Positions 1 to 64,000 of a DNA stretch of 64,000 nt are shown piece after piece (positions within the stretch are counted from its first letter, which is position 1; every line of letters starts with the position of its first letter). The translations under genes and the position numbers were made by a program. Under the pieces are notes generated by a model. That model saw nothing but the letters and a program-made list of their open reading frames with translations. It was not told the origin of the DNA and did no database searches. Origin of the DNA: Archangium violaceum (GTDB lineage Bacteria; Myxococcota; Myxococcia; Myxococcales; Myxococcaceae); contig NZ_CP069338.1 of assembly GCF_016859125.1 (NCBI RefSeq), forward strand, positions 6,697,501-6,761,500, written 5' to 3'.

Positions 1-73
1 TGTCTTCCACCACCGGGATGTTCCCGGTGGCCCGCCGTTCCAGGCGCGGTCACCGGGACGAGGGTTTTGTGTC
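1..73 (+). other. Intergenic end of an upstream operon gene, with hairpin
   Basis: No gene is visible here. An 8-bp hairpin (CACCGGGA at 11-18 pairing with TCCCGGTG at 22-29, three-base loop) sits just before the YlxP-like gene. It has no T tract. In many bacteria the gene upstream of ylxP-rbfA-truB is infB, so infB probably ends just outside the window; that is inference. Confidence 0.4.
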
Positions 74-685
74 ATGTTCGTCTGTGTCGCGCGTCTGACC
101 CTGCAGATTCCGGAGAGTGGTTCCCTCAAGGCCAAACGGCAGGTTCTCCGCCGGATAACGGACCGGGTGAAGGCCCGGTTCAACGTGGCGGTGGCCGAGG
201 TCGATGATCAAGATCTGTGGCAGAAGGCCACGCTCGCGCTGGCGGTGGTGGGCAACGACCGCCGTCATGTCGACGAGCAGATGGAGAAGATCATCCACTT
301 CGTGGAGGAGATGTACGTGGCGCCGCTCATCTCCCGACAGACCGAGATCATGGCCTTTGGGGATAGGCTCTATACGCCCGGACGTCCCCTGTCGGCCGAG
401 CGGACCGCGCGGGAAGAGGAGTCGGAGGAGTTCGACGAGGAAGGTGGGGAGGACGGCGAGGAGGCGGGGCCGGAGGCGGACCTGGAGGAGCTCATCGCCG
501 GGATGGGTCGTGGAGATCGCTCCATGGCCGAAGCCGAGGGGATGGCAGACTGGGAGCGTCGGCACGACGGGCGGGAGAGCCGTCGGCCAGCAAGGGGCTC
601 GGACTCCAAGGGGTCGGTGTCGCTGGAGGAGGCCCGGGCTCGTGCTCGCAGCCTGCGCAACCCGAGGGATTGGGAGAAGAAATGA
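74..685 (+). CDS. ylxP: YlxP/DUF503-family protein with acidic C-terminal extension
   Basis: Residues 1-97 match the DUF503 (YlxP) fold, a small ferredoxin-like protein usually encoded between infB and rbfA and linked to 30S ribosome maturation; its biochemical role is not settled. The family is normally about 92-100 residues. Here the protein is 203 residues because of a low-complexity tail of about 105 residues: first strongly acidic (Glu/Asp/Gly-rich, about 113-140), then charged and Arg-rich. The ATG is the first in frame, and the stop overlaps the rbfA start (ATGA), which indicates translational coupling. Family call is firm; function of the tail is unknown. Confidence 0.85.
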
Positions 686-1041
686 GTACCAGCAATCGGC
701 CGGAGCGCGTGGGCCAGGAGATCCAGGTGGCCCTCGGGAGGATGCTCACCCGGGGCGAGCTGAAGGATCCGCGGATCGGCTTCATCACCATCACCGGCGT
801 GAAGGTGTCGCCGGACCTGAAGACGGCACGCGTCTACTACTCGATGATGGGCACCGAGCAGGAGCGCAAGGAGACCCAGAAGGGGCTCGAGGCCGCCAAG
901 GGCTACATCCGTCGGGAGATCACCGAGGCGGTGAACCTGCGCGTGTCGCCAGAAGTCTTCTTCACCTTCGACGAGTCGCTGGAGCGGGGTGACCGCATCG
1001 AGCGGCTGTTGCGCGAGGTGAAGGAGAAGGAGGGCTGGTAG
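682..1041 (+). CDS. rbfA: Ribosome-binding factor A
   Basis: A 119-residue RbfA, the KH-like cold-shock factor that binds the 30S subunit and helps mature the 5' end of 16S rRNA. Typical features are the N-terminal helix, the LKDPRIG...[11 protein letters not shown] segment and the C-terminal [16 protein letters not shown] helix. The chosen ATG overlaps the ylxP stop and has a GGGAGAAG ribosome site just upstream. A TTG at 670 in the same frame is less likely. It is followed after 5 bases by truB, the usual order rbfA-truB. Confidence 0.95.
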
Positions 1042-1046
1042 CGAGC

Positions 1047-1916
1047 ATGGACGGCGTCCTGGTCATCGATAAGCCCAAGGGGCCCACCTCGTTCGACGTG
1101 GTGCGGCAGGTCCGGGGTCTGCTCAAGGTGAAGAAGGTGGGCCATACCGGCACACTGGACCCGATGGCCACGGGGGTGCTGCCCCTGTGCCTGGGCGAGG
1201 CGACGAAGGTGGCCGGCTTCATCACCGAGGGCGACAAGGCCTATGACGCCGTCGTGCGTCTGGGCGCGGAGACGGACACCCAGGACGCCGAGGGCAAGGT
1301 GGTGGCCGAGGCGCCGGTTCCTTCCCTCACCACGGCGGTGCTCGAGGAGGTGTTGGGGCGCTTCCGCGGCTCCTTCGAGCAGGTGCCGCCCATGTACTCG
1401 GCGGTGAAGGTGGGCGGGAAGCGGTTGTACGAGCTCGCCCGTGCCGGCGAGGAGGTGGAGCGCGCCAGCCGTCAGGTGACGGTGTACGAGCTGGTGCTGC
1501 GCGACTTCAACGCCAACCAGCTCCGTCTGTCCGTGCGCTGCTCCAAGGGCTTCTTCGTCCGGACGCTCGCCTACGATATCGGCCGGGCGCTCGGTTGTGG
1601 GGCCCATCTGGAGGCGCTGCGGCGCACCACGAGCGGCCCCTTCACCCTGGCCCATTCCCTGCCGCTGGCGGACCTGGCCGCGCTGGCTCGGGAGCCCGAG
1701 GCCCTGGCGAAGCGGTTGCTGCCGGTGTCCGAGGCCCTGACCGACCTGCCCGCGGTGAGGGTGAGCGCGGAGGACGCGGCGCGGGTGTCCCATGGTGTCC
1801 CCGTGGAGGCCCCCGCCCATCCGGGCCGCGTGCGCGTGGTGGACCCTTCGGGCGCGCTGCTCGCCGTGGCCGAGGTGGTGCGCGGCCGGCTGCGTTACCT
1901 GCGAGTGCTCGTCTGA
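1047..1916 (+). CDS. truB: tRNA pseudouridine(55) synthase
   Basis: A 289-residue TruB, which converts U55 in the T-loop of tRNAs to pseudouridine. The N-terminal DGVLVIDKPKGPTSF motif and the catalytic segment GHTGTLDPMATGVLP are intact (Asp of GTLDP is the nucleophile). A Tyr in the KAYDA segment and RxxSGPF-like RTTSGPF near residue 195 fit the family, and a PUA-like C-terminal domain follows. It lies 5 bases after rbfA in the same operon. Confidence 0.96.
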   Translation: MDGVLVIDKPKGPTSFDVVRQVRGLLKVKKVGHTGTLDPMATGVLPLCLGEATKVAGFITEGDKAYDAVVRLGAETDTQDAEGKVVAEAPVPSLTTAVLEEVLGRFRGSFEQVPPMYSAVKVGGKRLYELARAGEEVERASRQVTVYELVLRDFNANQLRLSVRCSKGFFVRTLAYDIGRALGCGAHLEALRRTTSGPFTLAHSLPLADLAALAREPEALAKRLLPVSEALTDLPAVRVSAEDAARVSHGVPVEAPAHPGRVRVVDPSGALLAVAEVVRGRLRYLRVLV

Positions 1917-1925
1917 CAGCCCATC

Positions 1926-2246
1926 GTGGCCCCGGCCCTCGACGTCACCGTGGTGGTGCCACCCTCCCTGAGGGCTCTCTTCGAGGGGCGGCGCGAGGTC
2001 ACCCTCGGCGTGCCCGCCAACACCACGGTGGGGGAGATCCTGGAAACGCTCCTGCGCCTCTACCCCCTGCTGCGCCAGCACTTCGCGGGAGATCAGCCCG
2101 TCACCGGAGGCCTCTTCGTGCAGGTGGCGCTGGACGAGCCCTCTCTGGTGGATCTGTCCTCCGGGGGGACGGGACTGTCGACTGGAGGGCGCCTCATCCT
2201 CTTCAGTCTCTCCCGTCCGTCTCCAGGCGTACGGCCGGGCGCTTAA
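1926..2246 (+). CDS. MoaD/ThiS-like beta-grasp protein
   Basis: A 106-residue protein starting at GTG, 9 bases after truB. The pattern VTVVVPPSLRALFEGRREV...VGEILETLLRLYP resembles MoaD/ThiS ubiquitin-like sulfur carriers. It lacks the C-terminal Gly-Gly that family members need for adenylation, and ends SPGVRPGA instead. It could be a degenerate carrier or a structural paralogue with another role. Its final codons lie directly before the rpsO promoter. Function not assigned. Confidence 0.6.
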   Translation: MAPALDVTVVVPPSLRALFEGRREVTLGVPANTTVGEILETLLRLYPLLRQHFAGDQPVTGGLFVQVALDEPSLVDLSSGGTGLSTGGRLILFSLSRPSPGVRPGA

Positions 2247-2248
2247 GG

Positions 2249-2278
2249 TTGACCGCCCGCACAGGCGATGCTTATAAG
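2249..2278 (+). promoter_or_regulatory. Probable sigma-70 promoter of rpsO
   Basis: TTGACC (2249-2254) and TATAAG (2273-2278) are separated by 18 bases, close to the sigma-70 consensus, about 100 bases upstream of the rpsO start. This suggests rpsO is transcribed on its own as well as by read-through from truB. Confidence 0.6.
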
Positions 2279-2379
2279 CCACCGATTCGTTAGTAGGAGG
2301 AAGCCCGGTCTGTACCCCTCCGCGGACCGTGGCAACCGCAGTACCCCACCCCGGAGCGGGACAGAAGCCAAGGAAGAAC

Positions 2380-2652
2380 ATGTCGGCATTGCATCAGGAC
2401 CGTAAGGCAGAGGTCGTCGCGAAGTTCCGCACCCACGAGTCGGACACCGGTTCCCCCGAGGTCCAGGTGGCGCTGCTCTCCGAGCGCATCACCATGCTCA
2501 CGGAGCACTTCAAGACGCACAAGAAGGACCACCACTCCCGCCGCGGTCTGCTCAAGCTGGTGGGTCAGCGTCGCCGCCTGCTCGACTACCTGAAGAGCAA
2601 GGACACCAACCGCTACAAGAAGCTCATCGAGGGCCTCGGCATCCGCAAGTAG
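2380..2652 (+). CDS. rpsO: 30S ribosomal protein S15
   Basis: A 90-residue S15, the usual length, with the signature [18 protein letters not shown] and C-terminal [10 protein letters not shown]15 binds the central domain of 16S rRNA and nucleates platform assembly. The ATG at 2380 is preceded by AAGGAAG. An in-frame GTG at 2329 would add a non-homologous extension and is rejected. The rpsO-pnp order is conserved in bacteria. Confidence 0.97.
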
Positions 2653-3048
2653 GCCCGCAGTCAACCGGGGCGCTGGCTCTCAGGGCAGCGCCCCGAGTCG
2701 TTCCAGGCAGTTGCAGCACGCAGCACTCAGTCCAGCGAAGAGGAGGGGCGAGGGAGGAGGCAAGGGCGTGATGTGGACGGAGGTTTTGGTTTCCGTTCGG
2801 ACGGGCCGACCGGTGGTGCAGCCGGGTCGGCCCGCGCGATCAGGGATCAAAGCTCCGACGCATCCCTGCCGGCGCTTCCGAAGCGCCCCCACCGCAGTCA
2901 AGTCGCGGTTGCCCGTATCCGCCTGTTCCAGGCCCGGTGACCGCATCAACCCCACAGGCCTCGCATCGAGGCGCGTGGGCCCTCACCTTTTGGAAAAGGC
3001 AGGGCACGCGTCCACGGGGCCACCCAGGAAGTACGAGGCAAGACGGAT
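2653..3048 (+). other. rpsO-pnp intergenic region
   Basis: About 400 bases with no credible gene. It holds a strong hairpin just after rpsO (listed separately). A second near-perfect hairpin lies at 2871-2887 (GGCGCTT pairing with AAGCGCC), about 160 bases before pnp. In enterobacteria the pnp leader is a double-stranded RNA target for RNase III and PNPase autocontrol. An equivalent role here is only an inference. Confidence 0.5.
2666..2695 (+). terminator. Hairpin after rpsO
   Basis: CGGGGCGCTG (2666-2675) pairs perfectly with CAGCGCCCCG (2686-2695) around a 10-base loop, 13 bases after the rpsO stop. No U tract follows, so it may be an attenuator or RNA-processing site rather than a full terminator. 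Confidence 0.5.
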
Positions 3049-5229
3049 ATGCACTTGAAGAAGAGCGTCAAGATTGGCGACACCGAGCTGACCATCGAGA
3101 CCGGCCACATGGCCAAGCAGGCGGACGGCTCGGTGGTGGTTCGTTACGGCGACACCATGCTGCTCGTCACCGCGGTGAGCGCGCGCGAGAAGAAGGACGT
3201 GGACTTCCTCCCGCTCACGGTGGAGTACCAGGAGAAGTTGTACTCGGCCGGCCGCATCCCCGGCAGCTATTTCAAGCGCGAGGGGCGCCTGACGGAGAAG
3301 GAGACGCTGGCCAGCCGTATCGTGGACCGCTCCTGCCGCCCGCTCTTCCCGGACGGCTACGCCTACGAGACCCAGGTCATCGCGAGCGTCATCTCCGCGG
3401 ACCCGGAGCACGAGGGTGATATCCACGGCATTACGGGCGCCTCGGCGGCGCTGTGGGTGTCGGACATCCCCTTCAACGGCCCCATCGCGGGCATCCGCGT
3501 GGGCCGCGTGGACGGCAAGCTCATCGCCAACCCCACGCTCAAGCAGCGCGAGCTGTCCGACATCGACCTCGTCATGGCCGTGAGCCGCGAGGCCATCGTG
3601 ATGGTGGAGGGCGGTGCCGAGGAGGTGAGCGAGGCGGAGATGATGGCCGCGCTCGAGTTCGGCAAGCAGGCGGCACAGCCGGCCCTGGATCTGCAGGACG
3701 AGCTGCGGCGCGCGCTCAACAAGACGGTGCGCAACTACGACCGCATCCCTGCGGTGGCCGAGGACCTGAAGTCCAAGGTTCGTGAGCTGGCCTGGGACGG
3801 CATCGTCAACGGCTACACCATCAAGGAGAAGGCGGCCCGCTACGAGGCGCTCTCCAAGGCCAAGAAGGAGGCCCTGGCGAAGCTCAAGGAGCAGCTGGGC
3901 GAGGGCTACACCTCCCAGGTGGAGAAGCACGCCAAGCAGGTGGTGGAGGACCTGAAGTACGAGCACATGCGCACGCTGACGGTGAACGGTGGCCGCATCG
4001 GTGGCCGTGGTCACGCCGAGGTGCGCAACATCACCTGCGAGGTGAGCGTGCTCCCGCGCACCCACGGCAGCGCCATCTTCACCCGTGGCGAGACGCAGGC
4101 CCTGGTGGTGACGACGCTGGGTACCTCCGAGGACGAGCAGCGGCTGGAGCTGCTCAGCGGCCAGTCCTTCAAGAAGTTCATGCTGCACTACAACTTCCCC
4201 CCGTTCAGCGTGAACGAGACCAAGCCCCTGCGCGGCCCCGGCCGGCGTGAGGTGGGCCATGGCGCCCTGGCCGAGCGCGCGCTGCGCAACATGCTGCCCG
4301 CGAGCGAGAAGTTCCCGTACACGGTGCGGCTCGTCTCGGACATCCTCGAGTCCAACGGCTCCTCGTCCATGGCCTCCGTGTGCGGCGGCACGCTGTCGCT
4401 GATGGACGCGGGCGTGCCCATCAAGGCGCCCGTGGCCGGCATCGCCATGGGTCTGGTGAAGGAGGGGGACCAGGTCGCCATCCTCTCGGACATCCTCGGT
4501 GACGAGGACCACCTGGGCGACATGGACTTCAAGGTGTGCGGCACCTCGAAGGGCATCACCTCCATCCAGATGGACATCAAGATCACCGGTCTCACCACGG
4601 AGATCATGAGCCGCGCGCTGGAGCAGGCGCGTCAGGGCCGTCTGCACATCCTGGGCGAGATGCTCAAGGCGATGGCCGAGCCGCGCAAGGAGATCAGCGC
4701 CTACGCGCCGCGCATCACCACCATCCAGATCCGCCCCGAGTTCATCAAGAACGTCATCGGGCCGGGCGGCAAGGTGATCAAGGACATCATCGCCCGCACG
4801 GGTGCCGTCATCAACATCGACGACTCGGGCCGCGTGGACATCGCCAGCTCCAACGTGGACTCGGTGAAGTCGGCCATCGCGATGATCCAGGCGCTCACGC
4901 GCGAGGCGGAGATCGGGAAGATCTACACGGGCACGGTGCGGAAGATCGCCGAGTTCGGCGCCTTCGTGGAACTGTTCCCGGGCACCGACGGCCTCATCCA
5001 CATCTCCGAGCTGTCCGACAAGCGCGTGAAGAGCGTGTCGGACGTGCTCAAGGAGGGCGATGAGGTGCTGGTGAAGGTCGTCAGCATCGACAAGACGGGC
5101 AAGATCCGCCTGTCGCGCAAGGAGGCCATGGCCGAGCGCGCCGCCTCTCAGCAGGGCACCGCCCCCGCCGCCGAGGCCACCCCCGCCGCCGCGTCCCCCG
5201 AGGCCACCCAGCCGGGCGCCAAGGCCTGA
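3049..5229 (+). CDS. pnp: Polyribonucleotide nucleotidyltransferase (PNPase)
   Basis: A 726-residue PNPase, a 3'-5' phosphorolytic exoribonuclease of the RNA degradosome. Domain order is complete: first RNase PH domain (about 1-230), helical linker, second RNase PH domain (about 310-540, with [14 protein letters not shown]), KH domain (around 555-615, with [11 protein letters not shown]) and S1 domain (about 620-690, with [17 protein letters not shown]). The tail is Ala/Pro/Thr-rich. The ATG at 3049 follows ACGAGG. It is downstream of rpsO, as in most bacteria. Confidence 0.97.
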
Positions 5230-5250
5230 TTCGAGAACACGGTGACGGAT

Positions 5251-5286
5251 ACCCTCACCCTTTCCCTCTCCCAGAGGGAGAGGGGA
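5251..5286. repeat. REP-like palindromic element
   Basis: CCCTCTCCC (5264-5272) and GGGAGAGGG (5276-5284) form a hairpin with a three-base loop, preceded by ACCCTCACCC. The same ACCCTCACCC...CCCTCTCCC module recurs at 9932-9965, so this is a dispersed intergenic palindrome. Confidence 0.6.
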
Positions 5287-5295
5287 GGGCTCACG

Positions 5296-5337
5296 GAACG
5301 CCCTCTCTTCGCTCCGGCGGAGGAGGGCGTTCTGCTT
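5296..5337 (+). terminator. Probable pnp transcription terminator
   Basis: GAACGCCCTC (5296-5305) pairs perfectly with GAGGGCGTTC (5323-5332), followed by TGCTTTGC. This is a 10-bp stem with a weak T-rich tail, 66 bases after pnp and before dut. Confidence 0.65.
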
Positions 5338-5389
5338 TGCTCCCGCCTGAAAGCTGGCCTGTCCGTCTCACGGTGCTACCTTGTCGGAT

Positions 5390-5845
5390 ATGTCCTTACC
5401 TGTCACCGTGAGGGTCCGCCGCGTGCGCACCCACCCGGAGCCGCTGCCCCTGCCGCGCTATGAGACCGCCCTCGCCGCGGGGATGGACCTGCGGGCGGAC
5501 ATCGATGGGGAGCTCACCCTCGGGCCCATGGAGCGCGCGGCGGTTCCCACCGGCCTGGCGCTGGCCCTGCCTCCCGACTACGAGGCCCAGCTCCGGCCCC
5601 GCTCGGGACTGGCGCTGCGTCACGGCATCACCCTGCTGAACTCGCCAGGGACGGTGGACGCGGACTACCGCGGAGAGGTCAAGGTGCTCCTCGTGAACCT
5701 CTCCCAGGAGCCCTTCACGCTTCGCCGCGGCGAGCGCATCGCCCAACTCGTGGTGTCACCCGTGTCTCGGGTGTCCCTATTGGAGCTGGAGCTACTGGAA
5801 ACCACCGAGCGGGGAGAGGGCGGTTTCGGCTCGACGGGACGGTGA
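5390..5845 (+). CDS. dut: Deoxyuridine 5'-triphosphate nucleotidohydrolase (dUTPase)
   Basis: A 151-residue trimeric dUTPase that hydrolyses dUTP to dUMP and pyrophosphate. The five family motifs are visible: AAGMDLRAD (1), [12 protein letters not shown] (2), [14 protein letters not shown] (3, catalytic Asp in GTVDADY), [14 protein letters not shown] (4) and the C-terminal [10 protein letters not shown] (5). The ATG at 5390 is chosen; the family normally begins a few residues before the first strand. It is monocistronic, 160 bases after pnp. Confidence 0.96.
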
Positions 5846-5946
5846 CCCGGCGTTCCTTGCCGATTGTCAGCGCGGCGCGGTAAGACGGCTGCGGGTGCCT
5901 TCTGGAGGCCCCGCAACTGCCCCCCACCTCCGGGAGTCCGACCGCC

Positions 5947-7638
5947 TTGCTCTGCTACCGCTGCGGCAGCCATGTTCCCGATGCCAATGAATCCTGCGGC
6001 ACCTGTGGGCTGAAGCTCACCGGGGCGGCGGCAGGGGCTGGGCCTCGTCGTCGCGGGGCGACCGTGGAGGCTCCCTACAAGCCAGGGGACGTCTTCGCCA
6101 AACGCTACGCCATTCGCGAGGTGATCGGACCGGGTCCCGTCGGCCATGTCTTCCGCGCGCTCGACCAGGAGATGGACGTCGAGATCGCGCTGAAGATCAT
6201 CAACCCCCGCCTGGTGCAGATGCCCGAGGAGCGCACCCAGTTCTCCCTGTCGCTGCGCGCGGGCAAGAAGCTCACCCACCCCCACCACGTGCGCGTCTAC
6301 GAGGAGGGGGAGGACCGCAACCGGCCCTTCTTCACCACGCAGCTGCTGGAGGGCATGACGCTGCGGCGGATGATCGAGCAGCGCTCGGCGCAGGGGCAGC
6401 GCTTCACCCCCAAGGAGGTGGAGCCCCTCCTGGCGCAGCTCGCCGAGGCCCTGGACAGCTCCCATAAGTACGGGCCGCACTCGGACCTCAAGCCGGAGAA
6501 CATCATCGTCCTGCCGGACATGCTGAAGGTGACGGACTACGGGCTGGCGCTGGGGATTCCGCGTCTGCCCTTCGTCCAGGCCCAGAAGGTCGGGCGCGTG
6601 GCCTGCTACGTCGCCCCCGAGTACTCCGAGGGCCGTGAGCTGGATACGCGGATGGACCTCTACTCGCTGGGCGTCATCGTGGGCGAGCTGCTCACCGGTC
6701 AGACGCCCGACGAGGGACAGGCGCCGGAGCTGCTGGCCTACGACCCCGAGCTGCCGCCCGGTCTGGAGGCCCTCTACCGGCGCGCCACCAACGCCAATCC
6801 GCTCGCGAGGCCCAAGACGGCGGGCGAGTTCCTCGCGGAGTTCACCGCGGCCCTGGCGCGTCCGCGCGCTCCCTCGGCGAAGCCCTCGGCGGGTGCGCAG
6901 ACGCCAGCCCCTTCCCGTCCGCGTCCCAATCCGGTGCCCTTCAGTCTCACCGCCGAGCTGGCGACGGCGTTCCCTCCGCGCTCGGACATGCTTCCTCCTC
7001 CCGTGCCGACGTCGGAGCTGCCGAGCCTGGGCGCCCCGACCATCCAGGTGCCCGTCGTGGCGGGCGGTCCTCCCCCCGAGTCCTCCAAGGCGACCCTGCT
7101 GGAGGTCCCCACCTGGAGCTCGCCCACCCTGGAGATTCCCAACGTCTCCGGTGGGCCCACCGAGCCCCTGTCCGCTGAGAGCATCGCGCAGCGGTTGGCC
7201 GCGAAGGCGAAGGAGGAACAGAAGCCTCCGGATGCGACCCAGCCGCTCGACTCGGCGACGCTCGCCGCCATCATGGGGAGCGCCAGGCCCGCCGCTTCGG
7301 CTCCCGCCCCAAAGCCTCGTCCCGCGCCGGCTCCGGCTCCTGTTGCCGCTTCCACTCCCGCTCCCGCTCCGGTCGCTCGTGCCGAGTCCCGGTCCTCGAT
7401 TCCCCCTCCTGGCAAGGCTGCTCCCCGGAGCGCGCCCATGCCCGCGCTGAAGTCGTCCCGCTCGAGTTCCTCCTCCGTGCGGCTGGTGTTGCTGGCGCTC
7501 GCGGGGCTCGCCCTGGGCGCGGCGGGGGGTTATGGGTTGCTGAAGATGCGTCAGGTCTCCCAACAGGGCTCCTCGGCGGCCCGGCAGAGCGGGGACACAT
7601 CGGGTTCGGCCCCAGGGGCCAGGGGAGTGAAGCGATGA
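5947..7638 (+). CDS. Membrane Ser/Thr protein kinase with N-terminal zinc ribbon
   Basis: A 563-residue Hanks-type kinase starting at TTG. Residues 3-20 form a zinc ribbon (C3xxC6, C17xxC20). The kinase domain runs from about 50 to 305: glycine-rich loop IGPGPVGHVF, ALKII with the ATP lysine, catalytic loop HSDLKPENI in place of HRDxKxxN, and DYG instead of DFG in VTDYGLAL, then VAPEY. The missing HRD arginine makes it a non-RD kinase, so it is probably not regulated by activation-loop phosphorylation. A Pro/Ala-rich linker leads to one C-terminal membrane helix (about 515-535). Its stop overlaps the next gene (ATGA), linking it to a solute-binding protein. Substrate unknown. Confidence 0.88.
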   Translation: MLCYRCGSHVPDANESCGTCGLKLTGAAAGAGPRRRGATVEAPYKPGDVFAKRYAIREVIGPGPVGHVFRALDQEMDVEIALKIINPRLVQMPEERTQFSLSLRAGKKLTHPHHVRVYEEGEDRNRPFFTTQLLEGMTLRRMIEQRSAQGQRFTPKEVEPLLAQLAEALDSSHKYGPHSDLKPENIIVLPDMLKVTDYGLALGIPRLPFVQAQKVGRVACYVAPEYSEGRELDTRMDLYSLGVIVGELLTGQTPDEGQAPELLAYDPELPPGLEALYRRATNANPLARPKTAGEFLAEFTAALARPRAPSAKPSAGAQTPAPSRPRPNPVPFSLTAELATAFPPRSDMLPPPVPTSELPSLGAPTIQVPVVAGGPPPESSKATLLEVPTWSSPTLEIPNVSGGPTEPLSAESIAQRLAAKAKEEQKPPDATQPLDSATLAAIMGSARPAASAPAPKPRPAPAPAPVAASTPAPAPVARAESRSSIPPPGKAAPRSAPMPALKSSRSSSSSVRLVLLALAGLALGAAGGYGLLKMRQVSQQGSSAARQSGDTSGSAPGARGVKR

Positions 7639-8579
7639 GGCGGTGGGGGTGGCTCGTCCTGCTGGCGCTGTGGGTGCCGCTGGTGGCCGCCTCGCAGCCG
7701 GCTCGCCCGCGCGTGGTGGTGGTGAAGTCCGCCGGGCTCGCGCCCTACGCGGCGGTGGTGGCCGGCTTCAGCGCCGAGGTCCGCGCCGAGGTGGTGGAGG
7801 TGCTGCTGGAGGACAACACCCAGGCGGCCACCCGGGCCTTCCAGCGCGTCGCCGCTCAGAAGCCGGCCCTGGTGCTCGCCATCGGGCCCCTGGCCGCCAA
7901 CACCGCCCGCCGCACCTTGAGCAAGGACGTCCCCGTCCTCTTCGCCATGGTGCCCTATTACGAGAAGTACGGGCTGGAAGGCCCCAACATCACCGGTATC
8001 GCGCTCACCAGCGACTTCCGTCCCGAGCTGGCCGCCCTCCAGTCCCTGGCTCCCTCCGCCAAACGCGTGGGCATCCTGCATGATCCGCGCTTCTCCACCG
8101 GCCTCGTGGAGGCGGCTCAGTCGGCCGCGGGTCCGCTCGGCCTGTCCATCGTGCCGCTCGCGGCGGATTCGCGGGGCAAGGCGGACAAGGTGCTCGCCGG
8201 CTCCAAGGACAAGGTGGACGCGCTCCTGATGGTGGCCGACAAGACGGTGGGCAATGCCTCCGTCGTCCAGGAGCTCATCTCCTTCGCCACCACCCAACGC
8301 CTGCCGCTGGTGGGCCTCACCCCCAGTCAGGTGAAGGAGGGCGCTACCCTGGCCCTCGCTCCCAGCCCCACCGCCATCGGGCAGCAGGCGGGCCGGCTGG
8401 CCAACCGCATCATCCACGAGAAGGTCGACCCCGGAGCGCTGGCCGTCGCGCAGCCCGAGGGGTTGGATCTCGCCGTCAATCTCTCCGCCGCCGGCAAGCT
8501 GGGAGGCTCCAGGGACGTGGTGCTGGAGCTGCTCCGGTTCGCGGCGAAGCGGGACTTCCCCGTGAGGGTCTTCGAGTGA
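7635..8579 (+). CDS. ABC transporter substrate-binding protein (TrpX/DUF534 type)
   Basis: A 314-residue periplasmic binding protein of the ABC_sub_bind (DUF534) family, with a clear signal peptide (residues 1-20, MRRWGWLVLLALWVPLVAAS). The fold is recognisable from VVVVKSAGLAPYAAVVAGF, PVLFAMVPYYEKYGL and GLTPSQVKEGATLALAP. Family members bind amino acids or other small ligands. No permease or ATPase gene is adjacent, so it may act as a sensor partner for the overlapping kinase rather than in transport; that is inference. Start ATG overlaps the kinase stop, and its stop overlaps the purB GTG. Confidence 0.8.
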   Translation: MRRWGWLVLLALWVPLVAASQPARPRVVVVKSAGLAPYAAVVAGFSAEVRAEVVEVLLEDNTQAATRAFQRVAAQKPALVLAIGPLAANTARRTLSKDVPVLFAMVPYYEKYGLEGPNITGIALTSDFRPELAALQSLAPSAKRVGILHDPRFSTGLVEAAQSAAGPLGLSIVPLAADSRGKADKVLAGSKDKVDALLMVADKTVGNASVVQELISFATTQRLPLVGLTPSQVKEGATLALAPSPTAIGQQAGRLANRIIHEKVDPGALAVAQPEGLDLAVNLSAAGKLGGSRDVVLELLRFAAKRDFPVRVFE

Positions 8580-9889
8580 TTCCGCGTTATAGCCGCAAGG
8601 AAATGTCTTCCCTCTGGACCGACGTGGCCCGTCTGCGCCGCTGGCGCGACGTGGAACTGGCCGCGCTGGAGGGCATGGTGGAGCACGGCATCGCGCCGCG
8701 CGAGGCGCTTCAGGACTGCCTCTCCCGCGCCGGTGACTTCACCGAGGCCGATGCCGCCCGCATCGAGGAGATCGAGCGCACCACCAAGCACGACGTCATC
8801 GCGTTCCTCACCTTCATGGAGGAGCGCATCGGGCCGAGCGCGCGCTGGCTTCACCTGGGTATGACGTCCTCGGACGTGCTGGACACCTCGCTGGGCATGT
8901 CGCTGCGCGACGCGGCGGACCTCATCCTCCAGGGCGTGGGCCGTGCCATGGCCGCGGTGGAGAAGCGCGCCTTCGAGCACAAGCGCACCGTGATGATGGG
9001 CCGCAGCCACGGCATCCACGCCGAGCCCATCACCTTCGGGCACAAGCTGGCCATCTGGTACGACGAGCTGCGCCGCGCCGAGGCCCGCATCCTCCGCGCT
9101 CGCGAGGTCATCGCCGTGGGCAAGATCTCCGGCGCGGTGGGCACGTTCGCGCACCTGCCTCCCACGGTGGAGGTGTACGCCTGCAAGAAGCTGGGCCTTA
9201 CGCCCGCGCCAGCCTCCAGCCAGATCGTCCAGCGTGACCGGCATGCCGAGTTCTTCTCCGCGCTGGCGCTGCTGGGCGCGAGCATCGAGAAGTTCGCCGT
9301 GGAGATCCGCCACCTGCAGCGCACCGAGGTGCGCGAGGCCGAGGAGCCCTTCACCGCGGGCCAGAAGGGCTCGAGCGCGATGCCGCACAAGCGCAACCCC
9401 ATCCTCTCGGAGAACCTGACGGGCCTGGCGCGGCTGCTGCGCGGCTACGCGTTGAGCGCCCTGGAGGACGTGGCGCTCTGGCACGAGCGGGATATCTCCC
9501 ACTCGTCGGTGGAGCGGGTGATCGGTCCGGACGCCACCATCGTCGCCGACTTCATGCTCCACCGCTTCTCCGGGCTGATGGAGAACCTGCGCGTCTACCC
9601 CGAGCAGATGCAGAAGAACCTGGATCTGCTCGGCGGGGTGGTGAACTCGCAGCGCCTCCTGCTGGAGCTGGCTCGCAAGGGCATGGACCGCCAGGCCGCG
9701 TACGTCATCGTCCAGCGCAACGCCATGCGCATGTTCGAGCAGGGCGTGTCCTTCCGGAAGTCGCTGCTCGAGGACGCGGATCTTCTCGAGGTGATGACGC
9801 CCGCGGAGATCGAGGACTGCTTCTCGGCCGGCTACCACATCAAGCACGTGGACGACATCTTCCAGCGCGTGTTCGGCCGCAGCGAGTAG
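8576..9889 (+). CDS. purB: Adenylosuccinate lyase
   Basis: A 437-residue PurB that acts twice in purine synthesis (SAICAR to AICAR, adenylosuccinate to AMP). The N-terminus MIPRYSRKEMSSLWTD matches the Bacillus-type enzyme, which supports the GTG start at 8576 overlapping the previous stop. Catalytic segments are intact: HLGMTSSDVLDTS, GRSHGIHAEP, and the flexible loop GSSAMPHKRNP with the catalytic Ser. It is convergent with purC across a three-hairpin element. Confidence 0.96.
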   Translation: MIPRYSRKEMSSLWTDVARLRRWRDVELAALEGMVEHGIAPREALQDCLSRAGDFTEADAARIEEIERTTKHDVIAFLTFMEERIGPSARWLHLGMTSSDVLDTSLGMSLRDAADLILQGVGRAMAAVEKRAFEHKRTVMMGRSHGIHAEPITFGHKLAIWYDELRRAEARILRAREVIAVGKISGAVGTFAHLPPTVEVYACKKLGLTPAPASSQIVQRDRHAEFFSALALLGASIEKFAVEIRHLQRTEVREAEEPFTAGQKGSSAMPHKRNPILSENLTGLARLLRGYALSALEDVALWHERDISHSSVERVIGPDATIVADFMLHRFSGLMENLRVYPEQMQKNLDLLGGVVNSQRLLLELARKGMDRQAAYVIVQRNAMRMFEQGVSFRKSLLEDADLLEVMTPAEIEDCFSAGYHIKHVDDIFQRVFGRSE

Positions 9890-9933
9890 CCGGCTTGGGG
9901 GTGCACCGGGGGGAACCCGGGTTCACCTCGTAC

Positions 9934-10013
9934 CCTCACCCCGGCCCTCTCCCAGCGGGAGAGGGTCGAACCTGGTTCCTCTCCGTGCAACTTGGAGAGG
10001 GGGGCGGGTGAGG
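9934..10013. repeat. Three-hairpin REP-like element between purB and purC
   Basis: Outer arms CCTCACCC (9934-9941) and GGGTGAGG (10006-10013) enclose two inner hairpins: CCCTCTCCC/GGGAGAGGG (9945-9953 with 9957-9965) and CCTCTCC/GGAGAGG (9978-9984 with 9994-10000). The RNA or DNA could fold as a three-way junction. It shares its first half with 5251-5286 and probably works as a bidirectional terminator for the convergent pur genes. Confidence 0.65.
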
Positions 10014-10024
10014 AGCCTTTTCTC

Positions 10025-10981
10025 CTAGAGATAGCCGCGCGCCTTCAGGTTCTTCTCGATGCGCGCGTGCACGTCTCCCACTTCCAGCGCCAGCGGCGTG
10101 CCCGTGATCTGCTCGTAGGCCGCCAGGTACTTCTCCGCCAGCGACACGCGCACGTCGTCCGGAATCGCCGGCGGCGTGCCGTGGCCCTGGAAGCCCCGCT
10201 CGCGGATCAGCCACTGGCGGATGTTCTCCTTGTCCAGCATCCGCTGATCCTCGCCCTTCGCGAAGCGCGCCTCGTACTCGTCCGCCACCCAGTAGCGGCT
10301 CGAGTCCGGCGTGTGGATTTCATCGATCACGTACAGCTCGTCGCCCACCTTGCCGAACTCGTACTTCGTATCCACGAGGATCAGCCCGCGCGTGCGCGCC
10401 CACTTCTGGCCCTCGAGGAACAGCCCCCGGGCCGCCTCGGTGATGCGGGCCCAGTCGCGCGCGCTCGCCAGGTTCCTCGCCAGGATCTCCTTCTCGGAGA
10501 TGGGCTCGTCGTGCTTGCCGTACTGCTCCTTGGTGGACGGGGTGATGATGGGCGCGGGGAAGGCCTCGTCCTTGCGCATCCCGTCCGGGAAGGGCACCCC
10601 GTAGGCGGTGTGCGTCCCCTTCTGGTAGTCGCGCCACAGGCTGCCCGTCAGGTACCCGCGTACCACCACCTCCACCGCGAAGGGCTGGCAGGCTCGTGCC
10701 ACCGTCACGTTCGCGTCCGGTACGTCCAGCACGTGGTTGGGGACGATGTGCTTCGTGCGCTCGAACCAGAACGTCGTCAGCCGGTTGAGCACCTCGCCCT
10801 TGAAGGGGATGGTGGTCAGCACATGATCGAAGGCCGACAACCTGTCCGAGGTGACCAGGATGAGCCGGTCTCCCTGGCGGTAGGTGTCACGGACCTTCCC
10901 CTGGTAGTGCTGGCCCAGGGTCGGCAGGTTCACCTGCCGGAGCGTATGCGGAAGCTGCGCGTGGAGTGCGGAGGTGTTCAC
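10025..10981 (-). CDS. purC: Phosphoribosylaminoimidazole-succinocarboxamide synthase
   Basis: A 318-residue SAICAR synthetase of the longer, yeast-like type. It joins aspartate to CAIR using ATP. Motifs: GKVRDTYRQGDRLILVTSDR (ATP-binding start), VVRGYLTGSLWRDYQKG, ILVDTKYEFG and VIDEIHTPDSSRYW. The GTG at 10981 is taken as the start because homology begins at NTSALHAQLPHTLRQVNLP. Upstream frame continuation belongs to the opposite-strand shadow of the next gene. Confidence 0.94.
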   Translation of the reverse strand: MNTSALHAQLPHTLRQVNLPTLGQHYQGKVRDTYRQGDRLILVTSDRLSAFDHVLTTIPFKGEVLNRLTTFWFERTKHIVPNHVLDVPDANVTVARACQPFAVEVVVRGYLTGSLWRDYQKGTHTAYGVPFPDGMRKDEAFPAPIITPSTKEQYGKHDEPISEKEILARNLASARDWARITEAARGLFLEGQKWARTRGLILVDTKYEFGKVGDELYVIDEIHTPDSSRYWVADEYEARFAKGEDQRMLDKENIRQWLIRERGFQGHGTPPAIPDDVRVSLAEKYLAAYEQITGTPLALEVGDVHARIEKNLKARGYL

Positions 10982-11027
10982 GAGAGGCGCCTCGGGCCCC
11001 GATACGGGGCGTGAAGGAGGCGCGACT

Positions 11028-11618
11028 CTACTGGACCGCGCCCGGCAGGGAAGCGGGACCTTGGGCCGCCGCCATGTACAGGAACGCGGGATTGATGCGC
11101 AGCATGCCGTCCACGTATGCCACCGCGTACGGCGCGCCCGAGGCCCGGTCCACCTGCACGACTCCCGAGGGATTGATCTTCCAGTGGTCGAGCAGCGTCC
11201 GGGCCACCAGTTCGGCCGCCTCGCGCTCGGACAGGCCCTGCAGGCTCTCGCGGCGATCCTCCGGCCAGCGCTCACCCACCCGTCCGTCGAAGCTCAGCAG
11301 CAGCTGCGCTCCCGCGTCCGGGGACTGGAGCAGATCCGTGCGCGCCTCGACTCCCGGCGCCGCCACCAGCTCCCCGTTCTGTGTGATGGGGAACAGAACC
11401 GGCGCCTGCGCGGCCTGACCCGCCTCCGTTTCGGAGATGCGGGCCACCTCGCGGAACAGCTCCAGGCGTGTGGAAGGATTCTCGAACTCGAGCAGCTCGG
11501 GTGGACTGGTGAGTGCCTGTCTCGCGCCGGGAGACGCGCGCACGGGGGCACCCCCGACGCCACAACCGGTCAGGGTAACGAGAGAGAGGAGCAGGCCAGC
11601 GACCCAGCGACGCATCAT
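11028..11618 (-). CDS. Putative lipoprotein, unknown function
   Basis: A 196-residue protein with a signal sequence ending in the lipobox LTGC (Cys about residue 19), so it should be lipid-anchored. The mature part has no recognised domain; it contains a predicted structured region with YAVAYVDGMLRINPAFLYM near the C-terminus. It lies 46 bases upstream of purC in the same direction and diverges from the methyltransferase gene. No function is assigned. Confidence 0.7.
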   Translation of the reverse strand: MMRRWVAGLLLSLVTLTGCGVGGAPVRASPGARQALTSPPELLEFENPSTRLELFREVARISETEAGQAAQAPVLFPITQNGELVAAPGVEARTDLLQSPDAGAQLLLSFDGRVGERWPEDRRESLQGLSEREAAELVARTLLDHWKINPSGVVQVDRASGAPYAVAYVDGMLRINPAFLYMAAAQGPASLPGAVQ

Positions 11619-11666
11619 GGGGAATATACCGGGGCGGGTCTGACTCGGAAAGCTAAACTCGGAGGC

Positions 11667-12455
11667 ATGCTCACGGCCGGAAACATGACCGTCATCCTCC
11701 ACCAGACACGATCACCCGAGAACCTCGGCTCGGTGGCCCGGGTGATGGCCAATTTCGGCTTTTCGCGCCTCATCCTCTCAGATCCCAGGACGTACGCCTT
11801 CCGAGGCGCCGAGCGGCTGGCCGTCAAAGGGGACGCCGTGCTGGAGGCCATGGCCGTGGCCCAGAGCCTTCCCGAGGCCCTCAAGGATTGCGTGTACGCG
11901 GTTGGCACCACCTCTCGCACCCAGATCGAGGGGCGCACGGCCCTCACCCCGGAGGAGGCGGTGGCGCGGCTGGCCGAGCAGAGCCGGCGGGGGAGGGTGG
12001 CGCTGGTGCTCGGCGGTGAACAGCGGGGCCTGTCCAACGAGGAGCTGGCGTTCTGCACGGATCTGCTCGTCATCCCCACGAGCGAGGTGCAGCCGTCGAT
12101 GAACCTGGCGCAGGCGGCGGCGGTGCTGCTCTACCTGTGCTCGCGCGAGGGCCGGAAGCCCGCGGAGGAGGTGGCACCGCCGCTCGCGCCGGAGCAGCAG
12201 GGCGCGAGGATGGGGACGGTGCGCGCGCTGGGCGATCGGATGCGCCAGGTGATGCTGGAGGCGCAGTTCCTCAACCCGCAGGCACCGGATCATATCCTGC
12301 GTGAGTTGGAGCGGAGTCTGTTGCGTGCGGAGCTCACCCAGCGCGAGGCGGAGCTGTGGCTCACGGCCTTCAAGCACCTGGGACGAGCGATGGGCGGGAG
12401 CAAGGGCACTCCCGGGAAGGGAGCGCCCTCGCGAGGTACCGACCCGAACGGCTAG
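11667..12455 (+). CDS. TrmJ/TrmH-like RNA methyltransferase (SpoU family)
   Basis: A 262-residue SPOUT methyltransferase, using SAM to methylate a ribose 2'-OH in tRNA or rRNA. The trefoil-knot motifs are present: NLGSVARVMANFGFSRLIL (motif 1), LVLGGEQRGLSNEEL (motif 2) and IPTSEVQPSMNLAQAAAVLL (motif 3, with the SMNLxQA signature). A C-terminal helical region (RELERSLLRAELTQREAELW) resembles TrmJ. The ATG at 11667 is one base after GGAGG, which is very close; ATG 11685 is a possible alternative. Its stop overlaps the stop of the convergent next gene. Confidence 0.85.
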   Translation: MLTAGNMTVILHQTRSPENLGSVARVMANFGFSRLILSDPRTYAFRGAERLAVKGDAVLEAMAVAQSLPEALKDCVYAVGTTSRTQIEGRTALTPEEAVARLAEQSRRGRVALVLGGEQRGLSNEELAFCTDLLVIPTSEVQPSMNLAQAAAVLLYLCSREGRKPAEEVAPPLAPEQQGARMGTVRALGDRMRQVMLEAQFLNPQAPDHILRELERSLLRAELTQREAELWLTAFKHLGRAMGGSKGTPGKGAPSRGTDPNG

Positions 12456-12718
12456 GCCGCCTCGGCCTTCTTGTAGACCTCGCCGTAGTGCTTCTCGCAC
12501 AGGCCGGCCTTGGACGTCTTGGCGCGGCAGTCCGGCTTGGAGCAGGTGCGGTAACGGGAGTGCGGGAGCTCGCCCTGCCGCCACTTCTTGAAGTGGAAGA
12601 AGCAGTAGCTCTTGGCGCGGTAGGGACGCTTGCAGCCCTCGACGCTGCAGGCCTTCTTGCCACCGCCCTTGGCCACGCGCGGCCAGTGCTTGAGGGTCGT
12701 CTTCTGTGCTTCAGCCAT
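12452..12718 (-). CDS. Small basic Cys/His-rich protein, putative zinc binder
   Basis: An 88-residue Lys-rich protein with two similar metal-binding patterns: CSVEGC...CFFH (CxxxxC, eight residues, CxxH) and CSKPDC...CEKH (CxxxxC, nine residues, CxxH). This duplicated arrangement suggests two zinc knuckles and nucleic-acid binding, which is inference. It has a good ribosome site (AGGAG, 11 bases before ATG). Related small proteins are common in myxobacteria as conserved hypotheticals. Its stop codon shares bases with the stop of the facing methyltransferase gene. Confidence 0.8.
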   Translation of the reverse strand: MAEAQKTTLKHWPRVAKGGGKKACSVEGCKRPYRAKSYCFFHFKKWRQGELPHSRYRTCSKPDCRAKTSKAGLCEKHYGEVYKKAEAA

Positions 12719-12860
12719 GGAAATGCTCCTGTTGCGTAACGGTGCCTCGCGTCACCATGGGTGTGACCCGCGGGGCGTGCAAAGGCGCTGTCTGTAGCGC
12801 TGGCCGTACCGGAACGCAAGGAGGCAGGCGGGGATGCGGGCGCACCCCCCGTTTCCATTC

Positions 12861-14078
12861 TCAAGGAGAGGGGGCGCTCCTGCCGGGCGCCTGTCCGTCC
12901 GCCTCCCCTGGAAGGCCGCTGCCTCCCGTGGCGGGCTCTCCGTCCGGGTGGGCCGCCGGAGCGGGACCCGCCAGGGTGGGCGCGACGGGCTCCGTATCAC
13001 CGGGGATGTCCTCGAGCTTGACCTTCAGCTTCAGGGGCCGATCTCCGCGCCGGACGCGGAGCACCACGTTGCGGCCCACTCCCCGGGAAGCCACCTGCCA
13101 GCGCAGCTTGTGGGCACGATCCACCCGGGCGGAGTCCAGGCCCTCGATGACGTCCCCCACCTGCAGTCCGGCGCGCGAGGCGGGGCCGCCGTCCATCACC
13201 TCCGACACCACCACGCCCCTGGGGTTCGTCAGCCCATAGGCCTCGATGACGTCGGGGGAGCAGTCCTGCACGGACACTCCCATCCACCCGCGCCGCACGC
13301 GCCCGTACTTCCTCAGGTGCGGCAGCACCGCCTTGGCGATGTCCACCGGGATGGCGAAGCCGATGCCCTGGCCCGCCACGTTGACGGCGTTGGCGATGGC
13401 CACCACGTCCCCGTGCACGTCCAGCACCGGCCCGCCCGAGTTGCCCGGGTTGATGGAGGCGTCCACCTGCATGTAGTCGAAGTCGCCGTCGCGCCCGTTG
13501 GGCGTCACGTCCGTGCGGCCCTTGGCGCTCACCACGCCCGCCGTCACCGAGTGCGTCAATCCGAACGGATTGCCGATCACCACCACGAAGTCCCCCACCT
13601 CCACCCGCGAGGCCGAGGACAGCTTCAGCACGGGCAACTTCCGAGGGGCCTTGATCTTCAGCAGCGCGAAGTCCGTGCGCTCGTCCTCGCCCACCACCTC
13701 GGCGGGGTACTCCTCCGGGTAGCCGCGCTCGGAGAGCACGGAGATGGTGATGTCCTCCGCGCCCTCGATGACGTGGGCGCTGGTGAGGATGTAACCGTCC
13801 GGATGGATGATGAGGCCCGAGCCGATGCCCTTCTGGGCCTCGCCCTCCATGTCGGCGCCGGTGCTCGCCTGACGTGTGGTGATGGACACCACCGCGGGCA
13901 GGGACGCCTGGGCCACCTGACTGAGGGCGGAACGCTGCTCGCGCACGGAGCGCTGCGCCGCCTCCACCCACAGCCGGTCTGGCTGCTCTCCCCCATGCCG
14001 GGCGCCCCACGCCGGTGCGCCCAGTGTGCACAGCAGCGTTGCCAGCGAGACACTCCCCCACCACCGTCCACCGATCAT
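12861..14078 (-). CDS. HtrA/DegP-like periplasmic serine protease
   Basis: A 405-residue trypsin-like serine protease with a signal peptide (residues 1-25). The catalytic triad is visible: His in LTSAHVIEG, Asp in ERTDFALLK, and Ser in NPGNSGGPV. One PDZ domain follows (about 270-360, starting near GWMGVSVQDCSPDVIEAYGL, with GLQVGDVIEGLD). The C-terminus is Pro/Gly-rich. Role: envelope protein quality control. A single PDZ makes it closer to DegS/HtrA-like forms than to two-PDZ DegP. Confidence 0.92.
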   Translation of the reverse strand: MIGGRWWGSVSLATLLCTLGAPAWGARHGGEQPDRLWVEAAQRSVREQRSALSQVAQASLPAVVSITTRQASTGADMEGEAQKGIGSGLIIHPDGYILTSAHVIEGAEDITISVLSERGYPEEYPAEVVGEDERTDFALLKIKAPRKLPVLKLSSASRVEVGDFVVVIGNPFGLTHSVTAGVVSAKGRTDVTPNGRDGDFDYMQVDASINPGNSGGPVLDVHGDVVAIANAVNVAGQGIGFAIPVDIAKAVLPHLRKYGRVRRGWMGVSVQDCSPDVIEAYGLTNPRGVVVSEVMDGGPASRAGLQVGDVIEGLDSARVDRAHKLRWQVASRGVGRNVVLRVRRGDRPLKLKVKLEDIPGDTEPVAPTLAGPAPAAHPDGEPATGGSGLPGEADGQAPGRSAPSP

Positions 14079-14169
14079 CGTCCCGCGCCTCCCACCCAGC
14101 CCACCTCGGGAGAAACTAGGGAGGCGGAGTCCGGAGGGGAAGCGGGGCGATCGGCGAGGGTGGGGAAGG

Positions 14170-14502
14170 CTACTTCTTCTGGGCGATGATGCGGTCGATC
14201 TCCGCCCGATCCTCGTTGGTGATGCGCTCGCGCGGTGCCGGCGCCGCCGCCGCTGGCTTCGAGATCTGCTTCGAGGCCTTCTTCGTCGTCCGGTTGACGG
14301 CGTCCTTGGCGTCGTCGAGCGCGTCGCGCACGCCGTCCTTCACCCGGTCCACCTGGCGATCCACCTCGGATGGCTGCACGTGGCGCTTCCACTGCAGCTG
14401 CGCGTACTCCAGTGGCGTCCGCCCCTCGATGCTGCCGGTCGCCAGGAAGACCCCGAGTCCCACCGCGCAACCCGTCCACACCAGGAACTTCAGGAAGTCC
14501 AT
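14170..14502 (-). CDS. Small membrane-anchored protein, unknown
   Basis: A 110-residue protein with one N-terminal membrane helix (FLKFLVWTGCAVGLGVFL), followed by a charged helical region with Asp/Val/Lys repeats (VDRVKDGVRDALDDAKDAV) and a basic Ala/Pro stretch. The pattern resembles a membrane-tethered amphipathic helix. It sits behind the htrA gene in the same direction and diverges from the next gene. No function assigned. Confidence 0.65.
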   Translation of the reverse strand: MDFLKFLVWTGCAVGLGVFLATGSIEGRTPLEYAQLQWKRHVQPSEVDRQVDRVKDGVRDALDDAKDAVNRTTKKASKQISKPAAAAPAPRERITNEDRAEIDRIIAQKK

Positions 14503-14603
14503 TGTTCACATCCTCCTACCACCTCATACACCGAGGCAGGGGAGCTGGCCAGTTTCTGGTGGGGGGGTGGGTTGGTCGCTGACAGCGGGCGGGGCGCCCT
14601 CTA

Positions 14604-15686
14604 ATGTGCGCGGCCTTGCAGCCCGACGAGCTCTTCCAGGCCGCCCGGCAGAGGGCGGAGTCGATGTCCCTTCCGCGAGCGCAGGAGGCGCAGGAGCAGT
14701 TGCGCGCCCAGGCGCTGGCGCTGTTCGCCCGGATTCCGGAGCCGCCCGTGTACCACCGGGCGGAGGATCCGGCGCGCAAGGCGGCGGAGTCGCTGCTGCC
14801 GGAGCTGGAGAAGGTGCTGGCCCTGGGGCTGGCGGTGGAGCGGGACGCGGGGCGGTGGGAGGCCACGGAGCGCATCCTCGCGGCGCTGCGGGCGCATGGC
14901 GAGGCGCTGTGCCATACGGCGGACGGGCGGCTGGTGCGGGCGGAGGAGGCGTGGCGGCGGGCGCTGGAGCTGGAGCGCGCGGCGCATCCCACGCGGGCGC
15001 TCGGAACGAAGGAGACGGTGGCCCCGCCGGTGTATGATCGGACGTCGGGGGCCTCGCGGTACGACCCGAGGCAGGAATCAGTGGCGCAGGTGAAGCTCAT
15101 CTGCCCCAACACGGGCTGCAAGCGCATCAACGACTTCGGGTACGTGCCGGGGCCGGGGACGCGCCGCTACGTCTGTCCGGCCTGCAACACGCCCTTCCTG
15201 GCGTACTTCGGCGAGCTGCGCGGGCTGGAGATCGAGCACAGGAGCAGCTCCAAGCGCTTCTTCTTCACGGTGGACGAGGTGCGGGGCTCGGGCAGCTCGC
15301 GCATCGAGTTCGAGGAGGCGAGTGGCGAGGAGTTCCCGGTGGCACGAAGGGATCTGCTGGTCTTCCTGTACACCGAGGCGCGCGAGCTGAAGGCGGTGGT
15401 GAACCTGACGAACAACCGGCTGATGTGGATTTCGCCGGCCAGCTCGTGCTTCGTGGTGACGGCGGCGTTCGGAGAGGGCGCGCCGGAGCTGGTGGCGTTC
15501 CGGGAGTTCCGGGACGAGGTGCTGCGCCGCCACGGGTGGGGACGGGAATTCATCCGGGTCTACTATCGGTATGGGCCAGGGGTTGCGCGGTGGGTGGTGG
15601 AGAGGCCGGGGGTGAGGCGGGAAGTCCGGCGGGTGCTGAAGCAGGTGCACCGGGTGTTGAAGACGACGAGGAGCGGAAGCACGTGA
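14604..15686 (+). CDS. Zinc-ribbon protein, unknown function
   Basis: A 360-residue protein. Residues 1-150 are helical and charged. A zinc ribbon follows (about 165-195): CPNTGC, then CPACN, i.e. CxxxxC...CxxC. The remaining 160 residues look like a mixed alpha/beta domain (FFFTVDEVRGSGSSRIEF, KAVVNLTNNRLMWI), ending in a basic tail. The ATG is the first in frame. Its stop overlaps the GTG of the thioredoxin gene, so the two are co-translated. I do not recognise a named family. Confidence 0.7.
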   Translation: MCAALQPDELFQAARQRAESMSLPRAQEAQEQLRAQALALFARIPEPPVYHRAEDPARKAAESLLPELEKVLALGLAVERDAGRWEATERILAALRAHGEALCHTADGRLVRAEEAWRRALELERAAHPTRALGTKETVAPPVYDRTSGASRYDPRQESVAQVKLICPNTGCKRINDFGYVPGPGTRRYVCPACNTPFLAYFGELRGLEIEHRSSSKRFFFTVDEVRGSGSSRIEFEEASGEEFPVARRDLLVFLYTEARELKAVVNLTNNRLMWISPASSCFVVTAAFGEGAPELVAFREFRDEVLRRHGWGREFIRVYYRYGPGVARWVVERPGVRREVRRVLKQVHRVLKTTRSGST

Positions 15687-16291
15687 CGGAGCAGCGGAAC
15701 ACGGACGCCGGGCAGCAGTCGGGAGCGGGGCAGGAGGGCGCGGGGCAGCCGCCGGCGCGCCATGGGTGGAGCAAGGTGTTGCTGGTGGTGACGGGCCTGC
15801 TGGGTATGGCGGGCCTGGGGTACCTGGGCGTGCAGGAGGCGATGCGGCAGCGGCTGGCCTCGGACGGGATGGCGGCGCCCCCGGTGAAGATGGAGAAGTA
15901 CGAGGGGGGGACGCTGTCGCTGGCGGACCTCAAGGGCAAGGTGGTGATGCTGGACTTCTGGGCGACGTGGTGCCCGCCGTGCCAGGCGGAGATGCCCTCG
16001 CTCATCAAGCTGGCGAAGGAGTACGAGGGGAAGGGCCTGGTGTTCGTGGCGGCGAGCCGTGACGAGATGCCGGACGCGCCCCTGTTCGTGCAGGAGTTCG
16101 TGGTGAGCCGCATGCCGGAGCTGGGGCAGTACGTGGTGTACGCCCCGGACGAGGTGGCGGCGGTGTTCCAGGTGACGGCGCTGCCGACGCTCTACTTCCT
16201 GGACCGGGAGGGCCGGGTGGTGGACGCGCAGCGGGGCATGCTGACGGAGGACGCGCTGCGCCGGCGGATCGAGCGCGCCCTCGAGCTCTGA
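15683..16291 (+). CDS. TlpA/ResA-like membrane-anchored thioredoxin
   Basis: A 202-residue protein starting at GTG within the previous stop. Residues about 30-48 form an N-terminal membrane anchor (VLLVVTGLLGMAGLGYLGV), placing the redox domain in the periplasm. The thioredoxin domain has the active site FWATWCPPCQAEMPS (CPPC) and the cis-proline segment VTALPTLYFLDREG. Such proteins reduce apocytochrome or other envelope thiols. No cytochrome maturation gene is adjacent. Confidence 0.88.
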   Translation: MTEQRNTDAGQQSGAGQEGAGQPPARHGWSKVLLVVTGLLGMAGLGYLGVQEAMRQRLASDGMAAPPVKMEKYEGGTLSLADLKGKVVMLDFWATWCPPCQAEMPSLIKLAKEYEGKGLVFVAASRDEMPDAPLFVQEFVVSRMPELGQYVVYAPDEVAAVFQVTALPTLYFLDREGRVVDAQRGMLTEDALRRRIERALEL

Positions 16292-16298
16292 GGTGCGG

Positions 16299-17651
16299 TC
16301 AGAACAGGTGGCCGAAGTCCAGGTAGAAGCCCGTGGTGCCGTCACGAGGGCTGAGGCCGTAGTCGACGCGGAGGATGAAGTCGTTCTCCCAGGCGATGCG
16401 CAGCCCGCCACCGACGCCGTAGCGTGGATCGCCCCCATCCGCGAGGCGGAGGTCCGTCCAGGCCTGTCCCACGTCGAGGAAGGCGACGACGGTGAAGTCC
16501 AGGTGCTGCCGCCATGGGGACACCGAGAGGAACTTCCACCGCACCTCGCCGTTGGCCAGCGCCTTCGCCTGCCCCTGTAGCCGGTTCTTCAGGATGCCGC
16601 GTGCGGTGTACATGCCGCCGATGCCGCTCCAGCCCTCGAGCCACTCCACGCCGCCGAACGAGGTGAGCAGGAAGACAGGCACGTCTCCGCCCATCACATC
16701 GAGGAAGAGCCGGGCGGCCACCACGAGCCGCTCGCTGAACAGCGGTTGGTAGAAGCGAAGGTTGGCCGTCACCCCCCAGTAGCTGGAGGCACTTCCCGTC
16801 GGGGTGGCGGCTCCACGCAGCGCGAGCTCGTGGAACATGCCGCGCACTGGGGCAGGCTCGTTGTCGCGCGTGTCCAGCAGCAGGCTCGCCGATACCTCCG
16901 CCGTGCGGAAGGTGGTCGCCCCGTCCTCGCTCCCAGTCAGCCCCGAGATCAACCCCGCCCGGGCATCCTCCACCAGCCGCGAGTCCCTCGCCTGTCCCAG
17001 CTCTTCCGTTCCGTAACGCGTGCGCACCGAGGTGATGCGGAAGCGATAGCCCAGCGCCACCTGCCAGGGTCCGCTCAGCGGCCGGCGCGCGTTCAGCACC
17101 AGGCTCGGGAGGGTGCGCTGATCGAAGCTGTAGTAGCGCAGGCCTCGGAAGTCCGGGTTGCCCGGACAGGCATTCGGGTCCGACTTCAGCGCCTCGCGAT
17201 CCTCGCACCCGGCGAACGCCGGCTCATAAGCCGCGGTGCCTCCCAGCCCGAAGTAGGGCGAGAAGCGGTCGTTGAGCAGGCCCAGGTTGATGCCCAGGCG
17301 CCACTCCGATGAGAGGAAGCGGGGCGAATCCAGGATGAGGCGGTGCTGGGCCACCCCGTTCGTCGTCTGGAAGAACTGAGCCACCACGGAATGCCGGTAG
17401 GGCAGCTGGGTGCCATCGCCCGCGTCCACCAACATGAGCCGCGCGCCATAGCCGAAGCCCTCGTCGCTGTTGAAGCTGACCAGCGGAAGGCCCATCACGC
17501 GCCATCCCGTCCGAGGCGTTTCGGTGGGAGGTGGCGTCACTCCGGCCACGGGGGGCTCGATGGCCTCGTGTGGAGGCTCCTCGGCCCACGCCGGGGCCCA
17601 GGTCAGCACGGCGGTCAGCACCACTGCCCACGTCGTCCGGATCGGATACAT
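16299..17651 (-). CDS. Omp85/BamA-like outer-membrane barrel protein
   Basis: A 450-residue protein with a signal peptide (1-23). The rest is rich in alternating hydrophobic strands with Tyr/Phe/Trp ends, and finishes with GTTGFYLDFGHLF, a terminal strand ending in Phe typical of outer-membrane barrels. Its start (LPLVSFNSDEGFGYGARLML) and repeated strands resemble the surface-antigen (D15/Omp85) barrel without POTRA domains. Role in secretion or lipid export is not determinable. Convergent with the thioredoxin gene. Confidence 0.75.
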   Translation of the reverse strand: MYPIRTTWAVVLTAVLTWAPAWAEEPPHEAIEPPVAGVTPPPTETPRTGWRVMGLPLVSFNSDEGFGYGARLMLVDAGDGTQLPYRHSVVAQFFQTTNGVAQHRLILDSPRFLSSEWRLGINLGLLNDRFSPYFGLGGTAAYEPAFAGCEDREALKSDPNACPGNPDFRGLRYYSFDQRTLPSLVLNARRPLSGPWQVALGYRFRITSVRTRYGTEELGQARDSRLVEDARAGLISGLTGSEDGATTFRTAEVSASLLLDTRDNEPAPVRGMFHELALRGAATPTGSASSYWGVTANLRFYQPLFSERLVVAARLFLDVMGGDVPVFLLTSFGGVEWLEGWSGIGGMYTARGILKNRLQGQAKALANGEVRWKFLSVSPWRQHLDFTVVAFLDVGQAWTDLRLADGGDPRYGVGGGLRIAWENDFILRVDYGLSPRDGTTGFYLDFGHLF

Positions 17652-17738
17652 GAACGTCTCCAGGTGCTTCGGGGCCGCGGCTTCAGGCCACGGCCAGTCC
17701 GTGCGAGGTTCCCTCCGCGTACCGCGGGAGGCGTCCCC

Positions 17739-19061
17739 TCACTCGTTTCCGTACAGGGAGTCCATGAACTGGAGGATGAAGCCCTCGGCCTCCTTGGGAT
17801 CGGGGAGGGCGCCGAGCATGCCGTACATGGCGGCGCTTCCGTCCGGGGCGGGCTCACCGGAGGCGAGGTGGGCGGCACACGCGCGCAGATCCGCGAGGAA
17901 GGGCTCCACCACCGCGGCGTGGGCGGGCGTCACCATCAGGTGCAGCGCGGGGGGCCTCATCTGGCGATCCAGCTTCCAGCCGCGTGCCTCCATGGCATCG
18001 CCGAGCGCGTAGATGTCCAGGGTCTTCGAGGAGAAGGCGAAGACGCTGAGCGACGGCTTGCCCAGGAGCTCGAGCCCGGGGATGGCGGCGATGCCTTCGC
18101 GCAGCACCTTCGCGGTGTCGAGCACGGTGCGGGCCAGCCGCAGATAACCCTCCTCGCCGAGGTACTTGAGGACGGCCCAGGCCGCGGCGATGGCCCCACC
18201 GGGACGGGTGCCCGCCATGGAGGGCGAGGCGTAGATGCCGCCGCTCCAGCCCGTATAGGTGAAGAACTGGTACCGGCGCAGCTCGGGCGTGCGGTAGAGG
18301 ACGATGGAGGCGCCCTTGGCGGCGTAGCCGTACTTGTGCAGGTCCGCCGAGAGGCTGGTGACGCCGGGCACGGCGAAGTCGAAGTCGGGGATGTCGTAAC
18401 CGAGCCGCTTCGCGAAGGGCAGGAGGAACCCACCGAGGCAGGCATCCACGTGGAAGAAGACGCCCTTCTCCTGGGCCAGGGCGGCGAGCTCGGAGATGGG
18501 GTCGATGACTCCCTGCGGGTATGAGGGCGCCGAGCCGACGACGAGCGCCGTGCGTGGATTGATGGCGGCGCGCATGGCCGCCATGTCCGCGCGGAAGTCC
18601 GGCCCCACGGGGACGTTGATGGGCTTCACCCCGAAGTAGTGGGCGGCCTTCTGGAAGGCGGGGTGGACGGAGGCGGGCATCACCATCTCCGGCTCGGAGA
18701 TGCCACGCTCGGCGAGGGCGAAGTCGCGGGCCGTCTTGACGGCCATGAGGATGGACTCGGTGCCTCCGGACGTCATCGTGCCGGTGGCGGTGTCGCCATG
18801 GAAGAGCTCCGCCGCGATGGCGAGCACCTCGGACTCGAAGCGCCTCAGGCTGGGGAAGGCCAGCGGGCTGAGGCCGTTTTCGGACATGAACTCGGTGTAG
18901 GCCTCGGCGGCGACGCGGCGCACGTCCTCGCCCGCGTTGTAGACGAGGCTCCACGTACGCCCCTCCTTCCAGTGAGCATCCTCGGTGCGCATCTCGCGCA
19001 TCCTCGCGAGCACGTCCTGGTGGCTCAGACCCTGGGAAGACAGGCGGGGGCTCTTCGACAT
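17739..19061 (-). CDS. Sphingosine-1-phosphate lyase-like PLP decarboxylase-family enzyme
   Basis: A 440-residue group II PLP enzyme. The GTMTSGGTESILMAVKTARD segment binds the cofactor phosphate, VDACLGGF holds the pyridine-ring Asp, and SLSADLHKYGYAAKG contains the Schiff-base Lys. The HKYG(Y/F)AxKG form is characteristic of sphingosine-phosphate lyases (C-C cleavage of phosphorylated sphingoid bases), not of glutamate decarboxylases. It lacks the N-terminal membrane helix of eukaryotic enzymes, like soluble bacterial homologues. Myxobacteria make sphingolipids, so a catabolic role is plausible. Substrate not proven. Confidence 0.8.
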   Translation of the reverse strand: MSKSPRLSSQGLSHQDVLARMREMRTEDAHWKEGRTWSLVYNAGEDVRRVAAEAYTEFMSENGLSPLAFPSLRRFESEVLAIAAELFHGDTATGTMTSGGTESILMAVKTARDFALAERGISEPEMVMPASVHPAFQKAAHYFGVKPINVPVGPDFRADMAAMRAAINPRTALVVGSAPSYPQGVIDPISELAALAQEKGVFFHVDACLGGFLLPFAKRLGYDIPDFDFAVPGVTSLSADLHKYGYAAKGASIVLYRTPELRRYQFFTYTGWSGGIYASPSMAGTRPGGAIAAAWAVLKYLGEEGYLRLARTVLDTAKVLREGIAAIPGLELLGKPSLSVFAFSSKTLDIYALGDAMEARGWKLDRQMRPPALHLMVTPAHAAVVEPFLADLRACAAHLASGEPAPDGSAAMYGMLGALPDPKEAEGFILQFMDSLYGNE

Positions 19062-19112
19062 CTCATCTCCGGGAGTGGGAAGGGTGTTGCTCCCGGCACT
19101 ATAGGTGAAAGG

Positions 19113-19132
19113 CCCCGGGAGCCGCTCCGGGG
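19113..19132 (-). terminator. GC-rich hairpin after the OmpA-type gene
   Basis: CCCCGGGAG pairs with CTCCGGGG with one bulged base, downstream of the OmpA-type gene and before the PLP lyase start. It has no T tract, so assignment as a terminator is tentative. Confidence 0.35.
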
Positions 19133-19174
19133 GGGGGCGTCACCTACCCCCGGACCTGCCCGCGGACGAGCCCC

Positions 19175-21028
19175 TCACTGCTTTCCGGCGCCGCCCTTGT
19201 TGACGCCGGTGCCCTTGTTGTCGCCCGCGCCCTTCTTCTCCGCTGGCTTCTCCGCCGGCACGGTGCGCGCGGGCGTCTCGATCTCGGACTTGATGAGGCG
19301 GAAGTCGACGCGGCGGTTCTTGGCGCGTCCGAGCGAGGTGGCGTTGGTCGCGATGGGCCTGGACTCACCGAAGCCCTTGGCGCGCAGACGGTGGGCCTCG
19401 ATGTTCTTGGAGACGAGGTAGTCCAACACGGACTGGGCCCGCCGCTGGGACAGGTTGAGGTTGAGCGCTTCGGAGCCGACGTTGTCGGTGTGACCCTCGA
19501 TGAGGACGGGCCCGAGCTCGGGGTTGCGCTCGAGCACGATGGCCACCTCGTCGAGCAGCTTGAGGGACTGCTTCTGGATGGTCGCGGAGCCGGTCTCGAA
19601 GAGGATGTTGCCCTTGATGCGGATGCGGTCGGACTCGATGACCACGAGCGGTGGGTTGTCGATGGGGCAGCCATCGGCCTCGGCGGCGCCGGACTGGTCG
19701 GGGCACTTGTCGACGTTGTCGGGCACCTCGTCGCCGTCGCTATCCGGGCAGCCGTCATAACCCGCGGGACCGGGCTGGTCGGGGCACAGGTCCTGGCCAT
19801 CGGGCACGCCGTCGCCGTCGGAATCACCGCAGCCACCCTGGGACTTGTCGCCAGCGGAGTTCGGGCACTGGTCCTCGCCGTCGACGACACCATCTCCGTC
19901 GTTGTCCGGCTCGGGGCAGCCGTCGGAGTCCATGAAGCCGTCCGAGTCCTCGGCCTCGGTGGGGCACTTGTCGAGCGAGTCGCGGACACCATCGCCATCC
20001 GAGTCGAGGAACGTCTCGTCGTAGCGCAGGGCGAGCATGACGCGCAGCGCCTCGCGGCCATAGCCGCTGCCGAGCGTCACGCCCCGGCCCACGTCCAGCT
20101 CCAGGCCCCAGCCCCCGAAGATGCGGGCACGCACGCCACCGAGCACCTCCCAGGGCGTCTTGAGGGAGTCGGCCTGGCTGAAGTTGAAGGGGGCGGTGGT
20201 GGGCGTGGCCAGGTGCATTTCCGCGATGGCCTGCACGTCGGTGAGGCGGCCGATGTTGGGCAGGTCCACCACCGCGCCGCCACCGAAGGTCACCTCGTTG
20301 CCCACGTAGAGGTTGAGGTACTGGCCGGGCGCGGAGCGCAGGCGCAGGCCCAGGTTGCCGAGCACGCGCACCGGGCCGAAGGCGCGCTCCACGGCGAGCC
20401 GCGGAGCGAAGAGTACACCCCGCTCACCGAGGAAGCTGTCACCGTCCCCACTGGGCAGGCGCACCTCCGCGGAGAGCGCGACGCCCACGGGGAATTCCTC
20501 GGGCAGCAGGAGGAAGACGCGGGGCTGGAGCCGCACGTCGCCGAAGCCCTGGGCGCTCACGCCGGCGGCGCCGGGGAAGTCGGGGGCCGCGAGCGCATCA
20601 CGCAGCAACTGGAACCGGTCCCCCTGCACGAGGGTGAAGGGCACGTCCGCGGCGATCTCCAGCCGGCGGTGCAGCTGCCAGGCGAAGAGCGCGTGGGCGT
20701 CGAGCCGGTAGGGGATGAGGTCACCCAGCTTCTCGTCACCGAGCTTGAGGGCGAGGATGCCGTGGTTGTAGTCGAAGAGCAGGGCGCCCCGGAAACTCCC
20801 AGCGGGCTCCGGCGAGGCGCCCTCGAGGGCGATGCCGCTCTTCTGGGCGGGGGTGGCCTTCAGGGGCACGGCGTCGAAGCCGCGCGTGAAGGCGTCCGGC
20901 TGTGCTGACGCAGCGGCGCCGGCCAGCAGCAGGCACATCACTGCGAGTCGGGTTGCTGCGCTTCGCAAGGACCGCTCCCAGGGACAGGCCCGGAAATTCG
21001 GGCCTTTGGCTGGGTCCATACCATCCAC
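19175..21028 (-). CDS. OmpA-family outer-membrane protein with thrombospondin type 3 repeats
   Basis: Up to 617 residues. Layout: signal peptide ending near AAASA; N-terminal beta-barrel (about 45-345); acidic calcium-binding TSP3-type repeats (DSDGDGVRDSLDKCP, DNDGDGVVDGEDQCP, DSDGDGVPDGQDLCP, DSDGDEVPDNVDKCP; about 345-450); OmpA C-terminal peptidoglycan-binding domain (about 460-580, GHTDNVGSEALNLNLSQRRA and AKGFGESRPI). The tail is Lys/Gly-rich. The GTG at 21028 gives a long n-region; a TTG at 20968 gives a more ordinary signal peptide. Role: tethering outer membrane to cell wall. Confidence 0.9.
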   Translation of the reverse strand: MDGMDPAKGPNFRACPWERSLRSAATRLAVMCLLLAGAAASAQPDAFTRGFDAVPLKATPAQKSGIALEGASPEPAGSFRGALLFDYNHGILALKLGDEKLGDLIPYRLDAHALFAWQLHRRLEIAADVPFTLVQGDRFQLLRDALAAPDFPGAAGVSAQGFGDVRLQPRVFLLLPEEFPVGVALSAEVRLPSGDGDSFLGERGVLFAPRLAVERAFGPVRVLGNLGLRLRSAPGQYLNLYVGNEVTFGGGAVVDLPNIGRLTDVQAIAEMHLATPTTAPFNFSQADSLKTPWEVLGGVRARIFGGWGLELDVGRGVTLGSGYGREALRVMLALRYDETFLDSDGDGVRDSLDKCPTEAEDSDGFMDSDGCPEPDNDGDGVVDGEDQCPNSAGDKSQGGCGDSDGDGVPDGQDLCPDQPGPAGYDGCPDSDGDEVPDNVDKCPDQSGAAEADGCPIDNPPLVVIESDRIRIKGNILFETGSATIQKQSLKLLDEVAIVLERNPELGPVLIEGHTDNVGSEALNLNLSQRRAQSVLDYLVSKNIEAHRLRAKGFGESRPIATNATSLGRAKNRRVDFRLIKSEIETPARTVPAEKPAEKKGAGDNKGTGVNKGGAGKQ

Positions 21029-21083
21029 TTCCGAGGGGTGGAAGAAAACCCCTACGGAAGTGTCCGCTCGCTACAGCCGTGCG

Positions 21084-22706
21084 CTACTTCTCCATGAAGG
21101 ACTGAGCGGGAACGATCTGGATGGCATCGGGCCGGACGGGCAGGGGCTGGGAGATGATGGCCTTGTCCTCCTCCAGGAGCTCGGCCGACTTGGGCGAGGC
21201 GTAGGTGATGGGCGAGGGCGGCTGCTCCTCGAGCTGCTTCGCGAGCTCCTGCGCGTCCTGGGTGACGAAGGCGAAGTTGAGGGCCTCGGGACGCAGCTGC
21301 CGCCGGATGGCGGCGTGCACGGACTCGGGGGTCATCTTCCCGAGCGCGGCGCGGTACTGCTCCAGGAAGTCGGGCGTGCCGTAGAAGAGCGAGTCGATGG
21401 CGTACCCGAGCCGGCGCTGATCCGTCTGCTCCCACAGGCGGGTGTAGCCCATGAGGAAGCCGCGGCTGAGGTCGAACCTGTCCTGGGGAATGCCCTGCTT
21501 CACCAGCCGGTCGAGGAAGTAGACGGTACCGCGGGTGGCGAACATCCCGTTGACGGGCACCACGGGGCGGATCCACAGGGTGAGGTCCTGCTGGGTGCGC
21601 GCCACGTTGGTGCGGTTGTAGGTGGTGCCGGGGTGCTCGATGAAGTGCTCGGCGTAGGCGTAATCGCCGTAGTTGAGGCCACGCTTCTCGCGCAGCTCGT
21701 TGAAGAGGACGCCGGAGGACTGGCGGTGCTCGCCGAGGTACGAGAGGGCGAAGGCCACGGGGAAGAAGTCCGGATCCCCCCGGCGCAGCGGGGTGACGTA
21801 GCCCATCGAGACGGCGGTGGAGAGCGTGGGCTTCTGCACCACGAGCGCGCGGCCACCCGTGGTGGGCACGGGCGGCAACTCCACGCGCGGGGCGCCCGTG
21901 GCCGGGAGCGCGGACAGGCGCGAGACGACGGTCTTCTGGAGCGTGTCGTCCACGGGGCCGGCCAGTCCGATGACGAGCCGGTCCTGGGTGAAGACACGAG
22001 CGGCATGGGCCTTCACGTCCTCGAGGGTGATGGATTCGAGCCCCTTCTCGGTGCCGCCCACGAAGTGCGCGTAGGGGTGGCCCTCGTAGAGGAGCGCGTC
22101 GAGCGCGACCTTGCCGAGCAACTCGTCGTTCTCGCTGCGCAGCCCATTGCGCACGTCGCTGAGGGCGCGGGCGCGCAGCCGCTCGAACTCCTGCGGCGAG
22201 AAGCGGGGCGCGAGGAGCACGTCGGTGAAGATGTCGAGGAAGCGCGGCAGGAAGTCCTTGTGGACGCGGCCGGAGAAGACGGTGAACTCCTTGTCGGTGG
22301 AGGCGCTCAGCTCGGCGGCCATGGGGAAGAGGGCCTCGAGGAGCTGGGCGGAGGTGAGGCTCCGCGTGCCTCCCTCGGACAGGAGGTCGGCCGTGAGGGC
22401 GGTGATGCCCTCCTTGCCCTTCGGGTCATCCACCGAGCCCGAGTGGAAGACGAGCCGGAAGCTGACGATGGGACTGGCCGGGTTGGCCTGGACGACGACC
22501 TGCATGGGGGCGGGCTGCTTCAGGGGCACCGCGGGCACGGTGGTCGGCGCCAGGGGCTCCGCGGGAGCGGGGGCCTGCGCCTGCTGTTCGGCCTGGGGCG
22601 AGGGCTGCTCGGGCGCGGGGGTGGGGGTGGTCTGGGAGGTGGTGGCGCAGCCGCCGAGGCACAGCGCGGCGGAGAGGGCGAGGGAGCGGGACACGAAGGG
22701 GCGCAT
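21084..22706 (-). CDS. M16-family peptidase-like lipoprotein (inactive-type subunit)
   Basis: A 540-residue M16 homologue. It has a signal peptide with lipobox LGGC and then a long Pro/Ala/Gln-rich linker. Two M16 halves follow, with LVFHSGSVDDPKGKEGITALTADLLSEGG where active enzymes carry HxxEH; the zinc ligands are missing. It retains the C-lobe region GRALVVQKPTLSTAVSMGY and RGLNYGDYAY, in which Arg and Tyr bind substrate in active heterodimers. Its ATG overlaps the stop of the upstream M16 gene, matching the usual pairing of catalytic and non-catalytic M16 subunits. Confidence 0.88.
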   Translation of the reverse strand: MRPFVSRSLALSAALCLGGCATTSQTTPTPAPEQPSPQAEQQAQAPAPAEPLAPTTVPAVPLKQPAPMQVVVQANPASPIVSFRLVFHSGSVDDPKGKEGITALTADLLSEGGTRSLTSAQLLEALFPMAAELSASTDKEFTVFSGRVHKDFLPRFLDIFTDVLLAPRFSPQEFERLRARALSDVRNGLRSENDELLGKVALDALLYEGHPYAHFVGGTEKGLESITLEDVKAHAARVFTQDRLVIGLAGPVDDTLQKTVVSRLSALPATGAPRVELPPVPTTGGRALVVQKPTLSTAVSMGYVTPLRRGDPDFFPVAFALSYLGEHRQSSGVLFNELREKRGLNYGDYAYAEHFIEHPGTTYNRTNVARTQQDLTLWIRPVVPVNGMFATRGTVYFLDRLVKQGIPQDRFDLSRGFLMGYTRLWEQTDQRRLGYAIDSLFYGTPDFLEQYRAALGKMTPESVHAAIRRQLRPEALNFAFVTQDAQELAKQLEEQPPSPITYASPKSAELLEEDKAIISQPLPVRPDAIQIVPAQSFMEK

Positions 22707-24064
22707 CACTTCTGACCTCCGGCCTTTTTGGGGGTGAGGGAGAGCTGGGTGCGGTTGGCGGCGGTGAGGTACTTGCGGGTGAAGGCGATCAGATCGGCCG
22801 GCTTCACCTCGGAGACCTTCTGGTAGTGGCGGGCGAGCGCGTCCGGCGAGCCGTAGATGCCGGCGTACCAGGAGAGCTGGGTGGCCACGGACTTGGCGGT
22901 CTCCATGCCCATGAGGAGCCCGTAGCGGGTGTTGCTCTTGATGGCTTCCACGTGGCTGGCGTCCACCTTGCCGGTGGCGAGCTCCCGCACGGCGGCGTTG
23001 AATGCGGATCGGACGGCGGCGCGGTGGCCCTCCTCCTGGAGGACGGCGACGAGGCTGAAGAGGTGCGGGTCGCGGTGGATGGTGAAGTCGCTGTAGAGCT
23101 CCTGCGCGAACTGCTTGTCCAGCACGAGCTGCTTGTAGAGCGGGCTGGTGGGGCCGACGAGGTAGTCGGCGAGCACGGTCTGGATGGCGGCGTTGGCGGT
23201 GTCGAGCCGCGCGGCCGGCGTGCGCCAGGCGTAGATGTGGCGGGGCTGGGTGCTCTGGGGCCAGTCGATGTGGACGGAGCGCTCCTGCTTCTGGGGCGGC
23301 TCGGTGGGCACGTTGACGGTGGCGCTCTTGCTGCTCCACGGGCCGTAGTGCTTGCGCACGGCCTGCATCAGCGTGTCGTCGTTGAAGTCGCCGACGATGA
23401 CGAGGAGGACGTTGTCGGGGGTGTACCAGCGCTCGAAGAAGGTGCGGCTGTACTGGTAGGCCTGGGGCATGGCCTTGATGTCGTCGTAGTAGCCGAGCGT
23501 GGTGTGCCCGTACGTGTGCTGGGTGAAGACGGTGCGGGCGAGCTCCTCCTCGATCTTCAGGAAGGGCTGGGCGGCGTTCTTGTGGTACTCGCCGAGCACG
23601 GCGAGCGCCTCGGTCTGGAACGAGGGCTCCGAGTACTCGAGGTTGCGGAAGCGGTCGGCCTCGATCTCCACCAGCTTCTCCAGGCCGGCGGTGGGGCCGT
23701 ACGAGTGGTAGACGGTGACGTCGTCGGAGGTGAAGGCGTTGTCGTCGTAGCCGTAGGTGCTGATGACCTTCTCGCGCTCACCCTCGGGGAAGTTCTTCGT
23801 GCCCTTGAACATCATGTGCTCGAAGAAGTGGGCGAAGCCCGTCTTGCCCGGCTCCACCTCGTTGCGCGAGCCCACGCGCACTACCGTCTGGTAGGCGATG
23901 AGGCCCGGCGAGTTGAAGGGCACGCGGACGACCGTGAGCCCGTTGGGCAGGCGGTCGACCTTCATGGGGTAGGGGAAGAAGGGGGAGGCGGCCTGCTCGG
24001 CGGCTGCCGCGGGGAGGGCCGCTCCCAGCAGGAGGAGCAGGAGGGGGAAGAACCTTCGATGCAT
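22706..24064 (-). CDS. M16-family zinc metallopeptidase (catalytic subunit)
   Basis: A 452-residue secreted M16 peptidase (insulinase/processing-peptidase family). The inverted zinc motif HFFEHMMFKGT (HxxEH) is intact, with the third zinc ligand in EIEADRF about 75 residues later. A signal peptide is present (RRFFPLLLLLLGAALPAAAA). The ATG at 24064 has GAGGA 6-10 bases upstream; ATG 24076 is an in-frame alternative. It forms an overlapping pair with the inactive partner downstream. Substrates are unknown. Confidence 0.9.
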   Translation of the reverse strand: MHRRFFPLLLLLLGAALPAAAAEQAASPFFPYPMKVDRLPNGLTVVRVPFNSPGLIAYQTVVRVGSRNEVEPGKTGFAHFFEHMMFKGTKNFPEGEREKVISTYGYDDNAFTSDDVTVYHSYGPTAGLEKLVEIEADRFRNLEYSEPSFQTEALAVLGEYHKNAAQPFLKIEEELARTVFTQHTYGHTTLGYYDDIKAMPQAYQYSRTFFERWYTPDNVLLVIVGDFNDDTLMQAVRKHYGPWSSKSATVNVPTEPPQKQERSVHIDWPQSTQPRHIYAWRTPAARLDTANAAIQTVLADYLVGPTSPLYKQLVLDKQFAQELYSDFTIHRDPHLFSLVAVLQEEGHRAAVRSAFNAAVRELATGKVDASHVEAIKSNTRYGLLMGMETAKSVATQLSWYAGIYGSPDALARHYQKVSEVKPADLIAFTRKYLTAANRTQLSLTPKKAGGQK

Positions 24065-24197
24065 GCGTGTCCTCATGTCGCTGAAGCACCCACGAGGTGG
24101 GGGGCCGCGAGAACCGCGCAAGCTACCTGCTATTCCCACGAGCGGGCGGGCGTCGTGGCGGGATGTTGGGGGACGACGCTCCGAGACGTCAGAAGGA

Positions 24198-24225
24198 TTG
24201 ACCGGGCGCCGTCAGCGGTTATGGT
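24198..24225 (+). promoter_or_regulatory. Probable ssrA promoter
   Basis: TTGACC (24198-24203) and TATGGT (24220-24225), 16 bases apart, lie 43 bases before the mature tmRNA 5' end. This leaves a short leader for RNase P removal. Confidence 0.6.
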
Positions 24226-24267
24226 GGATGAAGTAACGAGGAAGTGAACGAAGTTGAAGTGCCCGAA

Positions 24268-24628
24268 GGGGGCGACCTGGTTTCGACGGGGGCATGGAAG
24301 TTCGAGACGCGTGCCGAGCTTGTTGGTTGCTCGTAAAACCGCCGACAAAGACACAAAAGCCAACGACAACGTTGAGCTCGCGCTGGCTGCCTAACTAGCA
24401 GTTTCCTAGTGCGCGGTCCTCCCGCTCTCGGCCCGTGGGGTGGGGTAGGACCGTCATAATGCGGGCTGGCCGTCGAGGGTGCCTGGACTCTCGGCGGTGA
24501 GATCATCCAGGACCGGCTCACAGAATCCCGTCCGTGGGAGTCTGTGGGACGTAACAAACCGCGGACTACGCACGTAGGGTCAAAGGACGGAAGGCTTTCG
24601 GACGCGGGTTCGATTCCCGCCGCCTCCA
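24268..24628 (+). ncRNA. ssrA: Transfer-messenger RNA (tmRNA)
   Basis: The 5' end GGGGGCGACCTGGTTTCGAC and the 3' end with a T arm (CGGGTTCGATTCCCG) are diagnostic. GGGGGCG (24268-24274) pairs with CGCCTCC (24621-24627) as the acceptor stem, with one G-U pair. The tag reading frame at 24359-24394 encodes ANDNVELALAA followed by TAA. CCA is not encoded and must be added. tmRNA rescues stalled ribosomes with SmpB. Length is about 361 nt. Confidence 0.97.
24359..24394 (+). other. tmRNA proteolysis tag reading frame
   Basis: The codons GCC AAC GAC AAC GTT GAG CTC GCG CTG GCT GCC TAA encode ANDNVELALAA, ending in the Leu-Ala-Ala needed for ClpXP recognition. The resume codon is inferred by comparison with other bacterial tags that begin AND or ANDE. 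Confidence 0.85.
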
Positions 24629-24636
24629 CTCTTCAG

Positions 24637-24673
24637 GGCCCCAGGTTCTCCGGAACCTGGGGCCTTTTGTTTT
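24637..24673 (+). terminator. Rho-independent terminator of ssrA
   Basis: GGCCCCAGGTTC (24637-24648) pairs perfectly with GAACCTGGGGCC (24653-24664), followed by TTTTGTTTT. It is the clearest intrinsic terminator in the window. Confidence 0.92.
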
Positions 24674-24697
24674 CCGGAGCAAGGCCCCGAGCAAACA

Positions 24698-24936
24698 TCA
24701 GGCGAGCATGGTCCGGCGTAGGTCATGGCCCCGCCGGTGCCGCAGGCAGAGCGTCTCCGTGTCCTTCACCAGCCGCTTGTAGGAGTCGTAGGGCGTGGCG
24801 ATGACGAGCCGCCCCAACGTGTGGGGGTGGAGCGTAGTGTTTCCATAGAAGACCGACGGCCTCCCCATTCCGGAGCGTCGCAATGCCCTGGAGTGCGTAG
24901 CGTCCGGTGGCGTTGACGTCCACCAGCGCCTCCAGT
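24698..24936 (-). pseudogene. Remnant of a phage-type tyrosine integrase
   Basis: Across two reading frames of the minus strand one can read pieces of a site-specific recombinase. First comes ATLRNGEAVGLLWKHY, which carries the first catalytic Arg in the LRxGEA box. Then come HTLGRLVIATPYDSYKRLVK and RHRRGHDLRRTMLA, with the HxLRR box. The segment between the boxes is far shorter than in whole integrases, and a frameshift separates the pieces. N-terminal domain and C-terminal Tyr box are gone. It lies about 70 bases from the 3' end of ssrA, a classic integration target. Family assignment rests on motif reading only. Confidence 0.6.
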
Positions 24937-25390
24937 TCACGGCAGTGTGTAGACGGTGTACCCGGTGACGGTGGGGACGGTCGTGATGGGACCCTGTAGG
25001 TAGAGGTTCCCATGGTCCAGCAGCTCACGGAACTGCTCGACCTGTCCTCGAGATTCATGCTCGACGTCGGTGCCATCCAGTACCGCGTAACGTTGCGCGA
25101 CGAACTGACGCAGCCAGCCCTCCTCGCCCACCTCCACGGGCGAGCCGACTCCGAGCGCTCGGTGGGTTCTTGCGATCAAATCGGTCAGGCTGGTTTTGCC
25201 CTCCTCTCCATGCTGGATGATGGTGCCGTAGAGCACTGCCTGCGACAGCGCGGTGGCGAGCCCCAGACCGCTGGCGTGCTCCATTGCGGGTAGGAGTAGA
25301 GCTGTCGGCGACGAGGTCCTGAGACGCTCGGAAGGCTGGCTCCTTCGCGCTGGCGCGCCAGTCATCCGGGTAGGAGCCCTCGGCTCGAGT
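24937..25390 (-). pseudogene. Remnant of a GH46 chitosanase
   Basis: Minus-strand frames give the C-terminal part of a GH46 chitosanase. It begins with DWRASAKEPAFRASQDLVAD and then shifts frame. After that come PAMEHASGLGLATALSQAVL, YGTIIQHGEEGKTSL, GEEGWLRQFVAQRYAVL and VEQFRELLDHGNLYLQGPI, ending at a natural stop at 24937. The order matches the Streptomyces-type enzyme (LGLxTALxQA, HG, FL..R, GNLxL). The N-terminal third, with the catalytic Glu and Asp, is missing, and at least one small indel lies near 25290. It is therefore a dead gene. Confidence 0.6.
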
Positions 25391-25505
25391 TGCTCGTGTC
25401 GCCCTGTGGCTCCTTGGTTTTCAAAAAGGCCGCCTCGAGCAGTTCGAGCTCTTTCATGTACCTCAATACATGTGCGGATACAGCGCAGTCAGGAGGCGCG
25501 TGCGG

Positions 25506-26096
25506 CTATCTGTATGCGCCAAAAGTGACCCGGACGAGCCCCGTCTTCTCCAGGTTGCTGTCCCCGGGAATGCTCACGTCCACTTGCCCATCGATGGCCT
25601 CATCAATGCAGTTCAACGTCATGGAACCGGAAGCGGTGCCGTAATCCGTAGCCCCCTGAAGTCCGTTTTCAATCTCCCAGAGCTCAGCGCCGAGCGTGAT
25701 CGTGACGGGAGATTCGACGGAAGAGACAACGTCGGTGATGTAGGCAGGACGGTCGTAGTCCTGCGGATACTCGACCCGATAATAGCGGACGTCCTCGAAG
25801 GCTTCCGGCAATCGGGGCGAGGCGACGCCGTTGGCGTGGTATCGCAGCTGGATCTCAAGATCTCCCTCATAGTTGATGATGTTGGTCCGCTGATCCTTCA
25901 GAACAGTGAGGCCCCAGCCCCAGATGGAATAGATGCACGTGCTGGACGCGCGCCGCTCTCCGGTCGCATCTCCTCGCTCCGTTGCCTCCGTAGACAGTGC
26001 TTCCTGAGCCTGTGGGGTGTCACCGCAGCCGACCTGGGTTGCCACACCCCCAGCGAGCAACCCTGCCAACATCCATCGCGAACCGAGACGGGTCAT
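25506..26096 (-). CDS. Putative lipoprotein, unknown function
   Basis: A 196-residue protein with signal peptide and lipobox (QVGC, Cys about residue 24). The mature part has an N-terminal Ala/Glu/Thr-rich stretch, then a compact mostly-beta region with two later Cys (STCIYS and LNCID) that could form a disulfide. The ATG at 26096 has AAAGGAG 10 bases upstream, so it is preferred over an upstream in-frame start at 26132. No family recognised. It is intact although flanked by decayed genes. Confidence 0.7.
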   Translation of the reverse strand: MTRLGSRWMLAGLLAGGVATQVGCGDTPQAQEALSTEATERGDATGERRASSTCIYSIWGWGLTVLKDQRTNIINYEGDLEIQLRYHANGVASPRLPEAFEDVRYYRVEYPQDYDRPAYITDVVSSVESPVTITLGAELWEIENGLQGATDYGTASGSMTLNCIDEAIDGQVDVSIPGDSNLEKTGLVRVTFGAYR

Positions 26097-26194
26097 TCTG
26101 GTAATGCTCCTTTCACTGATAGCCTTGCCCAAGGAAGCACCCGGCGTCTACTTCGCGCGCTTGAGCCTACAAGTGCGAGGCCGGCCCCTCGGCG

Positions 26195-26579
26195 ATGCCT
26201 TTCACCGAGCTGCACGAAACCACGAGCATCTCCTACGTGCTCACGGGCAGTTTCGGGTACCGGGTCGGCCGGCGGGTCTGCGAAAGGGTGGCGGGTTCCA
26301 CGGTCGTAGGCCGCGCGGGCGACGACTACGTCTGCACACACGACCACACTTTCGGCGATGAATGCCTTTGCTTCCGGCTGACGCCGGAGCTCCTCGAACG
26401 GCGTTCCGCCCCTTCGCGAGCTGGCCGTGGCGGGAGAGCTGGCCCAGGCGGCGGCGACGGGCCGGACCGACGTCGGAGTGGACGAGGCCGGCATCATCTA
26501 TGCGGCGACCTTCGTCCGTGCCGTGACAGGGGAGCGCGGGCGGGCGCTGGAAGTTGACGCTCGCTGCAACAACCCGTGA
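26195..26579 (+). pseudogene. Remnant of an AraC-family regulator (N-terminal part)
   Basis: The first frame (26195 to about 26400) reads FTELHETTSISYVLTGSFGY, VVGRAGDDYVCTHDHTFGDE and CLCFRLTPEL, the cupin-like sensor region of an AraC-type regulator. A frameshift near 26400 moves to PPLRELAVAGELAQAAATGR and GVDEAGIIYAATFVRAV, which continue the same protein. The sequence then stops at 26579, before the helix-turn-helix domain. It is a truncated, frameshifted relic and cannot encode a DNA-binding regulator. Confidence 0.6.
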
Positions 26580-27483
26580 CGTGAACCCTCCCTCCCGTCC
26601 CGCGCTCGACAGCCGCCGACCGGCCGGGCCCGGGAGGGCCCTACTTCCTCACTCCGATGAGCACGTCGCGCGCCGCCCCGGCGGTCGCCTGCGGCCGGCG
26701 CTGCTGGCGGCGCTCATGGCGGCCGCGCCGCTCGTGCAGGCCACGGACGCCGGCCTGGACGGCTACATTTCGATTCTGCACGGGCCGAGGTCCCCTCATG
26801 CGTCGCACTCCTCAGCACTCGCCTCCCCAACTCCTCACCCTGGACGCGATGGGCGCTGGGGGCCTGCCCTTGCGTGTCATTCGCATTCCAGGGCAACAGC
26901 CCGTGATTCCGCCCGGGCCACTTGTCTCGACCTTCTTCATGAGCTTCGTGCTGACAAGTGATGCGCGACAAGGAGTTCAAAGCAAAGATGATCGACATCG
27001 TCGCGCAGTAGTGCGACCGAGCTGGTCCGCCAAGAACCAAGTTGGTCCCCGCAGGCGACCCGCGCATCCTCGTTAGGTGGCGGACGTGAAATCAGCGCGG
27101 CTTCTGGAGAGAGAGTCCAAGCTTCTTCTTCAATACATCTCCAATCCGCGCGATCTCACTGGCATCTTGAGAACCCATCGAGACGCCCATTCCCTGTTTC
27201 TAGAACTGCGTAATACCGATTGCCGTGTCGCCGCGCTCGGATCCCGGGGTCATCACCGTCGATCGGCTCAAGAAGCCCATCGTGGTGACGGGCAACTACA
27301 AGGGCACGACGGAGAAGGTCATCCCGGCGAACCTCGTCTGGCGCGTCCATCACTACGGACGCCCGGCACCACGGCAAGGGGCCGCGTGGTAGTAACGACC
27401 GCACCAGGGTGTGGACACGACAGCACTTCCGGCCGACAGCCCCGGGGCGACGGTTGCGAGGGTGTTCCGCCGTGGGGCGGGAG
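26580..27483. other. Decayed region with short coding-like fragments
   Basis: About 900 bases without a credible intact gene. Coding-like pieces are visible. LRPALLAALMAAAPLVQATD (near 26690-26750, plus strand) looks like a signal peptide. MRDKEFKAKMIDIVAQ followed by a stop lies at about 26960-27010, and VITVDRLKKPIVVTGNYKGT at about 27250-27310. None has a complete frame, and I could not place them in families. Together they suggest accumulated deletions in an old insertion. Confidence 0.45.
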
Positions 27484-28158
27484 TTACATCGTCGGCATGA
27501 AGATCTTCAGCCCGCTACGGCCACTGGCACCAAGCGTATTGCGCTCGATGAAGTCGCTCACGGACGAACGGCCGTCGCCAGTGGTGATGGCGGTGTGGCC
27601 GTAGATGCTGCCCAGCCGCGACGGGGTCTTCTCCCAGGTGAGGACGAGGCCCGGAATCTTCAGCGCCTCCTCCAGCGACATGTCGACCTGCTTGAACTTG
27701 TCGCGCGGCAGGTTGTTGTCGATCTGGTTGCCGTTGCCCCAGACCTTGAAGCCGAAGGCGTTCTGGATGGCCCTGCTCACCCCGGTAGCGCACAGGCCCT
27801 GGCTGTTGTACCCGCCCATGCTCAGCGCGGCCGCACGGCCCGCGCTCGCGAGCTTGTGCATCGCGGCAGTTGCCCTGATCGCGCCTCCGGCGCCCTGGCT
27901 CCCCGCGACTTGTCCGGTGTCCCCCGCGCCGCCGCTGCGCCCCGATCCACCGGGGCCCCTCGTGCCGCCACGGGTACCGCCCCTGGCGGGCTCGAAGCTG
28001 TCGTTCCGGGCGTGGCCAGGGATGCGCAGGGTATTGCCCGCGTAGATGAGGTCCGGGTTGGCGATATTGTTGATGCGCGCCAACTCCGAGACGCTGGTCC
28101 TGAAACGGGATGCAAGAGCCGAAAGGGTGTCGCCCTGGCGAATGCGGTAGGTGGACAT
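27484..28158 (-). CDS. LysM-domain protein with C-terminal peptidase-like domain
   Basis: A 224-residue protein. Residues 3-47 are one LysM peptidoglycan-binding domain (YRIRQGDTLSALASRF...PDLIYAGNTLRIP). A Gly/Arg-rich linker follows (about 55-95). The C-terminal domain (about 100-224) has a Cys in GLCATGVSRAI and a His in SIYGHTAITTGDG, reminiscent of the Cys/His pair of CHAP or NlpC/P60 hydrolases; this is inference. No signal peptide, so export would need a special route. A good ribosome site (AGGAG) precedes ATG. It lies downstream of the IQ-motif gene, in the same orientation. Confidence 0.75.
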   Translation of the reverse strand: MSTYRIRQGDTLSALASRFRTSVSELARINNIANPDLIYAGNTLRIPGHARNDSFEPARGGTRGGTRGPGGSGRSGGAGDTGQVAGSQGAGGAIRATAAMHKLASAGRAAALSMGGYNSQGLCATGVSRAIQNAFGFKVWGNGNQIDNNLPRDKFKQVDMSLEEALKIPGLVLTWEKTPSRLGSIYGHTAITTGDGRSSVSDFIERNTLGASGRSGLKIFMPTM

Positions 28159-28401
28159 GTCGCGATCTCCTGGAACGATTATCGTGACGTCCGTCGCGGA
28201 GTTTCGCCTGAATTTCCCAGGCTCCTAAAATTCACCCGGACTGAAACCACAGGGAGGACAAGAGGCTCCTCGCGTGCGACGGGCCGGGTTACTTCTCTTC
28301 CGCGCACGTCGACGGCGCATAGCCCTTCTGGACGCATTGGCCGTACGCCCGCGTCCCGTCCGGCGCGCACGATGGGTTAGCACCGCGTGCCCTGAGGCGG
28401 G
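28159..28401 (-). other. Gap between the LysM and IQ-motif genes, with a Cys-containing coding fragment
   Basis: No intact gene. Directly after the IQ-motif stop, in another minus-strand frame, GANPSCAPDGTRAYGQCVQK is followed by GYAPSTCAEEK and a stop at 28289. It has no start of its own and may be a small relic or an alternative C-terminus reached by frameshift. Confidence 0.35.
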
Positions 28402-30201
28402 CTACACCCAGTTCTGCTTCAGATAGGTGTTGTCCATCACCCGGGTGGACAGCAGCCGGAGGCGGAACAGCTTCGTGAGCTGGTCCTCGGCGTCGCTCGT
28501 GTTGGTTGCGGCGACGTCGATGCCGCGCATGACGAACCGGTACCACTTGAGGATCGTCTTGAGCTCCTTGTACTGCACGGCGTTGAGGTCGCTGTCACTG
28601 GTGGGAACGGCCACGTCGTAGCCGCCCAGGGACATGGAGGCGGACGGGGACATGGGCCACTTGCCCGCCCACAGCGCCTTCACCGGGGAGTTGTGGAACT
28701 TGGGCGGCGCCTGGTTCCTCAGTGTCGTGTTGAACTGACTCCAGCGGTTGGCTTTGTCCGCGTCGACGACCACCCAGCGCTTGCTGCCGTGGTCCCACCG
28801 GTAGCCTGTCTTCCGCTCCTCGTACTGGTCCTCGCTCTCACCCCCATGGATGTTGGAGCCCAGGATGAGTTTCCAATTATAGGACTTTCCGTTGCCGTAC
28901 TTGACCTCGTTTTCCACCAGGTCCAGCAGCATCAGGCCCACGCCATAGGAGCGGGGATTGCGCGCCGTCTCCGCGCCCAGCATGGCCAGCGCCGCTTCCA
29001 TCTCGATGTCAGCCACGCCGGTGAGGTCGCCGGTGAGCACCTTGCGGATACCCCGCGCCCGTTCCTTCGCGCTCTTCGTCAGGGCGAGGCTGTCACCCAG
29101 GTCGTTGTAGCGTGTGGCCCGGTCCGTGCGTCCGACCTTGACCCAGAGCTTCTCCTCGATGAAGTGCTGCTTCGCGCCGTTGATCTTCACCAGGCCGATG
29201 CAGGGGAATCTCTCGCCCGAGACCTTCGCGGGCTTGTCCCGCGTGTCCTGCGAGGCGTACAGTTCCTTCCAGGCGAGCTTCGCCCAGGCGGTCAGCCAGC
29301 CGTCCTTCGTGGGGTGGGTGTCCACCTGCACCAGGTTCTTGTTTCGCGGGACAACGGGCTTGTGCGCGTCCTGGTAGAACATCTTGAGCTTGTCCATCAC
29401 CACGGCCATGTAGACCGCCAGCACGCGGTGGCCCGCCAGCGTCACGGTGCTGTTGAGCCGCAGCGCCGGGTTGTTGACGAGGCGTGTGTCGTCTTCCTGG
29501 TCCTCGTAGAACTTGAGCGTGGCCTGATACTTATTGCGCTGGGCCCACCCGCGGATCGCGGACTGGAAGAGGGTCGCCGCCTCCTCGCGCCGCTGCTTCT
29601 CCGCTTTCAGCTCCTCCAGCTCACGCCGCGCCTGCCACATCCGGAACTGGGCCTGCAACTGCACGGTGGCCGTCCTGAGCTCCAGGTACTCCTTGCGCTG
29701 CTGATAGCCCCGCACGAGCGCTTGGAGCTTCGTGGCGGCGTCGTGCTGCTCCCGGAGCTTCTGGACCTGCTTGCGCGCCTGCTGCCCGCGGAAGAGGGCT
29801 TGGATCTTCGTGGCGGCGTCGTGTTGCTTCCGGAGTTCCTGGGCCTCCTGGCGTGCCAGGTGACCGCGGACGAGCGCCTGGATCTTCGTGGCGGCGGCCT
29901 CCTCCCGGCGCTTCGCCTCCAACTCCCGGCGGGCCAGCCAGCCACGCACCGCGGTCTGCACGGTGATGGCGGCCTGGCGCTGGGCCTCGTGCAGCGCGTC
30001 GATGTGCTGGCCGAAGAGCGCCGCCCGGTCCTGGTCGATGTGCCGGATGTACGCTTCCAACCACGCGACGGTCTCCTCCTCGCCGTCCCGCTCCGTACGC
30101 GCCAGGGACTCACGCACGAAGTCTTCCGCGCTGTCTTCTTCCAGGCCCGCTGCGTACGCGGCCAGCCGCGCCACCAAGTCCATGTTCAGCATGGACGCCA
30201 T
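28402..30201 (-). CDS. Protein with six tandem IQ motifs and an unknown C-terminal domain
   Basis: A protein of about 599 residues. Residues 81-225 contain six IQ-type repeats, starting near 81 (VQTAVRGWLARR), 107 (IQALVRGHLARQ), 133 (IQALFRGQQARK), 159 (LQALVRGYQQRK), 182 (LQAQFRMWQARR) and 212 (FQSAIRGWAQRN). The first four are exactly 26 residues apart. They are embedded in a charged helical region, as in myosin necks. Such motifs bind calmodulin or EF-hand light chains in eukaryotes. The C-terminal 360 residues match nothing I know. The start is uncertain: ATG at 30201, 30192 or 30183, none with a strong ribosome site. Further upstream the frame runs into a transposase relic. Confidence 0.7.
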   Translation of the reverse strand: MASMLNMDLVARLAAYAAGLEEDSAEDFVRESLARTERDGEEETVAWLEAYIRHIDQDRAALFGQHIDALHEAQRQAAITVQTAVRGWLARRELEAKRREEAAATKIQALVRGHLARQEAQELRKQHDAATKIQALFRGQQARKQVQKLREQHDAATKLQALVRGYQQRKEYLELRTATVQLQAQFRMWQARRELEELKAEKQRREEAATLFQSAIRGWAQRNKYQATLKFYEDQEDDTRLVNNPALRLNSTVTLAGHRVLAVYMAVVMDKLKMFYQDAHKPVVPRNKNLVQVDTHPTKDGWLTAWAKLAWKELYASQDTRDKPAKVSGERFPCIGLVKINGAKQHFIEEKLWVKVGRTDRATRYNDLGDSLALTKSAKERARGIRKVLTGDLTGVADIEMEAALAMLGAETARNPRSYGVGLMLLDLVENEVKYGNGKSYNWKLILGSNIHGGESEDQYEERKTGYRWDHGSKRWVVVDADKANRWSQFNTTLRNQAPPKFHNSPVKALWAGKWPMSPSASMSLGGYDVAVPTSDSDLNAVQYKELKTILKWYRFVMRGIDVAATNTSDAEDQLTKLFRLRLLSTRVMDNTYLKQNWV

Positions 30202-30269
30202 GTTACCAGGAAGCTGCGAGGCACCGGAAGTCCGGGCTTTCCCTGTCTCCTGCTCAAGGGAAGACACCG

Positions 30270-30600
30270 TGCAACCGGGTGACAACTCCAACCCGGTGAA
30301 GAAGAGGTGTGTGGTGCCGTCCGGCAGCGGGTGCTTCATCCGGTGCCGGCCATCCTCCGCCCGCTTCAAACGCTCCAGCGCCAGCGCGCCGCGCACCCCG
30401 TAGCGGCACAGACACCCCTCGTCCCTTGCACGAGAAGGCGACGAGCAGCTCGTCCCAGGTACCGGGCGAAGTCCCGCTCTACGTACCGGGGCAGGCCGCG
30501 GGTGCGGAGTTCTGGGGCACCATTACTACCGCCGGTCAGGTCCTCGATTATATCCTTCCATGCGTCAGGCGCGGGGACCGCTCGGAATTCGAATCTCAGT
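30270..30600 (-). pseudogene. IS91-type transposase relic with internal deletion
   Basis: The minus strand shows two pieces of an IS91-like (Y2 type) transposase. The N-terminal piece has LPRYVERDFARYL and, after a frameshift, DELLVAFSCKGRGV, the start of its zinc-finger region. It is joined directly to a distal piece with LCRYGVRGALALERLKRAED and MKHPLPDGTTHLFFTGLEL. The large middle part, including catalytic tyrosines, is deleted. It borders the IQ-motif gene and the mannosidase, so it marks a recombination point. Confidence 0.6.
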
Positions 30601-33040
30601 CGACCGCCTGGCAGGAATAGAGGTCGCGGATGGTGAATTCCGCTTCCGCCCCCTGTTCTGCCGGCGTGAAGAAGAGGGTCTGGCTTTCGCCCGCGGTGAG
30701 ATCGAAGGCATTGTCGGAGAACCGGCCCTCGATATCGGCCTCGAGCATCACGAAGAGTGCCAGCCCCTTGGACGAAAGCGTGATTTCGTAGTTGCCGTCG
30801 GCTCTCAGGACCGAGTGGGCAGTGAGCCCCGGCGGCTCCAGTTCGAGCTGCTTGTAGGTGCCGCTGACGTGGTGCCCCCTGCCCGACGAACCGTTCGAAG
30901 CTGAATAGGACCACACGAGCAGGCTCCCCTCGGGCACGCTGTCGGCTGGCAGCGAAATCAGCGTGGAGGCGGCATCCGGCCGGCAGGTGCCGCGCGCGGT
31001 GGTCAGCGGCGAGCGTTGGCCATCCATCGAGACGGTGAAGAACTCGGCCGAAACCTCGGTGGGTTGGGGGGTGTCGTTGACCATGGCAATGCCGATCACC
31101 TTGCCGTCGGCTGACGGGATCGCGAAGATGCTGACGGGCTCGAAGAAGCGCCGCGCCTGATAATGCATGGCCTTCCAGTTACCGCCGTAATCCAGGCTCG
31201 CCCAGGAGGCCACCGGCCAGGTGTCGTTGAGCTGCCAGATGAGCGTGCCCATGCAATGGGGCTTCAGCGACCGCCAGAATTCGACGGCGGTCTTGATCGC
31301 CAGGCCCTGCTGAATCTGCGAGAGATAGACGAAATTGGAGAAGTCCTTTGGAAACCGAAAGTAGCGGAACATGGTGCCCGCGATGCGCTCGTTGCCGCCA
31401 GGATTCTTCTGGTGCACCTCCATCACCGGAGACGCGATGTTGATGTCCTTCTTGTCGGCGAACCGGCTGATCTGCAGGTTCGACGTATAGGACTGGAAGC
31501 CGAATTCCGAGCAGAAACGTGGCTTGACCTTGCGATAATGGTCGAACGACTTGTTCTCGTGCCAGACCGACCAGAAATGCATGTCGCCGGAGCCGTCGGC
31601 ATGCCAGGCATCGCGGAAATCGAGATAGCCGCAGGACGGGCTCGACGGCCACCAGATGAGCTCCGGATTGGCCTTCTTCGCGGCGGCCTCGATCGTCCGG
31701 TTCAGCCGGTCGTAGGAGACGAGGTAGCGATCGCGGTCCTTCTGGGAGACCTCGAACCAGGTGAGCGCGCCCACGAGCTCGTTGTCGCCGCACCAGAGCG
31801 CGATCGAGGCGTGATGCGAGAGCCGCCGCACCTGGTAGTCCACCTCGGCCGCGACATTGTCGAGGAATTCGGGCGTCGAGGGATAGAGATTGCAGGCGAA
31901 CATGAAGTCCTGCCAGACCATCAGGCCCAGCCGGTCGCAGAGGTCGTAGAACCAGTCGTGCTCGTAGAAGCCGCCGCCCCAGATGCGGATCATGTTCATG
32001 TTCGCGTCGACCGCCGACTGCAGGAGCGCCTCCGTCTTCTCGGGGCTCGTCTTGGAGAAGAGCGCGTCGGCCGGAATCCAGTTCGCGCCCTTGCAGAAGA
32101 TCTCGCGGCCGTTGACCTTGAAGGCAAAGCGGGCGCCTGCCTCGTCCTTGTCGGTGATGAGCTCGAGCGTGCGGATGCCAACCTGGCGGGCTACGGTCTC
32201 GCCAGGGATGGTGACCTTGAGCTCGTAGAGCTCCTGCTTGCCGCTGCCGGCGGGCCACCAGAGGCGCGGCCGCTCGACGACGAAGCGCTGGTGGAGCACC
32301 GTCTCGCCGGCATTCACACCGCAATCGAGCCGCACCGTCTCGCCGTCGAATTCGAATTCGACCGGCAGCACGCAAGGGTCTACGGCGAAGAGGGTCAGGA
32401 CGACATCGAGTTCGACCGAGCCATTCGCCAGATGGCGCTGCTTGACCATGAGATGTTCGATGCGCGCCGGGTCCAGCTTGCGCAGCTTGACCGTGCCGTA
32501 GAGGCCGAGCGGCGCGAGCGCGATGTTCCAGTCCCAGCCGAAGTGGCATTGCGGCTTGCGCAACATGTTTCCGTATGGAATCGGCGAGTTCCTGGTCCAT
32601 GGCACCTCGAAGGGCTGCCGATCATGGATCGCCTTGCCGGCCTCGACTGGGGAATGCAGGAGCACCTCGATCGTGTTCTCTCCCGCGACGAGGACTTTCG
32701 ATACGTCGGGCCGATAGCGGCGGAAGCAGTTGTTGGCCTCCAGCACCCTCTCGCCATTGACGCGGATGGTCGCGACCGTATCGACGAAATCCAGGTCGAG
32801 ATACCAGCTTCCATCCAAATCGGAAGCGTCCAGCCGGAAGCTGCGCGAGAGCCTCCAGTCCTTGTGCGCCACCCATTGCACCTTGGCTTCGTTCTTGCCG
32901 AAGTAGGGATCGGGTATGACGCCCTGTTCCTGCAAGGCGGAATGGACGTCGCCCGGTATGGAGATCTCGAGGTCCGGCCGCTGGCCTTCGGCCTCGAGTG
33001 ACCAGACGCCACCAAGGTCGATTTGGGGGGTCTCAGGCAT
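30596..33040 (-). CDS. Beta-mannosidase, glycoside hydrolase family 2
   Basis: An 814-residue GH2 enzyme of the beta-mannosidase type, removing terminal beta-mannose from oligosaccharides. Sugar-binding domain at the N-terminus (WRLSRSFRLDASDLDGSWYL), immunoglobulin-like domain, then the barrel: RIWGGGFYEHDWFYDLCDRL, LWCGDNELVGAL (Asn-Glu, general acid/base) and PRFCSEFGFQS (nucleophile Glu). No signal peptide is seen, so it should be cytoplasmic. Start ATG 33040. The gene stands alone, with no sugar transporter. Its wording is closest to what I recall of rhizobial enzymes, hence probable transfer. Confidence 0.9.
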   Translation of the reverse strand: MPETPQIDLGGVWSLEAEGQRPDLEISIPGDVHSALQEQGVIPDPYFGKNEAKVQWVAHKDWRLSRSFRLDASDLDGSWYLDLDFVDTVATIRVNGERVLEANNCFRRYRPDVSKVLVAGENTIEVLLHSPVEAGKAIHDRQPFEVPWTRNSPIPYGNMLRKPQCHFGWDWNIALAPLGLYGTVKLRKLDPARIEHLMVKQRHLANGSVELDVVLTLFAVDPCVLPVEFEFDGETVRLDCGVNAGETVLHQRFVVERPRLWWPAGSGKQELYELKVTIPGETVARQVGIRTLELITDKDEAGARFAFKVNGREIFCKGANWIPADALFSKTSPEKTEALLQSAVDANMNMIRIWGGGFYEHDWFYDLCDRLGLMVWQDFMFACNLYPSTPEFLDNVAAEVDYQVRRLSHHASIALWCGDNELVGALTWFEVSQKDRDRYLVSYDRLNRTIEAAAKKANPELIWWPSSPSCGYLDFRDAWHADGSGDMHFWSVWHENKSFDHYRKVKPRFCSEFGFQSYTSNLQISRFADKKDINIASPVMEVHQKNPGGNERIAGTMFRYFRFPKDFSNFVYLSQIQQGLAIKTAVEFWRSLKPHCMGTLIWQLNDTWPVASWASLDYGGNWKAMHYQARRFFEPVSIFAIPSADGKVIGIAMVNDTPQPTEVSAEFFTVSMDGQRSPLTTARGTCRPDAASTLISLPADSVPEGSLLVWSYSASNGSSGRGHHVSGTYKQLELEPPGLTAHSVLRADGNYEITLSSKGLALFVMLEADIEGRFSDNAFDLTAGESQTLFFTPAEQGAEAEFTIRDLYSCQAVD

Positions 33041-33207
33041 TTTGTATTCCGAGCAGGGGACAGACAGGGGCCCAGCGGAGGGGGGGCGTATCCAACGCCC
33101 GCCCAAACCCTTTCGTGGCTCACAGAGGACCACGGGCTCAACGCCACGCCGCGCGACTTCGAGGCGGCGCTACGGTTGGAGGACATGGCCCATCCGGGCC
33201 GGAGCGG

Positions 33208-35076
33208 TCAGACCCGGTGAGGCCTGGGTCCCTGGCGGCCTGGGGCAGCAGGCTCCATCCGCTGCCCATGCTCGTAGGCGCGCGCGAGTTGGGTCACCTC
33301 GTCCGACACCGACTTCAGCATCAGTGACGCATGCTGGGTCGATTCGATGCGGCCGACCGTCTCTTCCATGATGGTGGAGAGTTGCCGGATGGCGGTGAAG
33401 ATCTGCGAGATGCCGTCGTTCTGCTGGCGGACGGTGACGGAGATCTGCCGGACGCTGGCGGAGCTCTGCTGGACGATGTCGGCCACCTCGCGGAAGTTGT
33501 CGCTGGAGCGCTTGACCATCTGCATTCCGTCCTCGAGCTGCTGCGCCCCCTTCTCGCCCATGTCCACAGCGTCGTTGATGGCGACGCTGATCTCCTCGAG
33601 GATGTCTCGGATGCGGACCGTCGCGTGGATCGACTGATCGGCCATGCCACGGATCTCCCGGGCGACCACGGCGAAGCCCTTGCCATGCTCTCCCGAGCGG
33701 ACCGCCTCGATGGACGCATTGAGCGCCAGCATGTTGGACCGATCCGCGATGCCCTTCACCGTCGTGGTGATGATGCCGATCTGCCGCGCGCTGGCCCCCA
33801 GCCGGGACACCTTGTCTCGCATCCCATCCACGAACTGGCGGATGGTGGCCAGCCCCTCGAGGCTCTGTTTCAGGGCCTGCTCGCCAATGCGGCCCAACTC
33901 CTCCACCCGCGTGGCCACCTGCAGCACGGCCTCGGCCTTCTGGGCGGCCGTCTCCGAGGTCTGCTTGATCTCCTCGGACGTCACATGGGCCTCATGGAGG
34001 GCGGAGGCCTGCAGGGTGATGCTCTGGCGCTGCTGCTCGGTCGCGCTGCTCAGGCTGGAGCCCGCCTCGGACAGGCGGTTGGCCGAGGACAGCAGCGTGC
34101 GGGGAATCTCGCGCAGCTTGACGAGCACGGACTTCATGCCGTCCGCCAGGTCTCCGGCCTCGTCGGTGGACACCCACGCGGGCGTCTCGGGAGCCCCCGT
34201 GGCCAGAGCCTCGATGGCCTCGCGCACCGTGCGCATCGCCCGTGACTGCCGCCACACCTGCAGCCACGCCACCAACGTGGGGCAGATGAAGACGAGCGCG
34301 AGCAGACCCAGGAACGGCAGGCCCAGCTCCCGCATGAGCTCCCCCGAGGTCTGACGCATCTGCTCGGCCATGAGCGAGGAGCCCTGCGCCTCGAGCGTCC
34401 TGGCGAACTGCTCCTGGACCCGGTTGATCTTGATGACCACCACCACCCCGGCCAGGAAGAGCGTGGACATCAGCGCGCTGGCCACGGCGTAGGGCAGGTA
34501 CCAGGACTGGCGTGGCCAGAAGTAGCCGCCCCCGGCCACGCGCGAGCCGCCGAGACGCTCCTGCTCCGCCAGGGCGTGTTTCATCATCCAGTGCTCGATG
34601 ATGGGCACCATGGGGATGGACAGCAGGACGCCGAAGGCGGAGGCAATGGCGGTGACGGGAATGACAGCCTCCAGGCTCTGTCCCGTCATCACGCACACGC
34701 CGATCATGAAGGTGGCACCGGCGTGGAACCAGGTGAGCTGCACGCAGAAGAAGGCGATGCGCGAGGGCAGCTTGAGGATGCGCACGAGGCGGCGACCGTC
34801 ACCATCCGTGGGCAGGACCGCGAACGTGTGCCGCACCAGGAAGCGGAGCACCAGGAAGAGCACCAGGCTGGCGTTGACCAGCACCACCAGGGCCAGCATG
34901 GCGAGCACGACGCGCACGTCCTGCGGCCGCTCGAGCCCCACGAACAGGCTCGCCGTGTAGGTGGAGAAGGGTGTGAGGGGAACGTTCGAGCCGATCAACA
35001 ACAACAAGATGCGGCGCACGAGCGCCCCTTGTTGCCGCGCATCCGCCATGTCCACTGTGTTCATCTGATGAGTCAC
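33208..35076 (-). CDS. Methyl-accepting chemotaxis protein
   Basis: About 622 residues. The N-terminal half has about six predicted membrane helices (e.g. [53 protein letters not shown]) and no large periplasmic sensor domain. A HAMP-like segment and a long cytoplasmic coiled coil follow. The signalling tip is [20 protein letters not shown] then [20 protein letters not shown], which contacts CheA/CheW. The GTG at 35076 has GGGGG at good spacing; ATG 35064 is an alternative. It probably senses membrane state or intracellular signals. No che genes adjoin. Confidence 0.9.
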
Positions 35077-35382
35077 CGCGCCCCCTTCGATGCGCCCCAA
35101 CTCGGGCCAATCCGTGGCTCCTCGGGACTATCTCGTCCCCCAAGTGAGTGGGACTGTCATGGAGTGACGTGTGGAGTCAACACCCCAGGGTCAACTCTTC
35201 AAGGACAGCGGAGAAGCCGACGTTCTCGCTGCCCCCATTGTTCTCATTTGCTCGGAAAACGGAGCCACCAGGACTCAGGTGTTACGAACCGTCGGAGCTC
35301 CATTCAGGTGTGAGCACTCGTTCTCGTCAGCCCATAAAAATCCTTTTGAGAAGGGCGGGTGTGTGTGAAAGACACCTTCGCG
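35077..35382. other. Divergent intergenic region, chemoreceptor/terpene cyclase
   Basis: About 300 bases with no gene. It contains the presumed divergent promoters; I could not find a convincing -35/-10 pair. A ribosome-site-like GAGAAGGG at 35348-35355 precedes two in-frame GTG codons (35359, 35365) that are possible alternative starts for the cyclase. Confidence 0.4.
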
Positions 35383-36462
35383 ATGACCTCTTCATACGTA
35401 CTCCGTCCCCGCCCCACCCTGGATGCGATGGGGGACGCATGGCTGAGCGAACCCACGGTTTCCACGTCGGATGTGGGAACCCGTGGCAAGCACTTCGAGG
35501 TCACTCGGACGCTGAAGAATGAGTACTCCGCCGAGGAGTTCGAGCTCTTTCCCCGGGGCTCGCGGGCGCGGGTGCTCGAGCTGTGCGACAAGCTGGTGCC
35601 CGCGCTGGCCGAGTGGTGTGAGCGCTACCCGGCCATCGCGCCCTCGCGGTTGCAGTCCACCGCGCTGGTGGGGGCCGTCGCCGCCCTGCCAGGTTCGACC
35701 TTCGCGCAGAACGTGCTGCTCACCAAGGTGGGCCTCATCACCTTCGCCATCGACGACATCGCGGATGGGGAGATTGGCGAGCTCACGGATGACGAGAGCC
35801 TGCGGATGGTGGACCGCTACCTGCTGACGGTGGAGGCCCCCGACACCGAGAGCTGGGACGTGGCGCGCGGCGAGGCGGAGTGCATCGGGGCCGCCCTGCG
35901 GGAGCTGACCCATGAGCTGATGGCCGCCGAGGGAGCGGTCCGCTTCGGCTGGCTCTGGCGGGAGCACTTCCGGCGGATGATCAGCGGCCACCAGGTGGAA
36001 CTGCTCACCAAGCGCCTGTACCAGACGAAGCGGACGCTGCCGGGCTTCGATGAGTACCTCGAGGTGGGTCAGTGGACCATCTCCCTCCCCATGTGGGCCA
36101 CGGCCGTCTTCATGGTGTTCAACCCCCAGGTCGAGCACGACCTCTCGGAGGATCCGCTGATCGAGGCCATCCTGCGCGAGCTGGGTCTGCTGGTGCGCTG
36201 GACGAATGACATCCGCAGCTTCGACCGGGAGTACCGCGAGGGGAAGTTCAATGGTCTCACCCTGCTGATGCAGCGGGGCATGAGCGAAGCGGAGGCCGAG
36301 CTCGAGGCCGTGACCCGCTCGAGTCGGCACCTGCGCAAGCTGGAGTCCCTCACGGCGATGCTGCCCTCGTGCCTCGAGGAGTGGGGCAGGTCGGTGGTGC
36401 GCACGGGGCGCTTCTGCCGCAACGTCTACATGAAACAGGAGTTCCATCACTGGAACGCGTAG
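35383..36462 (+). CDS. Class I terpene cyclase
   Basis: A 359-residue terpene synthase. Both metal-binding motifs are present: the Asp-rich FAIDDIADGE (DDxxD) at about residue 120 and the NSE motif NDIRSFDRE (NDxxSxxxE) at about residue 275. The usual RY pair is not obvious near the C-terminus (RNVYMKQEFHHW). It would cyclise an acyclic prenyl diphosphate, probably to a sesqui- or diterpene; product cannot be told from sequence. GTG 35365 is a plausible earlier start. No prenyltransferase is adjacent, but a cytochrome P450 and an oxidoreductase fusion lie within 10 kb. Confidence 0.88.
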   Translation: MTSSYVLRPRPTLDAMGDAWLSEPTVSTSDVGTRGKHFEVTRTLKNEYSAEEFELFPRGSRARVLELCDKLVPALAEWCERYPAIAPSRLQSTALVGAVAALPGSTFAQNVLLTKVGLITFAIDDIADGEIGELTDDESLRMVDRYLLTVEAPDTESWDVARGEAECIGAALRELTHELMAAEGAVRFGWLWREHFRRMISGHQVELLTKRLYQTKRTLPGFDEYLEVGQWTISLPMWATAVFMVFNPQVEHDLSEDPLIEAILRELGLLVRWTNDIRSFDREYREGKFNGLTLLMQRGMSEAEAELEAVTRSSRHLRKLESLTAMLPSCLEEWGRSVVRTGRFCRNVYMKQEFHHWNA

Positions 36463-36552
36463 GCGCCTTGCTGCGAAAGGCACTCGCGCTGGACGTGAAC
36501 TCTCGCAGCCGCGCGTGCGAGGTGCGGATGAGCCCCCGAGCTTCTCACCGAG

Positions 36553-36798
36553 ATGCAGGCGGCTTGGGACAGGGCGCTCCGCTTCGTGGAGGAGCTCGAG
36601 GCACGGAAGAAAGCGAGGAGTGCCGCCTCGCGAGCCCGAGCCGAGGTCGAGTATCTGAAGGAGCTCGGGCGCGAGAAGCACGACGGGTCTCGCAGCTCGT
36701 CCATCAGTTCCTCGTTCAGCTCCGGCGGTTCCAGCTTCGGTTCCAGCTCGGGTCGGTCGAGCTTCGGTTCGAGCGCTGGTCGGAGTAAATGGCCCTGA
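36553..36798 (+). CDS. Small protein with helical N-terminus and Ser/Gly-rich tail
   Basis: An 81-residue frame: a charged helix (WDRALRFVEELEARKKARSA) followed by repeats of SSFGSSxGRSSFGSS. The composition resembles the C-terminal tail of TPM-domain membrane proteins, so it could be the truncated end of a larger gene; the frame opens only 15 bases before ATG. No good ribosome site. Treat as a possible relic. Confidence 0.4.
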   Translation: MQAAWDRALRFVEELEARKKARSAASRARAEVEYLKELGREKHDGSRSSSISSSFSSGGSSFGSSSGRSSFGSSAGRSKWP

Positions 36799-37288
36799 GA
36801 GCGCGCATGCTGGCGGTGGTGAGCCAGCCCGCGTGACACCCGTCAGCGGCCCTCCTCCGACCCTCGGCACGCACCCGCTGTCCTTAACAGTGCCCCAATC
36901 TCTCCTAATACAATACGCCTCTTGTGGCTTCGGCTCTGCCCCCACCGGGGGGAGCCGAGTGGCGTGAGAGCCAGCCTGAGGCACGGCGCCTGGGACTGCC
37001 GGAAACGGCGCCGAAGCTGACTCCCGCGCAAGGGTCACCGCGGGCTGAGGGGGGCGAGGGAGGAGTCCGCCCCGGAGGCGAGAAGACGGGGAGGGGAGGG
37101 GGCGTGCGGCGCCCGGCTCATACCGCGAGTGCGGCCGGATTCGCAACGAGTTGGCCGGGCAGGCGCACGAAAAGACCGCCTGTTCCTCCTACGCTCTTGC
37201 TCTGAAATCCCGTATAGGCCCTCCGTACAAATTTTGCGGCACACGAGCGACCCGGAGGGCAGGCCCCCGGTACTGCTCTGGAGGATCG
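36799..37288 (+). other. Long leader/intergenic region before the pyrophosphatase
   Basis: About 490 bases without a gene. A weak promoter-like pair, TTAACA (36884-36889) and TACAAT (36909-36914), 19 bases apart, is the best candidate. It would give a leader of about 370 nt for the pyrophosphatase mRNA, long enough for post-transcriptional control, but no known riboswitch fold was recognised. Confidence 0.35.
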
Positions 37289-39367
37289 ATGGAGTTGTCG
37301 AGTCTCGAGTCGAATTTCTGGGCAGTCGCACCGGGCGTCATCGGCGCCGTGGGGCTGCTCTTCGCTGCGTTCTTCTACTTCCGCGTCAAGTCGCTCCCGG
37401 ACGGTGACGCGACGATGAACCGCATCGCGGGCTACATCCGTGAAGGCGCGATGGCGTTCCTCGTCCGAGAGTACAAGGTGCTCGCGGTCTACTGCGCGGT
37501 CATCGCGGTGATCATCGGCTTTCTGCTGGGTTGGGTGGCGAGCGCGAGCTTCGTGCTGGGCGCGTTCCTCTCGCTGCTCGCGGGCTATATCGGCATGAAG
37601 GCCGCGACCTACGCGAACGTGCGCACCGCGCAGGCCGCGCGCACCGGCTCGAAGCCGAACGCGCTCCTGGTCGCCCTCGACGGCGGCGCCGTGATGGGGC
37701 TCGCCGTCGCCGGCCTGGGCCTGATCGGGATGGGCGGCGTCTACTACGCGTTCAAGGGGAGTGAGCATCTCTCCTCCATCCTCCACTCCTTCGCCGTGGG
37801 GGCGAGCTCCATCGCGCTCTTCGCGCGTGTGGGCGGCGGCATCTACACCAAGGCCGCCGACGTAGGCTCCGACATCGCCGGCAAGGTCATCGAGAACATC
37901 CCCGAGGACGACCCGCGCAATCCCGGCGTCATCGCCGACAACGTGGGCGACAACGTGGGTGACGTGGCCGGCATGGGCGCCGACATCTACGAGTCCATGG
38001 TGGCCGCCCTCGTCGCCGCGATGGCGATCGCGCTGACGGCCAATGCGTCGGAGCTCTCCCGCCTCGTGGTGGACCCCTCGGCGATTGGGAGCGCGAAGGT
38101 GGCGGGCGTGGTGCTCCCGCTCGTGCTGTCCGCGGTGGGCCTGGTGGTCAGCGTGCTGAGCATCTTCATCGCGCGCGCCCTCAAGCACATGAACCCCGCG
38201 CAGGTCCTGCGCAGCGCCCTCATCCTGCCCCCCGTCATCCTGGTGGGGCTGTCGTTCGTGATGATGCAGGTGTTCGGCCTCTCCCAGTCGATCACCGTGG
38301 CGCTGGCCGCGGGCGCCTTCGGTGGTGCCATCATCGGCCTCGTCACGGACTACTACACCTCGTCCACGCCGGTGCAGCGCATCGCGGAGTCCTCCATCAC
38401 GGGCGCGGGCACCAACCTCATCCGCGGCCTCGCCGTCGGCATGGAGAGCGTGGGAATCTCCATGGCCACCATCGCCTTGGTGGCCTACATCGCGGACCGG
38501 GCGCTCGGCCTGTACGGCATCGCGCTGTCGGCCGTGGGCATGCTGGGTGGCACGGCCGTCGTGATGACGGTGGACGCCTACGGCCCCATCTCGGACAACG
38601 CGGGCGGCATCTCCGAGATGTCGGGGCTCGGCCCCGAAGTGCGCGCCATCACCGACGAGCTGGACGCGGTGGGCAACACCACGGCGGCCATCGGCAAGGG
38701 CTTCGCCATTGGTTCGGCGACGCTCACCGTCATCGCGCTCTTCTCGGCGTTCAACCTCGAGGTCAACCACACGCGCGTCGCCGCCGGAATGCCGGAGATG
38801 AGCCTGCTGCTGACCAACCCGAACGTCATCGTGGGCATGCTGCTGGGCTCCATCCTCCCGTTCCTGGTGGGCGCCTCGACGATGCTCGCCGTGGGCCGCG
38901 CGGCGGGCGCCATCGTCGAGGAGATCGGCCGCCAGTTCCGCGAGATTCCGGGGCTGATGGAGCTCAAGGCCGATCCGGACCCCAAGAAGATCGTCGACAT
39001 CTCGACCAAGAGCGCCCTGCGCGAGATGATCTTCCCGGGCCTCATCGCCGTCGTCGCCCCGCCGCTGGTGGGCTTCCTGTTGGGGCCCGGGGCGCTGGCG
39101 GGCCTCCTGGCCGGCGCGCTCGTCGTCGGCGCCACGATGGCGCTCTACATGGCCAACGCGGGTGGCGCGTGGGACAACGCCAAGAAGTACATCGAGAAGG
39201 GCAAGCTGCCGGGCCACGCGAAGGGCTCGCTCGTCCACAAGGCCGCCGTCGTCGGCGACATGGTGGGTGACCCGTTCAAGGACACCTCGGGTCCTGGCGT
39301 TGCCATCCTCATCAAGGTCATGAGCGTCGTGTCGCTGCTCGTGGCCTCCCTCATCGCGCTCAGGTAG
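37289..39367 (+). CDS. hppA: Membrane-bound ion-translocating pyrophosphatase
   Basis: A 692-residue integral membrane pyrophosphatase with about 16 helices that couples hydrolysis of PPi to H+ or Na+ export. Catalytic loops are intact: DVGSDIAGKVIENIPEDDPR, NPGVIADNVGDNVGDVAGMG, DAYGPISDNAGGISEMSG and VGDMVGDPFKDTSGP. The segment GNTTAAIGKGFAIGSA has Ala rather than Lys at the known selectivity position, which marks the K+-dependent subfamily. ATG at 37289 follows GGAGG with ideal spacing. Scavenges biosynthetic PPi during energy limitation. Confidence 0.95.
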   Translation: MELSSLESNFWAVAPGVIGAVGLLFAAFFYFRVKSLPDGDATMNRIAGYIREGAMAFLVREYKVLAVYCAVIAVIIGFLLGWVASASFVLGAFLSLLAGYIGMKAATYANVRTAQAARTGSKPNALLVALDGGAVMGLAVAGLGLIGMGGVYYAFKGSEHLSSILHSFAVGASSIALFARVGGGIYTKAADVGSDIAGKVIENIPEDDPRNPGVIADNVGDNVGDVAGMGADIYESMVAALVAAMAIALTANASELSRLVVDPSAIGSAKVAGVVLPLVLSAVGLVVSVLSIFIARALKHMNPAQVLRSALILPPVILVGLSFVMMQVFGLSQSITVALAAGAFGGAIIGLVTDYYTSSTPVQRIAESSITGAGTNLIRGLAVGMESVGISMATIALVAYIADRALGLYGIALSAVGMLGGTAVVMTVDAYGPISDNAGGISEMSGLGPEVRAITDELDAVGNTTAAIGKGFAIGSATLTVIALFSAFNLEVNHTRVAAGMPEMSLLLTNPNVIVGMLLGSILPFLVGASTMLAVGRAAGAIVEEIGRQFREIPGLMELKADPDPKKIVDISTKSALREMIFPGLIAVVAPPLVGFLLGPGALAGLLAGALVVGATMALYMANAGGAWDNAKKYIEKGKLPGHAKGSLVHKAAVVGDMVGDPFKDTSGPGVAILIKVMSVVSLLVASLIALR

Positions 39368-39779
39368 TCAGCGCTTCCGTGCGGCGCCTCGAGGCCGAGG
39401 CGCCGCACCGCGAGCGGCAGTTCGCACCATGGTTCCTCCCCAAGCGGCCGAGCGGTGCCTCGGGGTCCCGGCTGGATACGGGGCGGATCGGGACGGACCT
39501 GGCCGGTGGTGGTGCGCGCCGGACGGACGCGCGGCCCCCCGGCAGCGGCTCGAGCCGCTGACGTAGGACACCGAACACCTCGCCAGGAGATGTCGGACAG
39601 GGCCCCGGCGCGGTGGACGAGCGCGTGTTACGCTTCATCGTGTTCCGCGACCGCCTGCGCGCCAGGCATCAGGAGCAGCAGCATCGGCCCCTGGGTGGGC
39701 CTGACGCGCGCGTTCGCACCCGCTCCCTCGGGTGTGGGGGAGGAATGCTCTCGCTGTTCCGATGACAGAGAGGTGTCCC
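39368..39779 (+). other. Intergenic region after hppA with hairpin
   Basis: About 410 bases with no credible gene. A perfect 10-bp hairpin (GCGGCGCCTC at 39381-39390 with GAGGCGCCGC at 39397-39406, six-base loop) lies 14 bases after the hppA stop. It probably ends or protects that transcript, although it has no T tract. Confidence 0.5.
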
Positions 39780-39977
39780 ATGGTCCTGGAGCTCTCCCCG
39801 CAGCAGGTCGATCTCCTCCACTCCTGCCTGGCCGAAAGCACCGAGGATCTGCACGACGAGATCCTCCACACCGACCAGCTCGAGATGCGCGAGGCGCTGA
39901 GGGAGAAGCTCCAGCAACTGCAGGTCCTCCAGCGCCAGGTGGAGGCCCTGCTGCAGCGGGCGCAGCCGTCCCTCTGA
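39780..39977 (+). CDS. Small conserved-looking helical protein
   Basis: A 65-residue acidic protein, nearly all helix with Leu/Gln heptads (LREKLQQLQVLQRQVEALLQ). ATG at 39780 follows AGAGAGG at 8 bases. Similar 60-70 residue proteins beginning MVLELSPQQ occur in myxobacteria as hypotheticals, to my recollection. Function unknown; may be a coiled-coil partner. Confidence 0.6.
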   Translation: MVLELSPQQVDLLHSCLAESTEDLHDEILHTDQLEMREALREKLQQLQVLQRQVEALLQRAQPSL

Positions 39978-40187
39978 CTGGATTTTCGCCGTTTCGAGGC
40001 GAGGGGTTGGGTCGGGGCGACTGGATTCCCAGGCGCGGCCATGACCTGTGGACCTACATCGGAGCCACCCTCCTGTGCGGTCTGGCGAAACCGGGCCCGC
40101 CACAAGCCGGCCGTCGTCGCCGACATCGAGTGATTCGACGTCGGCGCGAGACGTTCAGCACCAGGCCCAGGCGCTGATGGAGCATGC

Positions 40188-42963
40188 TCATGTGCTTCTG
40201 CCCGGCTGCCCGAGGAGGTCGTCGACCACGAGCTTGGAGTGCATGAGGCAGATGCCAATGAAGTTGGTGATGGCGAACTCCCCCCGGCAGCACGTCGCGG
40301 GCGCGTAGAAGCGCGTGGACATCGGTGACTTCGTCCTCACCCGCAGCGTCTCCCGGTGGACCGAGAAGTGCTCGGAGGTATTGAACTCGAAGACGTCGCG
40401 CTTGCTGATGGTGGGGACCAGGGGCCAGCTGGACTTCAGGAGGCTCCGGCCCGTTCCCGTGGCGTTGATGACCACTTCGAAGGACTCCGGGGAGCGGTTC
40501 GCGTAGGTAGCGATGAAGCGGCCGGAGCGCTCGTCATACTCCACCGACTGGAACCGGGCGTGTATCTCCAGACGGCGGCAGGTGAACAACTCCAGCAACT
40601 TGCGTGCGTTCACGGCTGGGATCGCGGCGATGTACCGGAGCAGCTTCTTGTACTCGTTCGCTGGAAACGACTCCTTCTCCTCGATGCTCAAGAACGGCCA
40701 GATCGTCTCCATGCACTCGAGCATGGACATGACCAGCTTCTGCCAGTGAGCCAGGTTGTCCCCGTTCTGCTCGAAGGCGCGTTGGAGCTCGCTCCTCCCG
40801 TCCTTCGCGGAGGGCTCGAGGAAGTCGTCCGGAAGGGGGCGTCCATAGATCTCCTCCAGGGCCAGGTGCAGGGCCTGAAGATAGGCCTGGATGGGGTGCT
40901 GGCCCTGGTTCTGGATCCGGTTGAGGAGGGCCTCCGGGTTCAGGGAGGTGTGATTCTTGTCCATGTGGCTGCGGACGGCGGGGAAGAGTCCCTCCCTCGA
41001 CGCGACGGTGATTCTGTTGCGGTGCCCGGAACTGGCCAGGGTCAGCACGGCGTCGATGGCGCTCAGGCGGGAGCCAAGCACCAGGACCCGCGCGTTCCGG
41101 TCGATGCGCTCTTGCAGCAGGTGCTCCGGGTAGGGCGAGGAGAAGTAGTTCTCGTAGCGCTCCAGGTGGGTGAAGTTCTGCGTGGGTTGGTTTCCGATCG
41201 CGAAGACGACGTCCGTGGCGTGATACCGCTCCCCCTCCGCCGTCTCCAGCACACACTCCTCCGGGTTGTTGACGTGGATGTCGACGACCTCGCTGGGAAT
41301 GAAGCGCAGGACGACGCCGGCACGCTCGGCTCTCTCCCGGGCGGATGCCAGCTGCTCCTCCAGATAGAGTCCGAAGAGCCTCCGGGGAACAAAGGCGTTC
41401 TCCGTGACGGGGAAGAGGGCGCCAAACTCACCAGCCAGCCGCGCCTGGTTGGCTCGGGTCCAGGCGATGAAATGGCTGTCATCCTGGGGGTAGATCGACA
41501 TCATCCCGGCCGGGGTATTGGTCAGGCTCGAGTCGGATGTCGTGGAGTAGGCGAGCCCGGGGCCGAACCTCCGGGCTCGCTCGAAGAGGGTGATGTCGAC
41601 GTTGTCGAGCCGCCTCTCCAGGATGCGGTCCAGCAGCTGGACCACGATGGACGTGCCCATGAGCCCGGCGCCGATCACGCCGATCTGCTTCCGGGTGAGG
41701 CGGTCCTCCTTCATCGTGACGAAGGGGAAGTGCTTCAGGTGCCGGAAGTCCCGCTGAAGACTCTCGAAGTCCCTGCCATGGGCGATGAACTTCCCCATGG
41801 ATTTCGGGTAGGAGGAGCTGCTCTCGAGCACGTCCCCCTGCTTGACGCTCAGGGCGAGGTTCAGCCTCCCCCGGGTGACGGGCCGGGCGACCTCGGACAC
41901 CTCGCCTTGGCGAACCGGGATGTGCCCCCAGAAGGCCGAGCGCTGGGCAGGTTTGGGGACGGAGAAATCGAGCCCCAGCTCGAGTTTCAGCGCCAGGGAG
42001 AGCAGATTCACACCGGTCGCGTTCTCGTAGGCGCTGCAGGCGTCCACTCCCGGCGGCCGGGCTCCGGCCTCCAGGAGGAGCAGCTCACCGGAGTGCGTCT
42101 TGAGGACCTCCATGTGGACCGCGCCGTCCCCATGGCCCAGGGCCGCGAGGCACTGGCTGCCAAATGAGGTCAGTGTCAGCGTTTCAGGGTGCTGCGGCGG
42201 TAGGATGATGCTGCCGATGAGCTTCCCCCGGGAGGCCTCGGCGTTGGGAAAGAAATACTCCCCGCATCCGGAGAACACGACCTCGCCCCCCACGGAGCAG
42301 GAAGTCGCAATGGTAGGGTATTCCCTGGATGAACTCTTCGATCTCGAAGACGGAGTCGAAGCGCTGGAGGTGCTGCCGCACGCGCCGGAAGTCCTCGAGG
42401 CGCTTGACGATGTGCACCCCGGTGCCGTCCGCGGCATGGATGGGCTTGCAGACGAAGGGAATGCCGTAGGCGCGGCGCAGGTCCGAGAAGTAGGAATCCA
42501 CCTCGGACTCCAGGTGCCTGACGTCGAGCGGCTCGAAGCGGGGGGTCCGCAGGCCCGCCTGGAGCACCCGTTGCTTCATGAGCTTCTTGTCTCGGAACGG
42601 CAGGAGCATCTCCGGCCCGGTGCCAGGAATCTTGAGGGCTTCGCGCAGCTTGCTGACCAGGTAGTTGTCGAGCTCGGAGAAGGTGTGGAGGTGGTACTCG
42701 TCGCTGGGACGGTGAGAGCGCTCCGCCTGAATGGCTGCGGCAGTCGAGCTGACGCTCAATCCGGAACGGGGATTGTCGGGCTCCTCCTTCTCACAGACAT
42801 GGAAGTGGTCGATGTGCTCGCGGACATGCGGCGGTATCCGCTCGAGCCGATTCGCATACTCCAGGAGGACGATGCGAATCCTGGCATGGGATTGGTACTT
42901 GAAGGAGAAATCGCAGATTTCCAGATGAGAGGACGACACCAGGAATAGAGTTTTCGTTCGCAT
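40188..42963 (-). CDS. ATP-grasp / FAD-NAD(P)-binding fusion protein, interrupted by a frameshift
   Basis: Reading from ATG 42963, the first frame gives an ATP-grasp ligase: KxMKQRVLQAGLRTPR-like RDKKLMKQRVLQAGLRTPR, then IPFVCKPIHAADGTGVHIVK. It runs into a frameshift at a run of six C (42286-42291, plus strand). Removing one base restores HCDFLLRGGEVVFSGCGEYF and the rest of the ATP-grasp fold (MEVLKTHSGELLLLEAGARP). A FAD_NAD_binding_9 enzyme follows from about residue 340: QIGVIGAGLMGTSIVVQLL, then LERARRFGPGLAYST-like FERARRFGPGLAYSTTSDSS and VLVLGSRLSAIDAVL. Combined length is about 924 residues. It may be a peptide/amide-forming and oxidising enzyme; chemistry unknown. The break may be real or a sequencing error. 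Confidence 0.75.
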
Positions 42964-43472
42964 AAACGGCGACAGTGCTCGCGGTCTCCCTCGTGGATGA
43001 AGGAGAGACTCACGGCATGGAAACGTGGGTGGAACAGGGGATCCTGTCGCTGAGCCCCTGAGCATGAAGTGTGCCAGGGACAACGAGTGGAATGTACGAA
43101 GGAGCCTTGCTCCCTGGTGTTTTCCGACATGGGGGCTGACGCGTCATTGGAGACTCATGACATGTCAGCGTCGTGTTGGCGCTCCTCGAAGTTCATGCCC
43201 TCCAGGAGGGTGGCAAGGTATTGGCTACCCATCGGGCAGTGGCCATCATCACTGGGAATTCAAGGAACTGTCTTGCGGCTTCGGCTCCGCACTCGCTCGA
43301 GGGCGCAGACCAACGCTTCATGGTCTCCCCACGGGTGCTCGCGGAGGAGGGAGGGGTTGAAGTCCGATGTTCCGGGAAAAATACAAATAGACGAAATAGT
43401 TAGAAAAGCGGAAAGTAGGGGCCGCTGCGCACGGCCGTCGTTGGCGCAGCATCCCGACAGGATCCACACCGT
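42964..43472. other. Divergent intergenic region
   Basis: About 510 bases between the divergent ATP-grasp fusion and kelch lipoprotein genes. No gene is visible. An A-rich stretch (43375-43415) is the most promoter-like part; TTGAAG (43357-43362) and TACAAA (43382-43387), 19 bases apart, could serve the kelch gene. Low certainty. Confidence 0.35.
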
Positions 43473-45059
43473 ATGCGAACCGTGAAACTCGTCTCCTCCC
43501 TCGCCGTCGCCCTCTTGATGCCGGCCTGTGGCGGACCCACCGCTGAAAACCCGAGCAAGCTCGTCACGAGCGCCGCCGCGCTGACCACCGGTGTCTCGCG
43601 CGGGTGCACCTTCACCCTCTCGTACAGGGAGATCGCCCCTCCCTATCCGCCCACGTACGTGCCCGTCATCACCCGGCAGGCCTCGGCCTCGTGCCCGTGG
43701 GGCGCGGCGAGCGTGGAGCTCCCGGGCGGCTACGCCCCACCCCATCTCTCCCTCGCCGCCAATGACCTGGGGGTCGCCGTCGGATACACGAACCGGTACT
43801 CGCCGAGCGGCTCCGCTGGCTCGTGGCTGGAGATCCGTCACCTGGCGCCGGACACCCTGGCGGTGGTGCGCTCCGTGACCCTCCAGTCGCACTTCGAATC
43901 CCGCCCCAGCTATGTCGACGGGGAACTGTCCCTGCAGAGCGATGGCACCACCCTCGAGGTCCAGGGCGAGAAGGGCGGCAACTTCCCCGAGGAGACGTCC
44001 TTCGGCGGCAAGTACTTCGTCGCGACGTACCCGGACTTCTTCACCAGCACCACGGCGCCCAACATCGTGGTCTCGGTGACCCGGACGCAGGAGCAGGCGG
44101 GCACCTGGGCCGCCAACGGCAACCTGACCTACGCGCGCTCCGGCCACACCGCGACCCTCCTCAACGGCACGGGAGACGTGCTGGTGGTGAGCGGCGCCTC
44201 GGCGGAGGTGTACAACCCCTACCTCGACGTGTCGGCGCTCACGAGCGCGCCCCTCTTCCCTCGCACCCTGCATGCCGCCACCTCGCTGCCCTCGGGCAAG
44301 GTGCTGGTGACGGGTGGGTTGAGCAACGCGGGCTGGAGCAATACCGCGGAGGTGTTCGACCCGGCCACGGGCACGTGGACGTCCGCGGGCACCATGAGCC
44401 AGCCTCGCGGCAACCACACGATGACCGTGCTCGGCTCGGGCAAGGTGCTGGTGGTGGGTGGCCACTCCACCACCGGTGAGACGAGCTCCGTGGACGTGTA
44501 CGATCCGGAGAAGAACGAGTGGAGCCCGGCCGCCCCCATGCCCCTGGCTCGCGCGGGCCACACCGCGACGGAGCTCTACTCGGGCAAGGTGCTGGTGACG
44601 GGTGGCACCTCGGCCTCGAGCGCGCGCCGGGAGGCGATGGAGTACGACCCGGCCACGAACACCTGGACGACCTTCGTCACGAGCATGCCGCGGGCGCGCT
44701 CCGGCCACCTCGCCGTCCGGCTCTACTCGGGCAAGGTGTTGATCATCGGCGGAGGCCACGACGTGGTCGACATCCATGACCCGTACAGCGGCTACATCTG
44801 GACCCCGGGCGCCATCCTCCCGGGCGGGGCCTCGGCCGTCAGCGCGACGATGCTCTACTCGGGCGAGGTGCTGGTGACGACCGCGGGCGGACAGGCCTAC
44901 CTGTATGATCCGTCCACGGACGCGTGGATGTCCGCGGGCGCGCTGTCGGCGCCGCTCCAGGGCCATGCCGCGACGATGCTGCACACGGGTGAGGTGCTGG
45001 TGACGGGCGGCTCCACCTCCAGCACCGCGGTCTCCACCGTGCAGCGCTACACGCGCTGA
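43473..45059 (+). CDS. Kelch-repeat lipoprotein
   Basis: A 528-residue secreted protein with signal peptide and lipobox (MPAC, Cys about residue 19). An N-terminal region of about 180 residues is followed by six or so kelch repeats (from about 215), each with a GKVLVTGG or GEVLVTGG strand and a VYDP/YDPATNTW loop: a six- or seven-bladed beta-propeller. Such lipoproteins are highly expanded in myxobacteria and are presumed surface binding proteins. Binding partner unknown. Confidence 0.88.
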   Translation: MRTVKLVSSLAVALLMPACGGPTAENPSKLVTSAAALTTGVSRGCTFTLSYREIAPPYPPTYVPVITRQASASCPWGAASVELPGGYAPPHLSLAANDLGVAVGYTNRYSPSGSAGSWLEIRHLAPDTLAVVRSVTLQSHFESRPSYVDGELSLQSDGTTLEVQGEKGGNFPEETSFGGKYFVATYPDFFTSTTAPNIVVSVTRTQEQAGTWAANGNLTYARSGHTATLLNGTGDVLVVSGASAEVYNPYLDVSALTSAPLFPRTLHAATSLPSGKVLVTGGLSNAGWSNTAEVFDPATGTWTSAGTMSQPRGNHTMTVLGSGKVLVVGGHSTTGETSSVDVYDPEKNEWSPAAPMPLARAGHTATELYSGKVLVTGGTSASSARREAMEYDPATNTWTTFVTSMPRARSGHLAVRLYSGKVLIIGGGHDVVDIHDPYSGYIWTPGAILPGGASAVSATMLYSGEVLVTTAGGQAYLYDPSTDAWMSAGALSAPLQGHAATMLHTGEVLVTGGSTSSTAVSTVQRYTR

Positions 45060-45318
45060 ACGAGGACCGGCGGTCCGGAGCCGGACGAGGCTCAGGCGGT
45101 GGGATGCCGCTCCGGGGTGGGGAGCTGCTCCAGCAACCGCTCCCACTCGTCCGGCTTCCTCCGCCGCTACCATCCCAGGCGGGGGAGGGTGTTCGCGTCC
45201 TTTGACACCTTCTCTGGCTTTATGCTCGCGCGCGCACCACCCGGGGCGGTCCCCGCCTCCACTCCCCCCGTATCCCCCCGGCCCTCTCGGGCTGCCCCTG
45301 CTCGGCGGCGGTCCCCTC

Positions 45319-46560
45319 TCAGGCCGCGGGCTCGAGGACCACCGGCAGCGACTGGAGCCCGCGGAAGCCCACGTTGTCCACGAACTCCGGCAAGACCCCT
45401 GGAGCCACCTGCATTCGGGGGAAGCGGCGCAGCAGCGCGGCGAAGGTCTCCTGTGCCTCCACGCGTGCCAGCGCCGCGCCCACGCAGTAGTGCGGGCCCA
45501 TGCCGAAGCCCTGGTGACGCAGCTGCTCGCGCCGCACGTCCAGCCGGTCCGGCTCCGGGAAGTGCGCCGGATCCCGGTTCGCCGCCGCTATCATCAGTAT
45601 CACCCGATCCCCCTTGCGGAAGGTGTGGCCTCCGAACTCCAGGTCCACCGCCGCCACGCGGTTCGTGAACTGCACCGGCGAGTCGTAGCGCAGCAGTTCC
45701 TCCACCGCGTCCGGTAGCAGCTCCGGCGCGCCTCGCAGCAGCTCCCACTGGTCCGGGTGGCGCAGCAGCGCCAGCAGCCCGTTGCCAATCAGGTTCGTGG
45801 TCGTCTCATGACCCGCGAAGAGCACCAGGGTGCAGGTGGACAGCACCTCCTGCTCGCTCATCAGGTTGCCCTGCTCCTCCGCCTGCACCAGCGCGCTCAA
45901 CAGGTCATTGCCCGGCTGGGTGCGCCGCCGGGCGAGGAGCGGCCGGAAGTAGTCCTCGAATTCGAGGATGGCTCCCAGCGCCCCCTCCACCTCCGCCAGC
46001 GTCGGACGGCCGGTGCCGATGAGGCTCGCCAGCTTGTCCGACCACTTCTTGAGCCGGTACCGGTCCTCCCGCGGCAGCCCCAACATCTCGCCAATGACGA
46101 TGACGGGCAGCGGGTTGGCCAGCTCGGAGATGACCTCCATCCGCTCCTTGCCCCTCGCCGCGTCCAGCAACTCCTCCACCAGCGCCTGGATGCGAGGACG
46201 CAGCGCCTCCACCATGCGCGGCGTGAAGGCCTTGTTGATGAGCGAGCGCAGGCGCGTATGCGAGGGCGCATCATGGAAGAGCAGCCACGAGGCCATGTTG
46301 CGGCCCATCGGCTCCAGCTTCCGGAGGACCTCCTCGGGCATCCCCTGGGAGAACATGCCCGTCCGGACCGATGACAGGCGCATGTCGCGGAAGCCCGCGT
46401 TCACATCCGCGTGGCGCGTCACCACCCAGGCCTCCCACGGCTCGCTGAAGTGCACGGGCGCCTCACGCAGCAGCCGGGCATAGAAGGGATAGGGGTTCTG
46501 TCTCCGCTCGGGGCTCAGCAGCCCGTAGGGGTCGGCAACTTCCATCGGCATGCCCATCAT
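45319..46560 (-). CDS. Cytochrome P450
   Basis: A 413-residue soluble bacterial P450. All signatures are present: I-helix oxygen-binding AGHETT, the K-helix EELLR (ExxR), and the haem loop FGMGPHYCVGAALARVE with the Cys ligand. It needs external ferredoxin and reductase. The start ATG at 46560 follows CGAGGAA. Such P450s commonly decorate natural products; the terpene cyclase at 35.4 kb is a possible but distant partner. It is transcribed away from the chloramphenicol-type exporter. Confidence 0.93.
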   Translation of the reverse strand: MMGMPMEVADPYGLLSPERRQNPYPFYARLLREAPVHFSEPWEAWVVTRHADVNAGFRDMRLSSVRTGMFSQGMPEEVLRKLEPMGRNMASWLLFHDAPSHTRLRSLINKAFTPRMVEALRPRIQALVEELLDAARGKERMEVISELANPLPVIVIGEMLGLPREDRYRLKKWSDKLASLIGTGRPTLAEVEGALGAILEFEDYFRPLLARRRTQPGNDLLSALVQAEEQGNLMSEQEVLSTCTLVLFAGHETTTNLIGNGLLALLRHPDQWELLRGAPELLPDAVEELLRYDSPVQFTNRVAAVDLEFGGHTFRKGDRVILMIAAANRDPAHFPEPDRLDVRREQLRHQGFGMGPHYCVGAALARVEAQETFAALLRRFPRMQVAPGVLPEFVDNVGFRGLQSLPVVLEPAA

Positions 46561-46702
46561 GGTTCCTCGTGCGGGTATTCACCGGCGCCTCTGGATGAAG
46601 CGGCGGACCCCGCTGATTCTCTCCCCAAAAACCCTCTTCCAGGGCCGCGACGTGCCTTGCGACAGCAGACCCGCGCTGGAGCGCCCTCGACACAGGTGGA
46701 TG

Positions 46703-46731
46703 TTGCTTCATTCGCCATGATGGGGGACGAT
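46703..46731 (+). promoter_or_regulatory. Candidate promoter of the exporter transcript
   Basis: TTGCTT (46703-46708) and GACGAT (46726-46731), exactly 17 bases apart, lie 23 bases before the leader-peptide start. The -35 is good, the -10 weak. Confidence 0.4.
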
Positions 46732-46754
46732 GCGCTCATCACCGGGGTATCGAC

Positions 46755-46784
46755 ATGGATAGCGCTAAGTCCGCAGACCATTGA
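46755..46784 (+). CDS. Nine-residue leader peptide of the exporter gene
   Basis: ATG at 46755 with GGGG 7 bases upstream encodes MDSAKSADH and stops at TGA. The known leader of integron cmlA is also nine residues (MSTSKNADK, from memory), and the two share Lys5, Ala7 and Asp8. In cmlA-type control, chloramphenicol stalls the ribosome on this peptide and the downstream gene becomes translated. Here the stop is followed immediately by a strong hairpin and then by the exporter gene. I consider the similarity in length, residues and position too specific to be chance. Confidence 0.7.
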   Translation: MDSAKSADH

Positions 46785-46785
46785 G

Positions 46786-46815
46786 CCGCAACAACAACGG
46801 AAGTCGTTGTTGCGG
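46786..46815 (+). promoter_or_regulatory. Attenuator hairpin A after the leader peptide
   Basis: CCGCAACAAC (46786-46795) pairs perfectly with GTTGTTGCGG (46806-46815) around a 10-base loop, starting one base after the leader stop. A ribosome stalled on the last leader codons would cover the 5' arm and open it. Confidence 0.65.
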
Positions 46816-46862
46816 CCATCTGCTTTAGACATCCACGAGTAACGTCCTGGAGAGGCAGATCG

Positions 46863-46888
46863 CCGCCAAATGTCCCTCATTTGCGCGG
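46863..46888 (+). promoter_or_regulatory. Hairpin B covering the exporter ribosome-binding site
   Basis: CCGCCAAATG (46863-46872) pairs with CATTTGCGCGG (46878-46888) with one bulged C. The 3' arm contains most of GCGGG (46885-46889), the only ribosome-site-like sequence at proper distance from ATG 46899. The 3' arm of hairpin A (TTGCGG) could pair instead with the 5' arm of B, which would free the site; that switch is inference. Confidence 0.5.
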
Positions 46889-46898
46889 GTATATCGTC

Positions 46899-48152
46899 AT
46901 GCCTCAAAAAAACCGTCCAGTCTGGACTCATTCGCTTTCTGTTGCACTGCTGTTGATGGCCCCATTCGACCTGCTGGCGTCGATGGCCATGGACCTCTAT
47001 CTGCCGGTGGTGCCGGAAATGCCGGCCATTCTCGCCACCTCGCCCGAGGTCGTTCAGTTGACGCTGAGCCTCTACATGGTCGTCCTGGGCGCGGGGCAAC
47101 TCGTGTTCGGGCCGATCTCCGACAGGATGGGGCGCCGCCCCGTCCTCTTCGGCGGTGCGGTCCTGTTTGGCATTGCCTCCTTCCTGCTTGCTGGCACCAC
47201 GTCCGCGGCGGCCTTCGTGAGCCTTCGTATCCTCCAAGCCCTGGGGGCGGCAGCGGCACTCGTTGCCACCTTCGCGACGGTGCGCGATGTCTATGCGGAT
47301 CGCCCGGAAGGAGCGGTCATCTACAGCCTGTTCGGTTCGATGCTGGCGTTCGTGCCGGCACTGGGACCGGTCCTCGGCGCCCTGATTTCCGATCATCTCA
47401 GCTGGCGTGCCAACTTCATCCTGCTGGGTGTCCTCGTTGGTATCGCCGCGCTGAATGCGTTGCCGAAGTGGAACGAAACGAGGCCCCTGAACGGAATCAG
47501 GCCGCATGTGGCGTTCGGGCCGATTCTCACCGACCTTCCTTTCTGGAGCTACACGCTCGGGTTCAGCGCGGCGATGGGCGCGTTCTTCGTCTTCTTCTCG
47601 ACGGCACCCCGTGTCCTCATCGATCGAGTCGGCTTTTCGCAGCTCGGCTTCAGCCTTGTGTTCGCCACGGTGGCGCTCGTCATGATCGCGACGACACGGT
47701 TTGCCAGGCTGTTCGTGGCGCGGTGGGGGAGTGCCGGGAGCCTCGTTCGTGGGATGGGACTGTTGCTCCTGGGGGCGGCACTCCTGGCGACTGGGGAGCT
47801 GACCGCCGCTCCGTCCTTCTGGGTCTTCATCCCACCGATGTGGCTCATCGCGATTGGCATCGTCTTCACCTGTTCGGTGACGGCGAATGGCGCACTCCAG
47901 GACTTTGGCCATGTCGCCGGCACGGCGACCGCCCTCTATTACTGCATCGAAAGCCTCATCGTCGGTGCGGTGGGGACGGCACTGGTGGTTCTCTTGCCTG
48001 GCGACACGGCATGGCCGCTGGTTGCCTATTGCACGCTCATGGCGCTCGCCACGCTGGGTTTCAGGAGGTGGGTGGATTCTAGAAGGCAGGGGGAACCTCC
48101 CATCCTGCATCAGAAGGCCCAGCCCACGGCCAGCGACGTGCGCTCTCATTAG
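46899..48152 (+). CDS. CmlA/FloR-type chloramphenicol exporter (MFS, DHA1)
   Basis: A 417-residue 12-helix drug:H+ antiporter. It closely follows CmlA along its length: SLSVALLLMAPFDLLASMAM, LYLPVVPEMPAIL, GAGQLVFGPISDRMGRRPVL (motif A), RILQALGAAAALVATFATVR, FVFFSTAPRVL, VSQLGFSL-like GFSQLGFSLVFATVAL, FDHVAGTxTA-like FGHVAGTATALYYC and TAWPLVAYC. Predicted to export chloramphenicol/florfenicol. ATG 46899 matches the CmlA N-terminus. Expression is probably induced through the leader upstream. The alternative is a general Bcr/CflA exporter, but the CmlA-specific segments favour the former. Confidence 0.85.
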   Translation: MPQKNRPVWTHSLSVALLLMAPFDLLASMAMDLYLPVVPEMPAILATSPEVVQLTLSLYMVVLGAGQLVFGPISDRMGRRPVLFGGAVLFGIASFLLAGTTSAAAFVSLRILQALGAAAALVATFATVRDVYADRPEGAVIYSLFGSMLAFVPALGPVLGALISDHLSWRANFILLGVLVGIAALNALPKWNETRPLNGIRPHVAFGPILTDLPFWSYTLGFSAAMGAFFVFFSTAPRVLIDRVGFSQLGFSLVFATVALVMIATTRFARLFVARWGSAGSLVRGMGLLLLGAALLATGELTAAPSFWVFIPPMWLIAIGIVFTCSVTANGALQDFGHVAGTATALYYCIESLIVGAVGTALVVLLPGDTAWPLVAYCTLMALATLGFRRWVDSRRQGEPPILHQKAQPTASDVRSH

Positions 48153-48167
48153 GCAACCGCGAGGGGG

Positions 48168-48199
48168 AGGGAGCGGGGCGGCACGCGGCCTCGCTCCCT
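48168..48199 (+). terminator. Possible terminator of the exporter gene
   Basis: AGGGAGCG (48168-48175) pairs with CGCTCCCT (48192-48199), 16-base loop, 15 bases after the exporter stop. There is no T tract. Confidence 0.4.
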
Positions 48200-48310
48200 T
48201 CGGGCCGCGGGCCGCGCTCGAGGTGCTCGGGTCGGGTAGGCAGGCTGCACACGCCTGCCCAGGCCGCCCTCCCAGGCGCCGTGTTTTCCGTTGCTCGCCG
48301 GCGTCCAGAT

Positions 48311-48332
48311 GGTTAGGCTCCTAATCAGATGG
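48311..48332. promoter_or_regulatory. MarR operator overlapping the marR start codon
   Basis: A 22-base site with core GGTTAGGCTCCTAATCA and imperfect dyad TTAG/CTAA. It overlaps the ATG of the MarR gene and recurs, inverted, before the next gene (48851-48872), with three mismatches. Repetition in front of both genes strongly suggests it is the regulator's binding site. Confidence 0.65.
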
Positions 48333-48835
48333 CTCTCGAACTGAAACAGCTCCCGGAGCACGAGGCCCTCCAGAAGGATGCGGAGCGCTACCCGGGGTCG
48401 GATGTGTCGGCCGTGGAGACGTGCCTCGCCCTGCTGCGGGTCTCGGGAGACGTGGAGGCGGCCTACGGGACGCACTTCGCGCGGCATGGCCTGTCGCAGG
48501 CGCGCTTCATCGTCCTCATGACGTTGCAGCGGGAGGAGGAGCTGCGCCCGGCGGAGCTGGCCGAGCGCACGGGGGTGACGCGCGCGACGGTAACGGGCCT
48601 GCTGGACGGGCTGGAGAAGGAGGGCCTCATCCTGCGGAGGGCGCACGCGGAGGATGGGCGCATGTCGTTGGTGCGGCTGTCGGCCAAGGGGCGCCAGCGG
48701 CTGGAGGGAATCCTCCTGGACCACTATCGCCGCACGGCCGCGCTGATGGCGGGCCTGTCCACCGAGGAGCGCCAGCACCTCACCCGACTGCTCGCGAAGG
48801 TCGCCGCCGGAATTCCCCACGTCCGGGACCCCTGA
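48329..48835 (+). CDS. MarR-family transcriptional regulator
   Basis: A 168-residue winged-helix regulator. Dimer helix at the N-terminus, HTH at LRPAELAERTGVTRATVTGL, and the wing with the DxRxxxxxLT-like AEDGRMSLVRLSAKG. It usually represses its own operon and responds to phenolic or antibiotic ligands. The adjacent downstream monooxygenase gene carries the same operator, so they form a regulon. The ATG lies inside the operator, so the mRNA leader must be very short or absent. Confidence 0.93.
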   Translation: MALELKQLPEHEALQKDAERYPGSDVSAVETCLALLRVSGDVEAAYGTHFARHGLSQARFIVLMTLQREEELRPAELAERTGVTRATVTGLLDGLEKEGLILRRAHAEDGRMSLVRLSAKGRQRLEGILLDHYRRTAALMAGLSTEERQHLTRLLAKVAAGIPHVRDP

Positions 48836-48850
48836 GTCTCTTTTTTTTGA

Positions 48851-48872
48851 CCAGATGATTAGGAGGCTAACC
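48851..48872. promoter_or_regulatory. MarR operator before the monooxygenase gene
   Basis: The 22 bases CCAGATGATTAGGAGGCTAA plus CC are the inverted copy of the site at 48311-48332 (19 of 22 positions equal). It lies 2 bases before the monooxygenase ATG and overlaps its AGGAGG ribosome site, so bound protein could block transcription. Confidence 0.65.
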
Positions 48873-48874
48873 AC

Positions 48875-49219
48875 ATGGAAGTGACCACCACGAGCATCGA
48901 GCCCGGCAGTGGGCTGTGCACCCTCATCAACGTTTTCGCCGTGGAGCCCGAACGGCAGGCGGAGCTGGTGAAGCTGCTGGAGAACGCGACGGAGCAGGTG
49001 ATGCGGCACCTGCCGGGCTTCGTCTCGGCGAACATCCACCGGGGCCTGGATGGCACTCGTGTGGCCAACTACGCGCAGTGGGCGAGCCGTGAGCACTTCG
49101 AGGCCATGCTGCGCAACCCGGAGGCGCAGCATCACATGCGGGCCGCGGCGGCACTGGTCCAGAAGTTCGAGCCGCACCTCTATGAGGTGGTCTCCGTGCA
49201 CGCAAGGAGTGTTCCGTGA
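48875..49219 (+). CDS. Antibiotic biosynthesis monooxygenase (ABM) domain protein
   Basis: A 114-residue dimeric ferredoxin-like protein of the ABM family: LINVFAVEPERQAELVKLLE, GFVSANIHRGLDGTRVANYA and WASREHFEAMLRN. Members are cofactor-free monooxygenases on quinones/polyketides or haem-degrading enzymes. It has a strong AGGAGG site within the operator. The control by MarR suggests induction by a phenolic or quinone-like compound. Its stop overlaps the next start (GTGA). Confidence 0.88.
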   Translation: MEVTTTSIEPGSGLCTLINVFAVEPERQAELVKLLENATEQVMRHLPGFVSANIHRGLDGTRVANYAQWASREHFEAMLRNPEAQHHMRAAAALVQKFEPHLYEVVSVHARSVP

Positions 49220-49674
49220 GGGAGCGGCGCTATTGGGTGGCGGTGGCCTCGTGCGACCACGTGCGCACGGGCGTGGAGGGGGGCTTCGCGCAGGCCTGCC
49301 ACGGGAAGGCCGCGCCGCTGCGCCGCGTGGCTCCGGGGGATTGGGTCATCTACTACTCGCCGCGGAGGCACTTCGAGGGTGAGGAGCCCTGCCAGGCCTT
49401 CACGGCCATCGGCCGCGTGGAAGAGGCACCGGTGGAGCAGGTGGAGATGGGTGGAGGCTTCAAACCCTTCCGTCGGGCGGTGGCCTTCCTCCCGTGCCGC
49501 GAGGTGCCCATCCGCCCGTTGCTCGGGCGGTTGAGCTTCATCGAGGACGTGCGGCGCTGGGGTTACATCTTCCGCCGTGGCCACTTCGAACTGCCCGAGC
49601 AGGACTTCCGGCTGCTGTCCCGGGAGATGCTGGGCGAGGAGCAGCTCCACCTGTCCGTCCAGGTAGACCTTTGA
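49216..49674 (+). CDS. EVE-domain protein (UPF0310)
   Basis: A 152-residue single EVE domain, a PUA-related fold that binds modified bases in DNA or RNA. Features: RYWVAVASCDHVRTGVEGGF, RRVAPGDWVIYYSPRRHF, FTAIGRVEEAP and FSFIEDV-like RLSFIEDVRRWGYIFRRGHF. Related EVE proteins appear in restriction of modified DNA, but this one stands in a MarR-controlled operon. GTG start overlaps the ABM gene stop. Confidence 0.88.
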   Translation: MRERRYWVAVASCDHVRTGVEGGFAQACHGKAAPLRRVAPGDWVIYYSPRRHFEGEEPCQAFTAIGRVEEAPVEQVEMGGGFKPFRRAVAFLPCREVPIRPLLGRLSFIEDVRRWGYIFRRGHFELPEQDFRLLSREMLGEEQLHLSVQVDL

Positions 49675-50392
49675 CACCTTCCCGGCAAGGTGGAGGACGT
49701 GGCCGAGCACATCGGCCACGTGGGCCTCGGCTCCGACTTCGACGGCGTGGGTCCCCCGCGGCCCACCGCGTTTCAACCGCCGTGACGGGACGGGCAGGCG
49801 ACGCCTGCCCAGGCGTGCTCCCCTCGGGGATGCGGCAGCGAGCGTGGTCCGATGCGCTCCCCACCTTGCTCGCCTTCGCCAGCAGTGAGGCGGGGTTGTC
49901 TCCCATCTCCGCTGGAAGTCTCCGCACCGCACGCCTCTCATGCTTCGAGGGGCGGCGTGAGCGTGGACGTGCGCACCCATCCCCAACCGGCGGCATACCC
50001 TGCCCCGAGGTCCCGTATTCCGTGCCACGTCTCGCTCCTCCCACCCGCCGGTCATCGTCATGTTGAAATTGATACGTACGAAGCGTCCGGGCCCGTCTAG
50101 AGACGGCGCGAGGCGATGGACGAGGTGCACTCACCGCGCAGCCCCCTTGGGGCACACGTCGGCCCTGGCCGTCCCGCCAGCAGGGGCGCCTCAGGGGAGC
50201 AGGGGGGCTTGGTAAAATTGCTCAGGCCTCCGGGCCACGAACCAGGAGGTGCACGTGGAGAAGGAATGGGAGCGGTTCCGGCGGGAGGTGGTACAGCCGC
50301 CGACGGTACACGCGCCCTCGCTAGTGGCGACTACCTTCGCGGTAATGTCTCCGTGGGGCTGGCAACCTCCCCGCGTTTGTAGCGCGGCCGGG
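49675..50392. other. Gene-poor region with an M19 dipeptidase fragment
   Basis: About 720 bases without an intact gene. At about 49687-49750 (plus strand) the frame KVEDVAEHIGHVGLGSDFDG followed by VG is the metal-site region of a membrane (renal-type, M19) dipeptidase, where HVGLGSDFDG is highly conserved. It has no start and ends after 35 codons, so it is a leftover of a deleted gene. The remainder shows nothing recognisable. Confidence 0.5.
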
Positions 50393-50977
50393 TCAGGGGT
50401 ACTTCGTCGAGAAGTCGCTGGATGGCCAGAAGAAGCCCCACTCGGTCTCGATGACCACCGGACCGCGTGCTTGCGCTCCGTGGACCTGGACTCGCTGGTC
50501 CCTGGGCGTCTCCTTGATCCGCGCGCTTCCCCCGGGCCAGGGGGGCGTCGCGAGAGAGACCACGATGTCCGGGGTGGGCGCTGTCCGGTTCCGTTCCAGG
50601 CGCAGATCCGCGTACTCATGGGTCGAGTCGGAACTCTTCTCGATGCGGATCGTCATGTACATCGTCACCGGCCGTCTCGCGGCCACGATGCGCCGCAGCC
50701 GCCTGTAGTACCGCGGTGCGCGTATGAGCTGGAGCACCCCGAACACGATGGCCATGAGTCCCCAGAGCGGAAGGTGTCCGGGAAACGCCATGGCCTCGAG
50801 TCGCTCTCCCATGTCGATCTGCTTCAGGAAGCTCTGCCCACCCACCAGGATGAAGGCCATCCCGGTGAAGATCCACCCGAAGCCCCAGCGGGAGGCGGAG
50901 ACGATCTGTTGGTGGATCCAATGCTCGAACTCGGCCTGTCGGGCCTCGATGGATAGCGGCACGGACGGAGTACTCAT
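50393..50977 (-). CDS. Two-helix membrane protein, unknown
   Basis: A 194-residue protein. Two membrane helices (about 28-50, WGFGWIFTGMAFILVGGQSFL; about 65-85, LPLWGLMAIVFGVLQLI) are followed by a basic stretch and a soluble domain of about 100 residues. No signal peptide and no recognised family. ATG at 50977 is the most natural start. Convergent with the previous region and co-directional with the flavoprotein gene upstream. Confidence 0.6.
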   Translation of the reverse strand: MSTPSVPLSIEARQAEFEHWIHQQIVSASRWGFGWIFTGMAFILVGGQSFLKQIDMGERLEAMAFPGHLPLWGLMAIVFGVLQLIRAPRYYRRLRRIVAARRPVTMYMTIRIEKSSDSTHEYADLRLERNRTAPTPDIVVSLATPPWPGGSARIKETPRDQRVQVHGAQARGPVVIETEWGFFWPSSDFSTKYP

Positions 50978-51143
50978 GGAGTCCCGATGCCATAGCCGCT
51001 CGGAGCGCTGGAGGAAAGCCCCGCTTTCCCAGAGGCGTCTACATGAGCAAGCGGAAGAAGCTGACGCCGCGCGCTCACGAAAGCCCGCGACGCCAGCTCG
51101 GTTCACTCGGTTCAGGGACTCTTCGGATGAGCCGGAAGGGCGC

Positions 51144-51959
51144 TCACTCCTCGTCGTGGTCGTGGTCCGACACGCCCCGCTTCCAGTACCCCGTGACGCT
51201 CATCCACGCCTTGTTCATGCCCCGCTCGTTGAGCAGGTGCAGGCGCAACGTGCGCATGACGGTGGACTCCCCCGCGCCCCAGGCGAAGTAGTCGCCCGGC
51301 GGAAAGGACAACTCACGAACGGCCTTCTCCAGGAGGTTCGTCGAGCCGGGTCTGGCTCCTTCCCGGTACAGCCAGGTCAGGTCCAATTGGGCCCGGGTCT
51401 GGAGCGGCACCCGCGCGGAGGCGTCGGGGACCTCGACGAAGGCGATGACACGGGCCCCCGCGGGCAACTCCTCGAGCCGGCGGGCAAGGGCGGGAAGCGC
51501 GGTCTCGTCTCCGACGAAGAGGTACCAGTCGAAGTCATAGGTGACCACCATCGAGCCACGTGGGCCGGCGATACCCAGCATGTCACCCGGCTTCGCCTGG
51601 GCCGCCCACGTGGAGCCGGGCCCCGCGCCGTGGATGACGAAGTCGATGTCCAGTTCCCCCGCGACCGGATCATGGCGCCGGGGCGTGTAATCGCGCAGCG
51701 CCGGCCGCGGCTTGTCCGGCGGAAACTCCAGGCCCCGAGGCCCCATTCCAGTCGGAACGACGGGCATCCGCTCACCCTCGGCCGGGAAGAATACCCGGAC
51801 ATGGTCGTCCGCGCCCTCGCTCCGGAAGCCCTCCAGGTCTTTTCCTCCGAGTGTCACCCGCACCATGTTCGGAGTGATGCGGGTTGTCCGGAGCACTTCG
51901 AGGATACGGACCTTGATGGGGAAAGGTCCCTTTCTCACGACTCGTTCACGTGTATTCAT
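51144..51959 (-). CDS. Siderophore-interacting protein (FAD-dependent ferric reductase type)
   Basis: A 271-residue ViuB/SIP-family flavoprotein. FAD-binding beta-barrel (about 15-135) with RDYTPRRHD, the RxYT flavin motif; then the NAD(P)H-binding lobe with LFVGDETALPALARRLEEL and YFAWGAGESTVMRTLRLHLL (SIP signature AWxAGExS). Releases iron from ferric siderophores in the cytoplasm. Ends in Asp/His-rich residues. No siderophore genes adjoin. Confidence 0.92.
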   Translation of the reverse strand: MNTRERVVRKGPFPIKVRILEVLRTTRITPNMVRVTLGGKDLEGFRSEGADDHVRVFFPAEGERMPVVPTGMGPRGLEFPPDKPRPALRDYTPRRHDPVAGELDIDFVIHGAGPGSTWAAQAKPGDMLGIAGPRGSMVVTYDFDWYLFVGDETALPALARRLEELPAGARVIAFVEVPDASARVPLQTRAQLDLTWLYREGARPGSTNLLEKAVRELSFPPGDYFAWGAGESTVMRTLRLHLLNERGMNKAWMSVTGYWKRGVSDHDHDEE

Positions 51960-52268
51960 CGGGGCCGAATCTAACCGAGAGGCACCGCCGGGGGCAGGCA
52001 GTCGGTCATCCGCCGGAATGGCGACGCCGAGTCCTGCTGCGAGCGCCTCTTCATTCTTCTTCTTCCGCTGCGCCTGTCCTGGCCCGGAGCGGGCTCTTGC
52101 CTTTCAACCGGATGCCCCGCCCCGTCCACCCGTAGCGCCGAGCGTGAGCGCGCTGCTCGAGTGATTCCTCCATGGCACGCCGACACCGGCGGTGGCCCGA
52201 CACCGGGGCGGGCCGACATCGTAGAGTTCCAACGCACTGGCCCCGGAGCCAGCGGATGGAGCAACGCG
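51960..52268. other. Divergent intergenic region, SIP/AAC(3)
   Basis: About 310 bases between two divergent genes. No gene or clear promoter was recognised. A ribosome site GGAG at 52257-52260 serves the acetyltransferase. Confidence 0.4.
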
Positions 52269-53063
52269 ATGACGGAAATGAGAGTCGCTCAGGTGGTCGC
52301 CCAGCTTCGGGCATTGGGCGTACGCCCGGGTGGTGTGCTGCTCGTCCACACGTCGTTCAGGGCGGTGCGGCCCATCGAAGGAGGCCCGCTGGGGCTGATT
52401 GACGCACTGAGGTCCGCGCTCGGGGAGGAGGGCACGCTGGTCATGCCGACGATGACCGACGGCGAGACGGTCTTCGACCCCGCGTCGACGCCAACCTGCG
52501 ACATGGGCATCACCGCCGAGCTGTTCTGGAGACAGCCGGGTGTACGGCGCAGCACGCATCCGGGTGGCTCGTTCGCGGCCGTGGGTCCGATGGCCGAGCG
52601 CATCTGCGCACCCCAGCCCCTGTCGCCCCCGCACGGCCCGGACAGCCCGGTGGGCCGCGTACATGACCTCGCCGGACAGGTGTTGCTCCTCGGCGTGGGT
52701 CACAGCGAGAACACGACGTTGCACCTGGCGGAGGCCCTCGCGGGCGTGCCCTACTCCGTCGAGCATCCCTGCGTCGTCGAGGTGGACGGTGCCGTACGAA
52801 CCGTGATGATCCCCGAGACCGACCATTGCTGCCGGGGCTTCAACCTGCTCGACGAGCCGCTGCGCGCGCGCGCGTTGCAGCACGAGGGCCTCGTGGGCCA
52901 CGCCCGGGCGCGGCTGTGCGATTCACGGGACATCGTCGCCACGGCGGTCGGGCTGCTCGCGTCGGATCCTCTCGTGTTCCTGTGTTCACCGGAGGAGCAC
53001 TGCGAGGAGTGCGACCAGGCGCGCGCCAGCGTCGGCCCGCCAGGTCGAGCATCCGCTCGCTAA
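52269..53063 (+). CDS. AAC(3)-family aminoglycoside N-acetyltransferase
   Basis: A 264-residue protein of the antibiotic N3-acetyltransferase family, using acetyl-CoA to modify the 3-amino group of 2-deoxystreptamine aminoglycosides. Motifs: LLVHTSFRAVRPIEGGP, TLVMPTMTDGE, RRSTHPGGSFAAVGP (family HP..SF) and LLLGVGHSENTTLHLAEALA. The last residues (GPPGRASAR) read into the truncated methyltransferase on the other strand, so the native C-terminus may have been replaced at an old junction. Whether it gives resistance or has another acyl substrate is unknown. Confidence 0.88.
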   Translation: MTEMRVAQVVAQLRALGVRPGGVLLVHTSFRAVRPIEGGPLGLIDALRSALGEEGTLVMPTMTDGETVFDPASTPTCDMGITAELFWRQPGVRRSTHPGGSFAAVGPMAERICAPQPLSPPHGPDSPVGRVHDLAGQVLLLGVGHSENTTLHLAEALAGVPYSVEHPCVVEVDGAVRTVMIPETDHCCRGFNLLDEPLRARALQHEGLVGHARARLCDSRDIVATAVGLLASDPLVFLCSPEEHCEECDQARASVGPPGRASAR

Positions 53064-53160
53064 CGGAGGCCGTGAGGCGGGACTCCATCTCGTCATATTG
53101 GCGGATGACGGCGGCGCACTCGGCCCACCACGTCCGCATCTGCGGCTTCTGGGTTGTCAT
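53040..53160 (-). pseudogene. Truncated SAM-dependent methyltransferase (N-terminal fragment)
   Basis: From ATG 53160 the minus strand reads MTTQKPQMRTWWAECAAVIR, then QYDEMESRLTASVSERMLDL. This is the region just before the SAM-binding GxGxG loop in UbiE-like methyltransferases (…MLDLAxxxPGxxVLDxAxGxG). The next residues lose homology where the AAC(3) gene ends. Only about 41 codons remain. Confidence 0.45.
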
Positions 53161-53203
53161 GTCCGGACGATGGGCGAGAGAGTGAACCGTGCTGCTGGCG
53201 CCG

Positions 53204-53923
53204 TCAGGCTCCCAGGTGCTCGTGGAAGAACGCCGTGGTGGCACGCCATGATTTCCGCGCGGCGTCCTTGTCGTAGCTCTCCCGGTCCTCGCAGAAGAAA
53301 CCGTGGGTGGCCCCGGAGAACACCGACAGGGTGTATTGCTTGCCCGCCCTGCTCAATGCCTCGGCGATGCGCCCATGCTCTTCCGGCCGGATGAAGGGGT
53401 CCTCCGCGCCGTACCACAGTTGAATCGGCGCCCGCATGTCCCCCACGCGATCGAGCAGGGTCTTGCGGCCGAAGGCGTCCTCGACCGGGCCGATGCCGCC
53501 GCCATAGAACGCGGCGGCCGCCTTGAACCGCGACGCCAGCGCGGCGTTCGCGAGGAACGCATAACGCCCCCCCATGCAGAATCCGATCACCGCGACCGAG
53601 GTCCAGTCGGCTTCCTCCCGGGCCGCCAGGAAATCGAGCGCCCTCTCCGTCCGCGCCAGGACGGTGTCATCGTCCATCCGCTTCAGGTGAGCGATGGCGT
53701 TGGGCAGATCGTCGTACGCGTAGACGGCTCCGTCATAGAGGTCCGGCGTCACCGCGGCGAAGCCCGCATCGGCGAAGCGCTCGGTCAGCCGCTTGAAATG
53801 ATCGTTGAGGCCATAGGCCTCGATGTAGATCACGACGGACGGGAACTGTCCTGCCCCCTCGGGGCGTGCGTAATAACCCCGCAGTCCATCGCCCAGCTCG
53901 ACCCACTCGCCACGTACGCTCAT
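53204..53923 (-). CDS. Dienelactone hydrolase family protein
   Basis: A 239-residue alpha/beta hydrolase. The catalytic triad is Cys in IGFCMGGRYAF, Asp in YGAEDPFI and His in GATHGFFCEDRESY, all typical of dienelactone hydrolases. It hydrolyses cyclic esters such as those in aromatic catabolism; many homologues have broader esterase roles. ATG 53923 chosen from the start of homology (GEWVELGDGLRGYYARP). Monocistronic. Confidence 0.93.
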   Translation of the reverse strand: MSVRGEWVELGDGLRGYYARPEGAGQFPSVVIYIEAYGLNDHFKRLTERFADAGFAAVTPDLYDGAVYAYDDLPNAIAHLKRMDDDTVLARTERALDFLAAREEADWTSVAVIGFCMGGRYAFLANAALASRFKAAAAFYGGGIGPVEDAFGRKTLLDRVGDMRAPIQLWYGAEDPFIRPEEHGRIAEALSRAGKQYTLSVFSGATHGFFCEDRESYDKDAARKSWRATTAFFHEHLGA

Positions 53924-54065
53924 CGTCTTGCTTCCTCTTCCGGTTGATGGCTCCCATGGCAGCGCCCGCGGACCATGGCCGGTGCCAGAGGGTAGAACAA
54001 GAATGCCCGTCGCGAGGAAGGCCTCACGAGCAGGGGAGGTGCCGGACGTACGGAACACTTCATTC

Positions 54066-54482
54066 TCAGTCCTCGTCCATTATCCAAGGTGGCCCAGGTG
54101 AGGGGGTTGCAGGACCAGCCGCCCGAGTGGGAGTGGTCGCATCGGCGTTGCTGAAGAAGCGGCCCTCGGGCCCGAAGAGGTCACAGAAGCGCGCCACGAG
54201 CTCCCGGGCCCGCTCTGGCTCCAGGGACTCCGAGTCATAGGCGAGAGCCAGGTGCGGCACCCGGCCCAGCAGGGCCTCCGCTTCCACGCGCGAGAGGGGC
54301 CTCCACGAGTCGCCCAGGGGGCGGAACTCCTGTTCCTTCGCGCGCTCGTCCAGCGCCTTCAGGTCCGTCTCGTCCTCGCCCTGGGCCGCGAGGGAGAAGC
54401 GCACTTCACCGGAGGAACGCTCCGACGTCAGTGCCTCGCTCAACGGCTGGATACGGGACTCGAGCTCTTGGGGCGGGGCCAT
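54066..54482 (-). CDS. Small acidic protein, unknown
   Basis: A 138-residue acidic protein, predicted mainly helical (LGRVPHLALAYDSESLEPERARELVARFCDLF) with a Pro/Ala-rich tail ending WIMDED. No family recognised. ATG at 54482 is the likely start. It diverges from the large membrane-anchored protein and could be cytoplasmic. Confidence 0.6.
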   Translation of the reverse strand: MAPPQELESRIQPLSEALTSERSSGEVRFSLAAQGEDETDLKALDERAKEQEFRPLGDSWRPLSRVEAEALLGRVPHLALAYDSESLEPERARELVARFCDLFGPEGRFFSNADATTPTRAAGPATPSPGPPWIMDED

Positions 54483-54591
54483 GCGCCAGGAGCATACCGG
54501 GAGCGCTCGCGACTGTTGGCGCGCGGTCGAAGGGCACGGGCTGGGACGGCTGGCCTGGAGGGGGAGGTGACGGGCGGGTAGTCTTGGCGGG

Positions 54592-56472
54592 ATGCGTGGG
54601 CCCTTCCTCGTCGCGGTGTTGCTCCTCCTCGCGCCAACGGTGACCCGGGCCGACGGGGAGAGCGGCGCGCCTTCCCGGTACACGCAGGTCGACGAGGGGT
54701 ATGTCCGCATCGTGGACGTCTCGGGCCGGATGTCCCTGAGTCGGAACCACTCGCGCGGCCCGTTCAAGCCCATCTACGAGCAGGCCATCAAGGTGGACAA
54801 CCACCTGGACCTGGAGCTGTTCGATGTGAGCCTCGAGTTGGGCTACCTCACGTTGGACTCGACGACACACGTGGTGAGGCGCGAGCACTACATGCAGATC
54901 TTCAATGCGCGCGGGCCGACCACGGTGCACTTCATCTACGCGCCTCCCTTGCCGGCACTCGAAGAGAGGCCCACCGCTGCCCTGGTGCGCTACCGGGTGG
55001 CGGCGAGCCCGGCGCGGACGCAGGGCCTCACCCGGACCCTGTTGATGCTGTCCAACTCCAAGGGACGGGTGGACCTGGCCGTGGCGGCGGAAATCCTCCC
55101 CGAGCTGGGGCCGGACGCGACGCTCGTCCGCGAGGAGGTGCGCAAGTGGGTGGCCGGCGGGCCCCTCGGCATCGCCGAGGCGTTCGGCCAGGGCATCACC
55201 CCGTTGTATGCACTGCGCCTGCTGGGCCGCGTCGGGACGGGGGAGGACGTCCCCCTGCTGCTCTCCGTGCTGGAGTCCGGCCCGGACTACTCCTGGTACT
55301 GGCCCTCACTCGAAGCGCTGCGCGAGGCGCTTCCCGACCACCCGATGACGAACCTGTTCGCCTCGGGCGCGACGCTGGAGCATGTGGTGGAGGACGCGGT
55401 GAGGGACCTCCAGCCGGCGCTGGCCGTCCCGGCGCTCGTGACGGTGGCGTACCGGGAAGGCCCTCAGCGGAACGCGGCGCGGGCCTTGTTGCGCAAGTGG
55501 ACGACCGAGGAACTCGTGGACGTGCTGCGTGGGCCCGCCGCGGCGGAGACCCTCCGGGTGCTCTGCGCGAGCCGTACTCCAGACGCGCTGCCACTCGTCC
55601 TGGGGCTGGGCGTGACGCGTGTGGAGGGCGTGGATCTGAGGATGTGTCTCTCCGCGATGCCGGAGAAGGAGACGAACGTCGCGCTGGTGGGGGCACTGGG
55701 CGAGGAGCTGGGCCCGCTGGAAGATGCCGTCCTCTCCCTTCTGGTGGCTCGGAGCGGCGTGGTGCGGGCACCGCTTCGGGCCCGGGCCTCGAAGCTGGGG
55801 CTGAGGGGGGACGCCGCCGACACGGGGGCGTTGGCGCGCGCCATCCATGAGCACCTGCGCTCGGAGCGCATGGGCGCCCTCCAGGCGACGCTGGACGCCG
55901 TCGACGCCGCGGTTCGCGACGAACTGTTCGACTCCGCGCTGGCGCTCCTGGGGAAGGCCGCGAAGGAGGCGCGGGGGCGCGAGCAGCGCGCGAAACTCGC
56001 CGTGGCCCATGCCCGGTTCGCGCAGGTGGCCACCCGGGCGCGGAACCTGGACATGGTGGACAGGGCGCTCGAAGGCATCGAAGTGCCACGCTCCGGCCAC
56101 GAGCATGAGGCCGACCTGGACCCGGAGCTGACGGAGCTGGCCCGGCTCCTCCTGTCCAACTGGAGGGATCGGTATGTGGACATGCAGCTCGCGCGGATCG
56201 AGGCGCGAGTGGGGGAGGCTACCCGCCCGGAGCTCGCCCGGATCTACATGGCCAGCATCGACGGCCACCCGCGGTCGATTCGGGTGGCCTACGCGGAGCG
56301 GGCGCTCGCGCTGGAGCCGGGCAATACCGCCGCGCGGCACCTCATCGAGGAGGACGCTCGCGCGAGGGCCCGCGATGCGCACTTCCGGTCCCTTGCCATC
56401 GGTGCGGGATGGCTCCTGTTGGTGGGCCTCGTCGTGTGGTTCATCGTGTCTCGGCCTCGCGCGGCGGTGTGA
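54592..56472 (+). CDS. Secreted, C-terminally membrane-anchored helical-repeat protein
   Basis: A 626-residue protein with signal peptide (1-20), an N-terminal beta-rich domain (about 25-130), a long region of short helical repeats resembling HEAT repeats (about 180-420, e.g. LYALRLLGRVGTGEDVPLLL), TPR-like helices near 560-600, and a C-terminal membrane helix (AIGAGWLLLVGLVVWFIV). It should face the periplasm. No named family; a scaffold role is possible. Confidence 0.75.
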   Translation: MRGPFLVAVLLLLAPTVTRADGESGAPSRYTQVDEGYVRIVDVSGRMSLSRNHSRGPFKPIYEQAIKVDNHLDLELFDVSLELGYLTLDSTTHVVRREHYMQIFNARGPTTVHFIYAPPLPALEERPTAALVRYRVAASPARTQGLTRTLLMLSNSKGRVDLAVAAEILPELGPDATLVREEVRKWVAGGPLGIAEAFGQGITPLYALRLLGRVGTGEDVPLLLSVLESGPDYSWYWPSLEALREALPDHPMTNLFASGATLEHVVEDAVRDLQPALAVPALVTVAYREGPQRNAARALLRKWTTEELVDVLRGPAAAETLRVLCASRTPDALPLVLGLGVTRVEGVDLRMCLSAMPEKETNVALVGALGEELGPLEDAVLSLLVARSGVVRAPLRARASKLGLRGDAADTGALARAIHEHLRSERMGALQATLDAVDAAVRDELFDSALALLGKAAKEARGREQRAKLAVAHARFAQVATRARNLDMVDRALEGIEVPRSGHEHEADLDPELTELARLLLSNWRDRYVDMQLARIEARVGEATRPELARIYMASIDGHPRSIRVAYAERALALEPGNTAARHLIEEDARARARDAHFRSLAIGAGWLLLVGLVVWFIVSRPRAAV

Positions 56473-56510
56473 GGGCTCGGGAGGACCGGGCCCGCTTCGC
56501 CCAACGGGAG

Positions 56511-57261
56511 TCACTCGCGACGGGCTCGCCCAATCGCTTGCTCCACTCCCCCTGGTGAGCTCCCCGAGGGACTCACTCCGCCACGGTGATAGGCGGATAC
56601 CGTGGACGCCAGCATCTGGGCGAAGAGCGGCTCCTCGCGCGTCTCCGCCGCGAGCCCGAGTACCACATCCGCGACCGCGGCCGCGTCGTCCCAGCCCAGG
56701 GGGTGGACTCGGAGCCGGGCGGCCGGGGGCCACAGCGACAGGTCCGAGGCGAGCACGCTCGAAGCCAGTCCCGTCGCGCGTCACCGACACCAGGGCCTTG
56801 ACGGCATCTCGCCACCCGGCGCGGACGGAGCGGTCCTGGAGGTACGCCGCCGTGCTCCGGGCCACCTGCTCCTCGAAGCCCGGGGCCCACGCGGTCAGCG
56901 CCTGAATGGCGTTGCGTCGCACGTCCACCTCCGGGTGCCTGGCCAGTTGGAGGACGATTCCGGCATAGCGGGGGCGGAGTCGGGCGGGGAGCAACTCGGG
57001 GTGCTGGTCGAGGATGCTCCCGGCCACGTACTCGTCCGGGCTCCGGGCCAGGGTCTCCACCATCTCCCAGGCGAAGTCCGACGTCTCCATCAGCTTGCGC
57101 GCGGCGTGATCCACGGTGATCCGCACATCGGGGCGTCGGGAAATGCTCCCGCACACGCGCCGGAAGGTTACGAGCTGGCCTCCTGGTGTCTCACCCAAGG
57201 CGTTCTTCACGAGGACCCGGGCCGCTTGTTGGAGGGGTTCGGGAAGGAGGCCCTCCGTCAT
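56511..57261 (-). pseudogene. HEAT-like helical protein, frameshifted
   Basis: From ATG 57261 the frame gives about 165 residues of helical repeats (FAWEMVETLARSPDEYVAGS, QLARHPEVDVRRNAIQALTA, AGWRDAVKALVSVTRDG). A shift near 56780, in a short G run, is needed to continue into LASSVLASDLSLWPPAARLR and ADVVLGLAAETREEPLFAQM down to the stop at 56511. Restored length is about 250 residues. It resembles HEAT-type proteins and may be related to the gene it faces (54592). Real break or base-call error cannot be told. Confidence 0.55.
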
Positions 57262-57530
57262 GGGCTGCGACTCCGGTGGGTGATTGCTTCCGTGCTCGCG
57301 CAGCCCCACGGGGTGCGCCGAGGTTGCATGCCTGGGGCGCGCCGCCGGGTTTGCCCGTTCCGGAGCGTTTCGCTTCCTGGCTGTCCCGCTGCTTGGAGAA
57401 ACTCGACCTGGCGCAGGCGCAACCCTGTCGGTTCCGCGGGGCGGGAGAGATGGCCGGAGGCGCGTCACGGCCTTCCCTGGGGCTTCGAAGATACGGTGTC
57501 ACGGACTGCCTCGTCCTCCCTCGTGCGGCC

Positions 57531-58169
57531 ATGCGGAGCATGTGCTCCATATGGATGGGGCGCTACGCGGGAAGCCTGGTCATGGAGGGGCTGGGTCGCC
57601 CCGGTGGTGTCAGCTCCGCTGAGGACGTCGTCTGGTATTGCGACCTGCGCTCCTACACCGAGCATGGTCAGGTGCTGTCTCCGGAAGGCATGGTGGCGCT
57701 TCTGAACGACTATCTGGCCTGCGTTGGGGGCGCCATCGAGGCCCATGGAGGAGAAATCATCCGTTTCCTGGGAGACGCGGTGCTGGCCACCTTCCGCGCG
57801 AGCCAGCATCAAGAGGGACTGACGGGAGCCTGTGGGGCCGCCGTCCTGGCGGCTCGGGATGCCATGGCGTGTGTCGACGGGCTCAATGAGACAAGACGTG
57901 AGAGGGGATTGAGGCCCATCCGGTTCGACATCGCGCTGAGTGTTGGTGAGCTGTGCTATGGGGCACTGGGGACACCCGCACGACTTGATTTCACCGCGGT
58001 CGGGTTGGCCGTCAATCTGGCTGGGCGCATCGAGTCGCTCTGCGAACAACTGGGCGAGCCGGTTCTGGTCTCCAATTCCTTCGCGCAGGCATGCCAGATG
58101 CGGCTGCGACCGCTGGGCGCATTCAACGTCAAGGGATTCCCGGAGCCGCAAGCCGTCCATGGCCTGTAG
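57531..58169 (+). CDS. Class III adenylate/guanylate cyclase domain protein, possibly N-terminally truncated
   Basis: A 212-residue nucleotidyl cyclase. Metal-binding Asp residues lie in VVWYCDLRSYTE and FLGDAVLATF; the transition-state Asn and Arg are in NLAGRIESL. The base-selecting Lys is replaced by Arg (GGEIIRFLGD). Homologues of this type usually have about 180 more residues before the cyclase domain; upstream codons here (57186-57530) do not look like that domain, so the front is missing or fused out of frame. Start ATG 57531 is the first with recognisable sequence after it. Activity is plausible but uncertain. Confidence 0.7.
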   Translation: MRSMCSIWMGRYAGSLVMEGLGRPGGVSSAEDVVWYCDLRSYTEHGQVLSPEGMVALLNDYLACVGGAIEAHGGEIIRFLGDAVLATFRASQHQEGLTGACGAAVLAARDAMACVDGLNETRRERGLRPIRFDIALSVGELCYGALGTPARLDFTAVGLAVNLAGRIESLCEQLGEPVLVSNSFAQACQMRLRPLGAFNVKGFPEPQAVHGL

Positions 58170-58178
58170 GGCTCGGGT

Positions 58179-59345
58179 GTGAGAAGAATGCCGGTGATGG
58201 AGCACACAATCTCGCTTGCCCTCTTGCGGCACTATTCCTTCGCGCGACAGCACGTCACCCCCGGGGCCCAGGCCCCGGAGATAGGGCAGGTTGCACAGAC
58301 ATTGGTGGGGGTCCACTCCGCGCGCCTCCAGACTCCGTTCGTGGCACTGCACAACAGGGTCGTCGACTTCTCGGTCCCGCGGCTCCGCCATGAGCTCCAT
58401 GTGGCGCGCCGCTTCATCAAGCTGCGCTGCATGCGCAAGACGCTCCACACGGTGCCGCTGGCCCTTGCCCCTGTCGTGCATCAGGCGACCCTGGGGTTCC
58501 GCGTGGCGGAGTGCGACCGGCTCTATCGAAAGCTTGGGCTATCGCCAGGACAGATTCGCCGGTTGCAAGACGCGGTCATGCTCGCGGTGCAGGGGCGGGA
58601 GCGTTCCTCACGAGAGATCGAGATTTTCGTACGAGGTCGCTGCCGTCTGGAAAAGGACGTGCTGACTGCCGCGGTGCGTGCGTCCATCAAGGAACTCTGG
58701 GAGCGCGGACGCCTCTGCTACCTCAACCAGAGTGAGCACTGGGGCCAGGAGGAGCGCTACTACGCGGACACCGGACAACACTACGCGGGACTTTCCCTGG
58801 ACTCGATCGAGCCCGAGGAAGCGCAGCGGCAACTCGTCCGCTTCTACATCGATGGTTACGGGCCTGCACTGGAAGAGGACCTTTGCTGGTGGTCGGGGTT
58901 GAGTCAGGGGGTCATCCGGCGGTGTATCGCGCACCTCGGATCGGACGCGGTCCGGGTCCGTGTGGATGGCCTGGAGGGTTCGTTCCTGATGAGTCGACGT
59001 GGGCGAGAAGCCATGCTCGATTCCTCGCTCCCGCGGGAACCCTGGGTGAGGCTGCTCGCCTACGAGGATCCCAGCCTCAAGGGTTATGCCGCGAGCAGGG
59101 CGCGGTATGTCGACGTGCGTCACTATTCGAGGCTCTTCAATGCCATTGGCGAAGCGCGTGCGAGTATCGTGGCCGATGGGGAAGTGGTCGGCTGCTGGAC
59201 CTGGGACAAGAAGCGTCAGGACGTGGTTCTCGAGTGCTTCAACCCGCTGAAAGGCGAGCTGCCCATGCTCCTGGTCATCGCGAGGGAGCGTCTGGCGCAA
59301 TGTCTTCGCGGCGGACCGGTCCAGCGTGTCGCGCACCCTGTTTGA
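58179..59345 (+). CDS. Winged-helix DNA-binding protein, AlkZ-like (HTH_42)
   Basis: Up to 388 residues of the HTH_42 (DUF1006) family, whose founding member AlkZ is a DNA glycosylase that unhooks azinomycin crosslinks. Seen here: HSARLQTPFVALHNRV in the catalytic-loop region and GYGPALEEDLCWWSGLSQGV, the family's GPxxxxDxxWWxGL. The strict QxQ catalytic motif of AlkZ is not clear. It probably acts in repair of bulky or crosslinked DNA. Three starts are possible (GTG 58179, ATG 58188, ATG 58197). It follows the cyclase gene by 9 bases. Confidence 0.75.
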   Translation: MRRMPVMEHTISLALLRHYSFARQHVTPGAQAPEIGQVAQTLVGVHSARLQTPFVALHNRVVDFSVPRLRHELHVARRFIKLRCMRKTLHTVPLALAPVVHQATLGFRVAECDRLYRKLGLSPGQIRRLQDAVMLAVQGRERSSREIEIFVRGRCRLEKDVLTAAVRASIKELWERGRLCYLNQSEHWGQEERYYADTGQHYAGLSLDSIEPEEAQRQLVRFYIDGYGPALEEDLCWWSGLSQGVIRRCIAHLGSDAVRVRVDGLEGSFLMSRRGREAMLDSSLPREPWVRLLAYEDPSLKGYAASRARYVDVRHYSRLFNAIGEARASIVADGEVVGCWTWDKKRQDVVLECFNPLKGELPMLLVIARERLAQCLRGGPVQRVAHPV

Positions 59346-59426
59346 TCACGAAAGATTCTCTGGGAGGAGTCTGTGCCCGGTGAGGTAGGAGCAGTCAGAT
59401 CGCGAGTTCGCCCATAGGAGAGAGCC

Positions 59427-59708
59427 ATGTACACTCGGGTCACGTTTGGTGGCTATGAGAGCAAGGCGGATGCGGACGAGGCGATGTCCTTGTTGAAGGA
59501 GTCCCTGCTGCCGAAGCACCGCGCGGTCGCCGGGGCGAAGGACATGTACGCTCTGCGCACGGGGGAAACCAGTTCGATGGTGGTCGCCATCTATGACTCG
59601 CAGGAGTCCGCCGAACGGGCCAACAGCCTGCGGGGTGAGTCCATCGAACGGATGAGGCGCTACCAGACGGATCATCCCCGCATCATCGATGGGGCCTCGC
59701 ACCTGTAG
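59427..59708 (+). CDS. Small dimeric alpha-beta barrel-like protein
   Basis: A 93-residue protein with a ferredoxin-like pattern (MYTRVTFGGYESKADADEAM, then MVVAIYDSQESAERANSL), as in ABM/EthD-like small proteins. ATG is preceded by AGGAGAG at 5 bases. Single gene with its own terminator. Substrate unknown. Confidence 0.65.
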   Translation: MYTRVTFGGYESKADADEAMSLLKESLLPKHRAVAGAKDMYALRTGETSSMVVAIYDSQESAERANSLRGESIERMRRYQTDHPRIIDGASHL

Positions 59709-59783
59709 CAGACGTTGAGGGGGAGCGACAACTACACCTCCCCATCCTGAGTGACGGCAGCCGTCGGTGGAAACGAAGAACCA

Positions 59784-59821
59784 GGCTCCGGGCGCCAACA
59801 TGCGACCCGGGGTTTTCTTTT
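59784..59821 (+). terminator. Rho-independent terminator
   Basis: CTCCGGGCGC pairs with GCGaCCCGGGG (one bulge, one G-T pair), followed by TTTTCTTTT. It ends the small gene at 59427-59708 and lies just before the end of the convergent gene. Confidence 0.75.
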
Positions 59822-59831
59822 GAATCCGTCG

Positions 59832-60851
59832 TCACTCCTTCGCGAGGCCTTCGAGCACCCTGGACCAGTGCTCGCGCATCGCCTCGCGGGCCTTCGCGTC
59901 CGGCAGCTTCTCCATGTGCACGTGGAAGGAGACGCCTCGCGCCTTCGGCATCAGCGTGAGCTGTAGCGTCGCGGGTTTCTTCCAGCCGTCTGGCTGCCAG
60001 GTCATGCGGATGCGCTGCCCGGGCTTCACCACCCGGACCTCGCCGCGTACGCCGGGTGCTCCACGGCGCTTGGGAACCTCATAACCCGCCCCCGGCTCGA
60101 GAGTCAGCTTCGCGCCGGCACCGAGCCATCGCTCCGCTTGTGTTGCAACCCGCTCCCACATCTCATGGGCACTCATTGGCAGCGTGCGCACCACGCCCAC
60201 CTGGAAGCCCGCGGCCGCCGTCTCGCCCACGACCCGCTTGCCGCGGGCCTGCTCGTACGCCACGGCAATGGACTGCCGCCACCACGTGGACTCCACCTCT
60301 CGGGCCAGGTAGGCGACGAGCTGCTTGTGGTTCAGCTCGCCTGCCCCTGCCGCGTCCAGCACGCGTGTCCACCCCTTCCAGTCCCGCCCGGTCGCCTCCT
60401 TCACGGCGCTGTCGGTCACGCGGTCGGTGACGAGCGCCTTCTTCGCGTTCGCCTTCTTCTTCGTGGCCGAGGGCTTCTTCCCGCTCGAGGCAATCTCCGC
60501 GAGCCGTGCCTGCACCAGCATCTTCACCAGCTTCGCCGGGAGCGGCTTGTCGGGCGGGAAGGTCACGCCGCTCTTCGACGTGGCGTAGCCGTCCAGCTGC
60601 GCCTTCAGCGCCGGCACCACGCTGCCGCTGAAGGGATAGTAGCCGCAGTGGGTCTTGAAGAAGGCGAAGCCGGCCACGGCGTTCCCGTCGACCTTGAAGG
60701 TGGGCATCCGGTAGCTGATGGTCTCGACCGCCCCCGGGAGCAGCTTGCGGAGCTGCATGTGCAGCGCCCCCAGCGTCTTCTTCGCCGCCGGGTCCTCCAG
60801 TCCCGCCAGGTATGCGTCGATGGGCGTCAGCCCTCTCTGTTTCGTCGCCAT
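59832..60851 (-). CDS. DUF1801 / AHSA1 (SRPBCC) fusion protein
   Basis: A 339-residue two-domain protein. Residues 1-120 are a DUF1801 (YdhG-like) domain: ISYRMPTFKVDGNAVAGFAF, GYYPFSGSV, FPPDKPLPAKLVKML. An Ala/Lys-rich linker and a helical segment follow. Residues about 215-335 form an AHSA1-type SRPBCC domain that could bind hydrophobic ligands (VVKPGQRIRMTWQPDGWKKP). ATG 60851 is set by the domain start. Function unknown; such fusions occur in soil bacteria. Confidence 0.82.
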   Translation of the reverse strand: MATKQRGLTPIDAYLAGLEDPAAKKTLGALHMQLRKLLPGAVETISYRMPTFKVDGNAVAGFAFFKTHCGYYPFSGSVVPALKAQLDGYATSKSGVTFPPDKPLPAKLVKMLVQARLAEIASSGKKPSATKKKANAKKALVTDRVTDSAVKEATGRDWKGWTRVLDAAGAGELNHKQLVAYLAREVESTWWRQSIAVAYEQARGKRVVGETAAAGFQVGVVRTLPMSAHEMWERVATQAERWLGAGAKLTLEPGAGYEVPKRRGAPGVRGEVRVVKPGQRIRMTWQPDGWKKPATLQLTLMPKARGVSFHVHMEKLPDAKAREAMREHWSRVLEGLAKE

Positions 60852-60921
60852 GGTCTTCGGGCTCCTGTGGTGTTTTCGGAATGCGGTACGTATCCGCGCT
60901 CCGGCGCCCGCGGACATTACC

Positions 60922-61170
60922 GTGAGAAGACCCAGAAGGGGCTGGCTCGGCTGGGCGTTACAGGGGTTCGCGGCGCAGTTGCACTCGGATGGGAACACGC
61001 AGGTGCCTTTCGACGTGCCCAAGCGTCTGGGCCAGGCGCGACGAGCCCTCATCGACCAGCGTGCTCCTTCCTGGCGCTCCTATCTGGCGTGGTTCGAGAT
61101 CTATCTGGCTCTCGGCGCGAACCCGCCAGCGGAGGTCCGGGACGCACTGCTGCTGCCCGCACAGCCCTGA
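60922..61170 (+). CDS. Short protein, perhaps a truncated gene
   Basis: An 82-residue frame starting at GTG; it reads LHSDGNTQVPFDVPKRLGQA and SWRSYLAWFEIYLALGANPP, which has a coding look. No ribosome site is clear. It may be the end of a larger lost gene. Family not recognised. Confidence 0.4.
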   Translation: MRRPRRGWLGWALQGFAAQLHSDGNTQVPFDVPKRLGQARRALIDQRAPSWRSYLAWFEIYLALGANPPAEVRDALLLPAQP

Positions 61171-61183
61171 TCGAAGGTCGAGC

Positions 61184-62106
61184 CTACGCCCCGAGAAAGG
61201 CACGCAACTCCTGGAGCACGGCCTCGGGCTCCTCCTCGTGAGGCCAGTGGCCGGCGTCCACGAGCTTCACCACCCGGGCCTCGGGCAGGGCCTGCTTCCA
61301 GCGCTCGAGCATGGGAGGCTGGAAGGCGGTGTCCCGCAGGCCCCAGAGGATGAGCGCGGGCTTCCCCTGGAGTCGCTGCCGGCGCTCCCATTGGTCGGCG
61401 TAAAAGGCGCTCGAGCCCGTGAGCGCGCGCGCCAACGCCCAGAGCACCTGGTCACGCGCGTGTTTGTCCTGAAAGGGCGCGAGGTATTGGCGGTGGATGC
61501 TCGGGGTGAGCTTGCGCCGATCGCCGTAGGCCGAAGGCATCAGCAATCTCAGTGAGAAGTTGAGCTGGCGGTAGAGGAAGCGCCCCAGCGCGCCGCTCAC
61601 CAGCCGTGCCCGGCGCACCATGTCCGGCTCCTGCTCGAAGCTCCACATCCACGAGTTGAGGATGACCAGCCGACGCACCCGCTCGGGATGCTCGAGGGCG
61701 AGCGGCAGCGCGATGGGACCGCCATGGTCATGCACGACCAGGGTGTGAAGTCCTCGAGCCCCAGCCTGTCCACGAAGGCCGCCAGCGCCCGGGCGTGGGC
61801 TTCGGGGCTGTAGTCGAAGTGCTCGGGCCGCTCGGAGAGCCCGAACCCCAGCAGGTCCGGGGCAATGCACCGGTGTGTCGCGGAGAGCGCCTGGATCAGG
61901 TGCCGCCACTCGAAGGACCAGGTGGGGGTGCCGTGAACGAACAGCACCGTGGGGCCGCGTCCCTCGTCCACGTAGTGCATGCGGCCCTGTGGGAGCTCCA
62001 GGTACCGGTGGTCGAACGGATAGCTCCCGGTGTCCAGCCACGAGGGGACGGACCGCGGAGCGAGCGTCTTCGAGGACGTGGGGGAAGAGACGGTCAGGGC
62101 CTGCAT
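61184..62106 (-). pseudogene. Haloalkane-dehalogenase-like alpha/beta hydrolase, frameshifted
   Basis: From ATG 62106: HYVDEGRGPTVLFVHGTPTW (oxyanion region HGTP) and APDLLGFGLSERPEHFDYSP. A two-base (AC) duplication near 61747 breaks the frame. The other frame continues TLVVHDHGGPIALPLALEHP, with the nucleophile Asp in HDHGG, and ends LWGLRDTAFQPPMLERWKQA and AGHWPHEEEPE (acid and His). An Asp nucleophile marks the haloalkane dehalogenase/epoxide hydrolase group. Restored length is about 307 residues. It diverges from a MarR gene across a perfect palindrome. Confidence 0.65.
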
Positions 62107-62176
62107 GGTGCACCCCCAGCGAAAAGCGGAGGATGAGGAGCGCCTCCACTCCTTGAATAGTAAAGCCCGCTTGTCT

Positions 62177-62202
62177 AATTGGTCAAGTGGACTTGACCAA
62201 TT
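62177..62202. promoter_or_regulatory. Perfect palindromic MarR operator
   Basis: AATTGGTCAAG (62177-62187) and CTTGACCAATT (62192-62202) are perfect inverted repeats with a 4-base spacer TGGA. The site lies between the divergent hydrolase and MarR genes, 12 bases before the MarR ATG, as expected for autorepression and control of the hydrolase. Confidence 0.78.
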
Positions 62203-62214
62203 GTCTCGGGGAGA

Positions 62215-62730
62215 ATGGTGCGGGTGGGAATGCGAGTGAAGGAAGGTTGGGAGCAGCTCGAGGCGGCGAAGCGTGCGAGCGTGGGGCAGCTGCTGCTCAA
62301 ATGCGCGCGGCTGTTGGACGAGCGGGCGGTGGCGCGGGTGAACCGGGAGGGAGAGGCGCAGGCACGGCTGAGGCCGGCGCACACGCGGCTGGTGGCGCAC
62401 ATCGACGTGGAGGGCACGCGGCTCACCGAGCTGGCGCGGCGGCTGGGCGTGACGAAGCAGGCGGTGGGGCAGCTCGTGGAGGAACTGGTACAGCAGGGGA
62501 CGCTGGAGCTGGCGCCCGACCCCGACGACAAGCGGGCGCGCCGGGTGCGCTTCACGCCCAGGGGAATGGGAGCCATTGCCCACGGGCTCGAGGTGCTGCA
62601 TCAGCTCGAGACCGAGCTGGCACGCAAGGTGGGTACGCAGCGCATGCGCGCGTTGCACGAGACGCTGGGCGAGCTGCTCGAGGCCCTGGAGCAACTGGAG
62701 CGCGAGGAAGCCCCAGGGACCGGGGAGTAG
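62215..62730 (+). CDS. MarR-family transcriptional regulator
   Basis: A 171-residue winged-helix regulator with HTH TRLTELARRLGVTKQAVGQL and wing DPDDKRARRVRFTPRG. A long C-terminal helix forms the dimer. ATG 62215 follows GGGGAGA. It likely binds the 26-base palindrome just upstream and controls the divergent hydrolase, probably in response to a small lipophilic compound. Confidence 0.92.
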   Translation: MVRVGMRVKEGWEQLEAAKRASVGQLLLKCARLLDERAVARVNREGEAQARLRPAHTRLVAHIDVEGTRLTELARRLGVTKQAVGQLVEELVQQGTLELAPDPDDKRARRVRFTPRGMGAIAHGLEVLHQLETELARKVGTQRMRALHETLGELLEALEQLEREEAPGTGE

Positions 62731-63076
62731 GGCGGCGGGCCCTTCGAGGACGCGGCCGGGCCAGGGAAAGCTCGAGGAGGGGGAGGGCAGGGCGGTCATG
62801 GCCGGAGCGTTGACAGAAACCGCGACGTACGGACAAGCGGGCCTCCTTGGGGGAAACCCGATGTGAATTTGATTTTCTGAGACGGGACGCAGGCGAACGG
62901 CACCGTCTACACGATTGGCTACTACGACGAGGCACACCATGAGCCCTGTGTGTACTCGCCCACTGGCGACAAGATTGGGCGAGCCATTCCGAGCGGGGTG
63001 GCTCGCCTTGCCGCGTTTCCGTCATCGGACCCATCTCCGGCTGATCTCGTGCGCCCAGGCTCGGTAGACTCACGGC
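62731..63076. other. Intergenic region with a coding-like fragment
   Basis: About 350 bases without an intact gene. At about 62892-62990 the plus strand reads ANGTVYTIGYYDEAHHEPCV then YSPTGDKIGRA, with no start or stop of its own nearby. It is probably the relic of a lost secreted or repeat-type protein. Family unknown. Confidence 0.4.
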
Positions 63077-64000
63077 ATGCGTCGACTCTGGATATTGGGA
63101 CTGCTCTTGACGTTCGTTGCCTGCCGCGAGAAGGCTCCTCCCGAAGGGGCCGTGCGGGTCACGGTGGGTTACGGCTCCTACCGGCCGGCGTGCCTGCGCG
63201 TGGTGGCCAGGGACACCCAGGGGCATGAGGGCCAGACGGAAATCCTCCAGCGCCAGTTCAAGGATCCGGACGCGAGGAAAATTCTCGTCGCGGTGTTCCG
63301 CGAGCCCGAGTGGGGACGGGAGCTGACCCTGGAGGTGTCGTCCTTCGATGGCTCCACGGGCGAGGCGTGCTCCGGTTCCCTGGTGGAGCAACTCTCCTCG
63401 CAGCCCATCCCGGTGCCCCTGGGGGACTTCGCCGCCTTCGAGGCGACGCTGCGGGCGAAGGACGATGACGGGGACTCCTTCATCGCGCGCGAAGCGGGGG
63501 TGAATGGGCTGGACTGCGACGACACGAGCGCCGAGGTGTACCCGGGGGCCGCCGAGCGGTGCAGCGTCGCGGTGGACTACGACTGCAACGGCTTCAAGGG
63601 TTGTCAGGACTCCCAGTGCCAGCAGAAGGCGTGTGACGATGGCAACGCCTGCACCACGGACGACTTCTGTGAGGGCTCGGGGGTGTCGGCGCAGTGCAAG
63701 GGGCAGGAAGTGCGGTGCGAGAAGCCCGCTGGGGCGTGCGTCCTGGGCGCCACGTGCTCCCAGGAGACGGGCCAGTGCGTCGTCACTCGCAAGGAGTGCA
63801 ACACGCCGGAGTCGACGTGCTTCGAGAGCGTGGGGGCGTGCAATGACGCCACCGGCTTCTGCGAGTACACCCCCAAGGCCGCTTCCGTGAGCTGCGATGA
63901 CAGTGATGCCTGCACCACGGGCGATGTGTGTAGCGGAACGGGAGTGTGTCTGGGCACCCAGACCCCGTGCATGGCCTCCAGCATCTGTTTCCGCGTGACG
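63077..64000 (+). CDS. MopE-like, Cys-rich lipoprotein (cut by the window end)
   Basis: Partial: 308 codons, open at the right edge. Signal peptide with lipobox (FVAC, Cys about residue 16). A domain of about 110 residues leads to a MopE-type metal-binding motif (DDDGDSF...GLDCDDTSAEVYPGAAERC). After that come Cys-rich repeats with CDDGNACTTDDFC and CDDSDACTTGDVC. Such proteins are cell-surface lipoproteins abundant in myxobacteria. Function unknown. Confidence 0.85.
   Translation, partial: MRRLWILGLLLTFVACREKAPPEGAVRVTVGYGSYRPACLRVVARDTQGHEGQTEILQRQFKDPDARKILVAVFREPEWGRELTLEVSSFDGSTGEACSGSLVEQLSSQPIPVPLGDFAAFEATLRAKDDDGDSFIAREAGVNGLDCDDTSAEVYPGAAERCSVAVDYDCNGFKGCQDSQCQQKACDDGNACTTDDFCEGSGVSAQCKGQEVRCEKPAGACVLGATCSQETGQCVVTRKECNTPESTCFESVGACNDATGFCEYTPKAASVSCDDSDACTTGDVCSGTGVCLGTQTPCMASSICFRVT

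Follow-up and report, generated by a model that had tools for sequence, protein, structure and literature searches.

A candidate CmlA-type translational attenuator ahead of a chromosomal phenicol exporter gene in the myxobacterium Archangium violaceum

How does a chromosomal phenicol exporter gene of a myxobacterium come to carry a short leader and hairpins that resemble those of mobile resistance genes, and could these elements form a switch that is set by the drug itself? We examined this for a 64,000-nt stretch of Archangium violaceum DNA (assembly GCF_016859125.1, contig NZ_CP069338.1, positions 6697501-6761500 of the forward strand; hereafter the window), which belongs to a genome of 12.68 Mb on a single contig. 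A preliminary description, made from the letters alone, had raised the question; here we follow it through the exporter, the leader, the pairings between them and the history of the gene.

The exporter gene and its leader

The gene at the locus encodes an exporter of the CmlA/FloR kind, as had been proposed: its product scored 617.7 bits against a cut-off of 450 with the family model (NF033134, NCBIfam), whereas it stayed below the exception cut-offs for FloR proper (519.9 bits versus 700, NF000219) and for CmlA proper (413.9 bits versus 875, NF000509). Pairwise identities are 65% with a Sinorhizobium meliloti pSymB protein, 60% with FloR and 51% with CmlA1. FloR residues D23 and R109, reported in the accessible text of PMC5890775 as contributors to phenicol recognition, have their counterparts in D24 and R110 of the window exporter. 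The chromosomal location of leader and exporter was likewise borne out. A search for sigma-70 promoters at the locus returned none, and Rfam gave no match around it at E up to 1, nor, at E up to 0.1, around a second, truncated locus of the same genome. A tmRNA gene with the tag peptide ANDNVELALAA lies at window positions 24268-24629. The features of the locus are as follows.

46699-48200, plus strand: the whole unit of leader, switch, exporter and 3' inverted repeat, about 93% identical to its counterparts in two relatives (genomes G045 and G072)
46744-46747, plus strand: GGGG, probable ribosome site of the leader, seven bases 5' of its ATG (from sequence; the family consensus is G-rich there)
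46755-46784, plus strand: leader reading frame MDSAKSADH, with ATG at 46755 and stop TGA at 46782-46784 (from sequence and family comparison)
46785-46795, plus strand: arm 1 (GCCGCAACAAC), 5' half of hairpin 1 (from sequence and covariation)
46806-46816, plus strand: arm 2 (GTTGTTGCGGC), 3' half of hairpin 1, whose GCGGC (46812-46816) is also complementary to arm 3
46818-46823, plus strand: ATCTGC, which pairs with GCAGAT at 46855-46860
46855-46866, plus strand: arm 3 (GCAGAT C GCCGC), whose GCCGC could pair with arm 2, or its CCGC with arm 4
46863-46888, plus strand: hairpin 3:4 (CCGC/GCGG and AAATG/CATTT), just 5' of the exporter start (from alignment)
46899-48152, plus strand: CmlA/FloR-family phenicol exporter, 417 aa (from family model and alignment)
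48169-48198, plus strand: GC-rich inverted repeat 3' of the exporter, a possible transcription end, also present in G045

The leader, with nine codons and a ribosome site of its own, is present as described before, and the cmlA leader that had been given for comparison, MSTSKNADK, was confirmed for CmlA1 in a plasmid record that we fetched. To place the leader among its relatives, we collected 122 loci, 115 of which matched the exporter at E 1e-30; leaving a distant Bcr/CflA paralogue (L002) out of the leader count gave 114 family loci. These represent close relatives, since the genome-contig scan behind them comprised the best 80 of 381 confirmed relatives and the plasmid part comprised 5 fetched of 3586 matching plasmid records, and some loci are one record entered twice, with identical rows. 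Within this set of close relatives (best 80 of 381 in the scan), 112 of the 114 loci carried a leader directly 5' of the hairpin, and two Myroides loci (L090 and L091) had no such leader. The leader pattern had been widened to accept TAT or TTC at the stop position after two loci, L053 and L092, were read; these are Rhizobium leaders that have lost their stop codon (TAT, TTC) and keep the rest of the control region. All 29 myxobacterial loci of a search across the order also carried the leader, and conservation among orthologues, on which the preliminary description had made its reading depend, was thus found.

While the leader peptides of the 112 close-relative loci vary (65 distinct peptides of 6 to 10 residues), the third codon from the end (codon -3) encodes Ala in 82, Ser in 27 and Thr in 3, and no other residue. 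Codon -2 is Asp in 103 of these 112 loci and codon -5 is Lys in 62, and the last codon is mostly Glu (38), Lys (36) or Arg (28). Among the residues said to be shared with the cmlA leader (Lys5, Ala7 and Asp8), the conserved position is thus that of Ala7, as Ala, Ser or Thr, and Lys5 is not conserved. The exporter tree requires a minimum of nine changes at codon -3, all among A, S and T, and 20 at codon -5; leader length changed six times, and despite these changes the leader end stays at the hairpin. Three Xenorhabdus loci (L067, L078 and L083) have the leaders furthest from CmlA (MAPALQTVR and similar) yet encode Thr at codon -3, and in two of the three the first pair of hairpin 1 is compensated. 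In a plasmid floR2 gene (L014), the leader is that of CmlA (MSTSKNADK), a sign that its control region may be recombinant.

On the CmlA leader, the ribosome arrests with its P site at Asp8 and its A site at Lys9 (PMC11190716, accessible text), and chloramphenicol arrest is best with a penultimate Ala and weaker with Ser or Thr (PMC8987054, accessible text). Together with the restriction of codon -3 to A, S or T in all 112 loci, this register and this preference indicate that the residue kept in the leader is the one that the drug reads. On the window leader, a ribosome is predicted to stall with its P site at Asp8 and its A site at His9, Ala7 then being the penultimate residue. Two features of a cmlA-type attenuator, a leader with a ribosome site before a hairpin and an Ala, Ser or Thr at a fixed distance from that hairpin, were therefore found.

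Pairings in the control region and a proposed switch

The stretch 46740-46930 folds 5.06 sd below its dinucleotide shuffles, none of 200 being as low. Hairpin 1, described before as ten perfect pairs starting one base past the leader stop, is present and in fact comprises 11 perfect pairs (46785-46795 with 46806-46816) directly after the stop. On its two strands together, the 64-kb window contains two short frames (6-12 codons) with a perfect hairpin of 10 bp or more (loop 3-20 nt) starting 0-2 nt behind them; the one other than the leader, at window position 41518, has ten codons and a perfect 10-bp hairpin within 2 nt.

We aligned the control regions of the 112 loci as 102 distinct segments plus the truncated copy, leaving out L021 and L044 because of their long spacing to the assigned exporter start, which gave 101 rows; a smaller alignment (A3) of 45 of 50 chosen segments served for a covariance model (R1). 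In the 101 rows, 99.8% of the cells of hairpin 1 are paired, with 61 double-change cells, and its covariation score was reached by none of 500 shuffles and lay above all six slid versions; on other measures it stood out less, its four pairs with double changes being reached by 19 and its further pair types by 342 of the 500 shuffles. Shuffles of this kind, here and for the pairings below, ignore the relatedness of the rows. In Myxococcus, G-C pairs take the place of A-U pairs in this hairpin.

The complementarity between arm 2 and the 5' arm of the second hairpin, which had been pointed out before, was confirmed (GCGGC 46812-46816 with GCCGC 46862-46866). The 2:3 structure as a whole has 94.1% of its cells paired and 35 double-change cells, above 500 of 500 shuffles. 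All 35 fall in the ATCTGC/GCAGAT helix; this helix can form alongside hairpin 1 without competition and would keep arm 2 beside arm 3. In the switching core GCGGC/GCCGC, each pair is complementary in 98-101 of the 101 rows and changes on both sides are absent. As the core is nearly invariant, its pairing rests on conserved complementarity instead of covariation; such invariance would be expected of strands that each have two partners. The arm 2/arm 3 complementarity of a cmlA-type attenuator is therefore present, with a covarying helix adjoining it.

Hairpin 3:4 (46863-46872 with 46878-46888, ahead of the exporter ATG at 46899) has 94.7% of its cells paired and 12 double-change cells, a count reached by 3 of 500 shuffles, and its covariation score was reached by 89 of 500. 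Slid controls fell below the true register in cells paired and in covariation score for hairpin 1, 2:3 and 3:4 alike. RNAalifold on the whole alignment returned hairpin 1 and, in place of hairpin 3:4 or 2:3, a 4-bp pairing of columns 116-120 with 194-197, which renders the closed state less certain than hairpin 1. Co-variation in both hairpins, named beforehand as a check, was thus clear for hairpin 1 and hardly seen for hairpin 3:4.

We folded the RNAs with a mask up to 7 nt into arm 1, mimicking a ribosome stopped at the codon before last, and found a shift from 3:4 to 2:3 pairing. Over the 101 sequences, mean 3:4 pairing fell from 0.73 to 0.18 and mean 2:3 pairing rose from 0.015 to 0.74 (medians 0.89 to 0.05 and 0 to 0.88, respectively); in the window, the values went from 0.98 to 0.08 and from 0 to 0.89. 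Some sequences, e.g., S. meliloti L011, did not shift, and hairpin 3:4 was not predicted by folding for CmlA1 or FloR. Accessibility of the start region rose in the family mean from 0.32 when free to 0.43 when masked and exceeded that with an upstream mask in 73 of 103 cases, and in the window there was no rise (0.44 to 0.42). With 30-60 nt of coding sequence added, masking did not open the start codon in the window RNA (unpaired 0.23 to 0.04 and 0.34 to 0.34). In the window, the exporter has a weak ribosome site. The second hairpin said to cover this site is found just 5' of the ATG and is conserved, with slight covariation and without a predicted opening of the start in the window.

In view of these comparisons, we consider it likely that the window unit is a phenicol-inducible translational attenuator of the CmlA type that controls the exporter. 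The stall, the switching and the induction that we infer for this organism would proceed as follows. Without drug, the leader would be translated and released and hairpin 1 (arms 1:2) would form, and arm 3 could pair with arm 4, which would close the exporter start region. At sub-inhibitory chloramphenicol, a ribosome would stop at Asp8, owing to Ala7 as the penultimate nascent residue, and would cover arm 1, whereupon GCGGC of arm 2 could pair with GCCGC of arm 3 and lengthen the ATCTGC/GCAGAT helix; arm 4 would be set free and the exporter made. Attenuator and exporter would be inherited and moved as one unit.

Other readings of this region have to be weighed against translational attenuation. 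Hairpin 1 might instead be a terminator that a stalled ribosome keeps from forming, and induction of relatives has indeed been seen as mRNA (accessible text of PMC6617876 and PMC8256890), with a terminator-like pattern called at 46803-46816; the alignment, however, contains no conserved U tract 3' of hairpin 1, the three terminator-like sites compare with 1.5 (sd 1.3) in shuffles of the region, and the arm 2/arm 3 complementarity would be left unexplained, so that we regard such transcription attenuation as unlikely. Conservation might also act at the level of the RNA only, through a structure for mRNA stability or for silencing of translation, with a leader that is no drug sensor here. Ala at codon -3 is encoded by GCA in 70 of 71 aligned Ala cases, and in 79 of 101 rows CAGA of the leader has a possible partner in UCUG, yet this pairing shows no covariation (its score was reached by 424 of 500 shuffles) and was not adopted. 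Moreover, Ala or Thr is kept at codon -3 in nine aligned rows whose next codon has lost GA, and the known CmlA leader stalls at this register (PMC11190716, accessible text); we judge an explanation by RNA-level conservation only to be highly unlikely. Some RNA-level constraint may add to the conservation of codon -3, because its second base, an invariant C in the 101-row alignment, could also pair with a G 3' of hairpin 1, and part of the A/S/T pattern may thus have this source. The C is kept in six rows that lack the partner G.

Control by the neighbouring MarR-family gene (48329-48835), with the leader as a relic of transfer, would account for a MarR-type regulator adjoining the exporter, but the exporter has other neighbours in G045 and G072, in G045 it is on a different contig from the MarR block, and the MarR block also occurs in three genomes in which the search returned no intact exporter (G043, G044 and G046). 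We rejected the MarR gene as an exporter partner, as the two are unlinked in relatives, and such control appears extremely improbable. Besides the translational attenuator that we favour, a second short frame overlapping the gene start had been offered as a possible further layer. The frame exists, one base off the reported 46869-46955 (ATG at 46870, stop ending at 46956), and its role as a further layer was rejected, as it is not conserved across the family: its start codon is present in 79 of 101 rows and its length varies, 34 having no stop in the 300 bases read, 26 having 4 codons, 6 having 28 codons and the rest differing. In the window clade it spans 28 codons in the window, L095, L015 and L020 and 24 in L096 and the truncated copy; since the frame overlaps conserved exporter codons, these lengths are no argument for function.

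Linkage, phylogeny and movement of the unit

Within the window's genome, model R1 matched the window locus and 5605109-5605246 on the minus strand. Across the class, the attenuator was found at E 0.01 in 32 of 147 genomes, of which 29 have the exporter, one (G046) a decayed copy, and two (G009 and G064) weak matches; the exporter itself occurred in 29 of 145 genomes of the order at E 1e-60. Among Hyphomicrobiales, 12 of 347 genomes contained the attenuator (E 1e-4), and the exporter lay just downstream in the same 12 (E 1e-80). A phylum-wide search with the model added one weak match (G173, E 8e-4), and the S. meliloti plasmid gave two weak attenuator matches. No strong match lay ahead of any other gene in the genomes searched, under the strict filters used for the many-genome searches. 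As the model was built in part from sequences of these genomes, the search tests linkage and not sensitivity. Taken together, sequence comparison shows the leader, its register, hairpin 1, the arm 2/arm 3 complementarity and, in the genomes searched, the linkage to the exporter gene as shared features of this family. One record named Comamonas sp. KCTC 72670 (L082) encodes an exporter protein identical to that of a myxobacterial genome (G107) and is probably mislabelled.

In a careful tree of 44 proteins, with CmlA1 used as the root and a broken exporter (L122) left out of the trees, the window gene, its two close relatives and Sorangium/Polyangium formed one group (97/91), and the Myxococcus exporters formed a separate clade (100/100). 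FloR and Nitratireductor aestuarii came together (99/96) inside a Hyphomicrobiales gene set (98/94), and CmlA1 formed a long branch. On this phylogeny, the window lineage is not the source of FloR. The proposal that a native chromosomal version would suggest the origin of the control therefore holds as to the chromosome but finds no support as to a myxobacterial source of the mobile genes: FloR nests in Hyphomicrobiales, the window copy looks relocated and CmlA1 sits on a long branch.

Relocation is read from the flanks. The unit is shared over 46699-48161 with G072 and over 46696-48200 with G045, and the flanks beyond it showed no match among the three when 14-kb stretches were compared; a few more bases to the left are alike in G045, G072 and the truncated copy. 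Elsewhere in the family, Rhizobium loci had the right flank in common with their reference in 13 of 13 cases and over 1 kb of the left flank in 10 of 13, Mesorhizobium loci had both flanks in common in 3 of 7 comparisons, the Myxococcus clade the right flank in 8 of 24, and the Sinorhizobium/Microvirga set shared flanks in 3 of 10; sharing was absent in Sorangium/Polyangium (0 of 2) and in the window set with G045 and G072 (0 of 2). These comparisons indicate that the gene is resident in some groups and has often moved in others, and, judged by its surroundings, the window copy looks relocated. Its left neighbour, a P450 gene (45306-46627), and its right neighbour, the MarR block (48284-49650), are separated by 1.9 Mb in G043, and in G045 and G046 the two are on different contigs; being unlinked in these genomes of the same genus, they mark the window locus as a rearrangement junction.

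We found no integron, flanking repeat or known element that explains this movement. An integron cassette was rejected, the best integrase-family match in the genome scoring 82.7 bits against a cut-off of 265, and the core sites GTTRRRY and RYYYAAC were absent from the plus strand at 46651-46760 and 48141-48300. Repeats of 9 nt at the unit ends were absent from the window and G045, with one inverted in G072; such an end repeat arose in 69 of 200 shuffles of the window ends.

Broken copies were also present. A truncated second copy in the same genome (5605016-5605300, minus strand; L009:2017-2301), is 91% identical; in it, the leader (MDTAKSADH) and the control region are followed by about 30 exporter residues, beyond which the sequence diverges. 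An association with a tRNA was rejected, since ARAGORN did not call the adjoining 3' end that had looked tRNA-like by eye. The decayed exporter of G046, a genome of the same genus (C25, L155:1330-1600), retains a leader of the Myxococcus type (MGTTASADE) and a hairpin, and these run directly into a later exporter part; G054 has only parts of an exporter.

Comparison with relatives suggests that pump and switch are an old soil-bacterial unit which mobile resistance genes have inherited. More fully, and with a fair degree of probability, exporter and attenuator would form one ancient and indivisible unit that regulates itself and belongs to soil bacteria (Myxococcota, Hyphomicrobiales, Xenorhabdus and others), with a four-arm competition switch and a leader that keeps the residue read by the drug; mobile floR would have come from Hyphomicrobiales, its control already attached at the time of capture, and in the window's part of the myxobacteria the unit would still be moving between chromosomal sites as a bare 1.5-kb piece, leaving broken copies behind. 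The comparison would then point to resident genes of soil bacteria, and not to clinical mobile elements, as the source of drug-sensing control. The one-residue rule for the leader is a candidate rule that can be checked in a cell-free system.

Comparison with known attenuators

In cat-86/ermC-type attenuators of Gram-positive bacteria, a drug-stalled ribosome on a leader opens the resistance gene; these genes and leaders are unrelated to the window unit. Among the papers listed in searches of the accessible cmlA/floR literature, no title or displayed abstract opening describes the present attenuator in chromosomal myxobacterial or rhizobial genes.

Functional data for a myxobacterium concern MXAN_2566, a CmlA/FloR gene of Myxococcus xanthus DK1622, a locus tag that we found in the literature in PMC6617876 alone. 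According to the accessible text of that paper, it was the gene most raised in chloramphenicol-adapted cells (log2 5.60), and a deletion strain showed no growth for 7 days in liquid medium with the drug and can grow after a dormant stage. The induction refers to mRNA levels and was not linked to a leader, a word absent from the main text as accessible. Like MXAN_2566, the window gene is a chromosomal CmlA/FloR-family exporter of a myxobacterium, but it belongs to a different clade. Strain AM003 (L054) carries the leader MGSTVSADE and the same control region, and its gene is likely the MXAN_2566 orthologue. DK1622 is a genetically tractable host that is known to rely on a gene of this kind.

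With the cmlA1 attenuator, which resides on an integron cassette (Stokes and Hall 1991, as cited in later papers), the window unit shares a nine-codon leader ending in Ala-Asp-X, a hairpin right at the stop, the arm 2/3 complementarity and a phenicol exporter. Unlike cmlA1, it is chromosomal, without an integron integrase over the cut-off or core-site motifs near its ends, its exporter is 51% identical, and the AAGGAG ribosome site of cmlA is absent. The floR attenuator is similar in its leader, MGNSKSADK in the record that we fetched, in the same arm GCCGCAACAAC and in an exporter that is 60% identical. In the accessible text of PMC5890775 and PMC8256890, the floR hairpin is described as lying clear of the floR ribosome site, and one of the two calls its role unclear. 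The arm 2/arm 3 alternative is a candidate for the missing link between that hairpin and the ribosome site: where the floR papers had no such connection, the alignment provides a conserved candidate route from arm 2 to arm 3.
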